DNA from: Isoetes taiwanensis
Lineage: Eukaryota > Streptophyta > Lycopodiopsida > Isoetales > Isoetaceae
Direction: 5' to 3'
NCBI GenBank assembly: GCA_021234155.1
Contig: JAJEKV010000016.1
Span: forward strand, 18,348,698-18,412,697
Length of the DNA stretch: 64,000 nucleotides
Shown here: piece after piece, positions 1 through 64,000 of the stretch
How positions within the stretch are numbered: position 1 is the first letter of the stretch
Layout of the letters: each line of letters starts with the position of its first letter
The notes under the pieces: model-generated
What the model was told of the DNA's origin: nothing
Seen by the model: the letters and a program-made list of their open reading frames with translations, nothing else
Databases searched by the model: none
Program-made: the position numbers and the translations under genes

Positions 1-289
1 ACTCATCATCAACACCTGCTGAGGTGATCCCATTTATCTCATAGCTATTAGCTCGGGGAAGCCAAATAAGATGGATCATAACACGAGTTAGCCCGGGGCA
101 ACGAATCTCAGCACCATTAGCTTTGGATTGCAGGTAGGGATCAAGAAGAATACCCCTTATTTGGCAACCGACAAGATCATTGTAGCTCATTGAGCACTTG
201 ATCGCCTCGATGTGGTGCACAGGAGTAGGCAAATAATCCATGGGAGCTGAATGGCCTCTACCACCGAATGGAGCTGCTTTTATAGTCAA
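1..289 (-). CDS. Unrecognised protein exon, repeat copy 1 (cut by window edge)
   Basis: This is the paralogue of the exon at 638-925, open through the whole stretch in the same frame. It carries TIKAAPFGGRGHSAPMDYL, then KCSMSYNDL and LTRVMIHLIWLP, and reaches DDE at the window edge. Substitutions relative to the other copy are mostly conservative and there are no stops. Its continuation lies outside the window. Confidence 0.35.
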   Translation of the reverse strand, partial: MTIKAAPFGGRGHSAPMDYLPTPVHHIEAIKCSMSYNDLVGCQIRGILLDPYLQSKANGAEIRCPGLTRVMIHLIWLPRANSYEINGITSAGVDDE

Positions 290-637
290 GTAAAATTATT
301 GATGTGAATTATTGGTGTACATTGTAGCGCCATTATTGAGCACGTACAATTATCATGGACACTTATAAGTATAACGCATAATTTGTATAGACATATATAT
401 CATGCGTGATCATGTATCTTGGACTTGAGTAGGTAAAAGTCATTGTGCTTGAGCAAATTAGGTGTGCTTGAAATTAGGGATTGCTTGCAGAAGAAGTGGA
501 GGTCGACATGCACAACATTACAAATTACTCAGGTGCGATACATCAAATATTATTCACTATGCTTATACATCCTTACATATTTCAGAAGTGCTTATATCAT
601 TATATCCTTAACAGGTGCACAAATCATAATTGATTCA

Positions 638-925
638 CTCATCATCAACACCTGCTGAGGTAATGGCATTCATCTCATAGATCTCGTTCTCAGGAAGCCA
701 AATAAGATGGATCACAACACGAGTTAGCCCGAGGCAACGAATCTCAGGACCATTAGCTTTGGATTGCAGATCGGGATCAAGTTTGACACCCTTTCTCACG
801 CAATCATAAAGATCATTGTAGCTCATGGAGCACTTGATGGTTTGGATGTGCTCCGGACGAGGAGGCAAGTAGGCCATGGGAGATGAATGACCTCTACCAC
901 CGAATGGAGCTGCTTTTATAGTCAA
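638..925 (-). CDS. Unrecognised protein exon, repeat copy 2
   Basis: This is an open frame of about 95 codons with no ATG at its upstream end (the first in-frame codon is TTG), so it is better read as an internal or terminal exon than as a whole gene. It begins TIKAAPFGGRGHS, has the blocks KCSMSYNDL and LTRVVIHLIWLP, and ends GVDDE followed by TGA. A GTGAAT donor overlaps that stop. No domain was recognised. The same frame is kept in the neighbouring repeat copy with many synonymous-looking differences, which suggests it was once under selection. It could belong to a tandemly duplicated plant gene or an unfamiliar element. Confidence 0.35.
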
Positions 926-1132
926 GTAAAATTATTGATGTGAATTATTGGTGTACATTGTAGTGCCATTATTGAGCGTGTACAAGTATCATGTACACGT
1001 ACAAGTATAATGCATCATGTATCATGTGACATCATGTATCTTGGGCTCAAGAAGTAGGTGAAAGTATTTGTGCTTGAGCAAATTAGCTCTGCTAGAAATT
1101 CTCAAAATTGCGTTATTCTCTCCAATTAATGA

Positions 1133-2160
1133 AATCATGCAGTAACTATCAAGAATCGATATGCATTACCGCATTAAAGAGGAGGATATTCACAAGTCTG
1201 CCTTCCGCACCCGTTATGAACATTATGAATTCACAATTATGCCTTTTGGTCTCACCAATGCACCAGCAACCTTCATGCCTCTCACGGACGATGTCTTCAG
1301 AGACTATTTAGACGAGTTTGTCATTATTTTCTTTGATGACATTCTTATCTATAGTAAAACACTGGAGGATCATGAATGCCATCTTCGGTTGGCTCTCCAG
1401 AAGTTGTGGCGCCACCAACTGTCAGGGTCGAGTACTTGCCCATATTATTTCTGCTGATGGTATTGCTACAGACCCAGCAAAAATCGAGGCAGCCAAAGAG
1501 TGGCCAGCACCTACCAATGTTTCGGAAGTCAGAAGTTTCCTGGGATTGGCAGGATATTACCGTAAGTTCATTAAGGACTTTGCTAAGATTGTAGCACCCC
1601 TAACTGACCTTACAAAGCATGAAAAAGTCAAAGATTGGGCAGCACATTGGAAAAGCAAGGTTCAAACAGGCTTCCAACACTGAAAGATGCCTTAACGTCG
1701 GCACCAGTCCTTACCTTACCTGATCTTCAGAAGGACAAGGCCGTTACGACTGATGCCAGTAAGATAGCAACTGGAGCTGTTTTGATGCAAGAGGGATGCG
1801 CTATAGCCTATGACTCTAAGAAAATTTATGATGCAGAACAGAGATATCCCACTCATGACCAAGAATTGCTTGCGGTTGTGTGCCTTGCACATCTGGAGAC
1901 ATTATCTTTTTGGACGGCGGTTCCAACTAGACACAGATCACCAAAGTCTTGAATATATCTTTCCACAGGTAATCTCTATCCTCGGCAACACAGGTGGATA
2001 GAATTTTTAGAAGAGTATGACTTCGAGGTTTTATATAAACTCGGAAGCATAATGTTGTTGCTGATGCCTTGTCTCGGCATCGGTTGACGACACGTACCCA
2101 TTGCAACGCTATTTCCACTCAAGTATGCTGGTACACTGTACAATTGTATAGGACAATTCA
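1133..2160 (+). mobile_element. Ty3/gypsy pol relic (RT, RNase H)
   Basis: This is a fragment of LTR-retrotransposon polymerase in three frames. Residues [20 protein letters not shown] and [13 protein letters not shown] are the gypsy reverse-transcriptase core. [10 protein letters not shown] holds the catalytic region, with the first residue of the usual YVDD-type box replaced. [19 protein letters not shown] is the connection region, and TDASKIATGAVLMQ with YPTHDQELLAVV is RNase H. NVVADALSRH near 2050 marks its end. Frameshifts near 1430, 1660 and 1930 make it non-functional. No LTRs, gag or integrase are visible. It begins inside a tandem repeat unit and is followed directly by a LINE on the other strand. 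Confidence 0.93.
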
Positions 2161-3530
2161 ATACTGTCCCGGAGGGCACAACTGAGTTCGTGTATCCATA
2201 ACCTTCTGGAGGTATGATCCCAACAAGCCCACGGATGCCGTATTCAATAACTCATGCAGCGGCTGGCCAGACACTACTAATCGAACATACCACGCTCGAA
2301 TATGGGCAAACGCTGGGTAGATCTGGAGGGCATGACATCCATCTTCAATGGCGCCCTGGTGGCAACACTGAGAAAGCCTCTCTTCCCATGCTTCCCGAGT
2401 CCAACGCCTTGTCTCAATGCGGAGATGATGTGCACCCTGCGAATGGAAACTATAAGTCTACGCTTCTTCATGGGCAAATAGGTGTACAAGTACTAGTGTG
2501 GGCCTCTCGTGAACCTAGGATTGACTTGCTGCTGATAGTGTGCCATCTTGACGTGTGTCAGAGCATCTGCATACCAACGTGAGAACCACTAAGCTTGCTT
2601 GTCCTTTCAACAGGCTTTGAGGCGTTGGGGACCCATTGCTATGGCCAAAACAAGGTCGGGCAAACATGTATCACCCATAGCGACCACCTTCTAGAAGTAA
2701 ATAAGATGGCGTTCCAATGCAGCCCCCTGAAGGGGTAGAAAACCTGTCTCCTGGAGTAGGATCTGGTATGGAACTGTGGACTTTACCCCAAGAGCTCGTC
2801 CCAAGAAGGCTTTCTGCACCTGCTCGGATCATTCCAGGTGGTGAGTGATATCACCGGATCCCACACTTCTGCCCCGTACAGGAGGACCAACTCGATCAAA
2901 ACCCTAAACAAGTGTGACTGGTGGCCCCAACCATACAACTCTGCCTTGTGGCTGTTGTTCTGCATGGCATATAGTGCTTTCCAACACGCCGTGACCCGCA
3001 ACCTGATGGCAGCATCCCAGTGGGTGCTAGTAGAGAACTAGATCCCCAAGTACTTGTAGGTCGGAGCCACCTCTACATCTTGTCCCTGGTAAGTGAATGA
3101 GGGAAGCCTTGGCTGACGGGATGACAAAACTAGCAGCACCCTAGTTTTGACCAAGTTAACTCGCATGCCAGTGAATCGACAAAAAGTGTCAAGAGCATCC
3201 AGGTGACGTTGCATGTCCTCTAGAATACAGGCCAGGAGGTTGACATCGTCAGCATATATGAGTTGCCGGATTGTGTGATGCATGAGATGGGGGCCCGCAG
3301 CTCCGTGCTCAGAAAGCCAGTCTTCCAGCTGATCAATATATATAGGCCAAAGATTGTGGGGGAGAGGGGGCAACCCTGACATGCTCCAATACTATTGATT
3401 ACCGGTTGTCTTGATGATGTCATGCGGCCTGAGCATGCCTCGTATAGCCTGTATATTGCATTCTGCAAGTCAAGGGGGGTCCCTAGCTACCGCAATCTGT
3501 CCCATAACTTGTCCCGGGGCAGACGTTAAA
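2160..3530 (-). mobile_element. LINE-A: 5'-truncated non-LTR retrotransposon (RT)
   Basis: Read from 3530 downward on the minus strand, the blocks are RLYEACSG, CQGCPLSPTIFGLYI, QLIYADDVNLLA (the intact catalytic YADD near 3245-3260) and VEVAPTYKYLGI. A C-terminal stretch with CWKALYAMQNN follows. These are reverse-transcriptase motifs of an APE-type LINE. There are frame breaks near 3370 and 3040. The element is 5'-truncated near 3530. Its 3' part (2160-2580) matches the 3' part of the longer LINE at 42.8-46.7 kb at roughly 75-80% by eye, so both belong to one family. Confidence 0.9.
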
Positions 3531-3539
3531 ATTATTAAC

Positions 3540-4200
3540 TAACTAAAGTTAAAAAAAAAAACATATGTTCCGCAAATATTAGAATGTATTTAAAAGACCA
3601 TCTTTGACAGGGTTACTATCTATACGGGTATCCCATGCTATATTTTTGACTTCTGTAATACCATGGAGTATTCTTTGTTTGTGAAGGATAAAGAATTTTC
3701 ATTTATAAGTACCTTTACAAAGCCCTACACAAGTTTGAAGGGGATATTTACAAAGCCCTTTTATAGTAAGGCATGTAGATGACTTTGCTTATGATAATAA
3801 CTTGATGAATGTTTCCCAGACTAACATATAAAGGGAAACATTACCATCAAACCTGCACTCAGCTTATCTATGTGTATGTTCAGTACTTGTGAACCTAAAT
3901 TATGATCGTAGTAAATATAATGGAATGGATGGAATGGGATTGAATGGAGTGCTTCAAAATCGGTAGATGTAATGGAGTGACAAATGCTAATTGGCTCATA
4001 ATGGAATGGAGGTAGAATGAATGGGATTGAATGGAGTGCTGGGTGGAAGGAAGTGGATAAATGTAATGGAGTGGTAAATGCTAATATGGTCTTGATTACA
4101 CAATCACTGTGCATATTCGATTTGTAGAATTTTACTTATCGTCCATGAAAATCAAAAGGTCTATGGGATCAAATACAAAAAAAAAAATACAAGCAGCATT
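3540..4200. other. Non-coding stretch with a GGAATGG-rich duplicated patch
   Basis: No gene was seen. At 3917-4095 a segment of about 85-90 bp, rich in GGAATGG and containing GGGATTGAATGGAGTGCT and TAATGGAGTG.TAAATGCTAA, occurs twice in direct orientation with several differences. The rest is unstructured AT-rich DNA with short A runs. Confidence 0.6.
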
Positions 4201-4204
4201 TTGA

Positions 4205-4625
4205 CATCTAGGAATTAAAAACCCCTGCCCGAAATGATTTTGAGGGAAAAACTATAATAGTAATAAGCTTGCGGATAAATTTTACATATGTACATTTGTA
4301 CATGTCAATGTATTGATGCATGGCATATTTGAGCTCGCATGTTGAGAACCTCTTAGTTATAAGACGACAATGCCATTACTGCAGGCATCTACAAGAGCAT
4401 GTGTATAAGTAGCTTATTAGGTGTAATCAAGTTAGAATATTGTCCCGGGGTAGCTGCAAATGTTGGACAAATCCGAAGTATGTGGCATTCATCTCCAATA
4501 GCTTCCATTTAGCAATACTGACATACCCTACACTCCTCACGGACCCATCTGCCTGTTCCAATTCTGAGACGATGTGCACCAGTGAGAATGGATGCAATTG
4601 TTCTATTCATAAGCAAATGTGATTA
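4205..4625 (-). mobile_element. Degenerate LINE 3'-end remnants
   Basis: Bases 4212-4270 contain ATTAAAAACCCCTGCCCG and GAGGGAAAAAC, which match the 3' tail of the LINE at 42.9 kb. Bases 4440-4625 (GGCATTCATCTCCAATAGC, then GATGTGCACCAGTGAGAATG) match the segment of that LINE at 43160-43300. The order and spacing suggest remnants of an internally deleted third copy of the LINE-A family. No coding capacity is left. Confidence 0.6.
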
Positions 4626-5173
4626 CAGATACTCAAGGGGGACGCAATTGTTTTATTTGAGTGTACTTTAAGGGGTTTTTTTTTATTGTGTGGACTAGAC
4701 ACCTTGGAAACCCTTACCGCTTCAAACTCGTCTTGGAACTATGAAAGTGATCATGAGAGAAGAAAGTTATGGAGACTGTCACAAATCCATCATCAAGTAT
4801 AAAGATAATGCTGTTGACCCCCTAGATAATGTCGTTGACCCCCTCTTTTGGTTCACGGCCTTAATGATGAACTTAGAGCACTTATTTGTTTGCTTAAGCC
4901 ATGTTTGAACCTGCCTTGTATCTGTTCTCGGCAGTTTAAATGTCCTCCAAGTTTTTAAACTCATCTAGTAATTTCTTTCTCTTTTATACCATCACTTGGG
5001 CTCCATGCTCTGATGGTTTTCAACAGACTATTTAATTTGTCCAAAACTTACTCTATCCCACAGTTTGGCAAATTACTTAAAGTAAAATAGCAAATGGAAA
5101 GGCAATAGACTCACAAGGTTTGGCAATAAAGTTCCTCAAGTGGGAAAGCCCCCAAGCTTCTTGATTTGTGGAA

Positions 5174-5470
5174 TGCTATTATAAAATATGGATATCTAGG
5201 ATCCTATACGTGAGTAGACTTGTTTATAAAATGCTGTTATAAAATATAGATATTTAAGATCCTATATGTGAGTAGAGTTGTTCCTATTCATAAAGCTGGA
5301 GATAAAGACAATGTCCAAAATTATCGGGCCATTCTTATGAGTAGCGTTTTTGTAAAACTACGCAGTTGAGTTTGTGGCAGGTTCAAATAATACTCCTGCT
5401 CAAGGGCAAGCATGTTTCCAACGAGAGCATTCAACATTTATCCTCTTGTCACAGTGTAGGCCATCTTGGA
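5174..5470 (+). mobile_element. LINE reverse-transcriptase scrap with 58-bp internal duplication
   Basis: The plus frame at 5277-5369 reads VVPIHKAGDKDNVQNYRAIL, the domain-0 motif of CR1/jockey-like LINE RTs. After a stop and frame change comes ACFQREHSTFILL (5410-5445), the usual following block (QxGFQxxHST). Just upstream, bases 5174-5224 and 5232-5282 are a direct duplication (GCTATTATAAAATATGGATA against GCTGTTATAAAATATAGATA). This is a non-functional fragment from another LINE lineage than the L1-type copies nearby. Confidence 0.75.
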
Positions 5471-5734
5471 AGGTGCAAAAGGTGCCAACTATTTTTTCTT
5501 TTAGTCATTTCCCAAAACTTTTGAGAAGTTTGACGAAAAAAAATTACATTGGGTGCTCTCATGCATTTGCTTGTTGTATCACGGGATTCTTGTAAGTTGG
5601 AGCCTTACATTAGTCGTACTGAAAAAAAGAAGAGATTAAATAGATTACAATTTAAAGCAAGGCTACAATCCACAAATACAAAATGGAAATCATGGGTATA
5701 CTTGAGCCATATTATACACCTCTTAGAATGTCAA

Positions 5735-5759
5735 GGTTCTATTGCAATGCAATAGAACC
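5735..5759. repeat. Perfect 12-bp inverted repeat, 1-nt spacer
   Basis: GGTTCTATTGCA (5735-5746), a single A, then TGCAATAGAACC (5748-5759). The arms are perfect. This is a quasi-palindrome with no gene association seen. Confidence 0.9.
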
Positions 5760-5952
5760 GCCATTCTTTGGCAAGGGACGTCATCTGCTATTTTGAGCCC
5801 ATTTTCTTTTCCTTTATATACGTGTTTCTTCTGCTTCGTCCTCATCGGCGTTCTCTTGAGCTACTTTTTTTATAGTTTTCTTCTTCTCTTCTGTCCTACC
5901 AGTTTCCCTTACCCTCCCTCCCTTGATGGGTTGTCTTATTGGTTTACTCTTT

Positions 5953-6220
5953 CTCGGCATGGCTCTAGTATTTTATTTATTCATTCATGTTTTCTCTCGG
6001 TGTGGCTTTGTAGCCTCTGAGTCAATATTTATTATTCATGTTTTCTCTCGGCGTGGCGCTGTTGCCTCCGAGATTATATTTATTGTTTTTTCTCGGCGTG
6101 GCACTGTAGCCTCCGAGGCAGCACTAATCGGTTGTTTTTTCCCGCGATGGTCATTCCGCGGACGGTTCCCGATTGGTCGGCTGTTGCTTCTTTCTCGGCG
6201 TGGCCCTGGAGCCTCCGAGT
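5953..6220. repeat. Hairpin-forming minisatellite (CTCGGCGTGGC...GCCTCCGAG)
   Basis: Units begin with CTCGG at 5953, 5996, 6047, 6092 and 6194. The last four end in GCCTCCGAG or a close variant (GCCTCTGAG in the unit at 5996). Within each complete unit CTCGG pairs with CCGAG and GGC with GCC, so each can fold into a short hairpin (for example 6092-6116). The spacers are T-rich. The plus strand stays open across the array with the repeated residues FSRRG.VASE, but this looks like a consequence of repetition. It is not evidence for a gene. Confidence 0.85.
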
Positions 6221-6249
6221 CTTCTTGCCTATGGCATCTAACTCATTGA

Positions 6250-7239
6250 CGGGTTATTTTTCTTTCAGCCTTGATTCTGCAGGATTGTTTAAGGTCTTGT
6301 GGTTGCCATAGTGCGTGGGGTCGTGCTTCAACTATTTGCTTGGGTTTCCTCAAAAATCTAAGAAAGCGTGGTTCTTCCCGATGAGGAGCAGTCACCGAGT
6401 CTTCTCACCTTTGCATCGACCAAGTGGCGGATAAAACTATCTTTTATGTTGTATTCTTCAGTTTCATCATGCTCTCGATGATTGTCTAGTTTCGGAGCAT
6501 TTAAAGTTCATATTTCCAAATTTATCTATCCCTAGTGAGGGATCCATTTGTACTCAATGTTTTACAAAGCTCAATGAGAACACCACTTCACTTAGTTTTT
6601 TGCAGATCAGGAAGCTTTCACGTAAGTTTCATTATCTGTACCCAACCGATATATGATCCTCCTTTGAACTCCATTCTGTAAGTTTTTACGTAAGCCGCAC
6701 AGACTACAGAATTCTGGACCCTAACCCTGTTTGCAGCCCATATGCTTGGGACATTTCCCTGTTGGCCAATGTTTGCCGATGTTTGCTGTATTAGCTAGAA
6801 TTTGTCATGGTTAAGTGACGCCTTCTCTTCTATTATTCCGAGTCTTCTGAAGCTGTGATGTTAAGCTCAAATCTAAGATAGCATTCTAATACTATAGAGG
6901 ATGTACAAAAGGGATACAAATGAAGGCCCTTCATCTTGCTTGTAGCAGATTTTCAAGCTTCCTTTATTCTATGCTTTCGTAATTTGATCTTTCCATCTAT
7001 CCCTTTTTGCAGAGATGCTTTAGTTTCTCATATTCAATACAAGCTGTTTATGCATTATTTCCAAGACTTTGTAGGCAGGTGATGCCAATTTGTTATCACG
7101 CAGGTGGATGTGGTGCATAGTGCTTTGCTACATTTTTGTGTCAAGCACATCATCCGGATCGTGTTGGGACTAGGTTCTTATTGATACCGCCACGGACCTA
7201 CTAACAGTATTTGTTTAAGAAATTCCAAAGATCTGCGGT
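6250..7239. other. No gene seen
   Basis: This is AT-rich sequence without recognisable coding frames, RNA genes or strong repeats. Confidence 0.6.
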
Positions 7240-7314
7240 TGGTCCGGTGGCCAAGCGATGGTTCTTCACTTGCGTGTCGTGAAGGTGTCGACCTCCGGTG
7301 TCGAATAGTTCCGA
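7240..7314 (+). mobile_element. Possible tRNA-derived SINE head
   Basis: TGGCCAAGCGATGG (7248-7261) resembles a pol III A box. GGTGTCGAATAG (7298-7309) resembles a B box with one extra base, about 50 bases downstream, which is the normal spacing. Between them CTTCAC and GTGAAG can pair as an anticodon-like stem around a 9-base loop. The two ends do not pair as an acceptor stem, so it is not a working tRNA. A SINE head or tRNA relic is the most economical reading. No clear tail or target-site duplication was found. Confidence 0.4.
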
Positions 7315-7689
7315 ATTTTTGCACGGTTTGAGTTTATATGCATAGAAGGTTTGAATGTTCCCAGACTCTAGACTCTGTATGCGTGTATGTGTATGCTTAT
7401 ATACATAGAAGCATCTCTTAGAATTTGTGTTTATGTTGGTACCTCTGGACTTGGGTGGATTTGTTCATATGCTATGGTGCATATACATCATCAGTCCTAT
7501 GTCATCCCATCTTTGTAATTCCAGTTTTTTGTTTGTCACAACTCATATGGTGCATATCTTAAATGTATTTGTCACTTGGTCATTTTATTTCCTTAAATTA
7601 TATGCTTTGTCTAGCTTAATGGCCAAGGTTGGTGATATCATTTCCTTTGTGTGTTTCGTCATTTTAGCTCACAGTCTGGGCTTGTTGAT

Positions 7690-10600
7690 ATGGTGCCATT
7701 TGAAGCTTTTTCTAACAGGCTAATTACACATTGTTATTCTCATCTTCGTGCGTCTGGTTTCTTTTTTGACAACATGTTTCCATGTTACTCTCCTTTTGTT
7801 GACCATCCATTTTTGTTGGATTCCACATTTTCGGATTATTGGTGGTCACCGTCTTTGTGGGGTGGTTGTTTTTGGTGTTAGTCTTGTAACTGGCATCATC
7901 TTGTGTCAATACAGTGCATCACATTGCTTACATGACCTTGAGTTCTCATTTATGCACCTTTTTCGTGTGGTTCTAGTTGTTTCATTTTGCTTGTTGTGCG
8001 TTCCATTACTTAGATTGGTCTTTTCATGTTGTCCTTTGCTCTAGATGTTTCCTGTTGTTGCTCGTTGCTCGACGTCGTTATCATGCTTATTGATATGAAC
8101 TTGTTTCGTTGGATCAATCCTTTTGCTCCTTCATTTGTTTCAGTTTATTCTTTAGCCTTGTTTGCTTTATTTTTGTTTTTCCAAGTATCTTGTACTTATT
8201 AGGTATGTTGTTCCATTTGTCAGTAGTTTTCTATATTTTCAGATGCGTTACAGGATCGTCACTTGGGTACTCTCTCCTTTGTCTGTTACTCTGATTTAAT
8301 TGGTTGATCGGTCTAACGGTATGATTGTCTTATCTCCTTCTTTGCTCTCCTTAGTAGGTTGATTGTACTTCTTACTCAATTGTTTTTGTTGGCCCTAGTG
8401 CTCTCATTCGATATGCATTATTTGGCATCTTATAAAGTTATAGCCATATTTCATCTAGCACTTATTATTACATCTCAAGTGCAACTCGTTGATTTTCATT
8501 ATTAGTAATTATTGTTCTTTATCACCTTTAAATTGTACCCGTTGCTTTCTCGAGTCAGTTAGCCTCTTATGCAGTTTATGGTTATGATATTGTCATTTTA
8601 TCTGTCTTCATCACATCATTTCCTCCAACCTTTTTTCTTTCCGCATTATCTTTTAGCTTAGGGGTTTCAATTCTTTCATGTGTTCGATGTGGGCATCCCA
8701 ATGCGAGTTGACCCAGTTGCCCATTCTAGCCTTTGCTTTCTCATCATTGCTTTTGTCGCTTTGCGTTCTATATTTTATCCTCTAACCCCCTTGGTCTTTA
8801 TATTTTCATCCTCCATTCCATTACTCTCCTTGCCTTCAATGTTCCCTGTTTTTTGAGCCCCTCTTCATTGCATCCTTTCTGTTCTTTCTTTGCATCTTTC
8901 TTCTCCATGGTAGCCTCTTGGAAAACTTTGTGATTTTGATGGATCTTGTATTTTGTGGTGCTCCTCTATTTCTAATACTCCTTTTATGTTTGTTCCTTTC
9001 TTAGCTTGCTCGTCTTAGTGCCAATTGTGAAACTTGTCAGGTCGGTCATATAGTTCTATTTCGGTTTTTTGGTTTGGTGAGTTCCTTTTCCAGACGACTT
9101 TGTTAAACCGTTGTTCCATTGGTTTGCTTATAGTTGCTCTTCTTATACGACTTTGTTAAACCGTTGTTCCATTGGTTTGCTTATAGTTGCTCTTCTTATA
9201 GTTGTTATAGTTGCTTATGGTTTTGCCCTCTTTGTATGCGAGGACCCTAGTAATTCATTTAGTTCTTTGCTTCGGATCGACTTTGCCTCTTATAGTGATG
9301 ATGTCCTGTTGTGCCATTTGCGCTATGTTGATCCCTCTAGCTCCATTTGTACCTTTGTTCTAGTTGTTCCACTCGGCATCTTTTGCATCCCATTACTATG
9401 CTTAGTCTTTTTTATGACAGTTGTCCTTTGCTCTAAGTTACTCCACTTTGTTGTTTGATGTCGTTATTCTCGTTTTTTCGCATTTTTGTGAACTTGTTTT
9501 TGTTATTTTGGTCTACCACTTGTCATTCCCTCTTTTGTCTATGTTTGTCTTTTAGCCTCGTTTGCTCATTATTTCCGTTACTTTCATTTTTACCGAGCAC
9601 CTTGTGCCTTTATGTCCATGTTCGGATTAAATCGGCCAGTTTTATATTTCGGATCGTTTATAGGATCATCACTTGGTCTTGTTTCCTCCATATTACTTTA
9701 GCTTCGTGTATCTATGTTTTAGATGATTGATTTGGTCTTATGATCACGATTGTCTTGTCTCCCTCTTTGCTCAATAGGTTGGTTTGTACTTCATATTTTG
9801 CCGCTTCTGTTGGCCCTGGTGCTCCCTTTTGATTTGCAGCATGTGGCATCTTATAAAGTTATAGTTGTATTTCATCTGGCACATGTTATTGCTAGCCTTC
9901 TAAGTCGGGTGCATCTCGTTGACTTTGCCTATAGTAGTTATTGTTCTTATCACCTTTATGTTGTGGTCGTTGCTTTCTCGACTCGGTTAGCCTCATATAT
10001 GGTTGAATGCATATGTTGGTCATATGCATCGGGTCGATAATGCTTGTTTTGCATGCCTTATTGATGTGCTTTAGGCTTGCACGTATATCGATTTTATTTT
10101 GATACATTTTTCGTTTCTATATCCTTTCTTAGCATTATAACTCATTTATTTCTTTTGATCTTTTGATCCACGTTTAGAATATCATGTATTTTATTCTTGG
10201 TTTGTTTCCAATCCTTGTACCTCTGTGTGGTCATTTGATGTTACCTTTGGCAAATAGCTTTCTCATCTCGGTGCCAGTTATGCAATTAGTCTAGTTGGCC
10301 AAATAGATTCTTGTTTCGTCTTTTTGCTTGGTAAGTTCTTGTTCACGCCATTGTCTTCATCAACCTATTGTCCCTGTGGCTCTCTTCCTTGTCCTTCCAT
10401 AAGTTCTTTTAGTCCTTTGTGTGTGCGTTAACTCCAGTAATTCTTTTAGACCAGGCTTCAGATTAACTTTTGCTTCTAGATATGTGAACCCTATGTGCCA
10501 TTTACTTGCGAGCTCCTTTTATTTGTTCTAGTTGTTTCACTCAGTGTCGTTTGCATAACGTTTCTATGCTTGGTCTGATTTATCACGATTGTCCTGTTCT

Positions 10601-10860
10601 AGGTTTCGTTTCTTTGTTTGATATCATTATTTAGTTTTTCGGTATTCCTTTGGATTTGTTTTGATATTCTAGTCCATCCATTTGCCATTGCTTCATTATC
10701 TCTGTGTCCTTTAGCCTCGTTTGCTCATCTTTTTTCCATGATTTTCTTTTTTCCCAGTACTTTATGCCCTTATCTCCATTTGTTCTAGTTTGTCAATAAA
10801 TTCGTTTGTTTCTAGGTGGTTTTGGTCATTTGGGGTCTTCTTTGTCTCCCCTTTTTACTC
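7690..10860. repeat. Decayed T-rich tandem array, unit about 1.2-1.4 kb, three copies
   Basis: Matching landmarks recur in the same order. TAGCC[T/C]TG/CGTTTGCT is at 8153, 9553 and 10712. GGCATCTTATAAAGTTATAG is at 8424 and GGCATC...AAGTTATAG at 9845. TGTCCTTTGCTCT occurs near 8031 and 9424, with a degenerate match near 10579. A GTGCCA.TT..G.AA block is near 9018 and 10270. Copies are diverged with indels. The plus strand is strongly T-rich, which creates long hydrophobic open frames with no conserved motif. I regard those as non-coding. Confidence 0.75.
9095..9200. repeat. Exact 53-bp tandem duplication
   Basis: Bases 9095-9147 and 9148-9200 are identical, starting CGACTTTGTTAAACCGTTG and ending GCTCTTCTTATA. 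They lie inside the T-rich array and are far less diverged than its large units, so this event is much younger. Confidence 0.97.
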
Positions 10861-13177
10861 CAGTTTGTAGATTCGTTCCACTTGCTCCATCCGTCCCATC
10901 AACTTCATTTGTGCATTTTATCGAGGACCTTGCCACAAAGTGCTATATGGCAACAATATTTAATGCCGATTAATCGCACAAGGCTAGCAATGAAAGAAAA
11001 AAGACAGAGAGGTACAGATGAGTAGTACCGATGTTTGCCTCTGTTGCTCTGAACGAAAAATTGAAACATAACGTAACGCATTTCCTAAAGTGTCCATACA
11101 CGCGCTTGGGAGGAACAATTGGCATCTCGAGCAAAAACTTGAGAGATATCTTTGATGTTCATCCATCTCCATTTGACCAAATTTTCTTACATGAACATGG
11201 TCAAATTTTCTTACATGAACAAATCGAAGCCATTGAGTACAAAGAACTGATACATTAGATTACATTATTATACCCGTGTAGGTATTTTGTAATATATTTG
11301 TTGACGTGGCGGAAATATCATCCTTTAAAGACCTACGTGGATAAAAAACAGAGTCCTCTTCTGTTTTCTAGTGGCCCGCCATAAGCTGATAGTAGCCACA
11401 AATGCACAATCGTAAATTTCGACATGTAGCTTCTAGTTATGATCATTGTCGATCCAATCGGATATGGACGCTGCCTTGTTGCTTGGATATGAAGTTGCTC
11501 CAGGTAGGGATCAGGTTTGGATGCATACTTTTGCTTCTAAAATTATGAAGCCAAATGTAAGATTGGAACAAATCACTTGCAGGTCTTAAAGTGGGTTGCA
11601 AGTTCGGATTTGGATCACAATCGAAAGGCAAGTTTCTGAATTTATCTTTTCAGACTCAGTAGGCATATGCAATATTTCTTCTTAGGATTCTAATTCTATT
11701 GAATTAGAGAATAAGAATAGATTTTCCCAAAGGTTTACATGCAAAAGTGACAAAACTGAAAGCTTACAGGTCTACTGTTAGCAATCAATACTAGAGACAT
11801 ATAGATATACATAAAAACTTGACAAAACAGACATCTGAGCTAATGCATAGATATACGGGCATCCTACATGGTAGGTAAACATGCAATAGACACTCACAAC
11901 CAATCGCTTATTGTACTGAATGAACGCCGTTACTGTCTTTAACTAATCAAGGCTTTATAACTAATCAAGGGCTTATTTAGTAGATAATAACTATGCTTCT
12001 GTGTAATCATGAGTGACAAACATATCAGCTGTTCAAATTTGTGAGGCCAATGCTTTGCTTCTATTGTGCATGCAAATCCTCCATATAAAATGCATTGGCA
12101 AGCTTGTTTTGGCATTTCAAGAGGAAAGTGGATAACCACTTTTGGCCTGCACAAAGGGCCTTGCTTTCCATGATCTTAGGTAAATGAGCCTTTTAGGCAA
12201 AATTTATGGACCAGTTCGACCAGTTCCTTCCTCATTCTAAATGAAATGCATTGCAAATTGCCAATCCAATTCATTATGCTTTAAGCATACCCCCTTATAG
12301 CATTTACCATGTCTAACTGAAACACACTATTAGAAGTTTGAAAACTTGCCAGAAGAATAGTAGGTTTACTACTTTTTTCGAGGTGTTCGGAATTGGGCAG
12401 CTTTGCCTGATGATATCTGTTTGCCTTATCTTGAGCATATGCGGAGGATCTTATTCCTACCACACTACTTATCTCGTTAATAATGCACTCGGCATCGGCG
12501 ATGGAAACTAACATGTAAAAGGTAGCTCAATGGGAGAGGAAGTCCCAGCTCAATCATATATTCTGATAGATAGATGTTTCCACAGTAATGATACTTCCTC
12601 TTAAATATCTCTTCAAAGAGAACTCAATTATGATGACATTAAGTAATTGTCTTGATTCTCACTTACATAAAGGACAAGGGGGCTTGAGAAGGGGGCCATT
12701 CTGTATTCGCCTTATAAATATTTAGTCGTGATAGCATGTTTCAGAGGCAGAGTCTAGCTTTATATATTTCATGTAAGTCTTAATTTTTAAATAAAAAACA
12801 GGGATAGTGCTATGAAACATGGTTTTGTCCCTGTCCCTTTTCAATTGCTTAGTAATTTTTATTATATTGTTCCTTTACTGAGGACCTGTGGATGAATTTG
12901 TGGTTGGTCAAATGCTGCAAATAAGCCTAATCTGCCAACATTACAAAAGTAGCAAGGCAATATTAAACTGCCTACCAGCAGGCTGCATAAGATACAAAAG
13001 AAATCTCTTTGTGATTAGAATTCAAATGCCATCCCAAGTTACCTGAATATCTGCATCTGTCCTTTTTTGGAAGGTGGTCAGATTCACTGCTGCTTATCCC
13101 TTCGTAGCATGTGTAACTTATAGTCCACTTTCATATTGTTTCTAAGATAACAATTTAACTGCTGCTATACTATTTAA
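10861..13177. other. No gene seen
   Basis: No coding or RNA gene is recognisable. A small direct repeat, AAATTTTCTTACATGAAC, occurs at 11179 and 11203. The transit-peptide exon expected for the NDHM gene downstream may lie in this stretch, but I could not identify it. Confidence 0.55.
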
Positions 13178-13268
13178 ATGTGTAAAAAAGAGAGGATAGG
13201 ACGATGTGTCAAGAAATTTGATTGTATACTAATCATATTGTGGGTATTTCGTCAAATATCGAATACAG

Positions 13269-13898
13269 GTATTGTGTCTCAAAACAGCTGGACCCCAGTG
13301 CAAAAGAGGAGAGTCTCTCTTGTTGTTAGAGCAGAGGCAGAGGCAGAGGTAGAGAACAAAGGGCGAACACGAGAAGGTCCAGCAGCTGGAGGGAAGTGGC
13401 TTAGTAGCACCACAAGACATGTGCATCTTTATGCTGCGTATATTGATCCAGTAACCTTGAAGATGGATCAAACACGAGTCGACAAGCTAAGTCTTATCCT
13501 AGATCCTGACAATGAATTTGTCTGGCCTGAAGACAAATGCCAAAAGGTTTATGACTATTTGAAGGAGCTAGTTGATAACTATGCAGTAAGTACCCCATCA
13601 GATTAGTATTGAGCCAGTTTTCTTCTACAGTTAGGCAATACATTGTATGTTTTAGGGGTGGTCTACATAGATTCCCCCATATAATCTGACTGATGTTTAA
13701 ACAAAGTTGTATATCTTTTTTGTGCAGGGAGCGCCTCTTACAGAGTACACATTGAGGTTGATAGGTTCTGATCTCGAACATTACATCAGAAAAATGTTAC
13801 TCGCTGGAGAAATCAAGTATAATCTCAATTGTAGAGTGCTGAACTTCAGCATGGGTAAACCACGCATTGATATGGATAACGCTGAAGAGACAGTATAG
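13269..13898 (+). CDS. NDHM: NdhM, subunit M of chloroplast NAD(P)H dehydrogenase-like complex (5' exon missing)
   Basis: This is a nuclear gene for a peripheral subunit of the thylakoid NDH complex, which drives cyclic electron flow around photosystem I. Two exons are visible, 13269-13585 and 13728-13898. The intron of 142 bp has GTAAGT and TTTTGTGCAG borders and joins in frame. Conserved NdhM blocks run in order: [33 protein letters not shown], then across the splice [39 protein letters not shown], ending at TAG. Before these lies VSLVVRA followed by an acidic stretch, like a transit-peptide cleavage region. The acceptor at 13268 (GAATACAG) suggests that an upstream exon carries the start. 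An in-frame ATG exists at 13178, but the peptide it adds is hydrophobic and unlike a transit peptide. No lesion was seen in the conserved part. Confidence 0.9.
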
Positions 13899-14340
13899 CA
13901 CTGATATGAAAATCAATGCAAGAGTCTGGTAGTTATTTCATGAAGTCTTTTCTTTTTTTAAAGTTTTTTTAAAGGGCAGAAAGTTGCGAATGGAACAAAG
14001 GTGATTATAAAACTCTCGGCCAATGACAATGACAAAATATAAGAGCATGTTGGAACTGCTACAACGCAAAAAATATGACACAGATGGACTGCTTTTCCAC
14101 TTCTTAGCAGGAGTTCTAAATTTCAGACGAGGGTGCACTGCTAGAGAAAGTCGTCACGAATTCTACCGAGTACAGCCACAAAATTGTGACGCCCGTGGAA
14201 AACCATTCCAGTACGACAGCGCTTGATCTAACAGAGGCAACCAGACCATTATAGACGAAGCTATGTTCATTATAGTTTTCTTAAAATGCCCTATAAAAAT
14301 TCCCGAAATGCCATTATAAACAAGGTGACAAGGTGCCCTC
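13899..14340. other. NDHM downstream region, no further gene seen
   Basis: This is the probable 3' untranslated region and flank of NDHM. There is a T-rich tract near 13940-13970. No recognisable coding frame follows. Confidence 0.5.
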
Positions 14341-14344
14341 TCAA

Positions 14345-14460
14345 TATGGGTTGCCCTCGTGAATCATCAATAAGATAGCTTGTCATCTCGTAGGATGGGT
14401 TGCTCTCGTGAATCATCAAGATAGCATGCCATCTCGCTGGATGGGTTGCTCAAGCATGGG
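14345..14460. repeat. Short tandem repeat, period 46-49 bp
   Basis: ATGGGTTGC[C/T]CTCGTGAATC starts at 14346 and 14395, and a truncated unit starts at 14441 (ATGGGTTGCTC). The units share ATCATCAA.ATAGC and a CATCTCG segment. Confidence 0.85.
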
Positions 14461-14703
14461 ATCAGGTCATTCTCGATCTCCTTAAGCACTTGCTTTGGTG
14501 GAGAGGTGGCTGAAAAGTAGCTAAGGGTGTGGTAAGGGTGCACACTTTAGCACGTCGCAGCATGGACATAGGTCGCTGATCACCCTTCTACTGCCCTTCA
14601 CATGGCCTTCGCCCATTTTTTCTTACTTGCCAAATTTTCACCCGCCATAGATCTGAGCTTCCAGAACGGTTAATCATTAATTTTTTTCTAAGAGACGGTC
14701 GAT

Positions 14704-15303
14704 TTGCTAGCCATGTCCTCGATTATATTGGTGCTTGATTCCTTTTTTGAATTTGGAATTGGCGGCCTTACCTTCTATTTTCTTGTTTCGAATTGCTTTC
14801 TGATTCTTTTCAGAGGTTTTCGAAGTAGGATGAATTGGGAAGGCGCTTTTCTTTCTTCCCTTTCAAAGCATGGGTCTAGCTTTGATCCTAAGGGTCTGCT
14901 ATCCAGTTTGCACTATCTTCAAGAACAAGCTCAGCAGTTTATGCAGTTATGCTGTCGTGTAACAGGTAGAACTATGCTTGCTAATCCTAGTGGTGATGCA
15001 CATACTGAAGAAATTGTTGAAGAATCTGAAGAAATTGTTGAGGAATCTGAAGGAAATCTTCTTCTCCATGATATGCAAGGTTTGCATTTTCAATTCATTA
15101 ATTTCTTCTACTATGTTTCTAATGTGCTGCTTTTGAGGTTTATAGAACAGTGAACCCGACAGAAAATGAAGTTCACAGCAAATCAACCTTATGACTTTAA
15201 TTGGGCAAAAGATGACATTCATGACATAGATGTTGAATATGCATATAATTTAGGTGCTTCACAAGAAAATATACATACTCAATCCGTTACCAGTAATATT
15301 TAA
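14704..15303 (+). CDS. Doubtful small gene, unrecognised
   Basis: A pyrimidine-rich acceptor (TGATTCTTTTCAG, ending 14812) precedes an open frame containing MNWEGAFLSSLSKHGSSFD, LHYLQEQAQQFMQLCC and two tandem copies of the seven-residue unit EEIVEES, encoded by a 21-bp repeat near 15007-15050. A possible donor follows HDMQ near 15079. After a possible acceptor (GAACCCGACAG) a second frame reads FTANQPYDFNWAKDDIHD and ends at TAA 15301-15303. No family was recognised. The exon pattern is plausible but unsupported by any homologue I know, and it could be chance or a captured fragment. Confidence 0.25.
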
Positions 15304-15449
15304 TGGAGTTCTTTTGCATTGTTTGCTTGAACTTCATATTGAAGAAGAATAGATTTCTTAATTTTTTTTGTTTGACCACTATAATCCATAATAGCCATGC
15401 TCGAGGTCAAAAGCAATACATTTAGAATGTACATTCTACTAGGCAATGT

Positions 15450-17880
15450 TCGATTGGTTTCATTGCTCTCACACTAGCTTAAGGGGTTTCCGGCATAATG
15501 GATTTACTTCTTCTTTGTACTTAGTAACAATGGTATTCACCTTGAGGGCTCTATGCACTACTTGCCAAATAAGTGAGCACACTCTTGGAGGAATGAACTT
15601 TGACCAGACTCCTTTCCACACATTCTTAGTTTGTGAAACTGTGACTTGCATATTCCACTTGGGGTGCAAGGAAATGACACCACTCGCTTTCAGACACTTG
15701 TAAGATGACTTTACAAATGGTTCTGACTGAAGGGACGAATGAGGAACCCAAAGCTTAGTTCCTGTACTATGCATGTAATTTGACAAAATTGTTGCTACAC
15801 ATTCCCACAATGATCTATCATAATGTTGTATCCTGAATTCGTCTTTGAACTCTACCCTTCCTCTTAATTGATTATGCTTGTACCACATTGAGCAATAATT
15901 TATACCACAGCTGATTTACCAATCTAGCATCTTGCTATTAAGATAAGAGGTCCATTCTTGTTATGAAAATTGACAGGGATCCAAACATGGTGTGGAGTGC
16001 TAGCAGTATTTAGGGCATTGCCACTTAATGTGGACAAAATTTTCATTGTTTTCCATGCGGCAAGCAAGCTCTTATGCAAAGGGAAAGCGTCAGCGCTTGG
16101 CCTTAACCCATTGAACAGTGACCATGGAAGGGAAACTTGTACTAATGTTTTAATATGTCTACGTAACAGCAGTAGGTCCTGAATTATGAGTTGTAAACCT
16201 ATTGAATTCACCTTTTCCTCGAGGATATTTCAAATAAATTTTGCAAATCAAAATTTTGCTCTATATCTATCATGCCTATACCTCCTCCTTTCTTTTCTCT
16301 TTTGCATTTCCACCAGGCAATTTTTACAAATGCTCCTTTATTGCCTCCCCAAACAAAATTCTTGATTGTTGCTTCTATCTCATGTGCCTTATTTGGAGGA
16401 GCCATTAAAAGTGATTGATACATATATATGTGTATTGCATAATACATGCTTTGCGATTACAATCCTTCTAGCTAGTGATAACTTTGCAACTTTCCACCAA
16501 TTTAGATGCTTTTGTAGCCCAAGTATCATCTCATCCCAGATCCTAGTTGTGTGGATGTTAATACCAACAAGGATCCCTAAAAGCTTAAAGCACCCCTTCA
16601 GGAATGATTTTCCATGGGAGACATTGAATACAATTAGGATGTAGGCCCTCCCCCCCAACTATGCAGAAAATTTCTTCTAGTTAATGAGGCACCTGATGCC
16701 AAGGAAAATGTATCAAGCAATTGGCTCACACTCTTTAAGTTGTTTTCCTCTGCTAGTAAAAATAAGAAAGAGTCATCTACATATTGATTATATATCTGCT
16801 GTGATCCACCCCACATCTGCAATCCTTCTATTAAACCATCTCTTGAAGCTTGAAGAAATAATTGTGGGAATGCTTCTGCAGCAATATTCAATAGAAATGG
16901 CGCCAGTGGACATCCTTGCCTAATGCCTCTTCTAATTTCAAAGATAGAAGAGGATTCATCATGAAGTAGAACTGATGCATGTGCCGTGCTCAGTACAATA
17001 ACTATTTAACATTGTTTGTGAAAGCTTCACCCCATCCCAGCTTTAACAACATTATATCCAGGAAGCTCCATCTCAGCTTTAACAACATTATATCCAGAAA
17101 GCTCCATCTAATACTGTCATATGCTTTAGTAAAATCCAACTTTATATAAGCCACTTTTGTAATGTTTTCCTAGCCCAATACAGACTTTCAAAGGTTGCTG
17201 CCACACCCGGGAAGAAATCTTGATTGCAATAAGAAGTATTTTTTGTAGTATAGGCTTTATTTTTCTGCCAAAGCCTTTGCTATAATTCTTAGTATCCAGA
17301 GACAACAGTGTGATGGGATGCCAATAGTTGATTGTGCTTCTGTCTTTATGCTTCGGTCTTTACTCTTTGGGATCAAGGAAATACATCCTGTTTTTAGTTT
17401 TGCGTCCAAGCTATCTGCTTGTGTAAAATCTATGTAGGATGAAAACATACCTTCTTTTATCCACTCCCAATAGTTCTGGAAAAATTCGATTGGTATTCCA
17501 TCCATTCCAGGGGATTCAGGGCATTCGTCTTATCTAGTGAGAGGACTGATTTGATGCAAGTCTTTTAATATAGAGGTTGACCCAACACCTGTTGTTGTTT
17601 CTAACCTACAATTGGTTGTACTTTTGAGATTACTAACTCTTTAAACATTTTCTAACATTGCATCCTTTTTTCCTCAAAGAATTTTTAAAATAGTCATATA
17701 GGAACCCTTTCAAGTCATCTGAGCTCCTCAAAATTGATCCATGTTCTAATGCAATGCTAGATAACATCGTTGACCATTTCTTTTGTTTTGCAGCCTTGAA
17801 AAAAATACCTTGAGCATGCATTTTGCTATGAACAAGAACTCGCACTTCCTGTGATCGAGTCTGTAAGAGTCTAAACCGTA
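15450..17880 (-). mobile_element. L1-type plant LINE relic (RT to zf-RVT region)
   Basis: Read from high to low coordinates it shows the normal ORF2 order. A pre-RT block (KAAKQKKWSTMLSSIALEHG, about 17790) comes first, then DGIPIEFFQNYW (17500), LKTGCISLIPKS, NQYVDDSFLFLLAEE (the catalytic YVDD, about 16780), HLNWWKVAKLSLARRIVIAK (16490), AWWKCKREKKGGGIGM (16290) and the zf-RVT-like VWKGVWSKFIPPRVCSLIW (15580). Several frameshifts and stops break it. A 36-bp exact-looking tandem duplication lies inside at 17038-17109. Endonuclease and ORF1 are absent, so it is 5'-truncated. Confidence 0.92.
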
Positions 17881-17886
17881 TTAAGT

Positions 17887-18215
17887 ACTGGAAGAGCTTA
17901 TTGGTAGAAAGTAAACATTTAAATGTCAGACATCCTTATTGCAAATACAAATTCCATTCTGATGCAGAAAATTGAACACTCCTACCAGCTCATATGAAGA
18001 ATGGGTGTATCTGTAAAACTAAATATTATTAGCGAAGTTAGTTTTTGGACTGATGGTGCACTGTGCATGGATAAGGTGAAACTATGAGGAAGAAGTCTTG
18101 TTCCAGTAGCATCAAGCTACAATGAAAATCTACAGTTAGAATCTCAGTGATGTAACTTATACAAAATCCACCTGACGTTATCGATTGAGCGGCAATGTAG
18201 TTATCGGCATATGAA
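17887..18215. repeat. Dispersed near-identical duplicate, copy 1
   Basis: This segment, from ACTGGAAGAGCTTATTG to ATCGGCATATGAA, recurs in the same orientation at 38677-39003 with only about a dozen and a half differences over about 328 bp. No coding frame, inverted repeat ends or target-site duplication was seen. Copy 2 lies in intron 1 of the PERK gene. Confidence 0.95.
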
Positions 18216-18244
18216 GAAGGGATGATGTTTCATCCCTTCTTCAT
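18211..18244. repeat. Perfect 15-bp hairpin
   Basis: ATGAAGAAGGGATGA (18211-18225), a TGTT loop, then TCATCCCTTCTTCAT (18230-18244). It starts exactly at the downstream end of the dispersed duplicate, and the other copy of that duplicate lacks it. Confidence 0.95.
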
Positions 18245-18492
18245 GTCGAGTTTCTGTCCACTGGGAATCTGTCAGTTGGAAATATTACATGAAGATCTAA
18301 ATGATCAAGTTCAGCTAGATTTGCTTCACCTTACCTGAAGAACCATCAAAAAGCATCCCCACAATCGGCATCCAATTGGGAAAATGTGATCTCCGATGCC
18401 AAGAAGAACCTGGAGCTATAAAACCACGAATGATATGTGAAGGTTTTAATAAAAGGCTTAAGATTGTCACAAAGAGCAAGGATCCGCCATAA

Positions 18493-19775
18493 AGAAATCA
18501 CACCTCAAAAACGGTCAAGAGTATTGCTGCAAGGGTGGCCAAGAAATGCAAGGGCCTTCCCCTGGCTTTAAAGTTGGCAGGAAGTGCTATGATTGGGAAA
18601 TCTGAGAAATGGCAATGGGAACACGAACTGGGAGGTTTGGAGAAGCATATTGGTCAGGATGATATCAATTGGCAAGTGGCAAATAGAATCTACATAGGCA
18701 AGTCCATTCCTGTACTTCATGTTAATTCTCCAGTTGTAGCACCTAATCTAAACACTCTGCTGCTTGAATGCTGCGGTGAAATCCATTAGAAATTTCTCTT
18801 GAACTTCCCAGCCCTCCAAGTGTTGAGCTTAATATCTACAGGAATAAAAGCTCCTCCAGATAGTGTAGGTCTGTTAAAGTTACTTGTTGTCTTGGATATT
18901 TGTAAAATGCAACTCACTAGCTTCTCTTCCAGAATGCCTGGCAGAATTGACAAATTTAGAAATCCTAAGACTATCATTGAATATTTCTGCATCATTTCCA
19001 ACAAAGGCATTGCTCAAACTCACACATTTATCAGTTCTGGATTTATACGCTTTGAATGGGATATGGGATTCAAGCATAAATGGAAAGACATTAGGGTTCC
19101 AATGCCTCCAAAACCTGACAAGATTGAGAATCCTGACAATCTGAAGCAATGGAAACAATCAAATCTAAGGTTTTTGCAGGTTCAAGCTCCATTGTCTGAT
19201 ATATTGCCTCTTGAACATTTGGAGTTAAAAGGATGTAATATAAGGGTGTTATCAGACTGGTTGTAAAATGAAGGATTTAAGAAGGGTGATCCTGAGGGGG
19301 AGCAGAAGTCTGTCCAGGTTGCTAGGATTAGATGTCTTACAGAAGCTTGTGCTGCTAGATTTATCATATATATCTGTAACAAATCTGTCACCATTGAAGG
19401 CAGGATCCTTCTTCAGATTAGAGACCTTGTGTTTGTCAGGATGCCCCTTTGCAGAATTCCCAGAGGTAGAATATTAAGGAGCATTATCTCTTCTGCGAGA
19501 GCTGAACATGGATTCTTGCAAGATCGAGAAGTTAAAATCATCCTTTGTAAGGACAGGATCTTTACCTAGTCTGGACAGATTAAACCTGTCATGGTGTCGC
19601 ATGTTTTGGGATTTTACAGTTATTGAAGAAGGGGCTTTGATGAAACTTCAGCAGCTCAATTTAGGGCACTGCCAAATTGAAACGCTGCCTGCATCCCTTG
19701 GAAGTGCTGGATGCTTTTCTGGTTTGAAGAAATTGATCCTGACTGGTTGCCCACTGAAAGAGCTACCGATATCCA
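18493..19775 (+). pseudogene. NB-LRR disease-resistance gene relic
   Basis: The remnant encodes the end of an NB-ARC domain (RVAKKCKGLPLALKLAG at 18525-18575, the GLPLA motif) and then leucine-rich repeats: APNLNTLLLECCGEIH, FPALQVLSLISTGIKAPPDS, LASLPECLAELTNLEILRLS, LEHLELKGCNIRVLSDW, LVLLDLSYISVTNLSPL, LETLCLSGCPFAEFPE and LKKLILTGCPLKELPIS. The normal role is intracellular pathogen recognition. Stops at about 18787 and 19264, a frame change near 18900 and another stop near 19473 abolish it. The 5' half (P-loop) is missing. The 3' end is cut by a foldback element: the last residues of the open frame come from that element. Confidence 0.88.
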
Positions 19776-20280
19776 TTAACACAACTACCATTAACTTTAT
19801 TAACACAAACCATTGCATTTAACACATTTAAATTAAAACCCCCCTTAAACCCCCTTTGGTTTGGGTGCATATTCACACGGGGGGTTACTCCGGGCAACGA
19901 GAGCTGTCGGATGGGCATATTTGCCCTTTATTCCAAGATCTGGACCGTACATAGCGATCCTCGTTTGTGGGGTATGCATGTACAAGTTTTTGTATACTGT
20001 ATATTAAAGTTTGCAAAATACTATAAGGTTTGAGAGAATGTACTTAATGGTGTTAATTTTGTACATGTATTGTAAATATATTTTTGGAGCTCTCGCTGCC
20101 CTACGTAACCCCCCGTGTGAATATGCACCCAAACCAAAGGGGGTTTAAGGGGGATTTTAATTTAAATGTGTTAAATGCAATGGTTTGTGTTAATAAAGTT
20201 AATGGTAGTTGTGTGTTGATTGTTATATTAAAAAAATTTTTGGGCCCTTCGGGCCCTAACTAAAGCAAACATAGGTAAAC
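19776..20280. mobile_element. Foldback/MITE with long terminal inverted repeats, copy 1
   Basis: Bases 19778-19910 are the near-perfect reverse complement of 20085-20215. The left arm contains AACCCCCTTTGGTTTGGGTG and CACACGGGGGGTTAC, with the mirror image on the right. The right end adds GGGCCCTTCGGGCCC (itself a hairpin with a TTC loop) and the terminus CAAACATAGGTAAAC at 20280. The left arm lacks these outer bases and is therefore truncated by about 65 bp. There is no transposase. A second copy with the intact outer left end lies at 55541. Long TIRs suggest a MULE-type or foldback element, but the superfamily is not established. Confidence 0.9.
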
Positions 20281-20338
20281 TTTATGGGCCTAAATATTAA
20301 TTACTAAAAAGCACAAATAAATTATTTCCGCAAAGCAT

Positions 20339-22073
20339 TCATAAGGTATTACAACATGAGTGGCACGAGCACAGGCCTGAGCTTTCTTTCTCAATCGCAT
20401 GTTTCTCAATCTCCCTGATATAATGTTCAGCTAATGTGCCATGTCTCAAAGCAAATGTTGCAATGGTTGGTGGCAAATTGCAACACAAACCCTCTTTTGA
20501 TCTCAAATGACCTAGCAAATATTTCTCAACTTCATCTTTCATGCTCAACGTCCATTTAGAATCGCTAAGGCCACAAGCAGATGCTGATTCTTCCCACCAT
20601 CCATCAAAGTAACGTGACAATTGGTTTTGTGATGATAAAACTGGATAAAAATTGGTTTTGTGATGATAAAACTGGATAAGAATGTAAGAAATTACGTAAC
20701 TTGTTTTGCATTTGTCTCCAGCTTTCTGATGCCAGACACAACAACAGAGCTCTGCAATATCAACCCATGTATTGATTTCTGAGTGCTTATTACTTTCAGC
20801 TAGCATCTGTTCAAAAACATTTGTCCAATGTGCGCTTTCAGACTTAAAAATGATCATCCCTCCCATGAGCTTGTACATTGTCTCCGCAGAAGTGATATAC
20901 AGCAAACTCTCTCTAGCCGACAGTGACAGACAAGAAATGTCTCAGAATTGTTTCGCTTGAAGTCTGATCTCTTCCAAATATCCATAGAATCCTTAACGCT
21001 TGTGCCTTTCGTCTTCCATTTCATCAAAAGACCGCTTCCTGCTCCGCATTTGGTTTGCATGTGGACATTCTACAGAAGTGCTCTCTTTGTCTAATTCTGA
21101 GGCTAGCACAATAAGAGGAACAAGCTGTCCATTGCCAATTCCAAATGCACCAGTAAGAGCACTTACAAGAAGTTTCTGGGCCTCGGCGAGCTCCATGAGA
21201 TCTAAGAGAGCCAGATCAAAGGCTTCCTTAGGTGTTTCACCCTCTTTGGTCGCAGGAAATTTTGCCATTGAGATCTTCAAACATGGTGGCCCATTCAAAT
21301 GCCCTTTTCACGCTTTGAGGCTGCCATAAAACTGGATCTCCAGTAGATTGATAACCTGATGCTAGTATGAGCATATCTAAAAAAGCACCTGCAAGGCAAT
21401 CTGAGCATAAACGACAGAGAAGGATCTGCCAGCTTAAGTCTGCTTACAAGATTTTCGAGCAGATTCCTTTCCGAAAATGAAGAAACCTGTTGCGGCCATA
21501 GGAGCACGTTTGCCAGATCCATATTCTTCTGCGCTGTTGAGCCTGCAACAGTGGCGAAATCGTTACGAGCTCCACAATCAAACCCATCCATTATTTGCAT
21601 TGTCGGGGCTCCAGAAGTATTCTTCCCAACAGGTTTTCATCGCCCAGAAGCCGCAGATCCGCCATAGCCACATCTTAGAGACGAAAAATTGCACTGGATA
21701 GTCCTCTGTTTTCACTAAGGGGCTCAGATTTTACAGATTTGATCTGCATGCACCTTAACATTGTCGATGATACAATTCTGGTAAAGAATACTTCCCAACC
21801 ATAGTGGAGAAACGATCGGATTCGGAGTTGTGGGCTCCAAGATTGTTCTGTTGAGCAAGGATGCAAACGATGGAGATTATAAAAATGGAGGAAGCGGGTA
21901 AGAGGAACAAGGATGTAAGGCTCTGCCATGGATTGAAAACGCTGCAGCATTGGATCAACGGCAGCCACCACCAGAGCTTGGATCCAGTATCGGAAGCGGA
22001 GAATTTTCATCTTGAGTAGCACACTCCCAGATGGGCCTGCCATAGCAACCCACTGACAATGATCCAAGCGCAA
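20339..22073 (-). pseudogene. Unrecognised multi-segment plant gene, probably broken
   Basis: Four substantial minus-strand open segments follow one another: 22073-21675 (containing MAGPSGSVLLKMKILRFRYW), 21600-21295 (ENLVSRLKLADPSLSFMLRL), 21298-20993 (FDLALLDLMELAEAQKLLVS and an NQMRSRKRSFDEMEDERHKR basic/acidic stretch) and 20905-20339 (WTNVFEQMLAES, KDEVEKYLLGHLRSKEG, RHGTLAEHYIREIEKHAIEK). They look like parts of one alpha-helical protein, joined by introns or frameshifts that I cannot resolve. A 31-bp tandem duplication at 20621-20682, not a multiple of three, lies in the last segment. I do not recognise the family. An expressed gene with unusual introns cannot be excluded. Confidence 0.35.
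20621..20682. repeat. 31-bp tandem duplication
   Basis: TTGGTTTTGTGATGATAAAA plus CTGGATAAAAA occurs at 20621-20651 and again, with one difference, at 20652-20682. It falls within an open frame and shifts the phase. Confidence 0.97.
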
Positions 22074-22632
22074 AGCAGTTGCAGAAACCCTAGAAATGGT
22101 TCACCTTTTGTTATTTCATGAGAAAAAAAGGGCCCTTGGATTTTTTCAATTAAAAGAGGGCTTTCTTTGTAAGCCCTTTGATCTTAACCATTGCGGAGGA
22201 TGAAACAAAAATTGCACAAATTGCATGCAAAAACTTGGTGCACTCTAGATGTACTGATTAGTATGCCTCGTGCAATACGCCCATGAAATCATATGAAAAC
22301 CATGCCAAAAAGCGTACAAAAACACAAAGAAAACCCCCTGTTATTATGCTACATATTCCATGCAAAAGGCAGGAAGTTTTCCAAGCCTGCAGCTGCTAGA
22401 TGCATCAGCATGTGCACTACAAGGATTGCCAGGGAAGGAATTCGAACTCGAATCAAGAGTACAATATTCACCGGTTTTGGAAAAAGCTTTATGGATGAAT
22501 ACTTAAACTTTAAAGAAGCCTTAAACTTTAATCTAATTCAAAAGCAAGAGTAAGTTTACCTACATGAAGAGCAGAGCAGAGCCGATGTCTCGATGCTTCA
22601 ACGCTTTCGCAGACCGTTTGCTATCCCAAGGC

Positions 22633-22711
22633 CTTTAATACACAATAGTCTGCCTCTTTTACTATAAAGGTGCTTTAATACACAATAGTCTGCCTCTTTT
22701 ACTATAAAGGT
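22633..22711. repeat. 40-bp tandem duplication
   Basis: CTTTAATACACAATAGTCTG plus CCTCTTTTACTATAAAGGT occurs at 22633-22671 and 22673-22711, identical. It lies upstream of the TATA box of the plus-strand OB-fold-like gene copy. Confidence 0.96.
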
Positions 22712-22752
22712 ACCTTTATGTTCCAAAGAGGGAAAAAGACCCTTTTTTGCGA

Positions 22753-22761
22753 TATATAAAA
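22753..22761 (+). promoter_or_regulatory. TATA box of OB-fold-like gene, plus copy
   Basis: TATATAAAA is followed by ATGATGGAGGAGCGAGTCTT. The same block precedes the inverted copy at 25656-25664, where the box is identical and the flank has one change. The promoter was therefore duplicated together with the gene. The first ATG of the gene (22889) is about 130 bases downstream. Confidence 0.55.
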
Positions 22762-22888
22762 ATGATGGAGGAGCGAGTCTTCTAACCATCCACAACTAAC
22801 GCTCTATTGCTCCTCCTTGTTTAACAACTAAAGCTCTATTGCTCTTAATTGTTTCTTTCGGATCTCATTAACTAGTGTGGCAGTGCAC

Positions 22889-23660
22889 ATGGCATCATCC
22901 AGTGCCATCAAATGCGTGGCAGGCGGGGATTCTATTGACATGCCCAATTCGAAGTCAATAAAAGCAATTCAGAAATCGGCGTGTTTGTTTACTGCTCTTG
23001 GAAATGAGATACATGTGCTCGTTCTAATCTAATATGGCAACTTGCTACGGGCAACATCTAATAGTTAAAAGGGCATGGAATATGGACGTCGTAGACGAGC
23101 ATGCGATCCACACAATCACAATAACTACAAACGAGGAACGGGGCGTGGAATTGCAAACCGTATTGAGACCATGGTTTTGGGTCTCCATACGTAATTTCAG
23201 TGTAAAGAAGAGAAATTCGTCGTATGAGTTCGGAGATTGTGTGAACACCATAAAGATTCTAAGGACCACCGAGGTGGCATCCATTGAAGGGCCTGGAATT
23301 TTGCTTTTCTTATTGCCCACAGATGGCGCAAACATTCGGTCACTGTTAGGCACGATCCATGACCAACCTATACACGTCAACCTACTAGTTGTTATTGTCG
23401 AGGTCAAAGAACATGGGATGTTCCTTTGTTTGCTAGTCGCAGATGGGTGTCACAAAAAGGATGTTGCAGAATTGAAGTTTTGGCCTGAACAGGCACATGT
23501 TTTTGAGAAGTTCAAATGCTCGTTTGTTTTATGGCATAAACCTATTGTCTTATTCAAGACCTTAAAGGACAGTATGTTCCGTGGCCAAACTAGTTTAACA
23601 TCTGCGGAGGCTACAATGGCATACAAGATTGTAGAGGACGAAGTGTCAAGTTGGTTTTCG
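22889..23660 (+). pseudogene. OB-fold (RPA1-like) protein, plus-strand copy
   Basis: Its closest relative is the inverted copy at 23700-25570. From ATG 22889 the frame reads IDMPNSKSIKAIQKSACLF and GNEIHVLVLI. It then meets TAA at 23030 (CAA in the other copy), another TAA, and a frame change near 23080. After that it is open: HAIHTITITTNEERGVELQT, DGANIRSLLGT, IHVNLLVVIVEVKE, VFEKFKCSFVLWHKPIVLFK, then FRGQTSL. The pattern of a beta-rich domain with a basic, VRVRI-like start, followed by a second domain ending in P-I-V-L-F-K and S-x-F-x-G, resembles the tandem ssDNA-binding OB folds of plant RPA1. This assignment is inferred from pattern only. Homology to the other copy ends near 23655 at GGTTTCC. 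Confidence 0.5.
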
Positions 23661-23704
23661 GATGAATTATGGTTTCCAGATGGTGTTTGTTCAGTAAATT
23701 TAGG

Positions 23705-25567
23705 TTATATGTTTTCTGAGTACGCGATGAATGAGCTTAGGTCCTGTCGAAGGCAATTCACTGAACCCAATGCTCCTCCTAATAGATAAGCAAGGAATTT
23801 GTCAAGCAATGCTCCCACCATTGTCACATTTAGCATCTCGCATCCAGTGTCAATATCATCGAACATTGTTAACTCTTCCGTCAGGTCGTCCTTCCTGCAC
23901 TTCTCGCAGATACTGTCCTGCACAACCTTCTTGCAAACATTGCACCTCTTTACGCCTTATTGTCGCCAGTTATATTCAATCTCAATGTGCCTAAGTCCTT
24001 TCACATCCAAAAATATTTGATTAGTAGGAAACTGTATCAAAGTAGGTGACAAGCAAGGAAATTTTTGCCTTAGGTTTAACAGCAAACGATATGCCTTGGT
24101 ATTGTCTAAAACGTGTGCTGCGAAGAGCAGGGATAGGTTCTATACGTACAAAATTAAAATTTCTGACGTATAAAGTTAAAAAAATAATTCATTTTTAATA
24201 AAATACGTGTTTAACGTATAAATACCTCGCCCGGTAGGAAAAAAATCTTCGCAGCGTCGCGAAACCTTCGTGATAAGCGTCGCTAAAATTTTTCGCGGAC
24301 GCGAAATAGAAAGAATCAAGGTCTTGAAGACAATAGGTTTATGACGCTAAAATAAACATAGCGTTTGAAAATTTTTCACACATGTCCTTATCCAGTTCAT
24401 TTCAGCGTCTGCCAACATCCTTTTGCCAAAAAAAATCTACGCAAAAAATAACAAGGGAAAACAATTCATGTTCTTCGGAAGATTTTCGACGCTGGAAACA
24501 ACAAATCGTCTGACGCCAAAAGTCCGCGACGCCAGGAGGCGTTGGTTTCATGGGTCGCCTTTGGTTTCACAGACGGACTCGAAGGTTTCACCATCTGCGA
24601 AAAATTTTTCAGACGCTGATATAGTTGTTTTCGCGTGCCCTTCAATCTTCCCACCTTGGTGTTTTTTTTTTTTTATGCTTTATACGGCAAAATTTGTGTT
24701 CATACAATTCATACGTATTCATATAAAACGCGTTCTCTTCCTTATACCGATTGAACCTATCCCTGGCGAAGAGGAAACCATAATTCATCCGGAAACTAGC
24801 TTGACATTGCGTCCTCTACAATCTTGAATGCCATTGTAGCCTCCGCATATGTTAAACTAGTTTGGCCACGGAACGTACTTACCTTCAAGGTCTTGAATAA
24901 GACAATAGGTTTATGCCCTAGAACAAACAAGCGTTTGAACTTCTCAAACACATGTCCTTGTTCAATCCAGAACTTCAATTCTGCAACATCCTTTTTGCCA
25001 CACCCATTTACGACTAGTAAACAAGGGAACATCTCATGTTCTTTGACCTCGACAATAACAACGAGCAGGTTGACGTGTATAGGTTGGTCATGGGTCGTTC
25101 CTAACAGTGACCGAATATTTGCACCATCTGTGGGCAATAAAGAAAGCAGAACTCCAGGCCCTTCAATGTATGCCACCTTGGTGTTCTTTAGAATCCGTAT
25201 GGTGTTCACACAATCTCCGAACTCATATAACGGATTTCTCTTCCTTATACCGAAAATTATTTATGGAGACCCAAGAGCGTGGTCTCAACACAGTCTGCAA
25301 TTCCACACCCCGTTCCTCCTCAGCAGTTACTGTGATTGTGTGCATTGCATGCTCGTCTAAGACGACGACATTCAACGCCCTATAAGTGTTAGATGTTTCT
25401 CGTAATAAATTCCCATATTGGATTCGAACGCGCACATGTATCTCGTTTCCAGGAGCAACGAACAAACAAGCTGATTTCTGGATCGCTTTTGTTGACTTCA
25501 GATTGGGCATGTCAACGGAATCCCTGCTTGTCTCGCATTTGGTGCTTCTAAATGATGCCTTCTGCAT
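23705..25567 (-). pseudogene. OB-fold (RPA1-like) protein, minus-strand copy with zinc-ribbon-like C-terminal exon
   Basis: From ATG 25567 it reads RNA/DNA-binding-like blocks EIHVRVRIQYGNLLRETSN, HAMHTITVTAEEERGVELQT, a frame change near 25215, then GPGVLLSLLPTDGANIRSLL, IHVNLLVVIVEVKEHEMFP and KPIVLFKTLKVSTFRGQTSL. It meets TAG near 24793, where the plus copy has TGG. Much further downstream, at 24110-23705, the frame KAYRLLLNLRQKFPCLSPT, IEYNWRQ, a TAA, then KRCNVCKKVVQDSICEKCRK carries CxxC...CxxC. That is the arrangement of the RPA1 C-terminal zinc ribbon. Between them lies a third, altered copy of the gene middle (24240-24780). RPA1-like is my best reading, with moderate confidence. Telomere or transposon-borne OB-fold proteins are alternatives. 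Confidence 0.45.
24240..24780 (-). repeat. Third, heavily altered copy of the OB-fold gene middle, studded with GACGC/GCGTC
   Basis: This aligns base for base with 24830-25250. Shared runs include TCAAGGTCTTGAA, GACAATAGGTTTATG, ACACATGTCCTT, AACATCCTTTTTGCCA, CCCTTCAATC and TCTCTTCCTTATACCGA, in the same order and spacing. In place of the intervening bases it carries nine GACGC or GCGTC pentamers between about 24255 and 24617, plus GCGAAAATT-type runs. No coding frame survives. The motif recalls subterminal repeats of plant CACTA elements, but I see no CACTA terminus. Confidence 0.7.
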
Positions 25568-25655
25568 TATCGCACTAGTTAATGGGATCCAAAAGGAACG
25601 AGAGAAGCAATAGAGCTTTACTTGACGATGGTTGTAAGACTCGCTCCTCCACCAT

Positions 25656-25664
25656 TTTTATATA
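25656..25664 (-). promoter_or_regulatory. TATA box of OB-fold-like gene, minus copy
   Basis: On the minus strand TATATAAAA is followed by ATGGTGGAGGAGCGAGTCTT, the same promoter block as at 22753 on the plus strand. Confidence 0.55.
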
Positions 25665-25699
25665 TGGCAAAAAAAAGAGTTTTTTGCCTTTTTCGAACA

Positions 25700-27725
25700 T
25701 AAAGGCATTTTTCTGTGAAAATGCAAAGTGTTGCCTATTTAAAGAATAGGAATAGCGAAGTATTCATTTCAAGGGTCTGTGAAAGCGTTTGTGCATCTAG
25801 AGATCGACGACTGTGTTGTGCTCTGCAGTGTAGGTAAAGTTATTCTTCATTCCTCTTGTATACATTTGTAATCTAGCAATTTTAAAGTAGGATGAAGTGC
25901 AAGTGAGTTCTGTCATAGGTAAAGATGGCTGGTTCTACTGATGGTCGTTTCTAGTTCCAAGATTTGGAAACAAGGTTCACCCTTGTCGTCCTGCTTGTAT
26001 GAGGCTTTGATTCACCACTAGCATGTTTCCTCCACCATTTCCTTCCTTTTCAAATCTTCAAGTCTTTTTCAAAGAGGGCTTGATGGTTGCAGTGATGGAG
26101 TTTGGAGCATTTTGGCCGTAACCTTCATAGCCAGTCCAAGTTGTAGGCCTTCACATCATGCATTATATTGATTAAAAATTCTTCATGCTGCTTGTGAGTG
26201 CATTGTATGGGAATTCTCTGATAGCCAAGATGGTGACAGAACATACTTTGGTACTCTGTTATGTTCGTCTGTGATCTTCAATCCTTAGTTTTATGCAATT
26301 CCAAAATTTGCATTCAATAACATTCCAGTATTTTCTTGCTAAAAAGTAGATGCTAGAAACTGAATCAACAAAGTTTATACTCTACACTAATCCATGTTCA
26401 GGGCGACAGAAGGCTAGGTATGAACCTATGAAATCCAAGATCATGCTACTAAATCATAAGCAAGGAAAAACTTATCAGAGTCGGATTTAAATATAATAGT
26501 TTGATCTTCATCGTTATTTGTAGCTGTCATTTGACAAAATGAACCAGAAATTCCATGACTATCCAATAGACCAACCAGTAACTTCCATGAAAATTCAGCA
26601 ACTAATGTCCATTCTAGTTTATCATCAAAGGCATAACCCTGCCATAGTGCAAGATGATGCACATTATCACCTGCTATATTTAATTCACTCCAGTCTTGCG
26701 CAGAAAAAAATGTGCTCTATGGCTTAAAAAATGCGTAAATGTGTTATATTTCAATAAGCTTCAACAGTCAAGATCAAAAGCATGAGCTACCAGTTTTAAT
26801 TCTCTCCAGTTGTGGACTAACAATGAACCAACTAGTCGGCTATTTATACATCCATCCCACTATAATGTTGCTCCTTTAATCCATAATTCTGTAATGTTGC
26901 CCCAAACAAGTAGTCACGGATCAACGGTTGACATTGCCAACTGATTCTTTCCATAATTATCTTCCTAGAGTTGTGCAGCCTTATGTGATAGGTTGTTGCT
27001 CCAAATGTTTGCAGCATAACCCTTGATTGAAGGCAGTGGTGAAGAAAAATGAGCCATGTGGTTCTGCCATAGGAGGAGTAGAAGTCAATTATTATTAGAT
27101 GACCTCTCAAACGGGACTACAATACCAGAACCAAGTGTTTTGGACCTAAAGATAAACTATAAATCTTCCCCTACACTCAATTTCTCTTAAATAGCTAGGT
27201 AAAGATATGAATGGAAATAACATTGACATATCCTATACCACTAGACTAGTTGCGATGCAGTTCAATTCAGCCAGCAACCTAGTTCTATTATCCCAGCTAA
27301 AATGTTGCCATTACTTTGAGTTGCTTATCATTGTGAAGTGCACTGCTTTATAAATGGGCTAGGGATAGATCTTACCTAATATATCAGACGTTACCAGAAT
27401 TTCCTCGTACCAATTAGTTAGCCAATTATCAGAGCGGCATAACCACACCACTTGTAAACTCCTAGATTCTCAATCCAACAGTTCATCTTAGCAAGCAGGA
27501 GCATTTAGAAAAGAATGGCAAGGATTCAAATACCATAGCTGCGAGCTAATTATTTCTAAACTGTAATATCTTGACAGGCACCGAGCAAAGTGAGCCATAT
27601 TATGGTGGCTGGCTGCATAGAGAGATTATTGATAAATTCCCGTGCTTCATCCAAACACCTTGCCCATACAGAAGGTTGATTAGACAGTTACAGTGCTCCT
27701 CCTTAAGCAAAATGTTATGGATTCT
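25700..27725. other. No gene seen
   Basis: This is AT-rich DNA with only short open frames that show no family signature. Nothing recognisable on either strand. Confidence 0.55.
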
Positions 27726-27727
27726 AA

Positions 27728-28650
27728 TCATACGAAGGAAAAAAAACAACCGCGTGTGATCAAACTTGCATGGCTATATGCAGAAATGATAACCATGTAA
27801 GTAACATCATTTGGCATGTGGCCCCTAAGCTGCAGTACTCCAAAAAGATGGAGCACCTCCTCACCACACCCTTGATAAGCATAAGCTGCAAGCATGAAGA
27901 TCCATGTAACAACATCCTGCTTCTTCGTTGTCTGAAATTTATCCAATGCATCCAAACTACCGCATTTTCCATACGTGTCCACTAGAGCATTTCCTACTGC
28001 AATGTCTAACTCTGATTGACTTGCGACAATATAAGCATGTATATGTTTACCAGGTAGATCAGCTTCAGCAGCACATGCATCAAGAATGCAGGCAACCATA
28101 ATATTGTCTGGAGCCAATGCGTGTACCTTACTCTGCTGAAAAAGTTTTATAGCTTCTGCGCTGTTTCCACAAGCTAAATAACCCACAGTCAATGTGGAGA
28201 AGCCCACAACATCTAAATTTCGCATGTTATCAAATACTGACCGCGCCTCCTCTATGTTGTGGCATTTGGTATACATGTGAACAATGGCATTTCCAACAAC
28301 ATTTGATTCTACTCCACCAACCAGAACAAAAGAGCGTATTAACTTGCCTTTTGCGAGGACGTGTAAATGAGAAAATGCATTTAAGATGGAAATGTATGTG
28401 ACCCTATTAGGTTTAGCATCCTGGTTCAACATAGTTTTAAACAAACTTAGGATCTCGTCGATCTGTCCAAGTTTAGCATATGTTGCAATCATAGCATTCC
28501 AAGAGACCACATCTCACAAAACCATCCTATCAAAAATATTCTGTGCATCAGCCACTTTGCCACATTGGAGATATATATCAACTATCATATTAGTGTTCAT
28601 AAATGTAGTTAGTTCAGTACCGGCCCTATTATTTACAACAGACATTTGAT
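27728..28650 (-). pseudogene. PPR protein (PLS-class) fragment
   Basis: Pentatricopeptide repeats bind organellar RNA. On the minus strand the frame holds about seven repeats: IYLQCGKVADAQNIFDRM, DVVSWNAMIATYAKLGQIDE, KPNRVTYISILNAFSHL, VGNAIVHMYTKCHNIEEARS, CILDACAAEADLPGKHIHAY, VGNALVDTYGKCGSLDALDK, and PNDVTYMVIISAYSHASL. A TGA near 28514 stands where PPR proteins have Arg in the block RDVVSWNAM, a CGA to TGA change. The frame ends at 27728 without E or DYW domains, and no N-terminal targeting exon is seen. It is a relic or an internal fragment. Confidence 0.88.
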
Positions 28651-28696
28651 GAACAGAAGGTTGATCATTCTTTTTCTTCACAGCAGCATTTGCTTT

Positions 28697-28735
28697 TATT
28701 ATTATTATTATTATTATTTTTTATTTTTTTTTTTG
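28697..28735. repeat. (TTA)n microsatellite and poly-T
   Basis: About eight ATT/TTA triplets pass into a T tract. It lies between the PPR relic and an unassigned stretch. Confidence 0.9.
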
Positions 28736-28739
28736 AAGA

Positions 28740-29210
28740 ACGTGTTTTACTTCATATTATACACTCAAAATATTACAAAGTACTTCCAGAAGTAAGAAAT
28801 GCCCCTGAAGCAATGACTTTTAGATGATCACTCCATATTGGAATTTTAATACTATCAGGCCAATTGGAGATCTGAAAGCAATTATACAACTTCTTACGAA
28901 TTTCTTGAAGCACCACCTGAGAAGAAATAATATTGATCAAGACAATTTGAATGTCAGTAGTTTGTACCACACATATAAGATCTACATCCTTTATGATGTG
29001 TACAAAGAAGGAGGATTGCATTGTGAGGAGATTCCATACAAATTGGCCATATGGCGTCCCACTCAGCTGATTTCTCTTTAGATGAACTTGCATTAGAAAT
29101 TCCTGTTGAATAAAAAGCTTGTGAAAAAGATGCCGAGACACATATAGGAAGGCATTCAGACAATCTAAGCACAATTCAAAAAGTCAATATATTAAAACCA
29201 CAAAAGTAGA
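28740..29210. other. Unassigned stretch, possibly LINE-derived
   Basis: A minus-strand open frame at 29174-28773 contains ELYNCF-like and PIWSDHLKVIASGAFL blocks. I could not assign it, and it may be a tail of a LINE. No other signal was seen. Confidence 0.2.
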
Positions 29211-29212
29211 AC

Positions 29213-30100
29213 CCCCTTGAGCTTAGATTATGATGAAATCTTTGCTCCCGTAGCTAGAATGTCCACTATCAGATCAGTAGCTCTTGCTGCGATGAAAGGT
29301 TAGCCAATGTTTCAAATGGACATTAAGTCTACTTTTTTGAATGGTGATTTGGAGGAAGAGGTCTATATGACTTAACCTCCAGGATTTGTTGTTCAAGGGA
29401 GGAGCAGCTGGTTTGTCATTTGAAGAAAAGCTTTATGGTTTGAAACAGGCTCCAAGATGTTGGCATACAACAATTAATGCTTTATTTCTTGAGCAGGGGT
29501 TCAGTAGAAGTGCAGTAGACCCCAATCTTTATTACAAAATCACATGAAGGCCGAATGCATTGTGGTTTTGTATGTTGATGATTTGATCATCACAGGAGAT
29601 GCTGATGTGCTGATTTCTACATTGAAATTGAAGTTATCTTCGTCCTTCGAAGTGAATGACCTTGGTCTTATGCATTACTGCTTAGGTGTAGAAGTGTGGC
29701 AGCACTCAGATGACATCTTTCTCAACAGAAATATATCAAGGAAATGTTACAACAGTATTGTATGCAAGACTGCAAGGCTTGAGCTTAATTTCGATGGTGA
29801 GGAGTGTGATCCCACACTCTATCGAAGCTTGGTAGGGGCGTTGATATATCTCACAGTCACTAGACCTAATATCTCTTTTGCTGTAGGAGTGATGAGCAGA
29901 TTTATGAGCAATCCTAGGCAGTTGCACTGGAAGGCTGCTAAAAGACTGCTGGCATATCTGAATGGTACTTCACAGGAAGGTCTCTTTTACTAGAGGTTCT
30001 CTGATTTCCGGTTGAAAGCCTTTGTTGATGCAGATCATGCTAATTGTTATGGTAGTCGGGGTCCACAACAAGGATGGTCATGTTCATAGGGCCTAATGTG
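29213..30100 (+). mobile_element. Ty1/copia pol relic (RT and start of RNase H)
   Basis: DYDEIFAPVARMSTIRSVAL starts the copia RT. FQMDIKSTFLNGDLEEEVYM, then CIVVLYVDDLIITGDAD (catalytic YVDD, about 29570-29590), NDLGLMHYCLGVEV, YRSLVGALIYLTVTRPNISF and HWKAAKRLLAYLNGTSQEGL follow in the canonical order. DADHANCYGS near 30035 is the beginning of RNase H. Stops (for example after KG near 29300 and after YMT near 29370) and frame changes disable it. No LTRs were found. Confidence 0.93.
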
Positions 30101-31690
30101 CTGACTTGATTGTCCAAAAGACAGTCTACAGAGCACGATATTTGCTCAAGTTCTGAAGTTCCAAATTCTGATCCATCCAACTACAAGCAGTCAAGTCTGT
30201 CACTTTAAGCAGCTGCTGGTAATGCTATAATACACAATATCCAATTCATGACTCTGATGGATCGAACATACCCTCTAATAATAACTACTGGAAACTTGTA
30301 CAAGCATATTCAAAACGGAACTGGAAAACAGGCATCTTAGCCAGTAAATGTTGATGATATCAACAAAAGATGTTACGGGCCATTAAATCATTTAGCTTAT
30401 ATAAGAGTCAAATTCACTTTTCAGGAAAGTATGATATGTCAACTGATGAAAGATATTGCCTTAAATAAGATTCCTCTTGGTCGGAAAGAAGACCAGTGAA
30501 TGTGTCGTAATTTAATTTGTCCTATACAACAATGATAATCAGTATGGTTATGGAAAGATAAAAGTTTGAAATGGACTACAACTTGCTAAGAGTTTTTACT
30601 TTTAATTCTATTAGTGGAAATTGGCAGCTCTGCAAAACATCCTGCTTATTGTACGGGTGGTAATCCCTGCATTGCACATATGCATAAACAGATGAGTAGA
30701 GACAACTATAAACAAGAAAAGATCAAGTTAACTGACTAACAAGAGTGCTTTATTGGATATCGAAATCTTCGCTGGACGGGCCTGGCCAGTCTCTAATATT
30801 GTTGGAGATTGCTCTGCCTTCTCCCTACCTCGTGGTACTCTGCTTCTAGAATTCTGAAAATTTTCTGTATATGACATGTTTTTTGACTCGCCTTGATAAT
30901 AATTAATGTTCTTGTTTTCTATCAAAAATGAGCTTGCCTCTGATTGCAACTACTATACCATTTGAAGTGGTTGCCTAATAAGCACGCTTCCTAAGCCTAT
31001 TTCCACTGTAACTAAAGGAGATTTGTTGTCCAGAAAGGATGCCTCTTTACTGTGAAATCACATTGCAAACAAAATGGGTCCCAACTTTTTTGAAGGCTCA
31101 GAAAAGGCTGGTGCTTCTGCAAAGCTCTTGAAATTCCGATTCTGGTTTCGCTACTGCATCTAGCTCTCCTCAAACTATGGTGGTGCCAGTTAGCCAGTTT
31201 CCACACCGGCTGCCCAACAATACTGGCGATAGACAGTTTACAGGAAACAGTAGGTTTGGAGCAGTTTCTGGCATATCCTAGGTATATTCCAGCATATATT
31301 TAGAATATGCCAAAAACCCATATGAGCAAGGGCTTGCCCCCCTAGGGGCAACCCAAAAAGTACCCGTAGTTTCAAATGCCAGCATCTGCGCCACGAAGAA
31401 GAAAACCAATGATATAAGTAAGCCTTCTACGACAGGGCGGGGCTCTTGAAGCCAAACTGCAGAGGTCGCCACTGCCCATAGTATTATCTTTTCTAGCCCG
31501 GGAGGAAAATTGAACTTGAGGAAGACTTTCTTGGGGTTTTTCTATTTTTTGAGCCCTTGATTTAAAAAATAGAAGATCTAAGGGATGGAAGTTTGCCACA
31601 TAAAATTTTGGTGATGTGGATAGCCACGTGGATAGGCTAGAAATGCACGAAATGGTGCAACTTGGGCTGCTAAAAACACTCTTTACTAGC
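30101..31690. other. No gene seen
   Basis: No recognisable coding or structural feature. TTGCCCCCCTAGGGGCAA near 31330-31350 is a short imperfect inverted repeat. Confidence 0.5.
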
Positions 31691-31699
31691 AGAACTGCA

Positions 31700-33140
31700 G
31701 GGTTGGGAAGAAGGCTAGGCAGATGGACAATAATAATTGGAGGTTATGCACAGCATGGATTAGGTTGGGAGGGACTAAAGCTTTTCAAGCAAATGCAAAA
31801 AGACGGTTTGAAACCAAATGCTGTAACATTTGTTTCTGTGGTCAATGCCTGTGCAAGCTTGGGTGAGTTGGAACAAGGAATGAAAATGCACCACCTCATT
31901 GAAAAAAGTGGGTGCGGTAGGTAGTGACATCTTTGTAGGTAGTGGACTTGTGGATATGTATGCCAAATGTGAATGTGTGGAAAAGGCACGTGATGTATTT
32001 GACCAAATGCCTACACGAAATGTTGCGTCTTGGAGTGCAATAGTTGCGGCATATGCACAAAGATGGAAATGCGTAAGAGGCTCAAGCTTTTTGCTCAAAT
32101 GCAACAGGAAGGTATTCATGCAGATAATCTTATGTTTGGCCTAGTCATCAATGCCCTGCCAATCTTTCTTCTTTGAAAGGTAAATGGGTGCATGCCCGCT
32201 ATATTTGTATTAAAGTTGGCTCGATGTAGAGATGTTTGTGGAGAACACTCTAATTGATAATGTATGCCAAATGTGGTAGCATGGGTGATGCACAAGCAAA
32301 GTGTTTGAAAGAATGAAAGAAAGGAATGTCATCTCATGGAGTGCAATGATTGCGGGATATGATCAAAGAAAAAGATGGCTTTGAAAGCACTTCTCATTTT
32401 TCAAAGAAATGTGTCTAGAAAGTGTCCGCCAAACAAAGATCACTTTTATTAGTGTTCTCGCCCGTGTGCTAGCATTCGAGATATGGAACAAGGAAAGAAG
32501 ATCCACGCACTAATCGAGACAAATGGATGTGAAACAGATACTTTTATTCATAGTGCACTCATTGACGTGTATGCAAAATGTGGGGTATAAATGATGCACG
32601 AAATTATTTGATAGGATATCCTCATGTGATGTGGTTGTATGGAATACGATCATAACGCATCTTGTCACAAGATAGGGGTGCAAAAGAATCCATTATGATG
32701 TTCAAGAGCATGCAGCGGAAAAAGGCGCAAAACCCGCAAAACCTAATGAAGTTACTTTTGTTGCCATTCTTTCAAAGGCAACCATGGAGGATTATTAGAT
32801 GAAGGATATCACCGTGTTCTTACCATGGCTTCGAATGTGAGCTTCATTATGCTTGTGTTATCGATCTCCTTGGCCATCTTTGGATGGGCTGATCAGCCGA
32901 AACCTTATTCAAGGAATGCCATTTGAAGCATCCATTGTGGTATGGAAATTTTTTCTTCGGGCATCTAGGGTTGATTTTAATTCAGAATTAGCAAAACATG
33001 TGTTTGGACTTTGTGATCGACTTGCATCAAGAGAAAAACGGGAGCCTTTGTTCTATTATCGAACATTTATGCACGAGCTGGAAATTAATCAGAAAGATGG
33101 ACGAAGAGATGCAGTCAATACAGTAGATCCCATAAAGTAA
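31700..33140 (+). pseudogene. PPR protein (PLS/E-domain type) pseudogene
   Basis: The plus strand carries PPR repeats in shifting frames: IIIGGYAQHGLGWEGLKLFK, KPNAVTFVSVVNACASLGEL, then GSGLVDMYAKCECVEKARDV, RNVASWSAIVAAYAQ, VFERMKERNVISWSAMIAGY, IHSALIDVYAKCGG-like and PNEVTFVAILS. Near 32890-33010 is an E-domain-like block (QGMPFEASIVVWKFFLRASR). The order is that of an organellar RNA-editing type PPR. At least eight frame changes, most by one or two bases, occur between 31920 and 33050, so it cannot be translated. It differs in frame history from the PPR relic at 28 kb, which has one stop and no frameshift. Confidence 0.85.
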
Positions 33141-36100
33141 AGATGAGGTGGCACCTTCATCCTTCATAAGGGCAGTAAATGTCGGTAATGCTACTATGAA
33201 GTCAAACACGTTCCTTATGAATATGGAACCATACAAGGCTTAAAGTCAGAGTTATTATTTGTCGAAAGGTGGTCTTGTAGTAGAATTTTGAAACCTTCAA
33301 GAAGGCATACTTGGTAAGTACGCTTAATCCGAAAAGGCTATATGGTGTCTCGGGATACGGGAGAAGCCATAGGGAGGGTGTCCATTGGTCAGAAAGCAAA
33401 TAATCTAAGTGGCAGTCATCTTAACGTCCCAAAGGCTATTGAATGCATTCCACGTGGCGGTATCCCAAGCAGATACCCTATGTGGCAAGCCTTGTCACAT
33501 GCCAAGCCGGCAATGCCACCTCAATTTATGATGTTTCAGAGTGGTGGTACCATGTATAATATAGCTGCAAATTTACATTTTTAGACACAATACTATTCAC
33601 ATTAGGGGAATCCCATTTTCTTCATGGCATATGCATAATGAAGACCTATTACCATTTTAAAGGAACATGGCATAAGCAAGAGAGATATGATTAGACTCAC
33701 GCTTGTAAGCAAAATATGAATATTTATTGACCATAAAGGGGGCCCTGTTTCCCTGTAAAGCTGGATCATTAGTTTCGTTGGTGAAGTTTTCACTAGGTTG
33801 TCAATCCTTAGGTCCGAATGCAAAGATGAATGTTTTGCATGGCGTGAACTAGTTGAGTGTTCCTTACGTAAAACTATGTTGATCTTTGATGTAGGCATGT
33901 CGACCGCAACATTTTACTCCACCCAATCGCATCAAGCAATATACGGATGTTTTCATCTTCGCTCCAACTATGAGCTCTATGCCAAGAGGCGCAAATGATT
34001 CGATTATTGCAAGATCCAGATCATAGATTTTCACCTTGGTTATAGTGGTAGATAGAATGAACCGCGACCGCCTTTAATTCAAATGCTAAAGGTATACGGA
34101 CCATGTTATCGCATTAAAGTTAATTCTCAACTTTGATTTGAGCAATGTAATGGCCAATGTAGTAAAGCTTAGACTTCATTGTTTTGTATCCGCTAAGTTT
34201 ATCATTGCGGGTAGATCATAGGCAAAGATGTCACGCTTAAGAGCCCCCGCGGTAATCGTTGGAGGAACATATCCGACAGCTCAAAACAGAGGATCAAACC
34301 CGCATAAAAACACTACTTGATGGAACCATGTGCCAACTTGTGCTTCTCGGTTACCCATCCGACGCCATATCCTTGTTCGCTAGGATGAATTCCAATGAAT
34401 TCTCCTCGTGGACTATATACCTAATTTTCTATCCCCGCTCCAAAAACAGAGCTATAGTTATGAATTTGTGGATATCTTAACGAAATCATGTTCATGTTCA
34501 AATCATATTCATGTTTAAAACAGACAAAACGTGATTTATTTAATGAAAGCATAAATGCATAGCATTTCAAGAATAGAACAAAGATGCATGCATGCATGCA
34601 CACGATAGTACCATCTAACCAAAGATGCATTTTAGATCGGTTCAACATAGACAAGGGTCATTATACATCTACTTAAGAAGAAAAAAAAACTTCTTTTGTA
34701 CACATTATTATTCCTTGCTTTTAATATCCGCTCAAATATAGTCTACGCTATGCATGGCATGTACCTTAAAGAATCACCTAATATTTCATGTGTGACAGCT
34801 CGCCTTTGGCTCGAGAACTCCATTGTACAAATGCCCATCTCGGCGGGGAAAGATTCTGCAAAAAATCCCAACCCTACAATCGGCAGGTGTACATCTATAC
34901 GTAAGCATGATTTGAAATAAATTAATCACATTGCAACACACCTTTGGTGGAATCTCGCACTTCTCAAGATAACCAATGTAGTCTAACACCCTTGTCGCCT
35001 TGGAGACTTGATGCTAAGATGTTAAAGTCATTTGAAGATTTCTAGAAACCGCAAACTAACCTAATTAATTAATCATCCGAAAAAGCATCTTTACAACTAA
35101 AGCATTAATACCTCAACTTTGCCTTTGTTGGTTTAAAACCATCATCGATCTTCGCTTGTTACACGACCGCTACAACATGACCTTTCGTTATTGGTAGACT
35201 TGGCCTCGTCGAAATCACCTTAATAAGCTCACATGGGAACCAAAGAGATGTGTACAAAGAATTATTCACACATAGGTAATTAAATGTGAATTTATTCCAT
35301 CAAGATGTAGAATCCTAGCAGATATGCACTCAGAAAGAATATTGTAGAATCATAAGCATACATCTACAAAACAATGGAAACATAAACGAAGTCCGTGCAT
35401 CATCCATTTATAAGACCTTTCATTTCCATGTAAGAAGTTCGGCCCACCAAGTGTTCTAGTTGTGATCTAGTTGTTCTATTGAATGTTTGATAGAGTACAA
35501 AATTCTAGTTGTGATCATACCTATACTCGGCTCTTTCACCAGAGCAACATCTCTAGCCATTGAATATCATATGTAAAACTCCATCTCCTGCCTTGAATAT
35601 CGGCGAAAGATCGATGCCCTAATCGGTACAAGAACGGCCAACAACACCAACATTCATGGCGAATAGACCAATAGGATCCCCGGTTTTCGATCATTCTACT
35701 CATGTGTTGCCGGTTTCAGACAAACTTACCAAAATGCTATCGACTGTTCCATTTGCCAAGATAGGCCCTGACGAAAATTGACCATGGGTTCCTCGATCTC
35801 CGGAGAAACGTATACCAAAAAAAAAAATAGCCGGGCCAGATTCGGGCCGCCATAGCCAAGGCGTGCCAAGATCGAGATCGAGCGCCAAACTCCGGGCAGA
35901 GAATTTCTTGGTTTTTCTAATTTCCCTGGCCCTACGATCGGAAATTACATAATCGGACGGCCCAAAAAGATTACAGATGACGTGGCAGGACACGTGGCAT
36001 AGCTAGAATTGCAGCCTTTTGTGCAGGGGGGTTAGGCAACCCTGCTAAACATAAAAAAAAAAAAAAAGCAAACTCGACAGCCATTGAACAAAAAAAGGAA

Positions 36101-36615
36101 TGGAGCGCAAAATAATGTCAAAATCTTTTTTAACCAAAAGGGCATGAAAATGTGCCAAATTCTTTTTACAAGATAGGAAATGGACAATATATACATGACA
36201 TTAGAAACAACAAAAGGAGTTTAAAATGTGGAACGTCTATAAGAAACTCAATGCTTCCACTTTTAGTCACATGAAATGCTTAGTAAACTAAGAAACGCGC
36301 CCGCCATGTTTGACTCTCCAAAGAATGTATTAGTTAACATCACAACAGCATAGATATACAAAATTATTCCTCATTGCAGTGTTAAGTTGTTGGCCTCTAT
36401 AATCAAATAAATAATAAATAAATCATCTGAACGCTGTTTCCTCTTGCCTGCGCATGCCTGAACTTAAACCAAGTCATTACAATTCAGGTACGTGCTCCAA
36501 CGTAGAAATATCAAACAAATCAACCCCGCATTCCCGTTGTTGCTCCAAAGGGGTTCCAACTGTAAATCCTGTTTTTCTGTTTTGCATTTTTAAGTAACCA
36601 AATCGATCCAATAAG
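33141..36615. other. No gene seen
   Basis: Only short open frames without family signature. There is a GCATGCATGCAT run at 34585-34600 and poly-A tracts near 34681, 35820 and 36050. ACGTGGCAGGACACGTGGC near 35980 holds two CACGTGG/ACGTGGC G-box-like cores, with no gene start evident nearby. Bases 36050-36615 probably include the 3' untranslated region of the PERK gene. Confidence 0.45.
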
Positions 36616-36619
36616 TTGG

Positions 36620-39600
36620 TTAACGTCCAGACAAAGGTTTGTTGACATTGTTCAGTGGTAGTGCTTCAGAAGAGCTGGATTCCTCCCCAAGAAGCCCTCG
36701 CCTTATTCTCTCCACTTGGCGAGCTTCGCCACTAACTGGGCCTTCGGAGCTCGAACCAGAAGGGTTTAAGCCATATTCACTAGTGCCACTGTAAAGAGAA
36801 TTTGATTCTAGAGCCATTTTTCGGAACCTTTGCATATCTGCTTGGTACTGATTGGGATCATATTCAGTACTCTCATATGGCGAACTTTGCTTTGAACTAA
36901 AGCCAGGCCGAACACCCTGGAATAGATCTGTCGAAGAACCATCACTTTCCAAAGCACGAACCACCTAAAGCATTCAGAAATGCACATCATCATGAGACAA
37001 TCTTAAGTAAGAAGTGCCCATGGTGGGCTGCATCATTGAGACAAACCTGTGCCATCTTTGGCCTCTTATTGGCTGAATGCCGCACACATGCTGCTGCTGC
37101 CTGAACCATCCGGGACATAGAAAGTTCATCATAGTCTGCCAACCTTGGATCAACAAAGTCATCATAACTTCCATCCTCCAATGCCTTTGAGAGCAACGGT
37201 CTGGACTGAGAATAAGCAGCAAAGATATTGCATGTGAGGCATCCTTCTTGCATAATTCAAAAATATTTTATGATGTTTAGATGTGTTGCATACCCATTCT
37301 ACCAAGCTCTCTTCTCCCACTGGCTGTCTTGTGTCAACAGGCCTCCGTTCTGTTAGCAATTCCAGCAGCACCACCCCAATACATTACACATCTGATTTAT
37401 CTGTCAGCTTTCCTGTTGATGCATACTCAGGTGCCAAGTACCTTCAGTAAAGCCTTGTCAACATCCAGCAGTAGAGAAGATAATATTTCAATTGTATAAA
37501 TATATGCATACCCGAAAGTTCCCATAACACGGGTGGTAATGTGTGTATGTGCATCATTAGCGAGTTTTGCAAGACCAAAGTCAGAAACCTGTAAGCAAGT
37601 ATTAGTGTTGCTTACAGGTGTGCAAGTTAGTATTACAAAAACCAAGAATAACCTCACACCTGTGCTTCAAAATGCTCATCCAAGAGAATGTTTGATGCCT
37701 TAATATCTCTGTGTATGATCCGAGGATGGCCTAAATTTCAAAAATGCAAAACCATATTTACTACCTAAGCAAGCTACATCCATACAATAATATGCCTACT
37801 TACAATCTTCATGAAGATAAGCTAACCCCCGAGAGGCTCCAATAGCTATTTTCAACCGTGTTGGCCAATCCAGTACAGGTCTGTCTCTCCCTGTAAAGTA
37901 AAAAAATGATTATACACCAGACTCATTCGTACATCAGAAAAGTAACTCCGATGTCAATCGCTCTCACCGTGTAAATGATGCTCCAGAGTGCCATTAGATA
38001 CATAATCATAAACCAACAAACGTTGGTCGGCGAAGATGCAATAACCAACAAGAGAAACAAGATGTCTATGATGGACACGACTGATTATTTCTACTTCAGC
38101 TTGAAATTCACGCTCGCCCTGTCCACTGCCTGCTTTCAACTGCTTTACTGCCACTAGCTGGCCTCCAGGTAGCTTCCCCTTATAAACGCAACCAAAACCA
38201 CCTTCACCAAGAAGATTAGCCCTAGTAAAACCATTTGTTGCCTCCTCTAACTCGTCATATGTGAAGGAAGACTTTGGACCCAGATTTTGATGGCTTCCTG
38301 TGGGACGATGATGTGGTGGTGGCGGTGGTGGAGCAGGCCTCCAAGGCCCCCCACTGCTGTTGCTGTCATAGGAATCAGAGATTGGTGGTGGTGGAACTGG
38401 GGCATGATAATTATGTGCAAGTAAATGTGGTGGAGTAGGCGGCCGATGATGTGGTTTTGGTGGTCCTTCTGAAGAATAATATGGATCGATTGGTGGCCGC
38501 CTGCTATCTGGCAACAAAAAAGATAAATAAATATAAGGAAACTGCTAATAAATACTTATGTCAGACTATTCATTGATACTTTACTGGAAACATCTATAAG
38601 TTCTTCCGGACTAAAACTTCATGAATCACTAATTCAGATGTACATTGCCTTTTGGCATGGCATAAAGAAGACGTTCACTGGAAGAGCTTATTGTTAGAAA
38701 GTAAACGTTTAAATGTCAGCCAACCTTATTGCAAATACAAATTCCATTCTGATACAGAAAATTGAACACTCCTTACCAGCTCATATGAAGAATGGATGTA
38801 TCTGTAAAACTAAATATTAGTAGCCAAGTTAGTTTTTGGACTGATGGTCTGTGTATGGATAAGGTGAAACTATGAGGAAGAAGTCTTGTTGCAGTAGCAT
38901 CAAGCTACAATGAAAATCTACAGTTAGAATCTCAGTGATGTAACTTATACAAAATCCACCTGACGTTATCGATTGAAGGGAAATGTAGTTATCGGCATAT
39001 GAACTTCTTACAATCTCTCAATTGCAAACCACAACTCTGCATGTGTCCCCAAGCTTTGAGGGTGCTACACTGCTAACACAGCAGCAAACAAAAAACCTCT
39101 TCTGGACCATTCAAGCTTCATATGACAATTATATAACTGCCAGGATAACTATCCATTTCTGCCCTGCACGGGTATAGCAACTTGATTTACAATGGCCAAG
39201 TGTGAGAACTCGATGAATTGAACATTGTGAAAACTATGAATATCTAGACTATTTCCTGATATGACCAATGTTTGACATAAACCACATACAAAACATATGA
39301 GAAAACAAGGATTCAAACCTGGTTTAGGGCCACCATAATCATCATCGTAGCGTCTGCGCTTGGGCTTTCTCTTTATTAAACAGACAACGCAAACAGCAAT
39401 TACAGCAATTGCAAGAACTGCAGCTACAGCAATGCCAATGATAGCAGAACTGGGTATACCGGAGGATGAAGAGCTGCTGGTTTTATTGGAGGGGGGAGGA
39501 GGGGGGCTATATGTTTTGGTTGAAGAGGGAGGAGGGGGGCTGGATGTTTTGGAAGAAGGAGGAGGGGGGCTAGCTGTTTTGACAGAAGGAGGGGGGGGAG

Positions 39601-39832
39601 GGGATGGAGGGGTGCCTGGAGGAGATGGTGTAACAGGGGAAGGAGGTGGAGGGGAGGGGCTGTTTGTAGGGGCTGGAGTTGGGGTTACTGCCGGAGGAGG
39701 TGGAGATGGAGATGCTGTAGGAGGTGGTGGAGATGGACTTGCCGGAGCCGGACTTCCTGCAGGTGCTGCAGCTGGTGGCGATGGTGTTGATGCTGCCGGA
39801 CTGGCTGCAGGTGACGTTGCTGGCGCCGACAT
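36620..39832 (-). CDS. PERK-type proline-rich receptor-like protein kinase, one in-frame stop
   Basis: Eight exons on the minus strand: 39832-39319, 38507-37968, 37890-37804, 37730-37660, 37588-37512, 37441-37294, 37205-37047 and 36964-36620. All have GT-AG borders and join in one frame of 646 residues, the normal PERK length. Residues 1-125 are Pro/Ser-rich with SPPPP motifs and no signal peptide, as usual for PERKs. A membrane span ([20 protein letters not shown]) and basic stop-transfer KRKPKRRR follow. A second proline-rich stretch precedes the kinase: [24 protein letters not shown] and APEYA. The tail is Ser-rich. PERKs sit in the plasma membrane and are thought to sense cell-wall state. 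At 37386-37384 codon 449 is TAA where the family has Tyr of DVYSFG, so the product would end inside the kinase domain. It is a very young pseudogene, a truncated receptor or a sequence error. Confidence 0.93.
38677..39003. repeat. Dispersed near-identical duplicate, copy 2 (in PERK intron 1)
   Basis: Same orientation and almost the same sequence as 17887-18215. It starts ACTGGAAGAGCTTATTG and ends ATCGGCATATGAA. It accounts for about 40% of the 811-bp first intron of the PERK gene. No target-site duplication was seen at either copy. Confidence 0.95.
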
Positions 39833-39862
39833 TCTGTTTCCTTTTCCAAGAATTTACTCTGC

Positions 39863-39971
39863 TTAGAAATCCTTCTCTGACCTGTTATGTATCATGAACC
39901 TCTTTTTTGCCTAGAAATCCTTCTCTGACCTGTTATATATAATGAACCTCAGCATTTTTGCTAGAAATCCC
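39863..39971. repeat. 48-50-bp tandem repeat in PERK 5' leader
   Basis: TAGAAATCCTTCTCTGACCT begins at 39864 and 39912, with a truncated third unit (TAGAAATCCC) at 39962. It lies 30-140 bases upstream of the PERK start codon, so it is probably in the 5' untranslated region or core promoter. Confidence 0.9.
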
Positions 39972-39979
39972 ACCTTTTT

Positions 39980-42635
39980 TTCCTCCCGTACACTCTGTTT
40001 CACCAAGAACTGGGATTTTCTGTAGAATCTGCTACTCCAATGCTGCGATCTCACCCACCCACATGAAAATGCGGCCTCTGCATGGAAAAAATGGCCTTCA
40101 ATAACAAGAAAGTCCCGCAGTGCAAAAACAGAGCATGGACAGGGTTGATCAGATCAAAACTCTAAACAGAGTACTAAAGCTTCATTTCGATCTGTCATGT
40201 CCGGATTCCAGCTCAAATCCGGAACTTCACATTTGTAAATTAACCTGGTCCAAGCCTTTTGGGAGGGCAGCCTAGGGCAGCCAAAGGAAATGGGGAAGAA
40301 GCTCGAACCTGTGGGCCGGACAGCCCAGGCTACCAGAGCAAAAAGAACGAGTAGGGAGGTGCAAGGAAGGGTGGGATCAACCTACATGCGTGAAGGGTGC
40401 GTTGCAGGAGCGTTGCGATTGTAAAAAATACAAGATAATGGTCCACACGTTCCTTCGTTGGCTTTTTTTCTGCCATAGCCAGCCACTTCCGCGCGTAAAA
40501 AATGCCCTCCGTTTGTCCTCTGGTTTCATTACAGGTAGAACCTAGTTGTCTGTCTAAAAATACACTCTTCTGACTTAGTCCTAAGCTTATCTTCTAAGCT
40601 TATCTCCCAAATAGGAAAGGGAGGTTATGATAAAGTAAGAAGAAATATAGAGGTTATGCTAAGAAATTCTTCTAATTTGTTTGGCATTAAAATATAATTC
40701 AATTCTATTCTATTCTATTTTAAGTAGATAATAGAGTTTAGACACTTCTTGTACAGCTGCGACGTTCTCCCATGATCTAGAACATAACGTAACGAGCGCA
40801 TATAGAATAGAAACCCATCAAACTCTCCCATAATCAACTCGACTCAGCTCATTTCAATACAATTTCACTAACGAATTGGAAATGCCAGTCTCCTGTAGCA
40901 TGTTTTAAATAGCTTACTAATCCAACAACTTGTTATAGGCACATCCTTGATTGCAGTTGCGCTGCATAAGGAATTCTCGCCTTGATTGCCTCGTTACCGA
41001 CATGATCTCTCAACCTCCCTCCCTACCTTTCTTCCGTTAGACTTTTGTCCCATCCTGTAAATGCCGCCACCTTCGAACCTTCGAACCCCACACTCTTTAC
41101 ACCTAGGCTAAAGTCTGCTTATACTTTATTTCTAAGATCTCCAATATCCCACATGGAGGCACATGAGATATCTTGTCATGATCACTCACTCTATTTAAAC
41201 AATTTTTTCTTAGCTAATTTGTCAAAGGCCATGCTTGAGAATTATATATTAAGTTTGTGTAACATATATGGAGCCATAAACAGCATGCCATGTAGCATCC
41301 ACAAAAGGATACATAAATGATACTTATACAGTTATTGTTCGTTTCGGATGCTATGCTATTATAGAAGTGGAATGCCAATAGAATTGATTTTTCTTGTCAT
41401 AGGAAAATGGCAAATGACCATGACATGAGCTTAGGACAAAGACTCTTACTTCAACTTACAATTATTGCCATGAGTAAGTATATATCCTTTCGCAATACTT
41501 GGTAAAGCATGACATGATAAGGATGATATGAGTTATATAATGATGATATCACTAAATACAAATATATGAAACTAGATTTTGTTATTATGCCATGAGGTGC
41601 AAGGACATTTGTAGTGGATGTTGAAAGTTAGTAAGTCATGAATCCCTTACCTTACGGGTGCATTGTCTTAGTGGAATGTGAAAGTTATCTAAATCCATAA
41701 GTTTTCTTATCTTAGGGCTATTCACCCTATAAAAGGATCTCAAGGACGAGAAATCCACTACAATTGTTGGAAAGTTTAAGCATTTAATATTTAGTATTAT
41801 AATAAATTTACAAAACCAAATTGATCAATGTTTAAGCGCTCGAAATTTTGTTTCCAACTCAAGATGCTAATCGCTTATCATATTTAATTATTGTTATAGC
41901 ACAGGCTTAATTTCGTCCTTTTCTAGATTGACCAATTTAGTATAAAGATCTCTAAGATGGGATAGGAATGTTGGAGATATACCTATAGTTATCAAGCGCA
42001 AAATATTTGACAGATCTATATGGCAAGTTACCAGTCAAGCAAAAGGGGTATCGATATATGGTTGAGAAGAGTTTAATTCCTTAAAATGCATAATATTTGA
42101 CAGATCTATATGGCACGTTGCCAGTCAAGCAAAAAAGGTATCAATTTAAGCCCATGTGCCTAGTTGAGGAGATGTTTGATTCTTCCTCAAGAATACTTGA
42201 TGTTTGTTCCATGGCTGGAAGAATGAATACTCTTCATTTGTCCATTATTTTCTTTCAAGCATATGAGGGAAAGGGTCCATGAATTGCAAAGGTTCGAGCT
42301 CAATTAGAACCATTCATATAACCTTCCTCGCCATCACAATAGCAACACTTTTGATCTCCTTTCGTTATGTAGATTATAATAGATAACTAAATAATTAGCA
42401 AGCTTAAAGGAATGAATCCACATTGAATGTTGTGGAAGAGGAGGAGGGTCTACCAGAAAATGGACGTCAAATGCCTACTGTTCATTTTCAATCAATTAGT
42501 AAATGGTATTCTAACTAATTGTTCGAAGGTAGATAATAGCCCAAGTCTACTTTGAAATGGATAGGTATCTTTAAATATAACGAGAAAAAATGAAATATAA
42601 CTAGCGAGTCAACACATTCAAACAAACGTTTCTTA
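39980..42635. other. PERK upstream region and empty DNA
   Basis: No gene was seen. CCTAAGCTTATCTTCTAAGCTTATC near 40580-40605 repeats AAGCTTATC, and TTCTATTCTATTCTATTT lies near 40705. A TTTGACAGATCTATATGGCA.GTT.CCAGTCAAGC block occurs at 42007 and 42088 (about 80-bp offset). Confidence 0.5.
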
Positions 42636-42840
42636 GGCAGTTCTTATCACCTCCTCACTCTTTAGAAATCGACGCATAATAATGCAATAAATTTTAAAAT
42701 CCAAGCGGTGCTACATGCTATGAAATCTACCTATGCTTCATGTGGGGAGGGGCAATGTGTATAGGTATGACATGTATACTTCTCCAATTCGTCCCAAGTT
42801 CTAGTGGATAAGAATAGAATAGGTTTTTAGTGTCCACGGA
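42636..42840. repeat. Left part of duplicated PERK-like locus, copy A
   Basis: Bases 42636-42840 (GGCAGTTCTTATCA..., GGGGCA.TGTGTATAGGTATG, CCCAAGTTCTAGTGGAT) match 48440-48620. In copy A the next bases of the unit are displaced to about 46660 by a LINE insertion. In copy B they follow directly. Confidence 0.85.
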
Positions 42841-45800
42841 GACCAATTGGCCTATGGGACCCAAACAAAAGAGAGCGCCAGCGTTTATTACATCGACAGG
42901 ATTAAAAACCCCTCACCAAAGGTTTTCGAGGGAAAAACCTTAGCGCATAATAAGCATCTTTGGCAGATCACAATTGCATAGGACGCTTCAAGACCGGGTC
43001 CCGTAGGACACAAACGAAGTCCGGTATCCATAACCTCCCGGAGGTATGACCCCAACAAACCCACCGACGCCGTGAGTCAATAACCGATGCAACGGCCGGC
43101 CGTGCACTAGTAGTCGAACATATCTCTCTCTGATATGGGCAAATGCCGCGGATCCGAGGGTATGACATTCATCCTCAATCGCTACCGGTGGCAACACCGC
43201 AAAGCCTTTGCTCGTGCTTCCCCGAGCCCAACGCCGCTTTCAATACGGAGGCGATGTGCACCCGCTTGAATGGAAGCTATAAGTCCGCGCTTCTTCATGG
43301 GCAACCGGGTGTACAAATCATCGTGTGGGCCTCTTGTGAGCCTAGGATTGACTTGTCTGGCGATAGTGTGCCGCCTTAACGTGCGTCGAGCCTCTCGCAT
43401 CCCGAGCTTGCGAAGGAAAGTAGCATCTAGGTACGCTTTAAGTGCATCGCGATCTTTCTTTGTCCCGACACGGGCGCTGCTTGCTTTTACCTGCCGGCCA
43501 GGCGTGAGAACCACCGAGCTTGCTTGTCTTTCCAAACAGGATTTCGTGCATTGGGGACCCATTGTTGTGGCCAAAGCAAGATGGGGCAAGCGTGTATCAG
43601 CCATAGCGACCACCTTTGGAAGTAAACGATATGGCGCTCCAATGCAGCCCGTTGAAGGGGTAGAAAGCCCGCCTCCTGGAGTAGGATCTGGTATAGAACC
43701 GTGGACTTCACCCCGGGGCCCGTGCCAAGAAGGCCTTCTCGCGACTTTCCGAGGTCATTCCAGTGTTGAGGGATATCACCGGACCCCACACGCCCCATAC
43801 AAAAGGACCGGCTCAACCAAGGCCCAAAACAAATGTGATCAGGCCCCGGTGCACAACTCGCCTTTGTGGTCGTTGTTCTTAAGATGGCATATAGTGCTTT
43901 CAACCCGCCGCGGACCCGCAAACCCGATAGTCGCATCCCAATGGGTGGTAGTTGAGAACTCAATCCCCAAGTACTTGTAGGTCGGAGCCACCTCTACCTC
44001 TTGCCCCGTAAGTGAAGGTGGGAAGCTTTGGTCGACGGACGATGCAACTAGCAAAGACCCTAGTTTTGGCCAAGTTAACTCGCATGCCGCTGAATTGGCA
44101 AAAGTATCAAGAGCATCCAGGTGACACCGCATGTCCTCCGGAGTATAGGCCATGAGGTTGACATCATCAAAGATATATGAGTCGCCGGATTGTGCGATGC
44201 ATGAGATGTGCGCCGCGCCTCCATGCTCGAGAGAGCCAATCTTCCAACCGATCAATGTATGGGCCAAAGAGTGTGGGGAGAGGGGGCAACCGCGACGCGA
44301 CTCCAATGCTACCGATTACCGGGCCGTGGTCTTTGATGTGATACGGCCGAGCATGCCTCGATGGCCTATACACCGCATTCTCGCAAGTCCAGGGGTCCCG
44401 GTACCGCAATCTATCCCGAGCTTGTTGCGGGTAATCGTGGTCGAACGCTTTTGCAAAATCGACAAACAACAGTATGTGGTTCTGCCGGCGATTCCTCGCT
44501 ATCCTCAATCAATGTGCAGAGTGAAGATATGATCAATGGTGGAATGTCCGGGCGAAAACCTGCACGTGTAAGAGCTCGCACCTCCGCTTCCCTCTGCCCA
44601 TATTGTCACCGCCGCTCAAGGATGCCAGCCAATAGTTTTGCAAAGAGAGAGTCGACCATAATAGTACGGTGGTTGGTAGGGCATTGAGGGTCCTCTCGCT
44701 TTGTATATGGGCACTACTCGCTAGTGGTCCATTGCGTGGGGAAGCCTTCTCGCAATGCTTTATTGAACAATGCCGTGAGGGCGATTGCACACGAAGTGGA
44801 GGCCCGTACCCATTTCGTGGTTACCACGCATGCCATCTAAATCTGCCGCCTTGCCATTAGCTAGGACGTTTGTAGGCCCATTATAACATCCCCTTCGTGA
44901 TAACCGTGAGCCATGCCTATCTGTGGAGGGATCGGTGCCCAAATTTCGAAATGGTCGTACATCCGCTGCAAATACTTGTACCCATTGCTCCGGGTGATGT
45001 TCCCCGTGGGTCATCGGGGGCTTGCTCAAGACCCTTCTCCGAATGTCCTGGGTGTCGGTCCGTGAGACCAAACATCTCTTTGCCGATGCTCGCGAGGTAT
45101 CCGGCCTTCTTGTTCTTGAGAAAGGAGCGGTATTGACTGATGGCCCGTGGGGGGGAGATGGGATCGATGACTTGCCGGGAGTGTCGCGTTTGAGCTCCCG
45201 ACATTCATCATCAAACCATTTGTTGCGGGAAAGGTGGTAGTGCATGTGGTTCGCCGTGAGCTGCCTCTCCCAAAGCATCTTTCAGCCACCGCCGGGAAGC
45301 GGTGAGTCAGCCCAGTGATTGCTCTTGAAGTGTGGGGAGTTGCGGCAGTCCCGCCGAGATCATGCTCAAGCAAAATGGGCATAGGTCCCCGCGACGGTAA
45401 GTAGTTCAGCGCGTATTTGGGCACCCGGTGTGTTGAAGCAAAGAAAGTGCAGGGAAGCCTCCCAATGGAGATGCATGAACAGGGGCGGTGGTCCGAATCT
45501 ACTTCCTCGTCCCGGTGTCCGCCCCGATGGAAAAAGAGTAAACCGGTGCGCAGATCCCGCTCCTCAACCAACCAGATAATCCACCACACCGGAGCCGCCT
45601 CCTTGGTTCTCCCGTCTACAAGTGTAGCAACCGGAAGGCGGCCATTGTGCCAACCCATTACAAATAACCAGTCAAAGATACTACCCGGCAACAACAACCG
45701 CCGCCATAGCGCGAAATATGGTCGTCATCGATATCCTTGACCAAGCCACCTCCTCAAGCGGTTCAACTGCAAGACGTCCTCTGCCGGGGGTCAAATTTTG

Positions 45801-46660
45801 GAACTTCGCTTTCGGCTCACGTATGTGCATTAAAGTCGCCAAGCAACATAACCCCCGCCCAATTGTTTGTGTTCTCGATGTCATCATATAGATCGACATA
45901 TGGCTCCAATCGATCCACATCCAAATGAGTGTTATAGAAGTTGCTCTCGGCATGTGGAAAGTAGCATCTTTGCTATGAGGAGAGTGTCGCCATGCCATGC
46001 CGCGACGTGCACCCACAAGTAGCGGTTGTGCCCATGCTTTTTTGTGCAACGAGACCGAAAGTGCCTCAAGGTTGCACGGTAGTAGCAGTAACGCCGCCAT
46101 GCCCTCACTTTGCCCGTGCACTCATTGAACACCGAAATGCGATAGCCCGAGGTCCGGTGTCCAGGCCTCGCGATGCTCCCATGTCTCCATGAGGAAAATG
46201 AGATCCATGTCCGGTGCAATAGAGTTGAGACTCTCGCTTTCGCCGGGGAAGCCCCGCGGTTCCCAAGACACCATCCCGAGGCACAGTTCCCTATTTGTTG
46301 GCATTCGATGTGGGCCTTCGATGATCCGCCTGTTGCGGGGGCGGGTCGGCGGCGCTGGCGCGGCATCGGCCGGAGCGGGGGCGGGAGGTGCGAGGGGTAC
46401 CGGGCTTGGCGGCGGCGGAGCGGCGGAGTGGCGGCGACGGCGCATTGCATCGGCGACCTCGGCGGCGCCCGGCCCGAAAATCTGCTTCCCCCTGACAAGG
46501 CCTCCAGCCCCTATGACGGACGTCCCGACTGGGCACAGCTGCTGCCGGCGGGACTCCTGTTGCATCGGGGTGAGATCCTGGTCGACATACAGAGCAGTCC
46601 CCTTCAATTGCCTACTCTGACGCAGGATGGCCTCAAGTGATGCTCACTCATATGTTATTC
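42841..46660 (-). mobile_element. LINE-B: nearly full-length APE-type LINE
   Basis: This 3.8-kb insertion is read from 46.6 kb downward. A proline- and alanine-rich GC-rich leader (about 46290-46530) comes first, then an endonuclease domain (LIFLMETWEHREAWTPD; a VHVAAWHGD-like block; fragments to 45.4 kb), then reverse transcriptase (LLFVDFAKAFD at about 44470, LPTLFGPYIDRLEDWL, DDVNLMAYTPEDMRCHLDAL, EVEVAPTYKYLGIEF) and a C-terminal region to 43.2 kb. The 3' tail contains ATTAAAAACCCCTCACC. The sequence is much more GC-rich than its surroundings. Multiple one-base frame changes, one of them inside the YADD box, disable it. It belongs to the same family as the copy at 2.2-3.5 kb. Confidence 0.92.
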
Positions 46661-46885
46661 ACATATTGTGCTTACTCTTTGTTAAACATGCCATAGATGA
46701 TACATGTACTTGATGTCAAGCACATGTAAAAAGTGTGTTTTGCAATGGCAAAACAGTAGCGACAGATATAGTTAGATGCCTTTTAGAAAGTAACAATCCA
46801 TAGAGGGGCAAGATCTACAAGTTAAGTAAAAAAGTACCTTAAATAATGCACCATGAACTTCTTAACATGATAGTACGAGATGACA

Positions 46886-47147
46886 AAATAAATGCCGCCT
46901 TGATATTTCGCCTTTTTGGCCTTGTTTTTTAAACATGAAACTTTATGTCGATGCCTTCTTGGTTTTTTGGTGCCAGAATGTTGCCGGAAAAACTTTTGGA
47001 AAGCCGGAAATATCAAGCCAGTTCTTATTTCGTCAAAGAAAAATTCTTGCCGGCAGAAAATTTCGTGGCCCGCGGCCAGGCTCGCGGCTGCCGCCGCTCG
47101 CCAGGGCTTTCGCCCAGAAATTTTCTGTCGGCAGGAATTACCTGTTC
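46886..47147. mobile_element. Foldback insertion (about 260 bp) with nested inverted repeats
   Basis: This stretch is absent from the duplicate locus, where GATGGCATAACTAGG is continuous (48834-48848). It contains two hairpins. AATTCTTGCCGGCAG... at 47042-47064 pairs with 47117-47139 in 21 of 23 positions around a GC-rich 52-base loop. GCCTTGATATTTC at 46897-46909 pairs with 47007-47019 in 12 of 13. There is no coding capacity. The empty site in copy B shows that it arrived after the tandem duplication. Confidence 0.8.
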
Positions 47148-47220
47148 CATAACTAGGACTTTATGTACATAAATTATATTTACATAAGAACTAACAAATG
47201 GAATGTAGAATCGGACTAAC

Positions 47221-47852
47221 CTCCATTGTCTTCAAGTACTTGTGAATCCTTTCGTCTCTTCATACACAGCACGAACAACAATAATAAAGAGACCACAAAT
47301 GCTACACCTCCAATAGAAATACCAATGATTAAACCACTTGAGAGGCTCTTTGCATGGCTTGAAACATGTAGAGAAGATGGGGGAGGAGGGGGAAATAAAA
47401 TTGGAGGAGGTGGAGGGGAATATTTGGGAGGTTTAGAGGGAGATGGAGGAGATGGTTGAGGTGGGGGTTGGGAAGGGATGAATGGAGGAGGGGGAGGAGG
47501 TGATGTAATACGAAAAGGAGGAGGGGGATAAGAAGCAAGAGGAGGTGGAGGAGGAGAGAGAGGTGGAGGAGGGGGATAAGCGGCAAAAAAGTGCGAGGGA
47601 GACGGGGGGTTGGTTGAGGTGCGATTTGGGGAGGAGGTGCTTCAAGGGGGGAGGAGGAGGAGGAGGAGTAATAAGAGGTGGAGCAGTCGGAGAAGATGGA
47701 GGAGGAGGAGGATAAGCGACAGACGGTGTGGGAGGAGAAGGGGTTGGTCCAGGTGCGGGATTTGAGGGAGGAGGTGGAAGAGGAGAAATGGCAGGAGGTG
47801 TTTGAATAAGGGAAGGAGTAGGAGCTCCTGTTGGAGCAGGTGTTGCTGCCAT
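47221..47852 (-). pseudogene. PERK-like first exon, copy A
   Basis: From ATG 47852 the frame reads AATPAPTGAPTPSLIQTPPA and long PPPP/SPPPP runs, the extracellular domain of a PERK-type receptor kinase. Two frame changes interrupt it near 47640 and 47580. It resumes as SSGLIIGISIGGVAFVVSLL, a membrane span, with CMKRRKDSQVLEDNGG after it, and an intact GTTAGT donor at 47220. No kinase exons follow within the window on this strand. Those beyond 46.6 kb are displaced or lost, so this is an orphan exon. It is distinct in sequence from the PERK gene at 36.6-39.8 kb. Confidence 0.82.
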
Positions 47853-48439
47853 GGCCTTCAACCAACCTATTACAGGATCAATCCAAAACTTGGAGCATTA
47901 AGTGGCTCAAATCAAAAGCTACCTGCATTAATTCAACCTCCTATTCCATACCCCAGAGTCCTTCTATAAAAGCTCTTCTAAAAGCATTTATGGAAGATAT
48001 TACAGATACAAGGGTTGCGACTAGTAGACGTGCACACAAATACTTAACAAGCAATAGTAACACGATTTTAGTGATATGTATTCCCTACATATTTTATGTT
48101 ACTTAGTGTACTCACGTATAGGAAAGTAGAAAGAAAAGAGAAAATGACTATGGCATTAGAATCTGTCAAGGCCCTTCAATCACTATTATTATTATTATTG
48201 ACATGCTTCTACTAAATCGAATAATGTAAATTACAATGATATGTGGTGTAAGATACCCACATCTCGGACATGAGTGTGCAAGAGAAACCACATAACAAAG
48301 CCACTATTTCAAAGTAGAACAAAGAGAAGCGTCCCATTGAGACATTATGTGTATTATTTAATTCTTCTTGATTTGAAAAATTTTATAAGTTTATCTATAA
48401 ATCAAAAGTATAATGGTTATCAAAGGCATAAGATTACTA

Positions 48440-49215
48440 GGCAGTTCTTATCATGTCCTCACTCCTTGGAAGTTAGCGCGCAATGCAATGAATTGTAAAA
48501 TCCAAGTAGTACTACGTGCTACCAAATCTACCCATGCTTCATATGGAGAGGGGCAGTGTGTATAGGTATGACACATATAATTCTCCATTTTGCCCCAAGT
48601 TCTAGTGGATGAAAGCATGTTTTTTCTTATTGTTTGTTATACATGCCATAGATGATGCATGTACTTGCTGTCAAGATGTAAAGGTGTGAGTTTACAATGT
48701 CAAAACCGTAGCGATAGATATACTTAGAAGCCTTTTAGAAAATGACACTCCATAAAAGGGCTAGATCCACACATTAAGTAAGGAAGTATTTTGATAGTGA
48801 TGCTCCATGAACTTGCCAACACGATAGTATGTGATGGCATAACTAGGACTTTATATGTACATATGTTTTATATTTACACAAAACTAAGAAATGTAATATA
48901 GAATGGGACTGGCCTCCATTGTCATCAGGTACTTGTGAATCCCTATGTCTCTTAATAAACAGCACTAGCAACAATAATAAGGAGACCACAAATACTGCAC
49001 CACCAACAGAAATACTGATGATAATACGCAAATTTGATAGCACGTAGTACATATATATGTAGATTTGTAACATAATACAAATCTACCCATAATTATTACA
49101 ATGAAATGTTATATGGCGTAAGACACCTACACCTCGGGCATGAATGTGCAGGAGAAACCACATCACATTTCTAAAAATCTATTATTTCAAAGTAGAAGAA
49201 AGAAAGCATCCCATA
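48440..49215. repeat. Duplicated PERK-like locus, copy B
   Basis: This is the counterpart of 42636-42840, 46670-46885, 47148-47330 and 48225-48340, without the LINE, the foldback insertion or most of the proline-rich exon. About 600 bp of the exon are missing between the membrane-span end (about 49030) and the downstream match (49105). Confidence 0.85.
48914..49040 (-). pseudogene. PERK-like first exon remnant, copy B (membrane span only)
   Basis: The minus frame IIISISVGGAVFVVSLLLLL followed by FIKRHRDSQVPDDNGG is the paralogue of the copy A span. The proline-rich part is deleted. The donor position reads GCCAGT rather than GTTAGT, so normal splicing would also be lost. Confidence 0.8.
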
Positions 49216-49695
49216 GTTGATGGCCAAGGTCCCAATCATTCATGGCTACCACTTGCTTCTCAAACTTGAATCTTACCATGCCTAAGATCCTAGATGGATG
49301 AACAAAATGTTGAGAGAAACTGTTAATCGCCTCCTTTTCCACAAAACCCATAGCAACCAAGCCTTGCACATATGAATCGCTTGCGTCTTTATTGAACTTC
49401 AATAAAAACATCTTTGACTGGTATGATGCATTACAATACTCCCCTTATACGACTTCATACAAGCTAAATATGTAGAAAATGTATAATACAATGTTTGATG
49501 GTCTCATAGCCGAATGGCATAGAATACAGTCAGATTGAACCTTTGGCTCAAATTTACTTATTTACTCTTAAGCTCCATGAACTATCTACCAAGGAACGAA
49601 TTTTTCCAAATATATTTTTTATATTTGTTTCACTTCCTCTAGTTCTAATTGAATATTCTACTTTACAGGTATTGCAATATCTTACTACGATGGAG
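49216..49695. other. No confident gene
   Basis: A minus-strand open frame ends at 49187 (AMGFVEKEAINSFSQHFV, QVVAMNDWDLGHQLWDAF) but has no recognised family. It may be the degraded 3' portion of the LINE next door. Confidence 0.3.
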
Positions 49696-49699
49696 GAGT

Positions 49700-51000
49700 C
49701 TATAACATGCCGAGACAAAATGGCCTACTAAAGACCCTGTGTGTCACCATAAAACTACCAACCATCAGCTTTGCATACAACAGAATGTATGCAACCACCA
49801 ATTTCCAAACCATTTTCTCCTGTTGACAAAGACCAAAATTCTTTTGGAATTCCTCCCAAAATAGCAGAAGCCTTTGAGAGTACCAATCTCCTATAGAATT
49901 CACACTTAACAATATCCTTGGATCCTTAAATCCACTTGCAAAAATGGAGGCTTTGGATCATCATTAATTGTTACTACTAACCATCAGATTGGCGTTACAA
50001 TAGAATAACAATTTCCTACACTCAGTTGCCACAAACTCTTAATGTACTCCCATGATTTCAGTAAGCCTTTAAGAAAAGAGGATGCCCCCTTTGTATGACC
50101 GCAAGCCATAAAACAAACCCATGGGAATTATACTCGCTTAGAAGCCTTACCACAAGGGATGCAATGAATCCATGGCTGATATGCCAACTGAAGATCAAGA
50201 GAGTTCATTTCCACACAACAATTGCCACGTGAACTTACACACCAAGACCTTGCTATGAAGAGAAAAATCCAATACTCCCAGTTCACCATGAAACTTCGGG
50301 ATAGTATTTATTCCAGACAATCTTGCAATCTGCTTCTTCCTTATTTCCCCTTATATCAAGTTACGAATCGTCTGTGTTAATCTGTGAACAATGTATTTAG
50401 AGGCTAAGTGAAGCCACATGAATGTGTGTGCTACCTAACACTGGATTAGTCACTGTGATTCTGCCTGCAGTCGACAACTTATAAGCCTTTCACCAATTTA
50501 AGTGCTTATCAAGGCCCGGAAGAATCTCATTCTAAGATTTTACAATTGACCTGTCAATGACGAGTGGGTACCTAAGAGCTCGGATGGGGCACCATGTGGG
50601 ACAAACTTTGAAGGAAAATTTTGCTCGATAACTGACAAAGGATGTTCGAGAAGCCACAATGCTGCACGTTTCTCCCAATTTAAGGAACATCCTGCTATCA
50701 AAGAAAAAGAGTCTAACAACTCTCTTGCATTCGATACATTTTCTTTTGACGCCTCAAGAAGTAGAAATGTGTTGTCTGTATGCCAGTTGAAAACTTGTTG
50801 AGTACCATCATACATGGTTAGTCCTATGACGACATAATCCTCCACTGCTGAGAGAATCGACTAAAATAATCCTTCGGCCACAAAGTTAAACAAGAAAGGT
50901 GTCAAAGAACAACATTGTCTGATACCCCTTCCTATTGAAACAAGGTGCTGCGCACAAGGGGTTGCCCTCCGGAAGGCCCTAAAGTGTGTCTTCGTGTTGG
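49700..51000 (-). mobile_element. L1-type LINE relic (RT and C-terminal part)
   Basis: Read downward from 50940: RGIRQCCSLTPFLFNFVAEG, then NWHTDNTFLLLEASKENVSN (YADD box changed to HTDN), LDSFSLIAGCSLNWEKRAAL, KLVKGL-type remnant of the HLNWW.A.KLS.AGRI block near 50490, TNPVLGSTHIHVASLSL (about 50430) and SKVLVCKFTWQLL (50260). The order matches the LINE at 15.4-17.9 kb. Many stops and frame changes are present. A further open frame at 49912-49700 probably belongs to it. Confidence 0.85.
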
Positions 51001-51199
51001 CAAATCCCAGACATTGGCATAATTCAATTTTTTTTTATTAAGTCTACCAGAGACATCACTATGATGAGTAAATTTTTTATAAATTTTGTAGGAGAAAAGT
51101 GGGCCTCCTACTCTTCTCTTCTTGTCAAAATGGGGGACCGACCATTGTTCGCTAACACACAAAGGGGAGTATGCCAATTGGGGAATGCACACCCCACAT

Positions 51200-53690
51200 T
51201 GTTGTCACGAACCAAAGCATATAAACGGGAGATTATGGACACGTGATTATTGTCGTTCTACTCAAGATTCGTTGCTGACAAAAACATAAGCTTATAGTAT
51301 GGCCACCCTAGAGTACAAAGATTGGAAATAAACCATCCAATATATTGTTTCATCACAAGAACATTGCAACTTTCATTGATTTGCCTCTTTTTTTAGGTCA
51401 CTTCTATTAGGCAAAGTCAAACATTGTAGCTTCATTGATTAACCATAAAAATATTGTGAAGGTTGAATTCAGTAGAAATTAAGTCTAAATCCTATCTTCC
51501 GTAGAACCAATAATTCTTGCCTATACCAAATCATTACATGAAGATTTGATAAAATTTGAAGATTTGAATTTCAGATATCAAAGAGAATTCCTTTTGCTTT
51601 CTCATCAACAAAATTACAATAGTGTAAATGGAGTAAAATTTCTTGAAACTTATGATCCACACTATATATGACAACATAAATTGCTCACTAGAAAATCATA
51701 TAAAAGCAGAAGCCATTGGTTTCGCATGGCAAGCATTTTTCAAAAACATAATAGGAAAGTCAAAATTAAAATCGCTATACAGCTATTCACCTTCCAAAAT
51801 GAATTTATTTTGATTGCGATGAATATACTGCAAAGGTGTTAACAGTGTATCAGAGTTGATAGACAACATGCAAGCACTTCAGTATGAATGATAGATCTAC
51901 CTGTTGGGTAATTTTCTACAACACGACCCTCCAGTTATAAAACTTTTGGACTTGCCTTTTTCTATCAGTAGTAGGGCAGCACTGAGTCTGATCGCGTCCT
52001 GAAGGAGTACATATGCAACATTCTGAATGGAGCCTTGTGCATTGTACACAAGGCTTCATTCTGGGACAAGTATGATTTCAGAGCAAGCAATATATTTGTT
52101 GTATCATCATCTAAAATGGCTTGAAGCTCTAGAAATTTCAATCCCAGTTAACAAGAATACCTTATAACCACATAGAATGAACAAGCTAAGGGAACTTATA
52201 TATTGACCTGCACAAGCTTAAAGATCAACTTATCAAGGGGTGAATAGTTGGCAAGATTGTGTTCCAATAATGGCTCAACATTCATCTTCAAACTTTACGT
52301 TATCTGCAGAACCATCAAGTATGTTATGAAGGACGTGCAAAAATCTGAAAGACATCCAGTGATTAGATGTAAGCAGAGCCCCTCCAGTAAGTTCAGCTAC
52401 ACGTTTGAGCAAAAAATGGTGTGCCAGAATTTCCTTGGGTTCCTGTTGCTTGCTACATTGATAACATGTATAAATTACTTGATAAGGAATATCTTGATTA
52501 ATCTAGAGTATGGAGGCATACCTTGATGTTTCAATTGCAGATTCTGCACTCTAGGCAGTAGCTGAATTTTCTTTAGATATAAGCACACCAATACAAACAC
52601 CTGCCTGAAGCTCACAATTTATGTTGGCAAATGACAAATAGGAATACTATGCCATTAATAGCTAAGCAACTTGTAAATCCTTTTTTTTTACATGCCTTAC
52701 GTGGTCGTGACACAAATTAGGGCAACCTCCAAGTTATGTGGATGCGAGATGCGGGATGCGGATGCGGGATGCGGATGCATTTACCAGGTAAGTACCAGAA
52801 CCATAATAGCATATTGGGGAAGGATGTGAAGTTGTTAGTCAGGGGGGCAGTCCAGAAAGTTGGGGGTAGAGACTGCACGACCAGGAATTTCAAGAGGTGC
52901 CTGTTAATTCTTAAACTTATTCTTATTCATCTCTGGTAACGGGATGTTTCTTTAAAATGCCTTTGGTTCTTTGGGCAAACAGAACGGAAGGATCTACCAT
53001 TACTGTAATATCCGAGCCTTGTAGCAGCGATTAGAATACAATAATGTATAATAAATCAGACAAAAATTGGTTTGTATATAATCCGAGAGCACCCGGCTAT
53101 GGACGGGATACAGCAACTATGACAACACAGAGAAGGAAGCAAAATCAATGTTGTCAAGCAACCAAGGGGAAAAAAAGCAGTTTATGTCATACAGGCTTCG
53201 ATCCTGAAATTTGAAATTAATAACCGTTTAGCAAATAACGGTAGGAAATATGCATAGCTAATCCTAATTCTAATTTTAAATTTTAACTTAGGCCCATACT
53301 AAAATAAAGACGTATGGGAGTGGCTCGAATAAGGAAAAAATAATAATAGTAAATATAGGGGTGTAACATTGCATGGAACCCTAATGACATGCCACCTATT
53401 CGATGAAAGGGGAGTCGTTAATAATGATTAGCCGTGGGAGTGAAGAACCAGAGTACGATTGTCAGAAAAGGTTTATAGGGCACAGCTATGATGCTTCTTA
53501 CACACACATACGAAAAAACCAAAAAAAGAGGTAGGACAAGATAAGACAAGACTAGCAATTAATAAAGATGGGTCCAATAAAGGAGCGGGAACAAGGAAGC
53601 TAAATCCTAAAAGCTATCAGACTATAAGAGAGGATGAAGACAAGGACGAACTTCTCCTCAAGAATTTGACGGACCCTACAACAATTTCTC
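51200..53690. other. No gene seen; two small repeat features
   Basis: This is AT-rich, non-coding DNA. At 52025-52061 GAATGGAGCCTTGTG pairs with CACAAGGCTTCATTC in 14 of 15 positions around a CATTGTA loop. At 52741-52778 GATGCGG/GATGCGGGATGCGG units form a short minisatellite. Confidence 0.6.
52025..52061. repeat. 15-bp hairpin, one mismatch
   Basis: GAATGGAGCCTTGTG, loop CATTGTA, CACAAGGCTTCATTC. The arms pair in 14 of 15 positions. It is too short to call a microRNA precursor. Confidence 0.85.
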
Positions 53691-53739
53691 TAACAGCTCA
53701 AGCATCCAGCTCGCCGTGCACAGGGTGCCGAAGAGATAT

Positions 53740-54246
53740 ATGGATAGAGGCAAGAAAATCATTGAATCACAGCCAGCCGAGGAACCGATAACAAGGAAGC
53801 GGCCAAGGTCTGGGAATCCTGGAAACCTTACAGTCCCCTGGAATCCAGAACTTGAGGAGGCAGGTCCGTGGTGCATATGCGAGCAAGATTGCCTGTGTTT
53901 GGAGAGAGGACTCTCGTCGTGCATCAACTACGGTAGGGTTCATTGTCTTTTCTGTGATAGAATCCATCATTCCCAATCAATGAAAGATGCAAGGTATAGC
54001 CTTCGTTTGTTGGAAGTCATGGGAGTTATGACCGACAAGAACGATACACTAAGGACGCAGGACATGGAAAGAGTGATGCAGTGCTTCAATTGGCTGCAAA
54101 TGAATGCTACAGTTCAGAAGTCAACATGTTATCAACATGAGCTGCTGGTCGGTTATCCTGGAAAGGTTTGTGTGTTTTGCTGCGAAAAAAATCCTAAATA
54201 TGCAGAACCTTTATGGCGAGAAATGTCGAGAAGAAAAAGAAGATAG
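53740..54246 (+). CDS. Cys-rich small protein, unrecognised
   Basis: The first ATG (53740) gives about 168 residues. An upstream acceptor (CTCTAACAG at 53697) would extend the frame a little. The N-terminus is basic (ITRKRPRSG). Then comes a cysteine cluster, CICEQDCLCLERGLSSC, followed by VHCLFCDRIHH, which has the spacing of a metal-binding module. A second pair, CVFCCEKNP, lies near the C-terminus, which ends in RREMSRRKRR-like basic residues. Zinc binding and nuclear location are inferences from composition. The frame has no internal stops, unlike most neighbours. No family was recognised, and it may be an element-encoded ORF. Confidence 0.35.
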   Translation: MDRGKKIIESQPAEEPITRKRPRSGNPGNLTVPWNPELEEAGPWCICEQDCLCLERGLSSCINYGRVHCLFCDRIHHSQSMKDARYSLRLLEVMGVMTDKNDTLRTQDMERVMQCFNWLQMNATVQKSTCYQHELLVGYPGKVCVFCCEKNPKYAEPLWREMSRRKRR

Positions 54247-54984
54247 GAGAAAGCTCCACAGGTAAGAAGTCGGGCAGAAGAATAGACCAAGGGTAGATCG
54301 ATGGGAAGAAGCCGAATAGGCGACCCCAAAAAATTCTTTTGTGATTATTTTCTGTTTTTGTTTTTTGTTTGTCAATCCTTTGCTCTATGCTCCTCTTCTG
54401 TTCCAGCCTCCCGCGAATCGTCCAATATGTGTAATCCCCAGGTTTCTGAGACTTTGAGATTTATAAAAATGGAAATATTACCTTCAGAAAGGATTATGAA
54501 TATATTTCCCGGACTCCGGGGTGTATGTTTGTGCTATGGACATGAATTATTTGATGCCAGTAAGATCTTCTGATAAAATGAGGAGTGGTAGTTAAACTAT
54601 GCAATGGGTTACGAAAATAGATAGGCAAGTAGAAAATGTTACCCATAGCAAAGCACCCAAAGATAAAGCCAAGTCACTTGTAACGTGGGAGGAATACTTA
54701 GGTGAAAAAACGCAAACCATATCGTGGACAACAGGGAGCATAGGACATGAGATCAACGGGTGGCAATCACAAAGGTGGGAAACAGAAAATACAGCAACGA
54801 GGAGGGCCGTGTATCCCGGGTAGACAACAGGATGCCTAATCAGATATTAAGAATCTTGACAAATACGGGTGGGATATAAAATAACAAAAGTAAAAGACCC
54901 ACAGCGACCAGAGACTTCTAACGTATGCTTAGACGGGGGAATACCTCGACACAAAGCATGATAGATACACACAAAGAATGAATG

Positions 54985-55459
54985 GATGGTGTCTGCCAGA
55001 TGAGTAAAAGGGGGACGGAGCAAGTTACGGGACAGAGAGACCCAGCCTCCGCTGTACACCAGGATAGCAAGGGCTAGACCCACCAATTGGTATTCCGGAC
55101 CACCATAAACTCGAATTCTCGTGGTATAGTGGACATGATCCACATCAGCATGATTGACACGTCAGTAAGAAAGCCACATCATGTTACGGACGGAAGATTA
55201 AAATCCCAAGTAAGGAGCAAATGATGTCTTCTATATTGAGTAAAAGGCGGACGAAGTAAGATACGGGACAGAGAGGCCCAGCCTCCGCCGTACACCAGGA
55301 TAGCGAGGGCTAGACCCACCAACTGGTATTCCGGACCACCATATTACCATAAACTCGAACTCTCGTGATATAGTGGACATGATCCACATCAGCATGATTG
55401 ACACATCAGCAAGAAAGCCACATCACGTTACGGGCGAAAGATTAAAATCCCAAGTAAGG
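54985..55459. repeat. Tandem duplication, 236-bp period
   Basis: Copies 54985-55216 and 55221-55459 share GAGTAAAAGG.GGACG, TACACCAGGATAGC, GGTATTCCGGACCACCAT, GTGGACATGATCCACATCAG and the end GATTAAAATCCCAAGTAAGG. They are about 90% identical by eye. No coding frame. The inverted pair GTGGACATGATCCAC inside each unit is a short palindrome-like core. Confidence 0.92.
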
Positions 55460-55540
55460 TCTCCTCGGATGTGATAACAAGCTACAAGAAAATAATTGTT
55501 CAAGTGCATGATATTAGTGTAGTAACCAAAACACATAAAA

Positions 55541-55862
55541 TTTACCTATGTTTGCTTTAGTTAGGGCCCGAAGGGCCCAAATTTGTTTTTCAATATAACA
55601 ACCAACACACAACTACCATTAGCATTATTAACATAAACCATTGCATCCAACGCATTTAAATTAAAATCCCTCTGAAACCCCCTTTGGTTTGGGTGCACAT
55701 TCACAGGCGGGGTTACTCCGGGCACCGAGAGTTATTGGATGAGCATATTTGCCCATTATTCCTTGATCTGGACCGTATACAGCGATCCTCGTTTGTGGGG
55801 TATGCCTGTACAAGTTTTTGTATACTGTATATTGAGGTTTACAAAATACTATAAGGTTTGAG
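55541..55862. mobile_element. Foldback/MITE copy 2, right arm missing
   Basis: It starts TTTACCTATGTTTGCTTTAG and GGGCCCGAAGGGCCC, the intact outer terminus that copy 1 lacks on its left. It then follows copy 1 through AACCCCCTTTGGTTTGGGTG, GATCCTCGTTTGTGGGGTAT and TTTTTGTATACTGTATATT, and stops at AAGGTTTGAG (55862), where the sequence turns to unrelated T-rich DNA. The right arm is absent. Confidence 0.9.
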
Positions 55863-56055
55863 GGGCTTTTGGGCATTTAATGCATAGGTTTACGCTCAAA
55901 AAATAAAAAACCTTTTTTTTCCATTTCTTTTCAGTAGATTTTTTTCTTTTTTTTCCTTTTTTTTTTACGTTGAGGGCCTTTCCTTTCAAAAAAAAAAAAA
56001 AAAAATACTTAAGAAAAAAATAGAATAAAAGCGATTTTCTTTTTTCTTTTCTCTC
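55863..56055. repeat. Poly-T and poly-A low-complexity block
   Basis: There are long T runs at 55910-55970 and an A run at 55987-56005. It separates the truncated MITE from the palindromic minisatellite. Confidence 0.9.
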
Positions 56056-56310
56056 TCTGAGCTACGTTTCTTGACTCACGAGTCGAGAAAGGCCCTTAGA
56101 CCTACATTTTTCAATCTGAGCTGCTTTTCTCGACTCCCGAGTGGAGAAAAGCCCTCAGATCTGCCTTTTTTATTCTGAACTGCCTTTCTCGCCTCGCGAG
56201 TCGAGAAAGGCCCTCAAACTTGCGTTTTTCACTCTAAGCTGCCTTTCTCGACTCGCGAGTCGAGAAAGACCCTCAAACTTGTGTTTTTCACTCTAAGCTT
56301 TTTCAAAAAA
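56056..56310. repeat. 59-bp minisatellite, each unit holding a 24-bp palindrome
   Basis: Units start at 56056, 56115, 56174 and 56233, with a partial unit at 56292. The period is exactly 59 bp throughout. Each centre is TTTCTCGACTCG followed by its complement CGAGTCGAGAAA. Unit 4 (56244-56267) is a perfect 24-bp palindrome, unit 3 has one mismatched pair, and units 1-2 have a few. The rest of the unit is T-rich (TTTTTCA.TCT). Confidence 0.97.
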
Positions 56311-57625
56311 ACCCTTAGGACTGGTTGTTTTTTTTTATTTGTATTGTCTGTGCGTCAATTCACTAACTTGAGTCCAGTTCAGATCCCGAACAGAAAGGAC
56401 ATGATCTGGAGCCATGGAAAGACCTGTTCATTGAAGAAAGAGGATGAGAAGAGCTTGGTGACATGCATTGGACAGGCTAGTGTATTCAAATTTCTATTCT
56501 CTCCAGTAGCTTGGAACACCTCGGACCTTGCTACGCACATTGTTCCCAGTAGCTGGTCTATGTGCGAAGATGATGTAGTAGTTGTGACAGCCCGACCATC
56601 ATGGTCTCTTCAACCGCTGTAAAATATAATGTAATGAAATTATTTATGAATAAAAATTCAAGGCAGATTAGCACTTTGTTTACATAGAGATAGCATTTTC
56701 ATTGGTTTTAGCTGTGCTCTTTACGTTATCGACTCGCTAACCAAGAAAAGTAGACCATGTAATTTTCCTTAATATTTTCTTTCACACAGGAAAAAGGACA
56801 TCTTTAAAAACAATAAAGCAGTTTTAATACTGCCAAAGGGTAAATAGATTTGAAATCCCAAGGCTGTTAAAAAACCATAATCAATTTTTTTTATTTTTTG
56901 CTATTTTATTTTTTGTTAAACTATATGAATTCGTTTCGAATCCAGGATCACGCCACTTCAAATGAAAAGGATTTATAATTTTTATTTGAAGACTCTGAAA
57001 TCTCTTTTCACCTTTAAAACTTTAAATTTTTCTTCGTAAATAATATAAAGCTGTTTTATCGTTTCTTTATCCACAAATAATTCTCGAAGTGAAAATAAAA
57101 CAGGGGGATTTTTTTCATCCTTTTTATGTAAAATAATAAGGTTCAAAAAAAAAAATGGGAATCTCATGAGGCCCACTTTAATAAAATGCGACTTTAAGGA
57201 ACCCAGTCCAAAATCATCCTCGTCCATGCAAGAAGTGTGCATAATTGCTAGGTAAAAGTATTGAAAGAAGTGCATCTCCAAGTAAACATGGATCCTCTCA
57301 GTACGTTGTTACCCCTCCTTTGACATCCTATAGTGAGATGCTCCAAGTAGGGTCTTCCTCATAAAGGAATTCATCTTCCGAGGGGGTTTAGTGGCAGTGA
57401 TACCGTTTAAACACAAGGCAAGGGCTAGAAATATCACTAGAAAAAGGAGAGATTCTACAATCACGTCATCCTTAAAGAATGTAGATGTTGCTCTTCAATC
57501 ATCATCAGTGTTGTCTGAGTATATTGCAGAAATAACCACTATGGAGAAAGGTGCTTAGAAAGCCAATGCTATAATTGTGCCTGATAGAGAAACAAGAAAA
57601 GGGGTGTACCCAGATACTAGATTAG
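56311..57625. other. No confident gene
   Basis: An open plus frame at 56281-56622 starts inside the minisatellite and shows no family signature. The remainder is AT-rich with homopolymer runs. Nothing else recognised. Confidence 0.45.
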
Positions 57626-57629
57626 ATCG

Positions 57630-58168
57630 ATAGCGCGACTGTATCAGAGGGTATACGCAAAAATGGAGCAGGACGGACAGACGATAGATTGTGATACAGG
57701 AGTTAAACAGGGATGCCCTCTGTCCCTGACACTATTCGGTATATACATAGATGCACTGCAGGGGTTCATTACAGAACACCAAGGGGATGCAGATGTCCCA
57801 ACACTGGGGGACACTAAGGTACCTATCATGTTATATGCAGGTGATCTAAGCATGATGGCCACAAAGAACAAGGGGATGCGCAGGTTACTAAGGCTACTAG
57901 AAGCATTTTGTGAGAAGACAGACTAACAGTAAATCTATCAAAAATCAAAATAGTCTCATTCGGCACCAAAAATAGACACGTACCATTCAAATACATGGGT
58001 ACAGAATTAGAAGAATCTACGGAATACAGGTACCTAGGGTATGATGCACACGGCAGAGGCAACCGGGCCAAGGGGGCCAATGCCCAAGCAGCCATTGGGA
58101 GCTATTTTAGTATGAAAAATTTCTGTAATAGAAGCAGAATAGTTGACTGGAAGATCAAGTGTTACCTA
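57630..58168 (+). mobile_element. LINE reverse-transcriptase fragment
   Basis: ARLYQRVYAKMEQDGQTIDC, GVKQGCPLSLTLFGIYIDAL, then LYAGDLSMMATKNKGMRRLL (YADD changed to YAGD) and EYRYLGYDAHGRGN are RT motifs of the same clade as the LINEs at 2.2-3.5 and 42.8-46.7 kb (compare RLYEACSG...CQGCPLSPTIFGLYI). One frame change lies near 57925. It is truncated on both sides. The right side breaks at KCYLG, where an oppositely oriented LINE ORF1 begins. Confidence 0.85.
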
Positions 58169-58925
58169 GGATTGGCTGGTCCCTGATCCGCTTGTGCAGG
58201 TACACTTTCCCATGCCTGACTCCTGCTTGTATCCCTGCTTGATTCAGTTCCCTGGCCTTGGCCAGTTCTCTGTGCAGCCCCTGTCGCTGCATAACTGTTA
58301 GTGCTTCCTGTACCTTGATTCCGTTTCTCAATCTGGATCCCATGCGCAGTATTCGTTCCTTGGCCGCCATGTCCCTGAGTGTCAGATTTATGTGTCTTGC
58401 TCGTCCCCTCTATTGTCCTGAGCGTACTGCCTTGGCGATTATGCTTCGATGCTCTTTGAAAACTATTTCCACTACCTCTGCAGTAACTCGATACGTATCT
58501 TCATTAGGTTTCTCTGCCACTCCTATCAGCTTAACATCATGTTTAATCCTATTTTGTTCCTCGAATTCTATGATGTGCGGTTTTATTTTATCAAAAGATT
58601 CCCATGCATCTAACTCAACATTCACCTTTTCTAAGTCAACCAACCTCTGCATGATCTTGGCTTTTTCTTCCTCGATTTCGTTTATCCTCTGTTGCATCTC
58701 TTCGCTCGTTCTCTCGACCCCTTGTATTCTGACATCCATGCTGGATATGGCTATCTTGTTGCGGTTAGCCGTTTCCGCCAATGTATTGAGTGCCTCCATG
58801 CTTGGGATTCTGGTCTCAAGCTGCTTGTTCATCTGGGCCAAGAAATACTTGAGATCTTGCTGGCTCACTAGTGCCTTCGCTGTATCCCTTTTCTTCTGTT
58901 GGTTGTTGGCTGTATGGTCTGCCAT
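58155..58925 (-). pseudogene. LINE ORF1-like RNA-binding protein, one amber stop
   Basis: From ATG 58925 the frame runs ADHTANNQQKKRDTAKALVS, a long heptad-like coiled coil (about residues 60-125, ERTSEEMQQRINEIEEEKAK), then KHDVKLIGVAEKPNEDTYRV, a TAG at 58412-58410, and in the same frame RHINLTLRDMAAKERILRMG, NGIKVQEALTVMQRQGLHRE and GKVYLH. The order of coiled coil, short RRM-like domain and basic C-terminal domain with the RxxI.....K...LT..Q pattern is that of L1-type ORF1p, an RNA chaperone of LINE particles. Only a single codon breaks it. Confidence 0.7.
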
Positions 58926-59540
58926 TGAGCCTTGGGTGTGCTGTTAGTGGTGACTTTCTTCCGGTTGCGGCTATGGAGCTAAGGCTTCTACTCTGGTATC
59001 GAAGCTGCTTCATTTCCCAGAGTTTTATTTGTTATCGTAACGGTACCTTTTTTGAAAATCCCATAATTATTTTGCCGACTTCTCTGTATTATTCGACTTG
59101 TTTATTTCGCAGTGCCCGTAAATTCGGTCTTTATTGTTTCCTGTCTGTTCTGATAATGAGGATATTTGGAGTCGCCAATTCGCTGATTCTGTCGATTATT
59201 TCAGTCACCTTTTTTATTTAATTGTGGTGTATCTTTCCTGTTGACTCGTCAATCATGTTGATGCATCTCCCGTGCACTATACAGTGAGCCGTGTTTATGG
59301 TCCGGGATACGCCCCGTTCATGCGCAGCGGCGTATTGGATGGCCGCACGATTGCCTTTTTTGAAGGCCCTTTCGCGTTCATCTTTACCAACATTTCACTT
59401 GAACAATGCCCTCTGTTGAGAATGAGCACCAAAACTAATGTTAGTATTCAATGTAAGAACCTAAATTATAAACCAAATTTATACTTACAAATAGGTTATT
59501 AGTACCTTCCTAACCGCCAGACCCAGTCTTATTGGCACTA
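58926..59540. other. Probable LINE 5' leader and unassigned DNA
   Basis: Bases upstream of ORF1 (58926-59260) may be its 5' untranslated region. At 59290-59400 there is a GC-richer patch (GTTCATGCGCAGCGGCGTAT). No gene recognised. Confidence 0.35.
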
Positions 59541-60155
59541 TAGCTGCCACTTGCTTCGTCATACCTCGCCCTCAAAGCTGACGCAGTTCTATCTACCCCT
59601 TTCTTTGATAATATGTTGGCCTTCAAACACTGCAATGCAACACAAGGTCTTAGTCCACGTGGCATCATCTAATTATACGACTCATGGGAGAGATGATGTA
59701 CTTCAAACGCATCATCAGTCCACCCTAGAGGTTTTGCCACTGCGTCTATCGAGACTCCCACAGCTTCTGCCAATTCTATCAGCTGCTTCTTCTGATTATC
59801 TCTGCAAAATATAAATCAAATATGAGTACGATGATGGTCATCATGAAGAACGAAGGAGCCTAATACTTGGTGGCTTTAACATGCTGACCACAATGTTTTA
59901 CAACCTCCTTCCATGATATATCTCCTAGCTTGAGCTCGGATATTCTTCTTCTATCGCCGTTTTGATCGACTCTTTTTCCGCATCAAAGCATCCCGAGTTC
60001 CAATCACCCTCGTGGACGTTTTGGCAAATGTTATTTGTGACATTATTAACATAAGTCCAAAAAAGCTTGCCATCTTCAGTGGTCTTGCGTGGCGTCTTCG
60101 TGAAAGGACTCCACTCAATATACGACTAACATATGAACATGTGTTAGTGAACAAA
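59540..60155 (-). pseudogene. Unrecognised decayed coding blocks
   Basis: At 60125-59935 the minus frame reads IEWSPFTKTPRKTTEDGKLF, WTYVNNVTNNICQN and DAEKESIKTAIEEEYPSSS, preceded by an acceptor-like ATATGTTAG. At 59815-59545 it reads KKQLIELAEAVGVSIDAVAK and VALQCLKANILSKKGVDRTA, with stops between. The blocks look like parts of one helical protein, perhaps a transposon-borne or trihelix-like DNA-binding protein, but I cannot assign a family. Confidence 0.3.
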
Positions 60156-60178
60156 AAATGGCATAGTTCAAGATGAAC

Positions 60179-60628
60179 TCACTTATACTCAAAGACATGT
60201 TGAGGTGCAGGTGGTGCACGATCTTTACTAGAGCTTGAAGAGGAAAGACGTCCATGGGAACGTGAACGATGGTCGGTGATCTTTCGTCGAGGTACTATCT
60301 CCTCCTCCTCGGGAACAGGCCTAAGATATTCCGAAGGAGTGTGTGAGCTATGACGAGCAGGTTCAAAGTCGGACCTCGTCCTACTTCGTTGAACAGCCCT
60401 TTCCACAACCTCCCATTCTTCGGGCGTCGTCGTGCTTTGCAATTCATTCCACCTATCTTCAGGGCGGGCGCCTTGATGATATTTCGGAGTTCCCTGCTCT
60501 TCGTCTTGCTCGTCGACTAGACGATTTCTTCTTCTTCTAGAAGAAGACCCGCCCACAACCACAAGGACGAACACCACGCATATGACAAAAAGGACTATGC
60601 CGCATTTACATGCGACATTTAAAAACAT
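60179..60628 (-). CDS. Membrane-anchored Arg/Ser-rich protein segment, unrecognised
   Basis: The frame starts MFLNVACK, then a hydrophobic span CGIVLFVICVVFVLVVVGGS immediately followed by SSRRRRNR. The rest is charged and low in complexity (RSRTRSDFEPARHSSHTPS, PEEEEIVPRRK, RLSSSSSSKDRAPPAPQHV). A GTGAGT donor overlaps its end (FEYK). Upstream, at 60851-60666, a short frame with GLPTLFLYWIGTF and SSPPPPPPP may be a preceding exon. No homologue recognised. It could be one gene with the blocks at 59.5-60.1 kb, but the intron phases I can find do not fit. Confidence 0.3.
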   Translation of the reverse strand: MFLNVACKCGIVLFVICVVFVLVVVGGSSSRRRRNRLVDEQDEEQGTPKYHQGARPEDRWNELQSTTTPEEWEVVERAVQRSRTRSDFEPARHSSHTPSEYLRPVPEEEEIVPRRKITDHRSRSHGRLSSSSSSKDRAPPAPQHVFEYK

Positions 60629-61085
60629 TTATTAGAACGTTAAAAATAAATGGCTAACTTACATCTTATCCTAGAAAATAATCCATACCAAATCCGCACA
60701 ATGGTGGAGGTGGCGGTGGTGGCGAGCTATACTCGAACAACCAACCTCGCCTCTTAAGGGCCTTCGCAGGTTTAGGGCCGTCCATAAAGGTGCCAATCCA
60801 GTAAAGAAATAGAGTTGGCAACCCAAAATAGGCCATCACGCTGTAGTCCATGATTGATGGATATGTGCAAAAACTTGTAAGTTATTTATATGGAGTGTGA
60901 TGAATGACATATTAGGAAAGCAAGAAATGTTAGCAACATGGGAAGTTCATTACACAAACTTATGACAAAATAAAAGTTTCAAAACATTGGAATTTGTATA
61001 ATTAAAAGTGTCTTTACATATTTGGTCATTAGACAATTAAAAAAAATTACTATTCTTAAACATGGCAAGATATACAATGTTTTAT

Positions 61086-62728
61086 TCATTCTTTGAGTTG
61101 TGACAACAACAATTTTGACATCTCCAAGGCATCCATGCACTTCATGTGTCGTCTTTGTCTCACAACCATGGTGGAATATATTCCAACACTTTGTAAGGCT
61201 TCAACAACTTCAGAAGCTTTGGGTCGTTTCAAGAATACGTCGTCACGTGGGCACATCATTCTCATTTTTTGCTCCTCCAACTTGTCAAGACGTCGTTGGT
61301 ACATATGGGTTGGATTAATCCATTGGGCATTAATGCTATTATTAAACCACTCCATTCGTTGCATAGCTTGCACAAAATCGAGAAGCATCTCATAAATATA
61401 TCCCAATGCATAGACATCATAAATTTCGTGTCCCCATACGCGATCATCATCCTTTGATTTCTCAAACACACTTTCCTCTAACCATGGGTATTTTGCTTGT
61501 CCATCCGAGAGTAAGTACCGACACTTCAACAAGGGACGATGCTCTTTGGCGTAAAAATGAATTGCATTGTCCCAATCACCAATGGCCACCCACACATTTT
61601 GGTACTCATAGTCAAAATGTAATTTGACTCTCTTGCAATTAAGCTTTGTGTGAGTGAAGTGGCCTTTGTGGATCTCAACGACACCTTCTGCTAGGGCAAG
61701 AGCTATCTCTGGAACATACTGATGTACAACTCGCATTTTGCTCCTAACTTCAGCGCCTATGTGTTTGTCAGTTCTTCTTGGCGCTCTAGCAATTGCATTT
61801 GACCATCTTCTAAAACGTGACAGGTTATTAGGTAAATAGTCAAACAAGTGTGCAAGTGTCTCTCCATTCATGAATGGTAGAATCACCATTGGCCCTATGG
61901 TATCCCAACTAGAGCTAGCAACTTCATATGCAAGTCCAATGGATGTAGCCAAAGCAGGATGCAGGCTCTTGAAGCTGAGCCATCTCATACGTCTCTGCCC
62001 TATCTTCGCCCTTGAAAACCCATCCATTGTATAGCTCATCATCTTGGAAGTGTTGTGTTCCATTGATCTTGATTTGATACGTGCGATGAGTTGGTTTCTC
62101 TTCAATAAGGCGTATCACATCCACGACCTCTACGGGTATGGGATCAACAAAGATTGACGTGTTCATATGATTCTCCAAAGAAAAGTGGGGCTTGCTAGGC
62201 CCTGCTCCACTAGAGCTTCCCCCCTGATGCAAAGCATTTTTTATTACCTCCAACTGACGTGCATTGAGATCCGCAATGATGTTCTTGTGATCTGCACGTC
62301 GCTTCTTTGAGGAATTCCATGAAGCTACCCATTCCTTCACACGAGCCTCGGCATTGGGACTTTTAAGCCTCGGCATTGGGACTTTTAAGCTGCACTGAAT
62401 GCTTCAAATATGTCTTCATTTCGTCCATGGGGTTTCCAATCATTGACTTTACATGTGTGTCAAGGAGAGAAGTCAACATTTCTTCTTGGCCTGACCATTT
62501 TTGTGCTAACTCAAATTGGCACTTCCTTTTGACATGTCTCACAAAATGGTCGACACGTTGACCAGTTTGCATCTCTCGGTCGGGACTTTCTTTATCACAT
62601 ATCTCATTTATGAGCACGCATCTAATCTCACTAAGCATTTGTGTCTTCACATTCGGGGCCATACCTACAAACCAATTTACATTCATTAACCTTGCTTTGT
62701 GACGTTTTTCAAACCTTAACCACCCCAT
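61086..62728 (-). pseudogene. Protein-kinase-like gene (pseudokinase), broken by two frameshifts
   Basis: About 540 codons from ATG 62728 to the stop at 61086. The N-terminal 200 residues are helical and charged (MGWLRFEKRHKARLMNVN..., VKEWVASWNSSKKRRADHK). A kinase-like fold follows: ELYNGWVFKGEDRAETYEMA, MVILPFMNGETLAHLFDYLP (hinge), EIALALAEGVVEIHKGHFTH then TKLNCKRVKLHFD where active kinases have HRDxKxxN, AIGDWDNAIHF where they have DFG, YDVYALGYIYEMLLDF and RPKASEVVEAL. Catalytic Asp residues are therefore changed and it would be a pseudokinase. Frame 1 breaks at a 22-bp tandem duplication (62345-62388); the second break is near 61980. Function unknown. Confidence 0.6.
62345..62388. repeat. 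Exact 22-bp tandem duplication inside the pseudokinase gene
   Basis: GCCTCGGCATTGGGACTTTT plus AA occurs at 62345-62366 and again at 62367-62388, identical. On the minus strand both copies encode LKSPNAEA, but in two frames, so the duplication alone causes the frameshift. Confidence 0.98.
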
Positions 62729-62895
62729 ATTAGTGTTTCTTTGACATCCCTAACATTTTTAAAAAACGACATTCTGAACTAGAAACCCGAAAATCAATAA
62801 TGCGATTTTTTCAAAACCCTAACTGACTCAGCCTTTTATTTTTCTTTTTGTTTAAAATTTGAAGAAACAAACAAGACATAAAAAAAAGAGGTGCT

Positions 62896-63050
62896 ATGGA
62901 CCCGGTACACCCGGTCTTCTCCACTCAAGGTGGAGCCAACCATGCCCTTGTCCAAGCCGTTGGTGAAGGTAATAAATTAAATAGAGAATGGACCCAGTAC
63001 ACCAAGTCCTCTCCACTCAAGGTGGAGCCGACCATGCCCTTGTCCAATCC
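62896..63050. repeat. Direct repeat, two 63-bp units 92 bp apart
   Basis: ATGGACCC.GTACACC..GTC followed by CTCCACTCAAGGTGGAGCC and CCATGCCCTTGTCCAA occurs at 62896-62958 and 62988-63050. Each unit holds the small hairpin CTCCAC...GTGGAG. They lie 170-320 bases upstream of the pseudokinase start and could be promoter-proximal repeats or a TE scrap. Confidence 0.88.
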
Positions 63051-63108
63051 CGTAAAGATTCCTATTTATTAATATATTAATAAACAAATAAACAAGTGAG
63101 ATGACCAG

Positions 63109-63400
63109 TCATACCAAGCTGCAATAGTGCTTATAAATACCAGCTGCTATCCATCGTCGTTGTGTCTTTGGATGAACAACAACACTTAGAGCCACATTCT
63201 TAGGAGTGTTCTGCAAAGGAATCCACCTGTATGAAGTAGAGAACTGAAGACACACCTTAGGATTGATATGAAAAAGAGACCTAACATTGTCCCAAGCAGT
63301 AAGCAACCCCTTTAGAAAGGAAGAAGCATTAGGACACGGATGTATATGATAAAACAAAGCCTAAGGAAGGATTCTCCAAATAAACTTCTATATCATCACC
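63109..63400 (-). mobile_element. L1-type LINE C-terminal scrap
   Basis: The minus frame SSFLKGLLTAWDNVRSLFHI, NPKVCLQFSTSYRWIPLQNT corresponds to LHKSLLAAWKTMKILSTLSG, ASTPHHVWIPVNFHNKN in the LINE at 15.9-16.2 kb, the region between RT and the zf-RVT domain. It is a short fragment only. Confidence 0.7.
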
Positions 63401-64000
63401 TTACTTTGAAGGTGAAAATTTAACATGACCAAAAGTATAACAAGGGGTCAAATATGACTGCTTTACTCCTTAGTCATGAAGTCTGATTCAAGTAGAGTTC
63501 ATAATATACTGGCCATACAACGTTACTGAGTGGCCCTTAAGGGGTTTATTTTTTATGAAAACATACAAATGCATCATATATAAGTATGGTTTTTGTGCAT
63601 TTCATATATACAAAGTCGTGGGGTAAGTTGGCAGAAGGAGAATAAATTGTATATGTATGGAAGAGCTTCTTTCGATCTGTGGATGCGAAGAGGGATTATT
63701 GGATTTCGGTTTCTACAGTGTTAAATATATTTCCTAATACATTTGAAATAAGTATGTATATATGGAATGGATATATTTTCTTTTAACAAAAATTATGTAC
63801 AAGTATGGCATGGATGCAAATGTTTTGACAATATGAGACCTTATAGGAAGGGGTTTTCTATAAGGAAAAGTGTATACAAGGGGGTTTCTTCTGACCTTGT
63901 GCACGCAGATGATGTGTCCCCTATAGCTTAGGTGCATTCCCTGGGGTCTGATTCCAAAGAAAGCCATTACTTTTCCAGAGCCTTCTAATATGATCATCTT
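63401..64000. other. No gene seen
   Basis: An AT-rich tail of the window without recognised features. Confidence 0.5.

Follow-up and report, generated by a model that had tools for sequence, protein, structure and literature searches.

RPA genes carried by plant Helitrons (PHRPA) have been described, together with the RPA-only mother element of Mothra in rice (PMC4683698, in the sections drawn on here). Those sections of the 2015 survey place PHRPAs in monocots and dicots only, and the paralogues of a moss and an alga group outside them, at the same level (PMC4683698). In Fusarium, the Helitron2-type FoHeli elements have non-canonical termini and T-rich insertion sites and 3' flanks, according to the passages cited (PMC5148889). 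The same passages describe a further ORF in FoHeli3, located upstream of the transposase and in the opposite orientation, and explain the reversed ORF orientation of FoHelis by self-insertion in opposite orientation (PMC5148889).

We analyzed a stretch of 64,000 nucleotides from the lycophyte Isoetes taiwanensis (the window) in which a first-pass annotation, made from the letters alone, had described two copies of one gene facing each other, each with the same promoter block. Both parts of this description were borne out. Positions 22713-23677 (+) and 25705-24773 (-) align with 82.5% identity over 968 alignment columns (blastn, E 0.0), and the copies lie tail to tail. The homology starts upstream of the promoter block, resuming outward at 22546-22618 versus 25847-25771. 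The block TATATAAAA is present in each arm, and the bases next to it are nearly equal. With ≤4 mismatches over its 20 bases, the block was found in 22 of the 27 family copies outside the window and was not found in L025, L027, L028, L029 and L031. It is therefore a trait of the family and not a speciality of the window locus.

The plus copy (arm 1) consists of the promoter block and two OB-like modules at 22713-23686 (+), with the TATATAAAAA block at 22753-22762 (+). The region upstream of it (22546-22712, +) is partly homologous to the corresponding regions of the minus copy and of other family copies, and contains a 40-bp direct duplication (22633-22711). The inverted junction between the plus copy and the 3' flank of the minus copy was placed at 23677-23690 by comparison with L005, L006, L014, L020 and L028, and has 3 bp of microhomology. 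The 3' flank of the minus copy (23680-23757, -) is 87% identical to that of L006 and 84% identical to that of L014, and is approximately 80-90 bp shorter than either. It is followed by the third module of the minus copy (23759-24127, -), which is interrupted by a stop codon and contains a CNVC...CEKC zinc-ribbon-like motif at approximately 23897-23944 (-). The promoter block and two OB-like modules of the minus copy (arm 2) are at 24774-25705 (-), with the TATATAAAAA block at 25655-25664 (-). Upstream of arm 2, the region 25706-25911 (-) is homologous to other family copies; 25729-25911 is 85% identical to L028, and matches in other copies reach 25911.

Both copies had been called broken, and they are. 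The frame of arm 1 is broken near 23028-23032, and the copy is truncated before the zinc-ribbon module; arm 2 has a frameshift near 25223-25260 and a stop near 24796. The copies were also thought to converge on one zinc-ribbon-like segment. A single segment does exist, but this CxxC..CxxC C-terminal segment is kept by the minus copy only, and the plus copy ends at approximately 23686. Protein identity between the arms is 81-84% across the second module. A more N-terminal piece of arm 2 has 63% protein identity to arm 1, whose frame is shifted in that part. Between the arms, dN is 0.110 and dS is 0.198, a ratio of 0.55.

The window gene is a dispersed repeat. We searched 1,658,258,908 bases in 1,110 contigs and found at least 43 DNA matches to arm 1 (the best 40 of 249 candidates were scored), mostly 78-88% identical to arm 1 over the matched spans and located on many contigs. 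With the open 350-aa frame of L018 as a protein query, we obtained at least 124 matches (the best 116 of 697 candidates were scored). Merging the DNA and protein searches gave at least about 104 gene loci, including the two in the window and three distant relatives. More open copies, for which the first-pass annotation had suggested looking, are present elsewhere: frames free of stops extend over 350 aa in L018, 347 aa in L017 and 440 aa in a distant relative. The median dN/dS was 0.39 over 590 non-independent pairs, with 0.65 for the 43 close pairs versus 0.34 for the 273 distant pairs, which are also non-independent. This trend is as predicted for a transposon gene that would be selected only along active lineages.

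The protein had been proposed to be of the RPA1 type, and we compared the family with RPA1 at the level of domains, profiles and structure models. There were signals of DUF223, which we take to be a domain tied to plant RPA1 (its first OB module), of REPA_OB_2, which stands for the second OB module, and of a zinc ribbon, in the order found in RPA1 and below the Pfam cut-offs. Of 17 fragments, which are related in sequence, 6 had DUF223 (best E 0.0019) and 8 had REPA_OB_2 (best E 0.0057), in each case under the cut-off. None of six reversed controls had any Pfam match at E ≤ 1. The distant relatives L045, L046 and L047 matched DUF223 under the cut-off at E 0.0008, 0.016 and 0.013, respectively, L046 and L047 sharing 98% identity. 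Of the window arms, arm 2 matched REPA_OB_2 (E 0.013), and arm 1 alone matched neither domain. The minus copy has a CxxC..CxxC pattern in its third module, as do 7 of 10 third-module fragments counted by eye, and Rep_fac-A_C (PF08646) was absent from the Pfam families matched.

More sensitive comparisons with RPA1 fell short of significance. Profile-profile alignment with RPA1 was in register but not significant (hhalign E 0.17; 0.096 in a second comparison), hmmsearch in both directions against RPA1-type proteins of the same genome gave nothing above reversed decoys, and the family profiles had no RPA match among PDB sequences (0 and 4 weak, unrelated matches). AlphaFold models of the window arms were of low confidence (pLDDT 32 and 42). 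A Foldseek search with them, the structural check that had been suggested, returned no match at E ≤ 0.001. The second of these low-confidence models has the OB-like strand order b-b-b-a-b-b-b. VIA-align placed it against RPA70, SSB and Teb1 in weak rows (Z 2.4-3.0), with unrelated folds scoring equal or higher; every Z was below 5, and the top row was 5ly5, Arcadin-1 (Z 4.2). The domain signals and the CxxC..CxxC pattern thus favor the RPA1 assignment, but the sub-threshold scores leave it unproved. Mostly from the module order, the Helitron context and the known plant Helitron RPAs, we consider it likely that the family protein is kin to RPA.

The gene is found next to Helitron replication genes. 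A RepHel reading in divergent (head-to-head) orientation adjoins the gene in 5 of the 27 family copies outside the window (L017, L019, L022, L023 and L030), a count for which upstream DNA was scanned over only approximately 1.1-1.5 kb for most copies; the distant relative L045 has such a reading as well. Near L017 (L059 and L062, C974:10.621-10.627 Mb), the Rep/helicase is spread over several open frames, head to head with the gene. L059, beside L017, matched the Pfam families DUF6570 (E 2.3e-8) and PIF1 (E 1.9e-7), and L057, beside L023, matched Helitron_like_N (E 1.9e-18). It is the helicase part of RepHel that adjoins L019. At L022 (with L058) and at the right arm of L030, the similarity to the L059 reading is confined to its N-terminal part. 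The truncated copy L031 is flanked by matches to the RepHel of another Helitron, L060. There was no RepHel match in the window (tblastn, E ≤ 1e-3), and none at E ≤ 1e-5 in 3.3 to about 9 kb upstream of each of seven copies (L002/L009, L006/L010, L007/L034, L008/L032, L011, L012/L035 and L021/L033). The first-pass annotation had missed the Helitron-borne nature of the gene.

Many family copies also share a terminus. In a comparison of 15 copies, 10 terminate in a hairpin followed by CACCTTG, and the DNA beyond is unrelated. Among the same 15, L027 ends in CACATTG, two loci break off before reaching this point, and the hairpin terminus is absent from L021 and L025. The 30-base end GGAGGGCAACCCTCCGTGCGCAGCACCTTG has 4,907 matches in the genome (≤2 mismatches; 0 for the reversed control). 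Exact GGAGGGCAACCCTCCGTGCGCAGCACCTTG occurs at 1,845 sites, and in 99 of the 100 sites listed, counted by eye, the next bases are TT. Compared with shuffled sequences, the DNA hairpin is predicted to be only modestly better (z -1.57). No hairpin terminus was found at the window arms, the sole match in the window being at 50941. A SINE was considered for the shared 3' end and dropped; the last part alone is common and the bodies differ.

The Helitron1 type is defined by a 3' hairpin 10-12 nt before CTRR, a 5' TC and insertion at A|T. The family terminus has a hairpin but ends in CTTG, not CTRR, and is located 5' of RepHel. CTAG ends with a different hairpin were found in two stretches that follow other Helitron genes (L060, L061). 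Comparison of copies did not reveal a common 5' terminus of the elements. Because the hairpin and its position are Helitron-like, the end is CTTG and there are parallels to Helitron2 of Fusarium, we file the family provisionally under RepHel Helitrons with non-canonical termini; Helitron2 is defined by asymmetric terminal inverted repeats and hairpins at both ends, and in the window family one terminus has been located. Given the RepHel neighbors and the terminus in relatives, the window genes would be decayed Helitron genes. Since the window has no RepHel match and its arms no terminus, the Helitron origin of both copies rests on these relatives. Overall, we think it likely that the locus is a tail-to-tail pair of decayed gene copies from Helitrons.

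Phylogenetic placement of the arms bears on how the pair arose. A DNA tree built on 35 rows places arm 1 with L006, L020 and L029 (86/85); arm 2 falls outside this group but within the same larger clade (100/99). Constraining the arms to be together cost 13.6 lnL and was rejected (AU p 0.018). A protein tree of 15 rows has both arms within a single family clade (100/100), where they are nearest rows on an open fork, so the separation of the arms is moderate. The different DNA-tree subclades and the 3-bp microhomology at the junction suggest that the pair is probably a composite of two separately diverged copies. A simple local inverted duplication of one copy, with later divergence, would account for the tail-to-tail geometry, the sharp junction and the failure of the protein tree to part the arms. 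We regard it as very improbable, given that the DNA tree does part them and that they are no more alike than they are to other copies, with which identity reaches 88% across shorter stretches.

If the pair is such a composite, its history may have been as follows. In better preserved elements the gene is head to head with RepHel, and its product would presumably coat the displaced strand during rolling-circle transposition, the ssDNA-binding role being suggested by known plant Helitrons. Two separately diverged copies would have been joined in opposite orientation, most likely when one element inserted beside or into another in a self-insertion. The inner ends, with the plus copy's third module and the hairpin terminus of each copy, would have been lost in a microhomology-mediated deletion. 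The minus copy is also split by a hAT-type MITE, and the order of these events is presumed.

Alternatively, the pair would be what is left of a Helitron in which two convergent RPA-like genes are the normal complement. The lineage of L045 provides a precedent, with five convergent pairs 1-3.5 kb apart among the matches listed; a zinc-ribbon motif is seen there in L064 (minus gene) and in L065 (plus gene). This origin is unlikely for the window pair. The outer genes in the L045 lineage have 36-39% protein identity to L045, whereas the window arms are approximately 81% identical and belong to one family clade. In addition, the window-family element that has RepHel (C974:10.62 Mb) contains only one RPA-like gene before its hairpin end.

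The insertion in the minus copy is a 638-bp hAT-like MITE (24128-24765) whose terminal inverted repeats give it CAGGG...CCCTG ends, flanked by an 8-bp target-site duplication, GCGAAGAG, at 24120-24127 on the left and 24766-24773 on the right. We assign it to the hAT type on the assumption that such ends together with an 8-bp duplication mark this class. Both were present in all six MITE copies examined (that in the window and five others aligned), and the MITE family has at least 49 matches in the genome (the best 40 of 1,462 candidates were scored). Because the MITE splits the copy, the center between the arms is made up of approximately 450 bp of minus-copy sequence plus the MITE. The window MITE resembles hAT-type MITEs in its ends and 8-bp duplications but differs in its interior (24316-24750), which is a colinear mosaic of MITE and arm-2 sequence. 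This interior has 25 colinear 11-mers of arm 2, versus 0 in each of the five other copies. The window MITE also has 10 11-mers in common with arm 1. Gene capture by the MITE was considered and dropped; all five other copies are without arm-2 11-mers, and the approximately 10-bp mosaic better fits a mixed consensus.

The mosaic looks like a consensus of two sequences, for example a heterozygous insertion polished with racon, and the published Isoetes taiwanensis assembly was built with miniasm, racon and pilon, according to the part of the report cited (PMC8566536). The mosaic and these assembly tools raise the question of whether the pair itself is an artifact, produced by a fold-back read or by collapsed alleles. 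Such an origin is extremely unlikely. A fold-back read would give nearly identical arms, in contrast to those observed, and there are four other inverted loci of the window family on three other contigs.

Tail-to-tail pairs of this gene recur in the genome. Among the matches listed, neighbor pairs within 6 kb in two lineages were convergent in 10 cases, divergent in 0 and on the same strand in 4; the count took 57 of 100 further matches, the remainder being the query or loci already listed. An insert within a single gene may account for some of the same-strand pairs. The inverted loci of the window family are the window and those at C1027:15.456, C1070:7.885, C1070:8.054 and C927:2.417 Mb. Two of these, C1070:8.054 and C927:2.417, are the same unit with flanks 93-97% identical and the central part inverted between them, and may be alleles or a duplication. 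In AU tests, sister arms were not rejected at C1070:7.885 (p 0.49) or C927 (p 0.085) and were rejected at C1070:8.054 (p 0.025). Both L064 genes and the outer L065 gene are far from L045 in the protein tree, and the pairs of the L045 lineage are old paralogues. Owing to the shared unit and the old paralogue pairs, the ten convergent pairs represent fewer independent events, and the convergent bias is suggestive only.

Convergent or read-through transcription of the window pair could in principle give long double-stranded RNA, from which 21-24-nt siRNAs would silence the Helitron family, in the manner proposed for Mu killer and MuDR in maize. The geometry and the promoter blocks in both arms are suited to this. 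A perfect 21-mer is shared with arm 1 by 30 of 35 other family rows and with arm 2 by 33 of 35, and a 21-mer that is perfect in the window hairpin itself occurs in 19 of 35. Inverted pairs recur, and Isoetes sinensis has a 24-nt small-RNA peak in the data cited (PMC5569507). Nevertheless, we judge a functional hairpin in the window to be decidedly improbable. The stem is poor, with only 49 of 954 21-mers perfect between the arms and a longest run of 31 bp; the family's four remaining inverted loci have 54-354 perfect 21-mers. Nor are the arms a fold-back pair in the DNA tree, and the inverted pairs are not independent of each other. A functional hairpin would be compatible with the Helitron origin of the gene.

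There is a slim chance that convergent pairs form repeatedly and that some act as sources of hairpin siRNA that would restrain the Helitron's own ssDNA-binding gene, a self-limitation like that of Mu killer. If so, the active silencers would be the tighter palindromes at C1070:7.885, C1070:8.054 and C1027:15.456 Mb, with 155-354 perfect 21-mers between arms, and the window locus would be a decayed one. Whether self-insertion of Helitrons gives rise to hairpin silencers could be tested on the recurring pairs.

The window locus is ordinary transposon debris of an unusual RPA-bearing Helitron lineage. A limited literature search turned up neither lycophyte Helitrons with an RPA gene nor hairpins formed by Helitron RPA genes. 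The lycophyte gene described here, strongly diverged and probably RPA-like, belongs to RepHel-bearing Helitrons, whereas the survey in the sections cited had such genes in flowering plants only (PMC4683698). Its presence in a lycophyte bears on the age of the partnership between the transposon and a ssDNA-binding protein.

Like PHRPA elements and Mothra as described in those sections (PMC4683698), the window family has a Helitron-borne RPA-like gene and high-copy derivatives without RepHel, a related element having been proposed as the RepHel source. It differs in its lycophyte host, in a gene that is divergent from RepHel, in its CTTG rather than CTAG end, and in having no significant RPA1 profile match. 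With the FoHelis it shares non-canonical termini, a T-rich 3' flank, an extra opposite ORF and, as proposed here, self-insertion in opposite orientation (PMC5148889). Unlike the window family, the FoHelis are without an RPA-like gene in the passages cited (PMC5148889). Mu killer of maize is similar in that inverted copies of a transposon gene could give hairpin RNA (PMC3440606). According to the portion of that work cited, Mu killer silences MuDR and its transcripts have been studied, whereas the window arms are diverged and are known from their DNA (PMC3440606).

The hAT-like MITE that splits the minus-strand copy of the probably RPA1-like gene (arm 2; MITE at window 24128-24765) has a mixed interior. 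Between 24316 and 24750, MITE and arm-2 sequence alternate colinearly, forming a mosaic inside the element that is probably a consensus artefact from a heterozygous MITE insertion.

On the minus strand at window 50941-50970 lies a match, with three mismatches, to the CTTG-class Helitron 3' terminus, the hairpin and CACCTTG end seen in 10 of 15 window-family copies compared. Judging from this sequence match, a second Helitron element may end there, within the window. Other features of the window include a short dispersed repeat (22236-22358) that recurs near family copies at loci L015, L021 and L029 (78-85%); a candidate pentatricopeptide-repeat protein open frame, identified by eye only (27731-28513, minus strand); and a tandem array (56056-56299) of about four copies of a 59-bp unit that contains the palindrome CTCGACTCGCGAGTCGAG.

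Elsewhere in the genome, at least four of the seven loci L037-L043 (L037, L038, L039 and L043) had a gene with strong RPA1-type Pfam matches within 13 kb of a Helitron_like_N match, with gene and listed neighbour on the same strand; these neighbours were taken from the 150 of 1,813 Helitron Rep/helicase (RepHel) candidates that were scored. RepHel adjoins L045, a distant relative of the window family. Convergent pairs of RPA-like genes occur in its lineage (L064, L065, C907:47.23, C1030:0.937 and C1035:4.73 Mb), spaced 1-3.5 kb apart and strongly diverged.

At the centre of locus L030, palindrome arms are separated by a 41-bp loop with two copies of a stretch that, by eye, resembles an inverted version of the 5' leader of the gene itself. 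L048 and L050, on two contigs and possibly alleles, have one inverted-repeat unit in common with its central part flipped between them, the kind of change that recombination between the inverted arms would produce.
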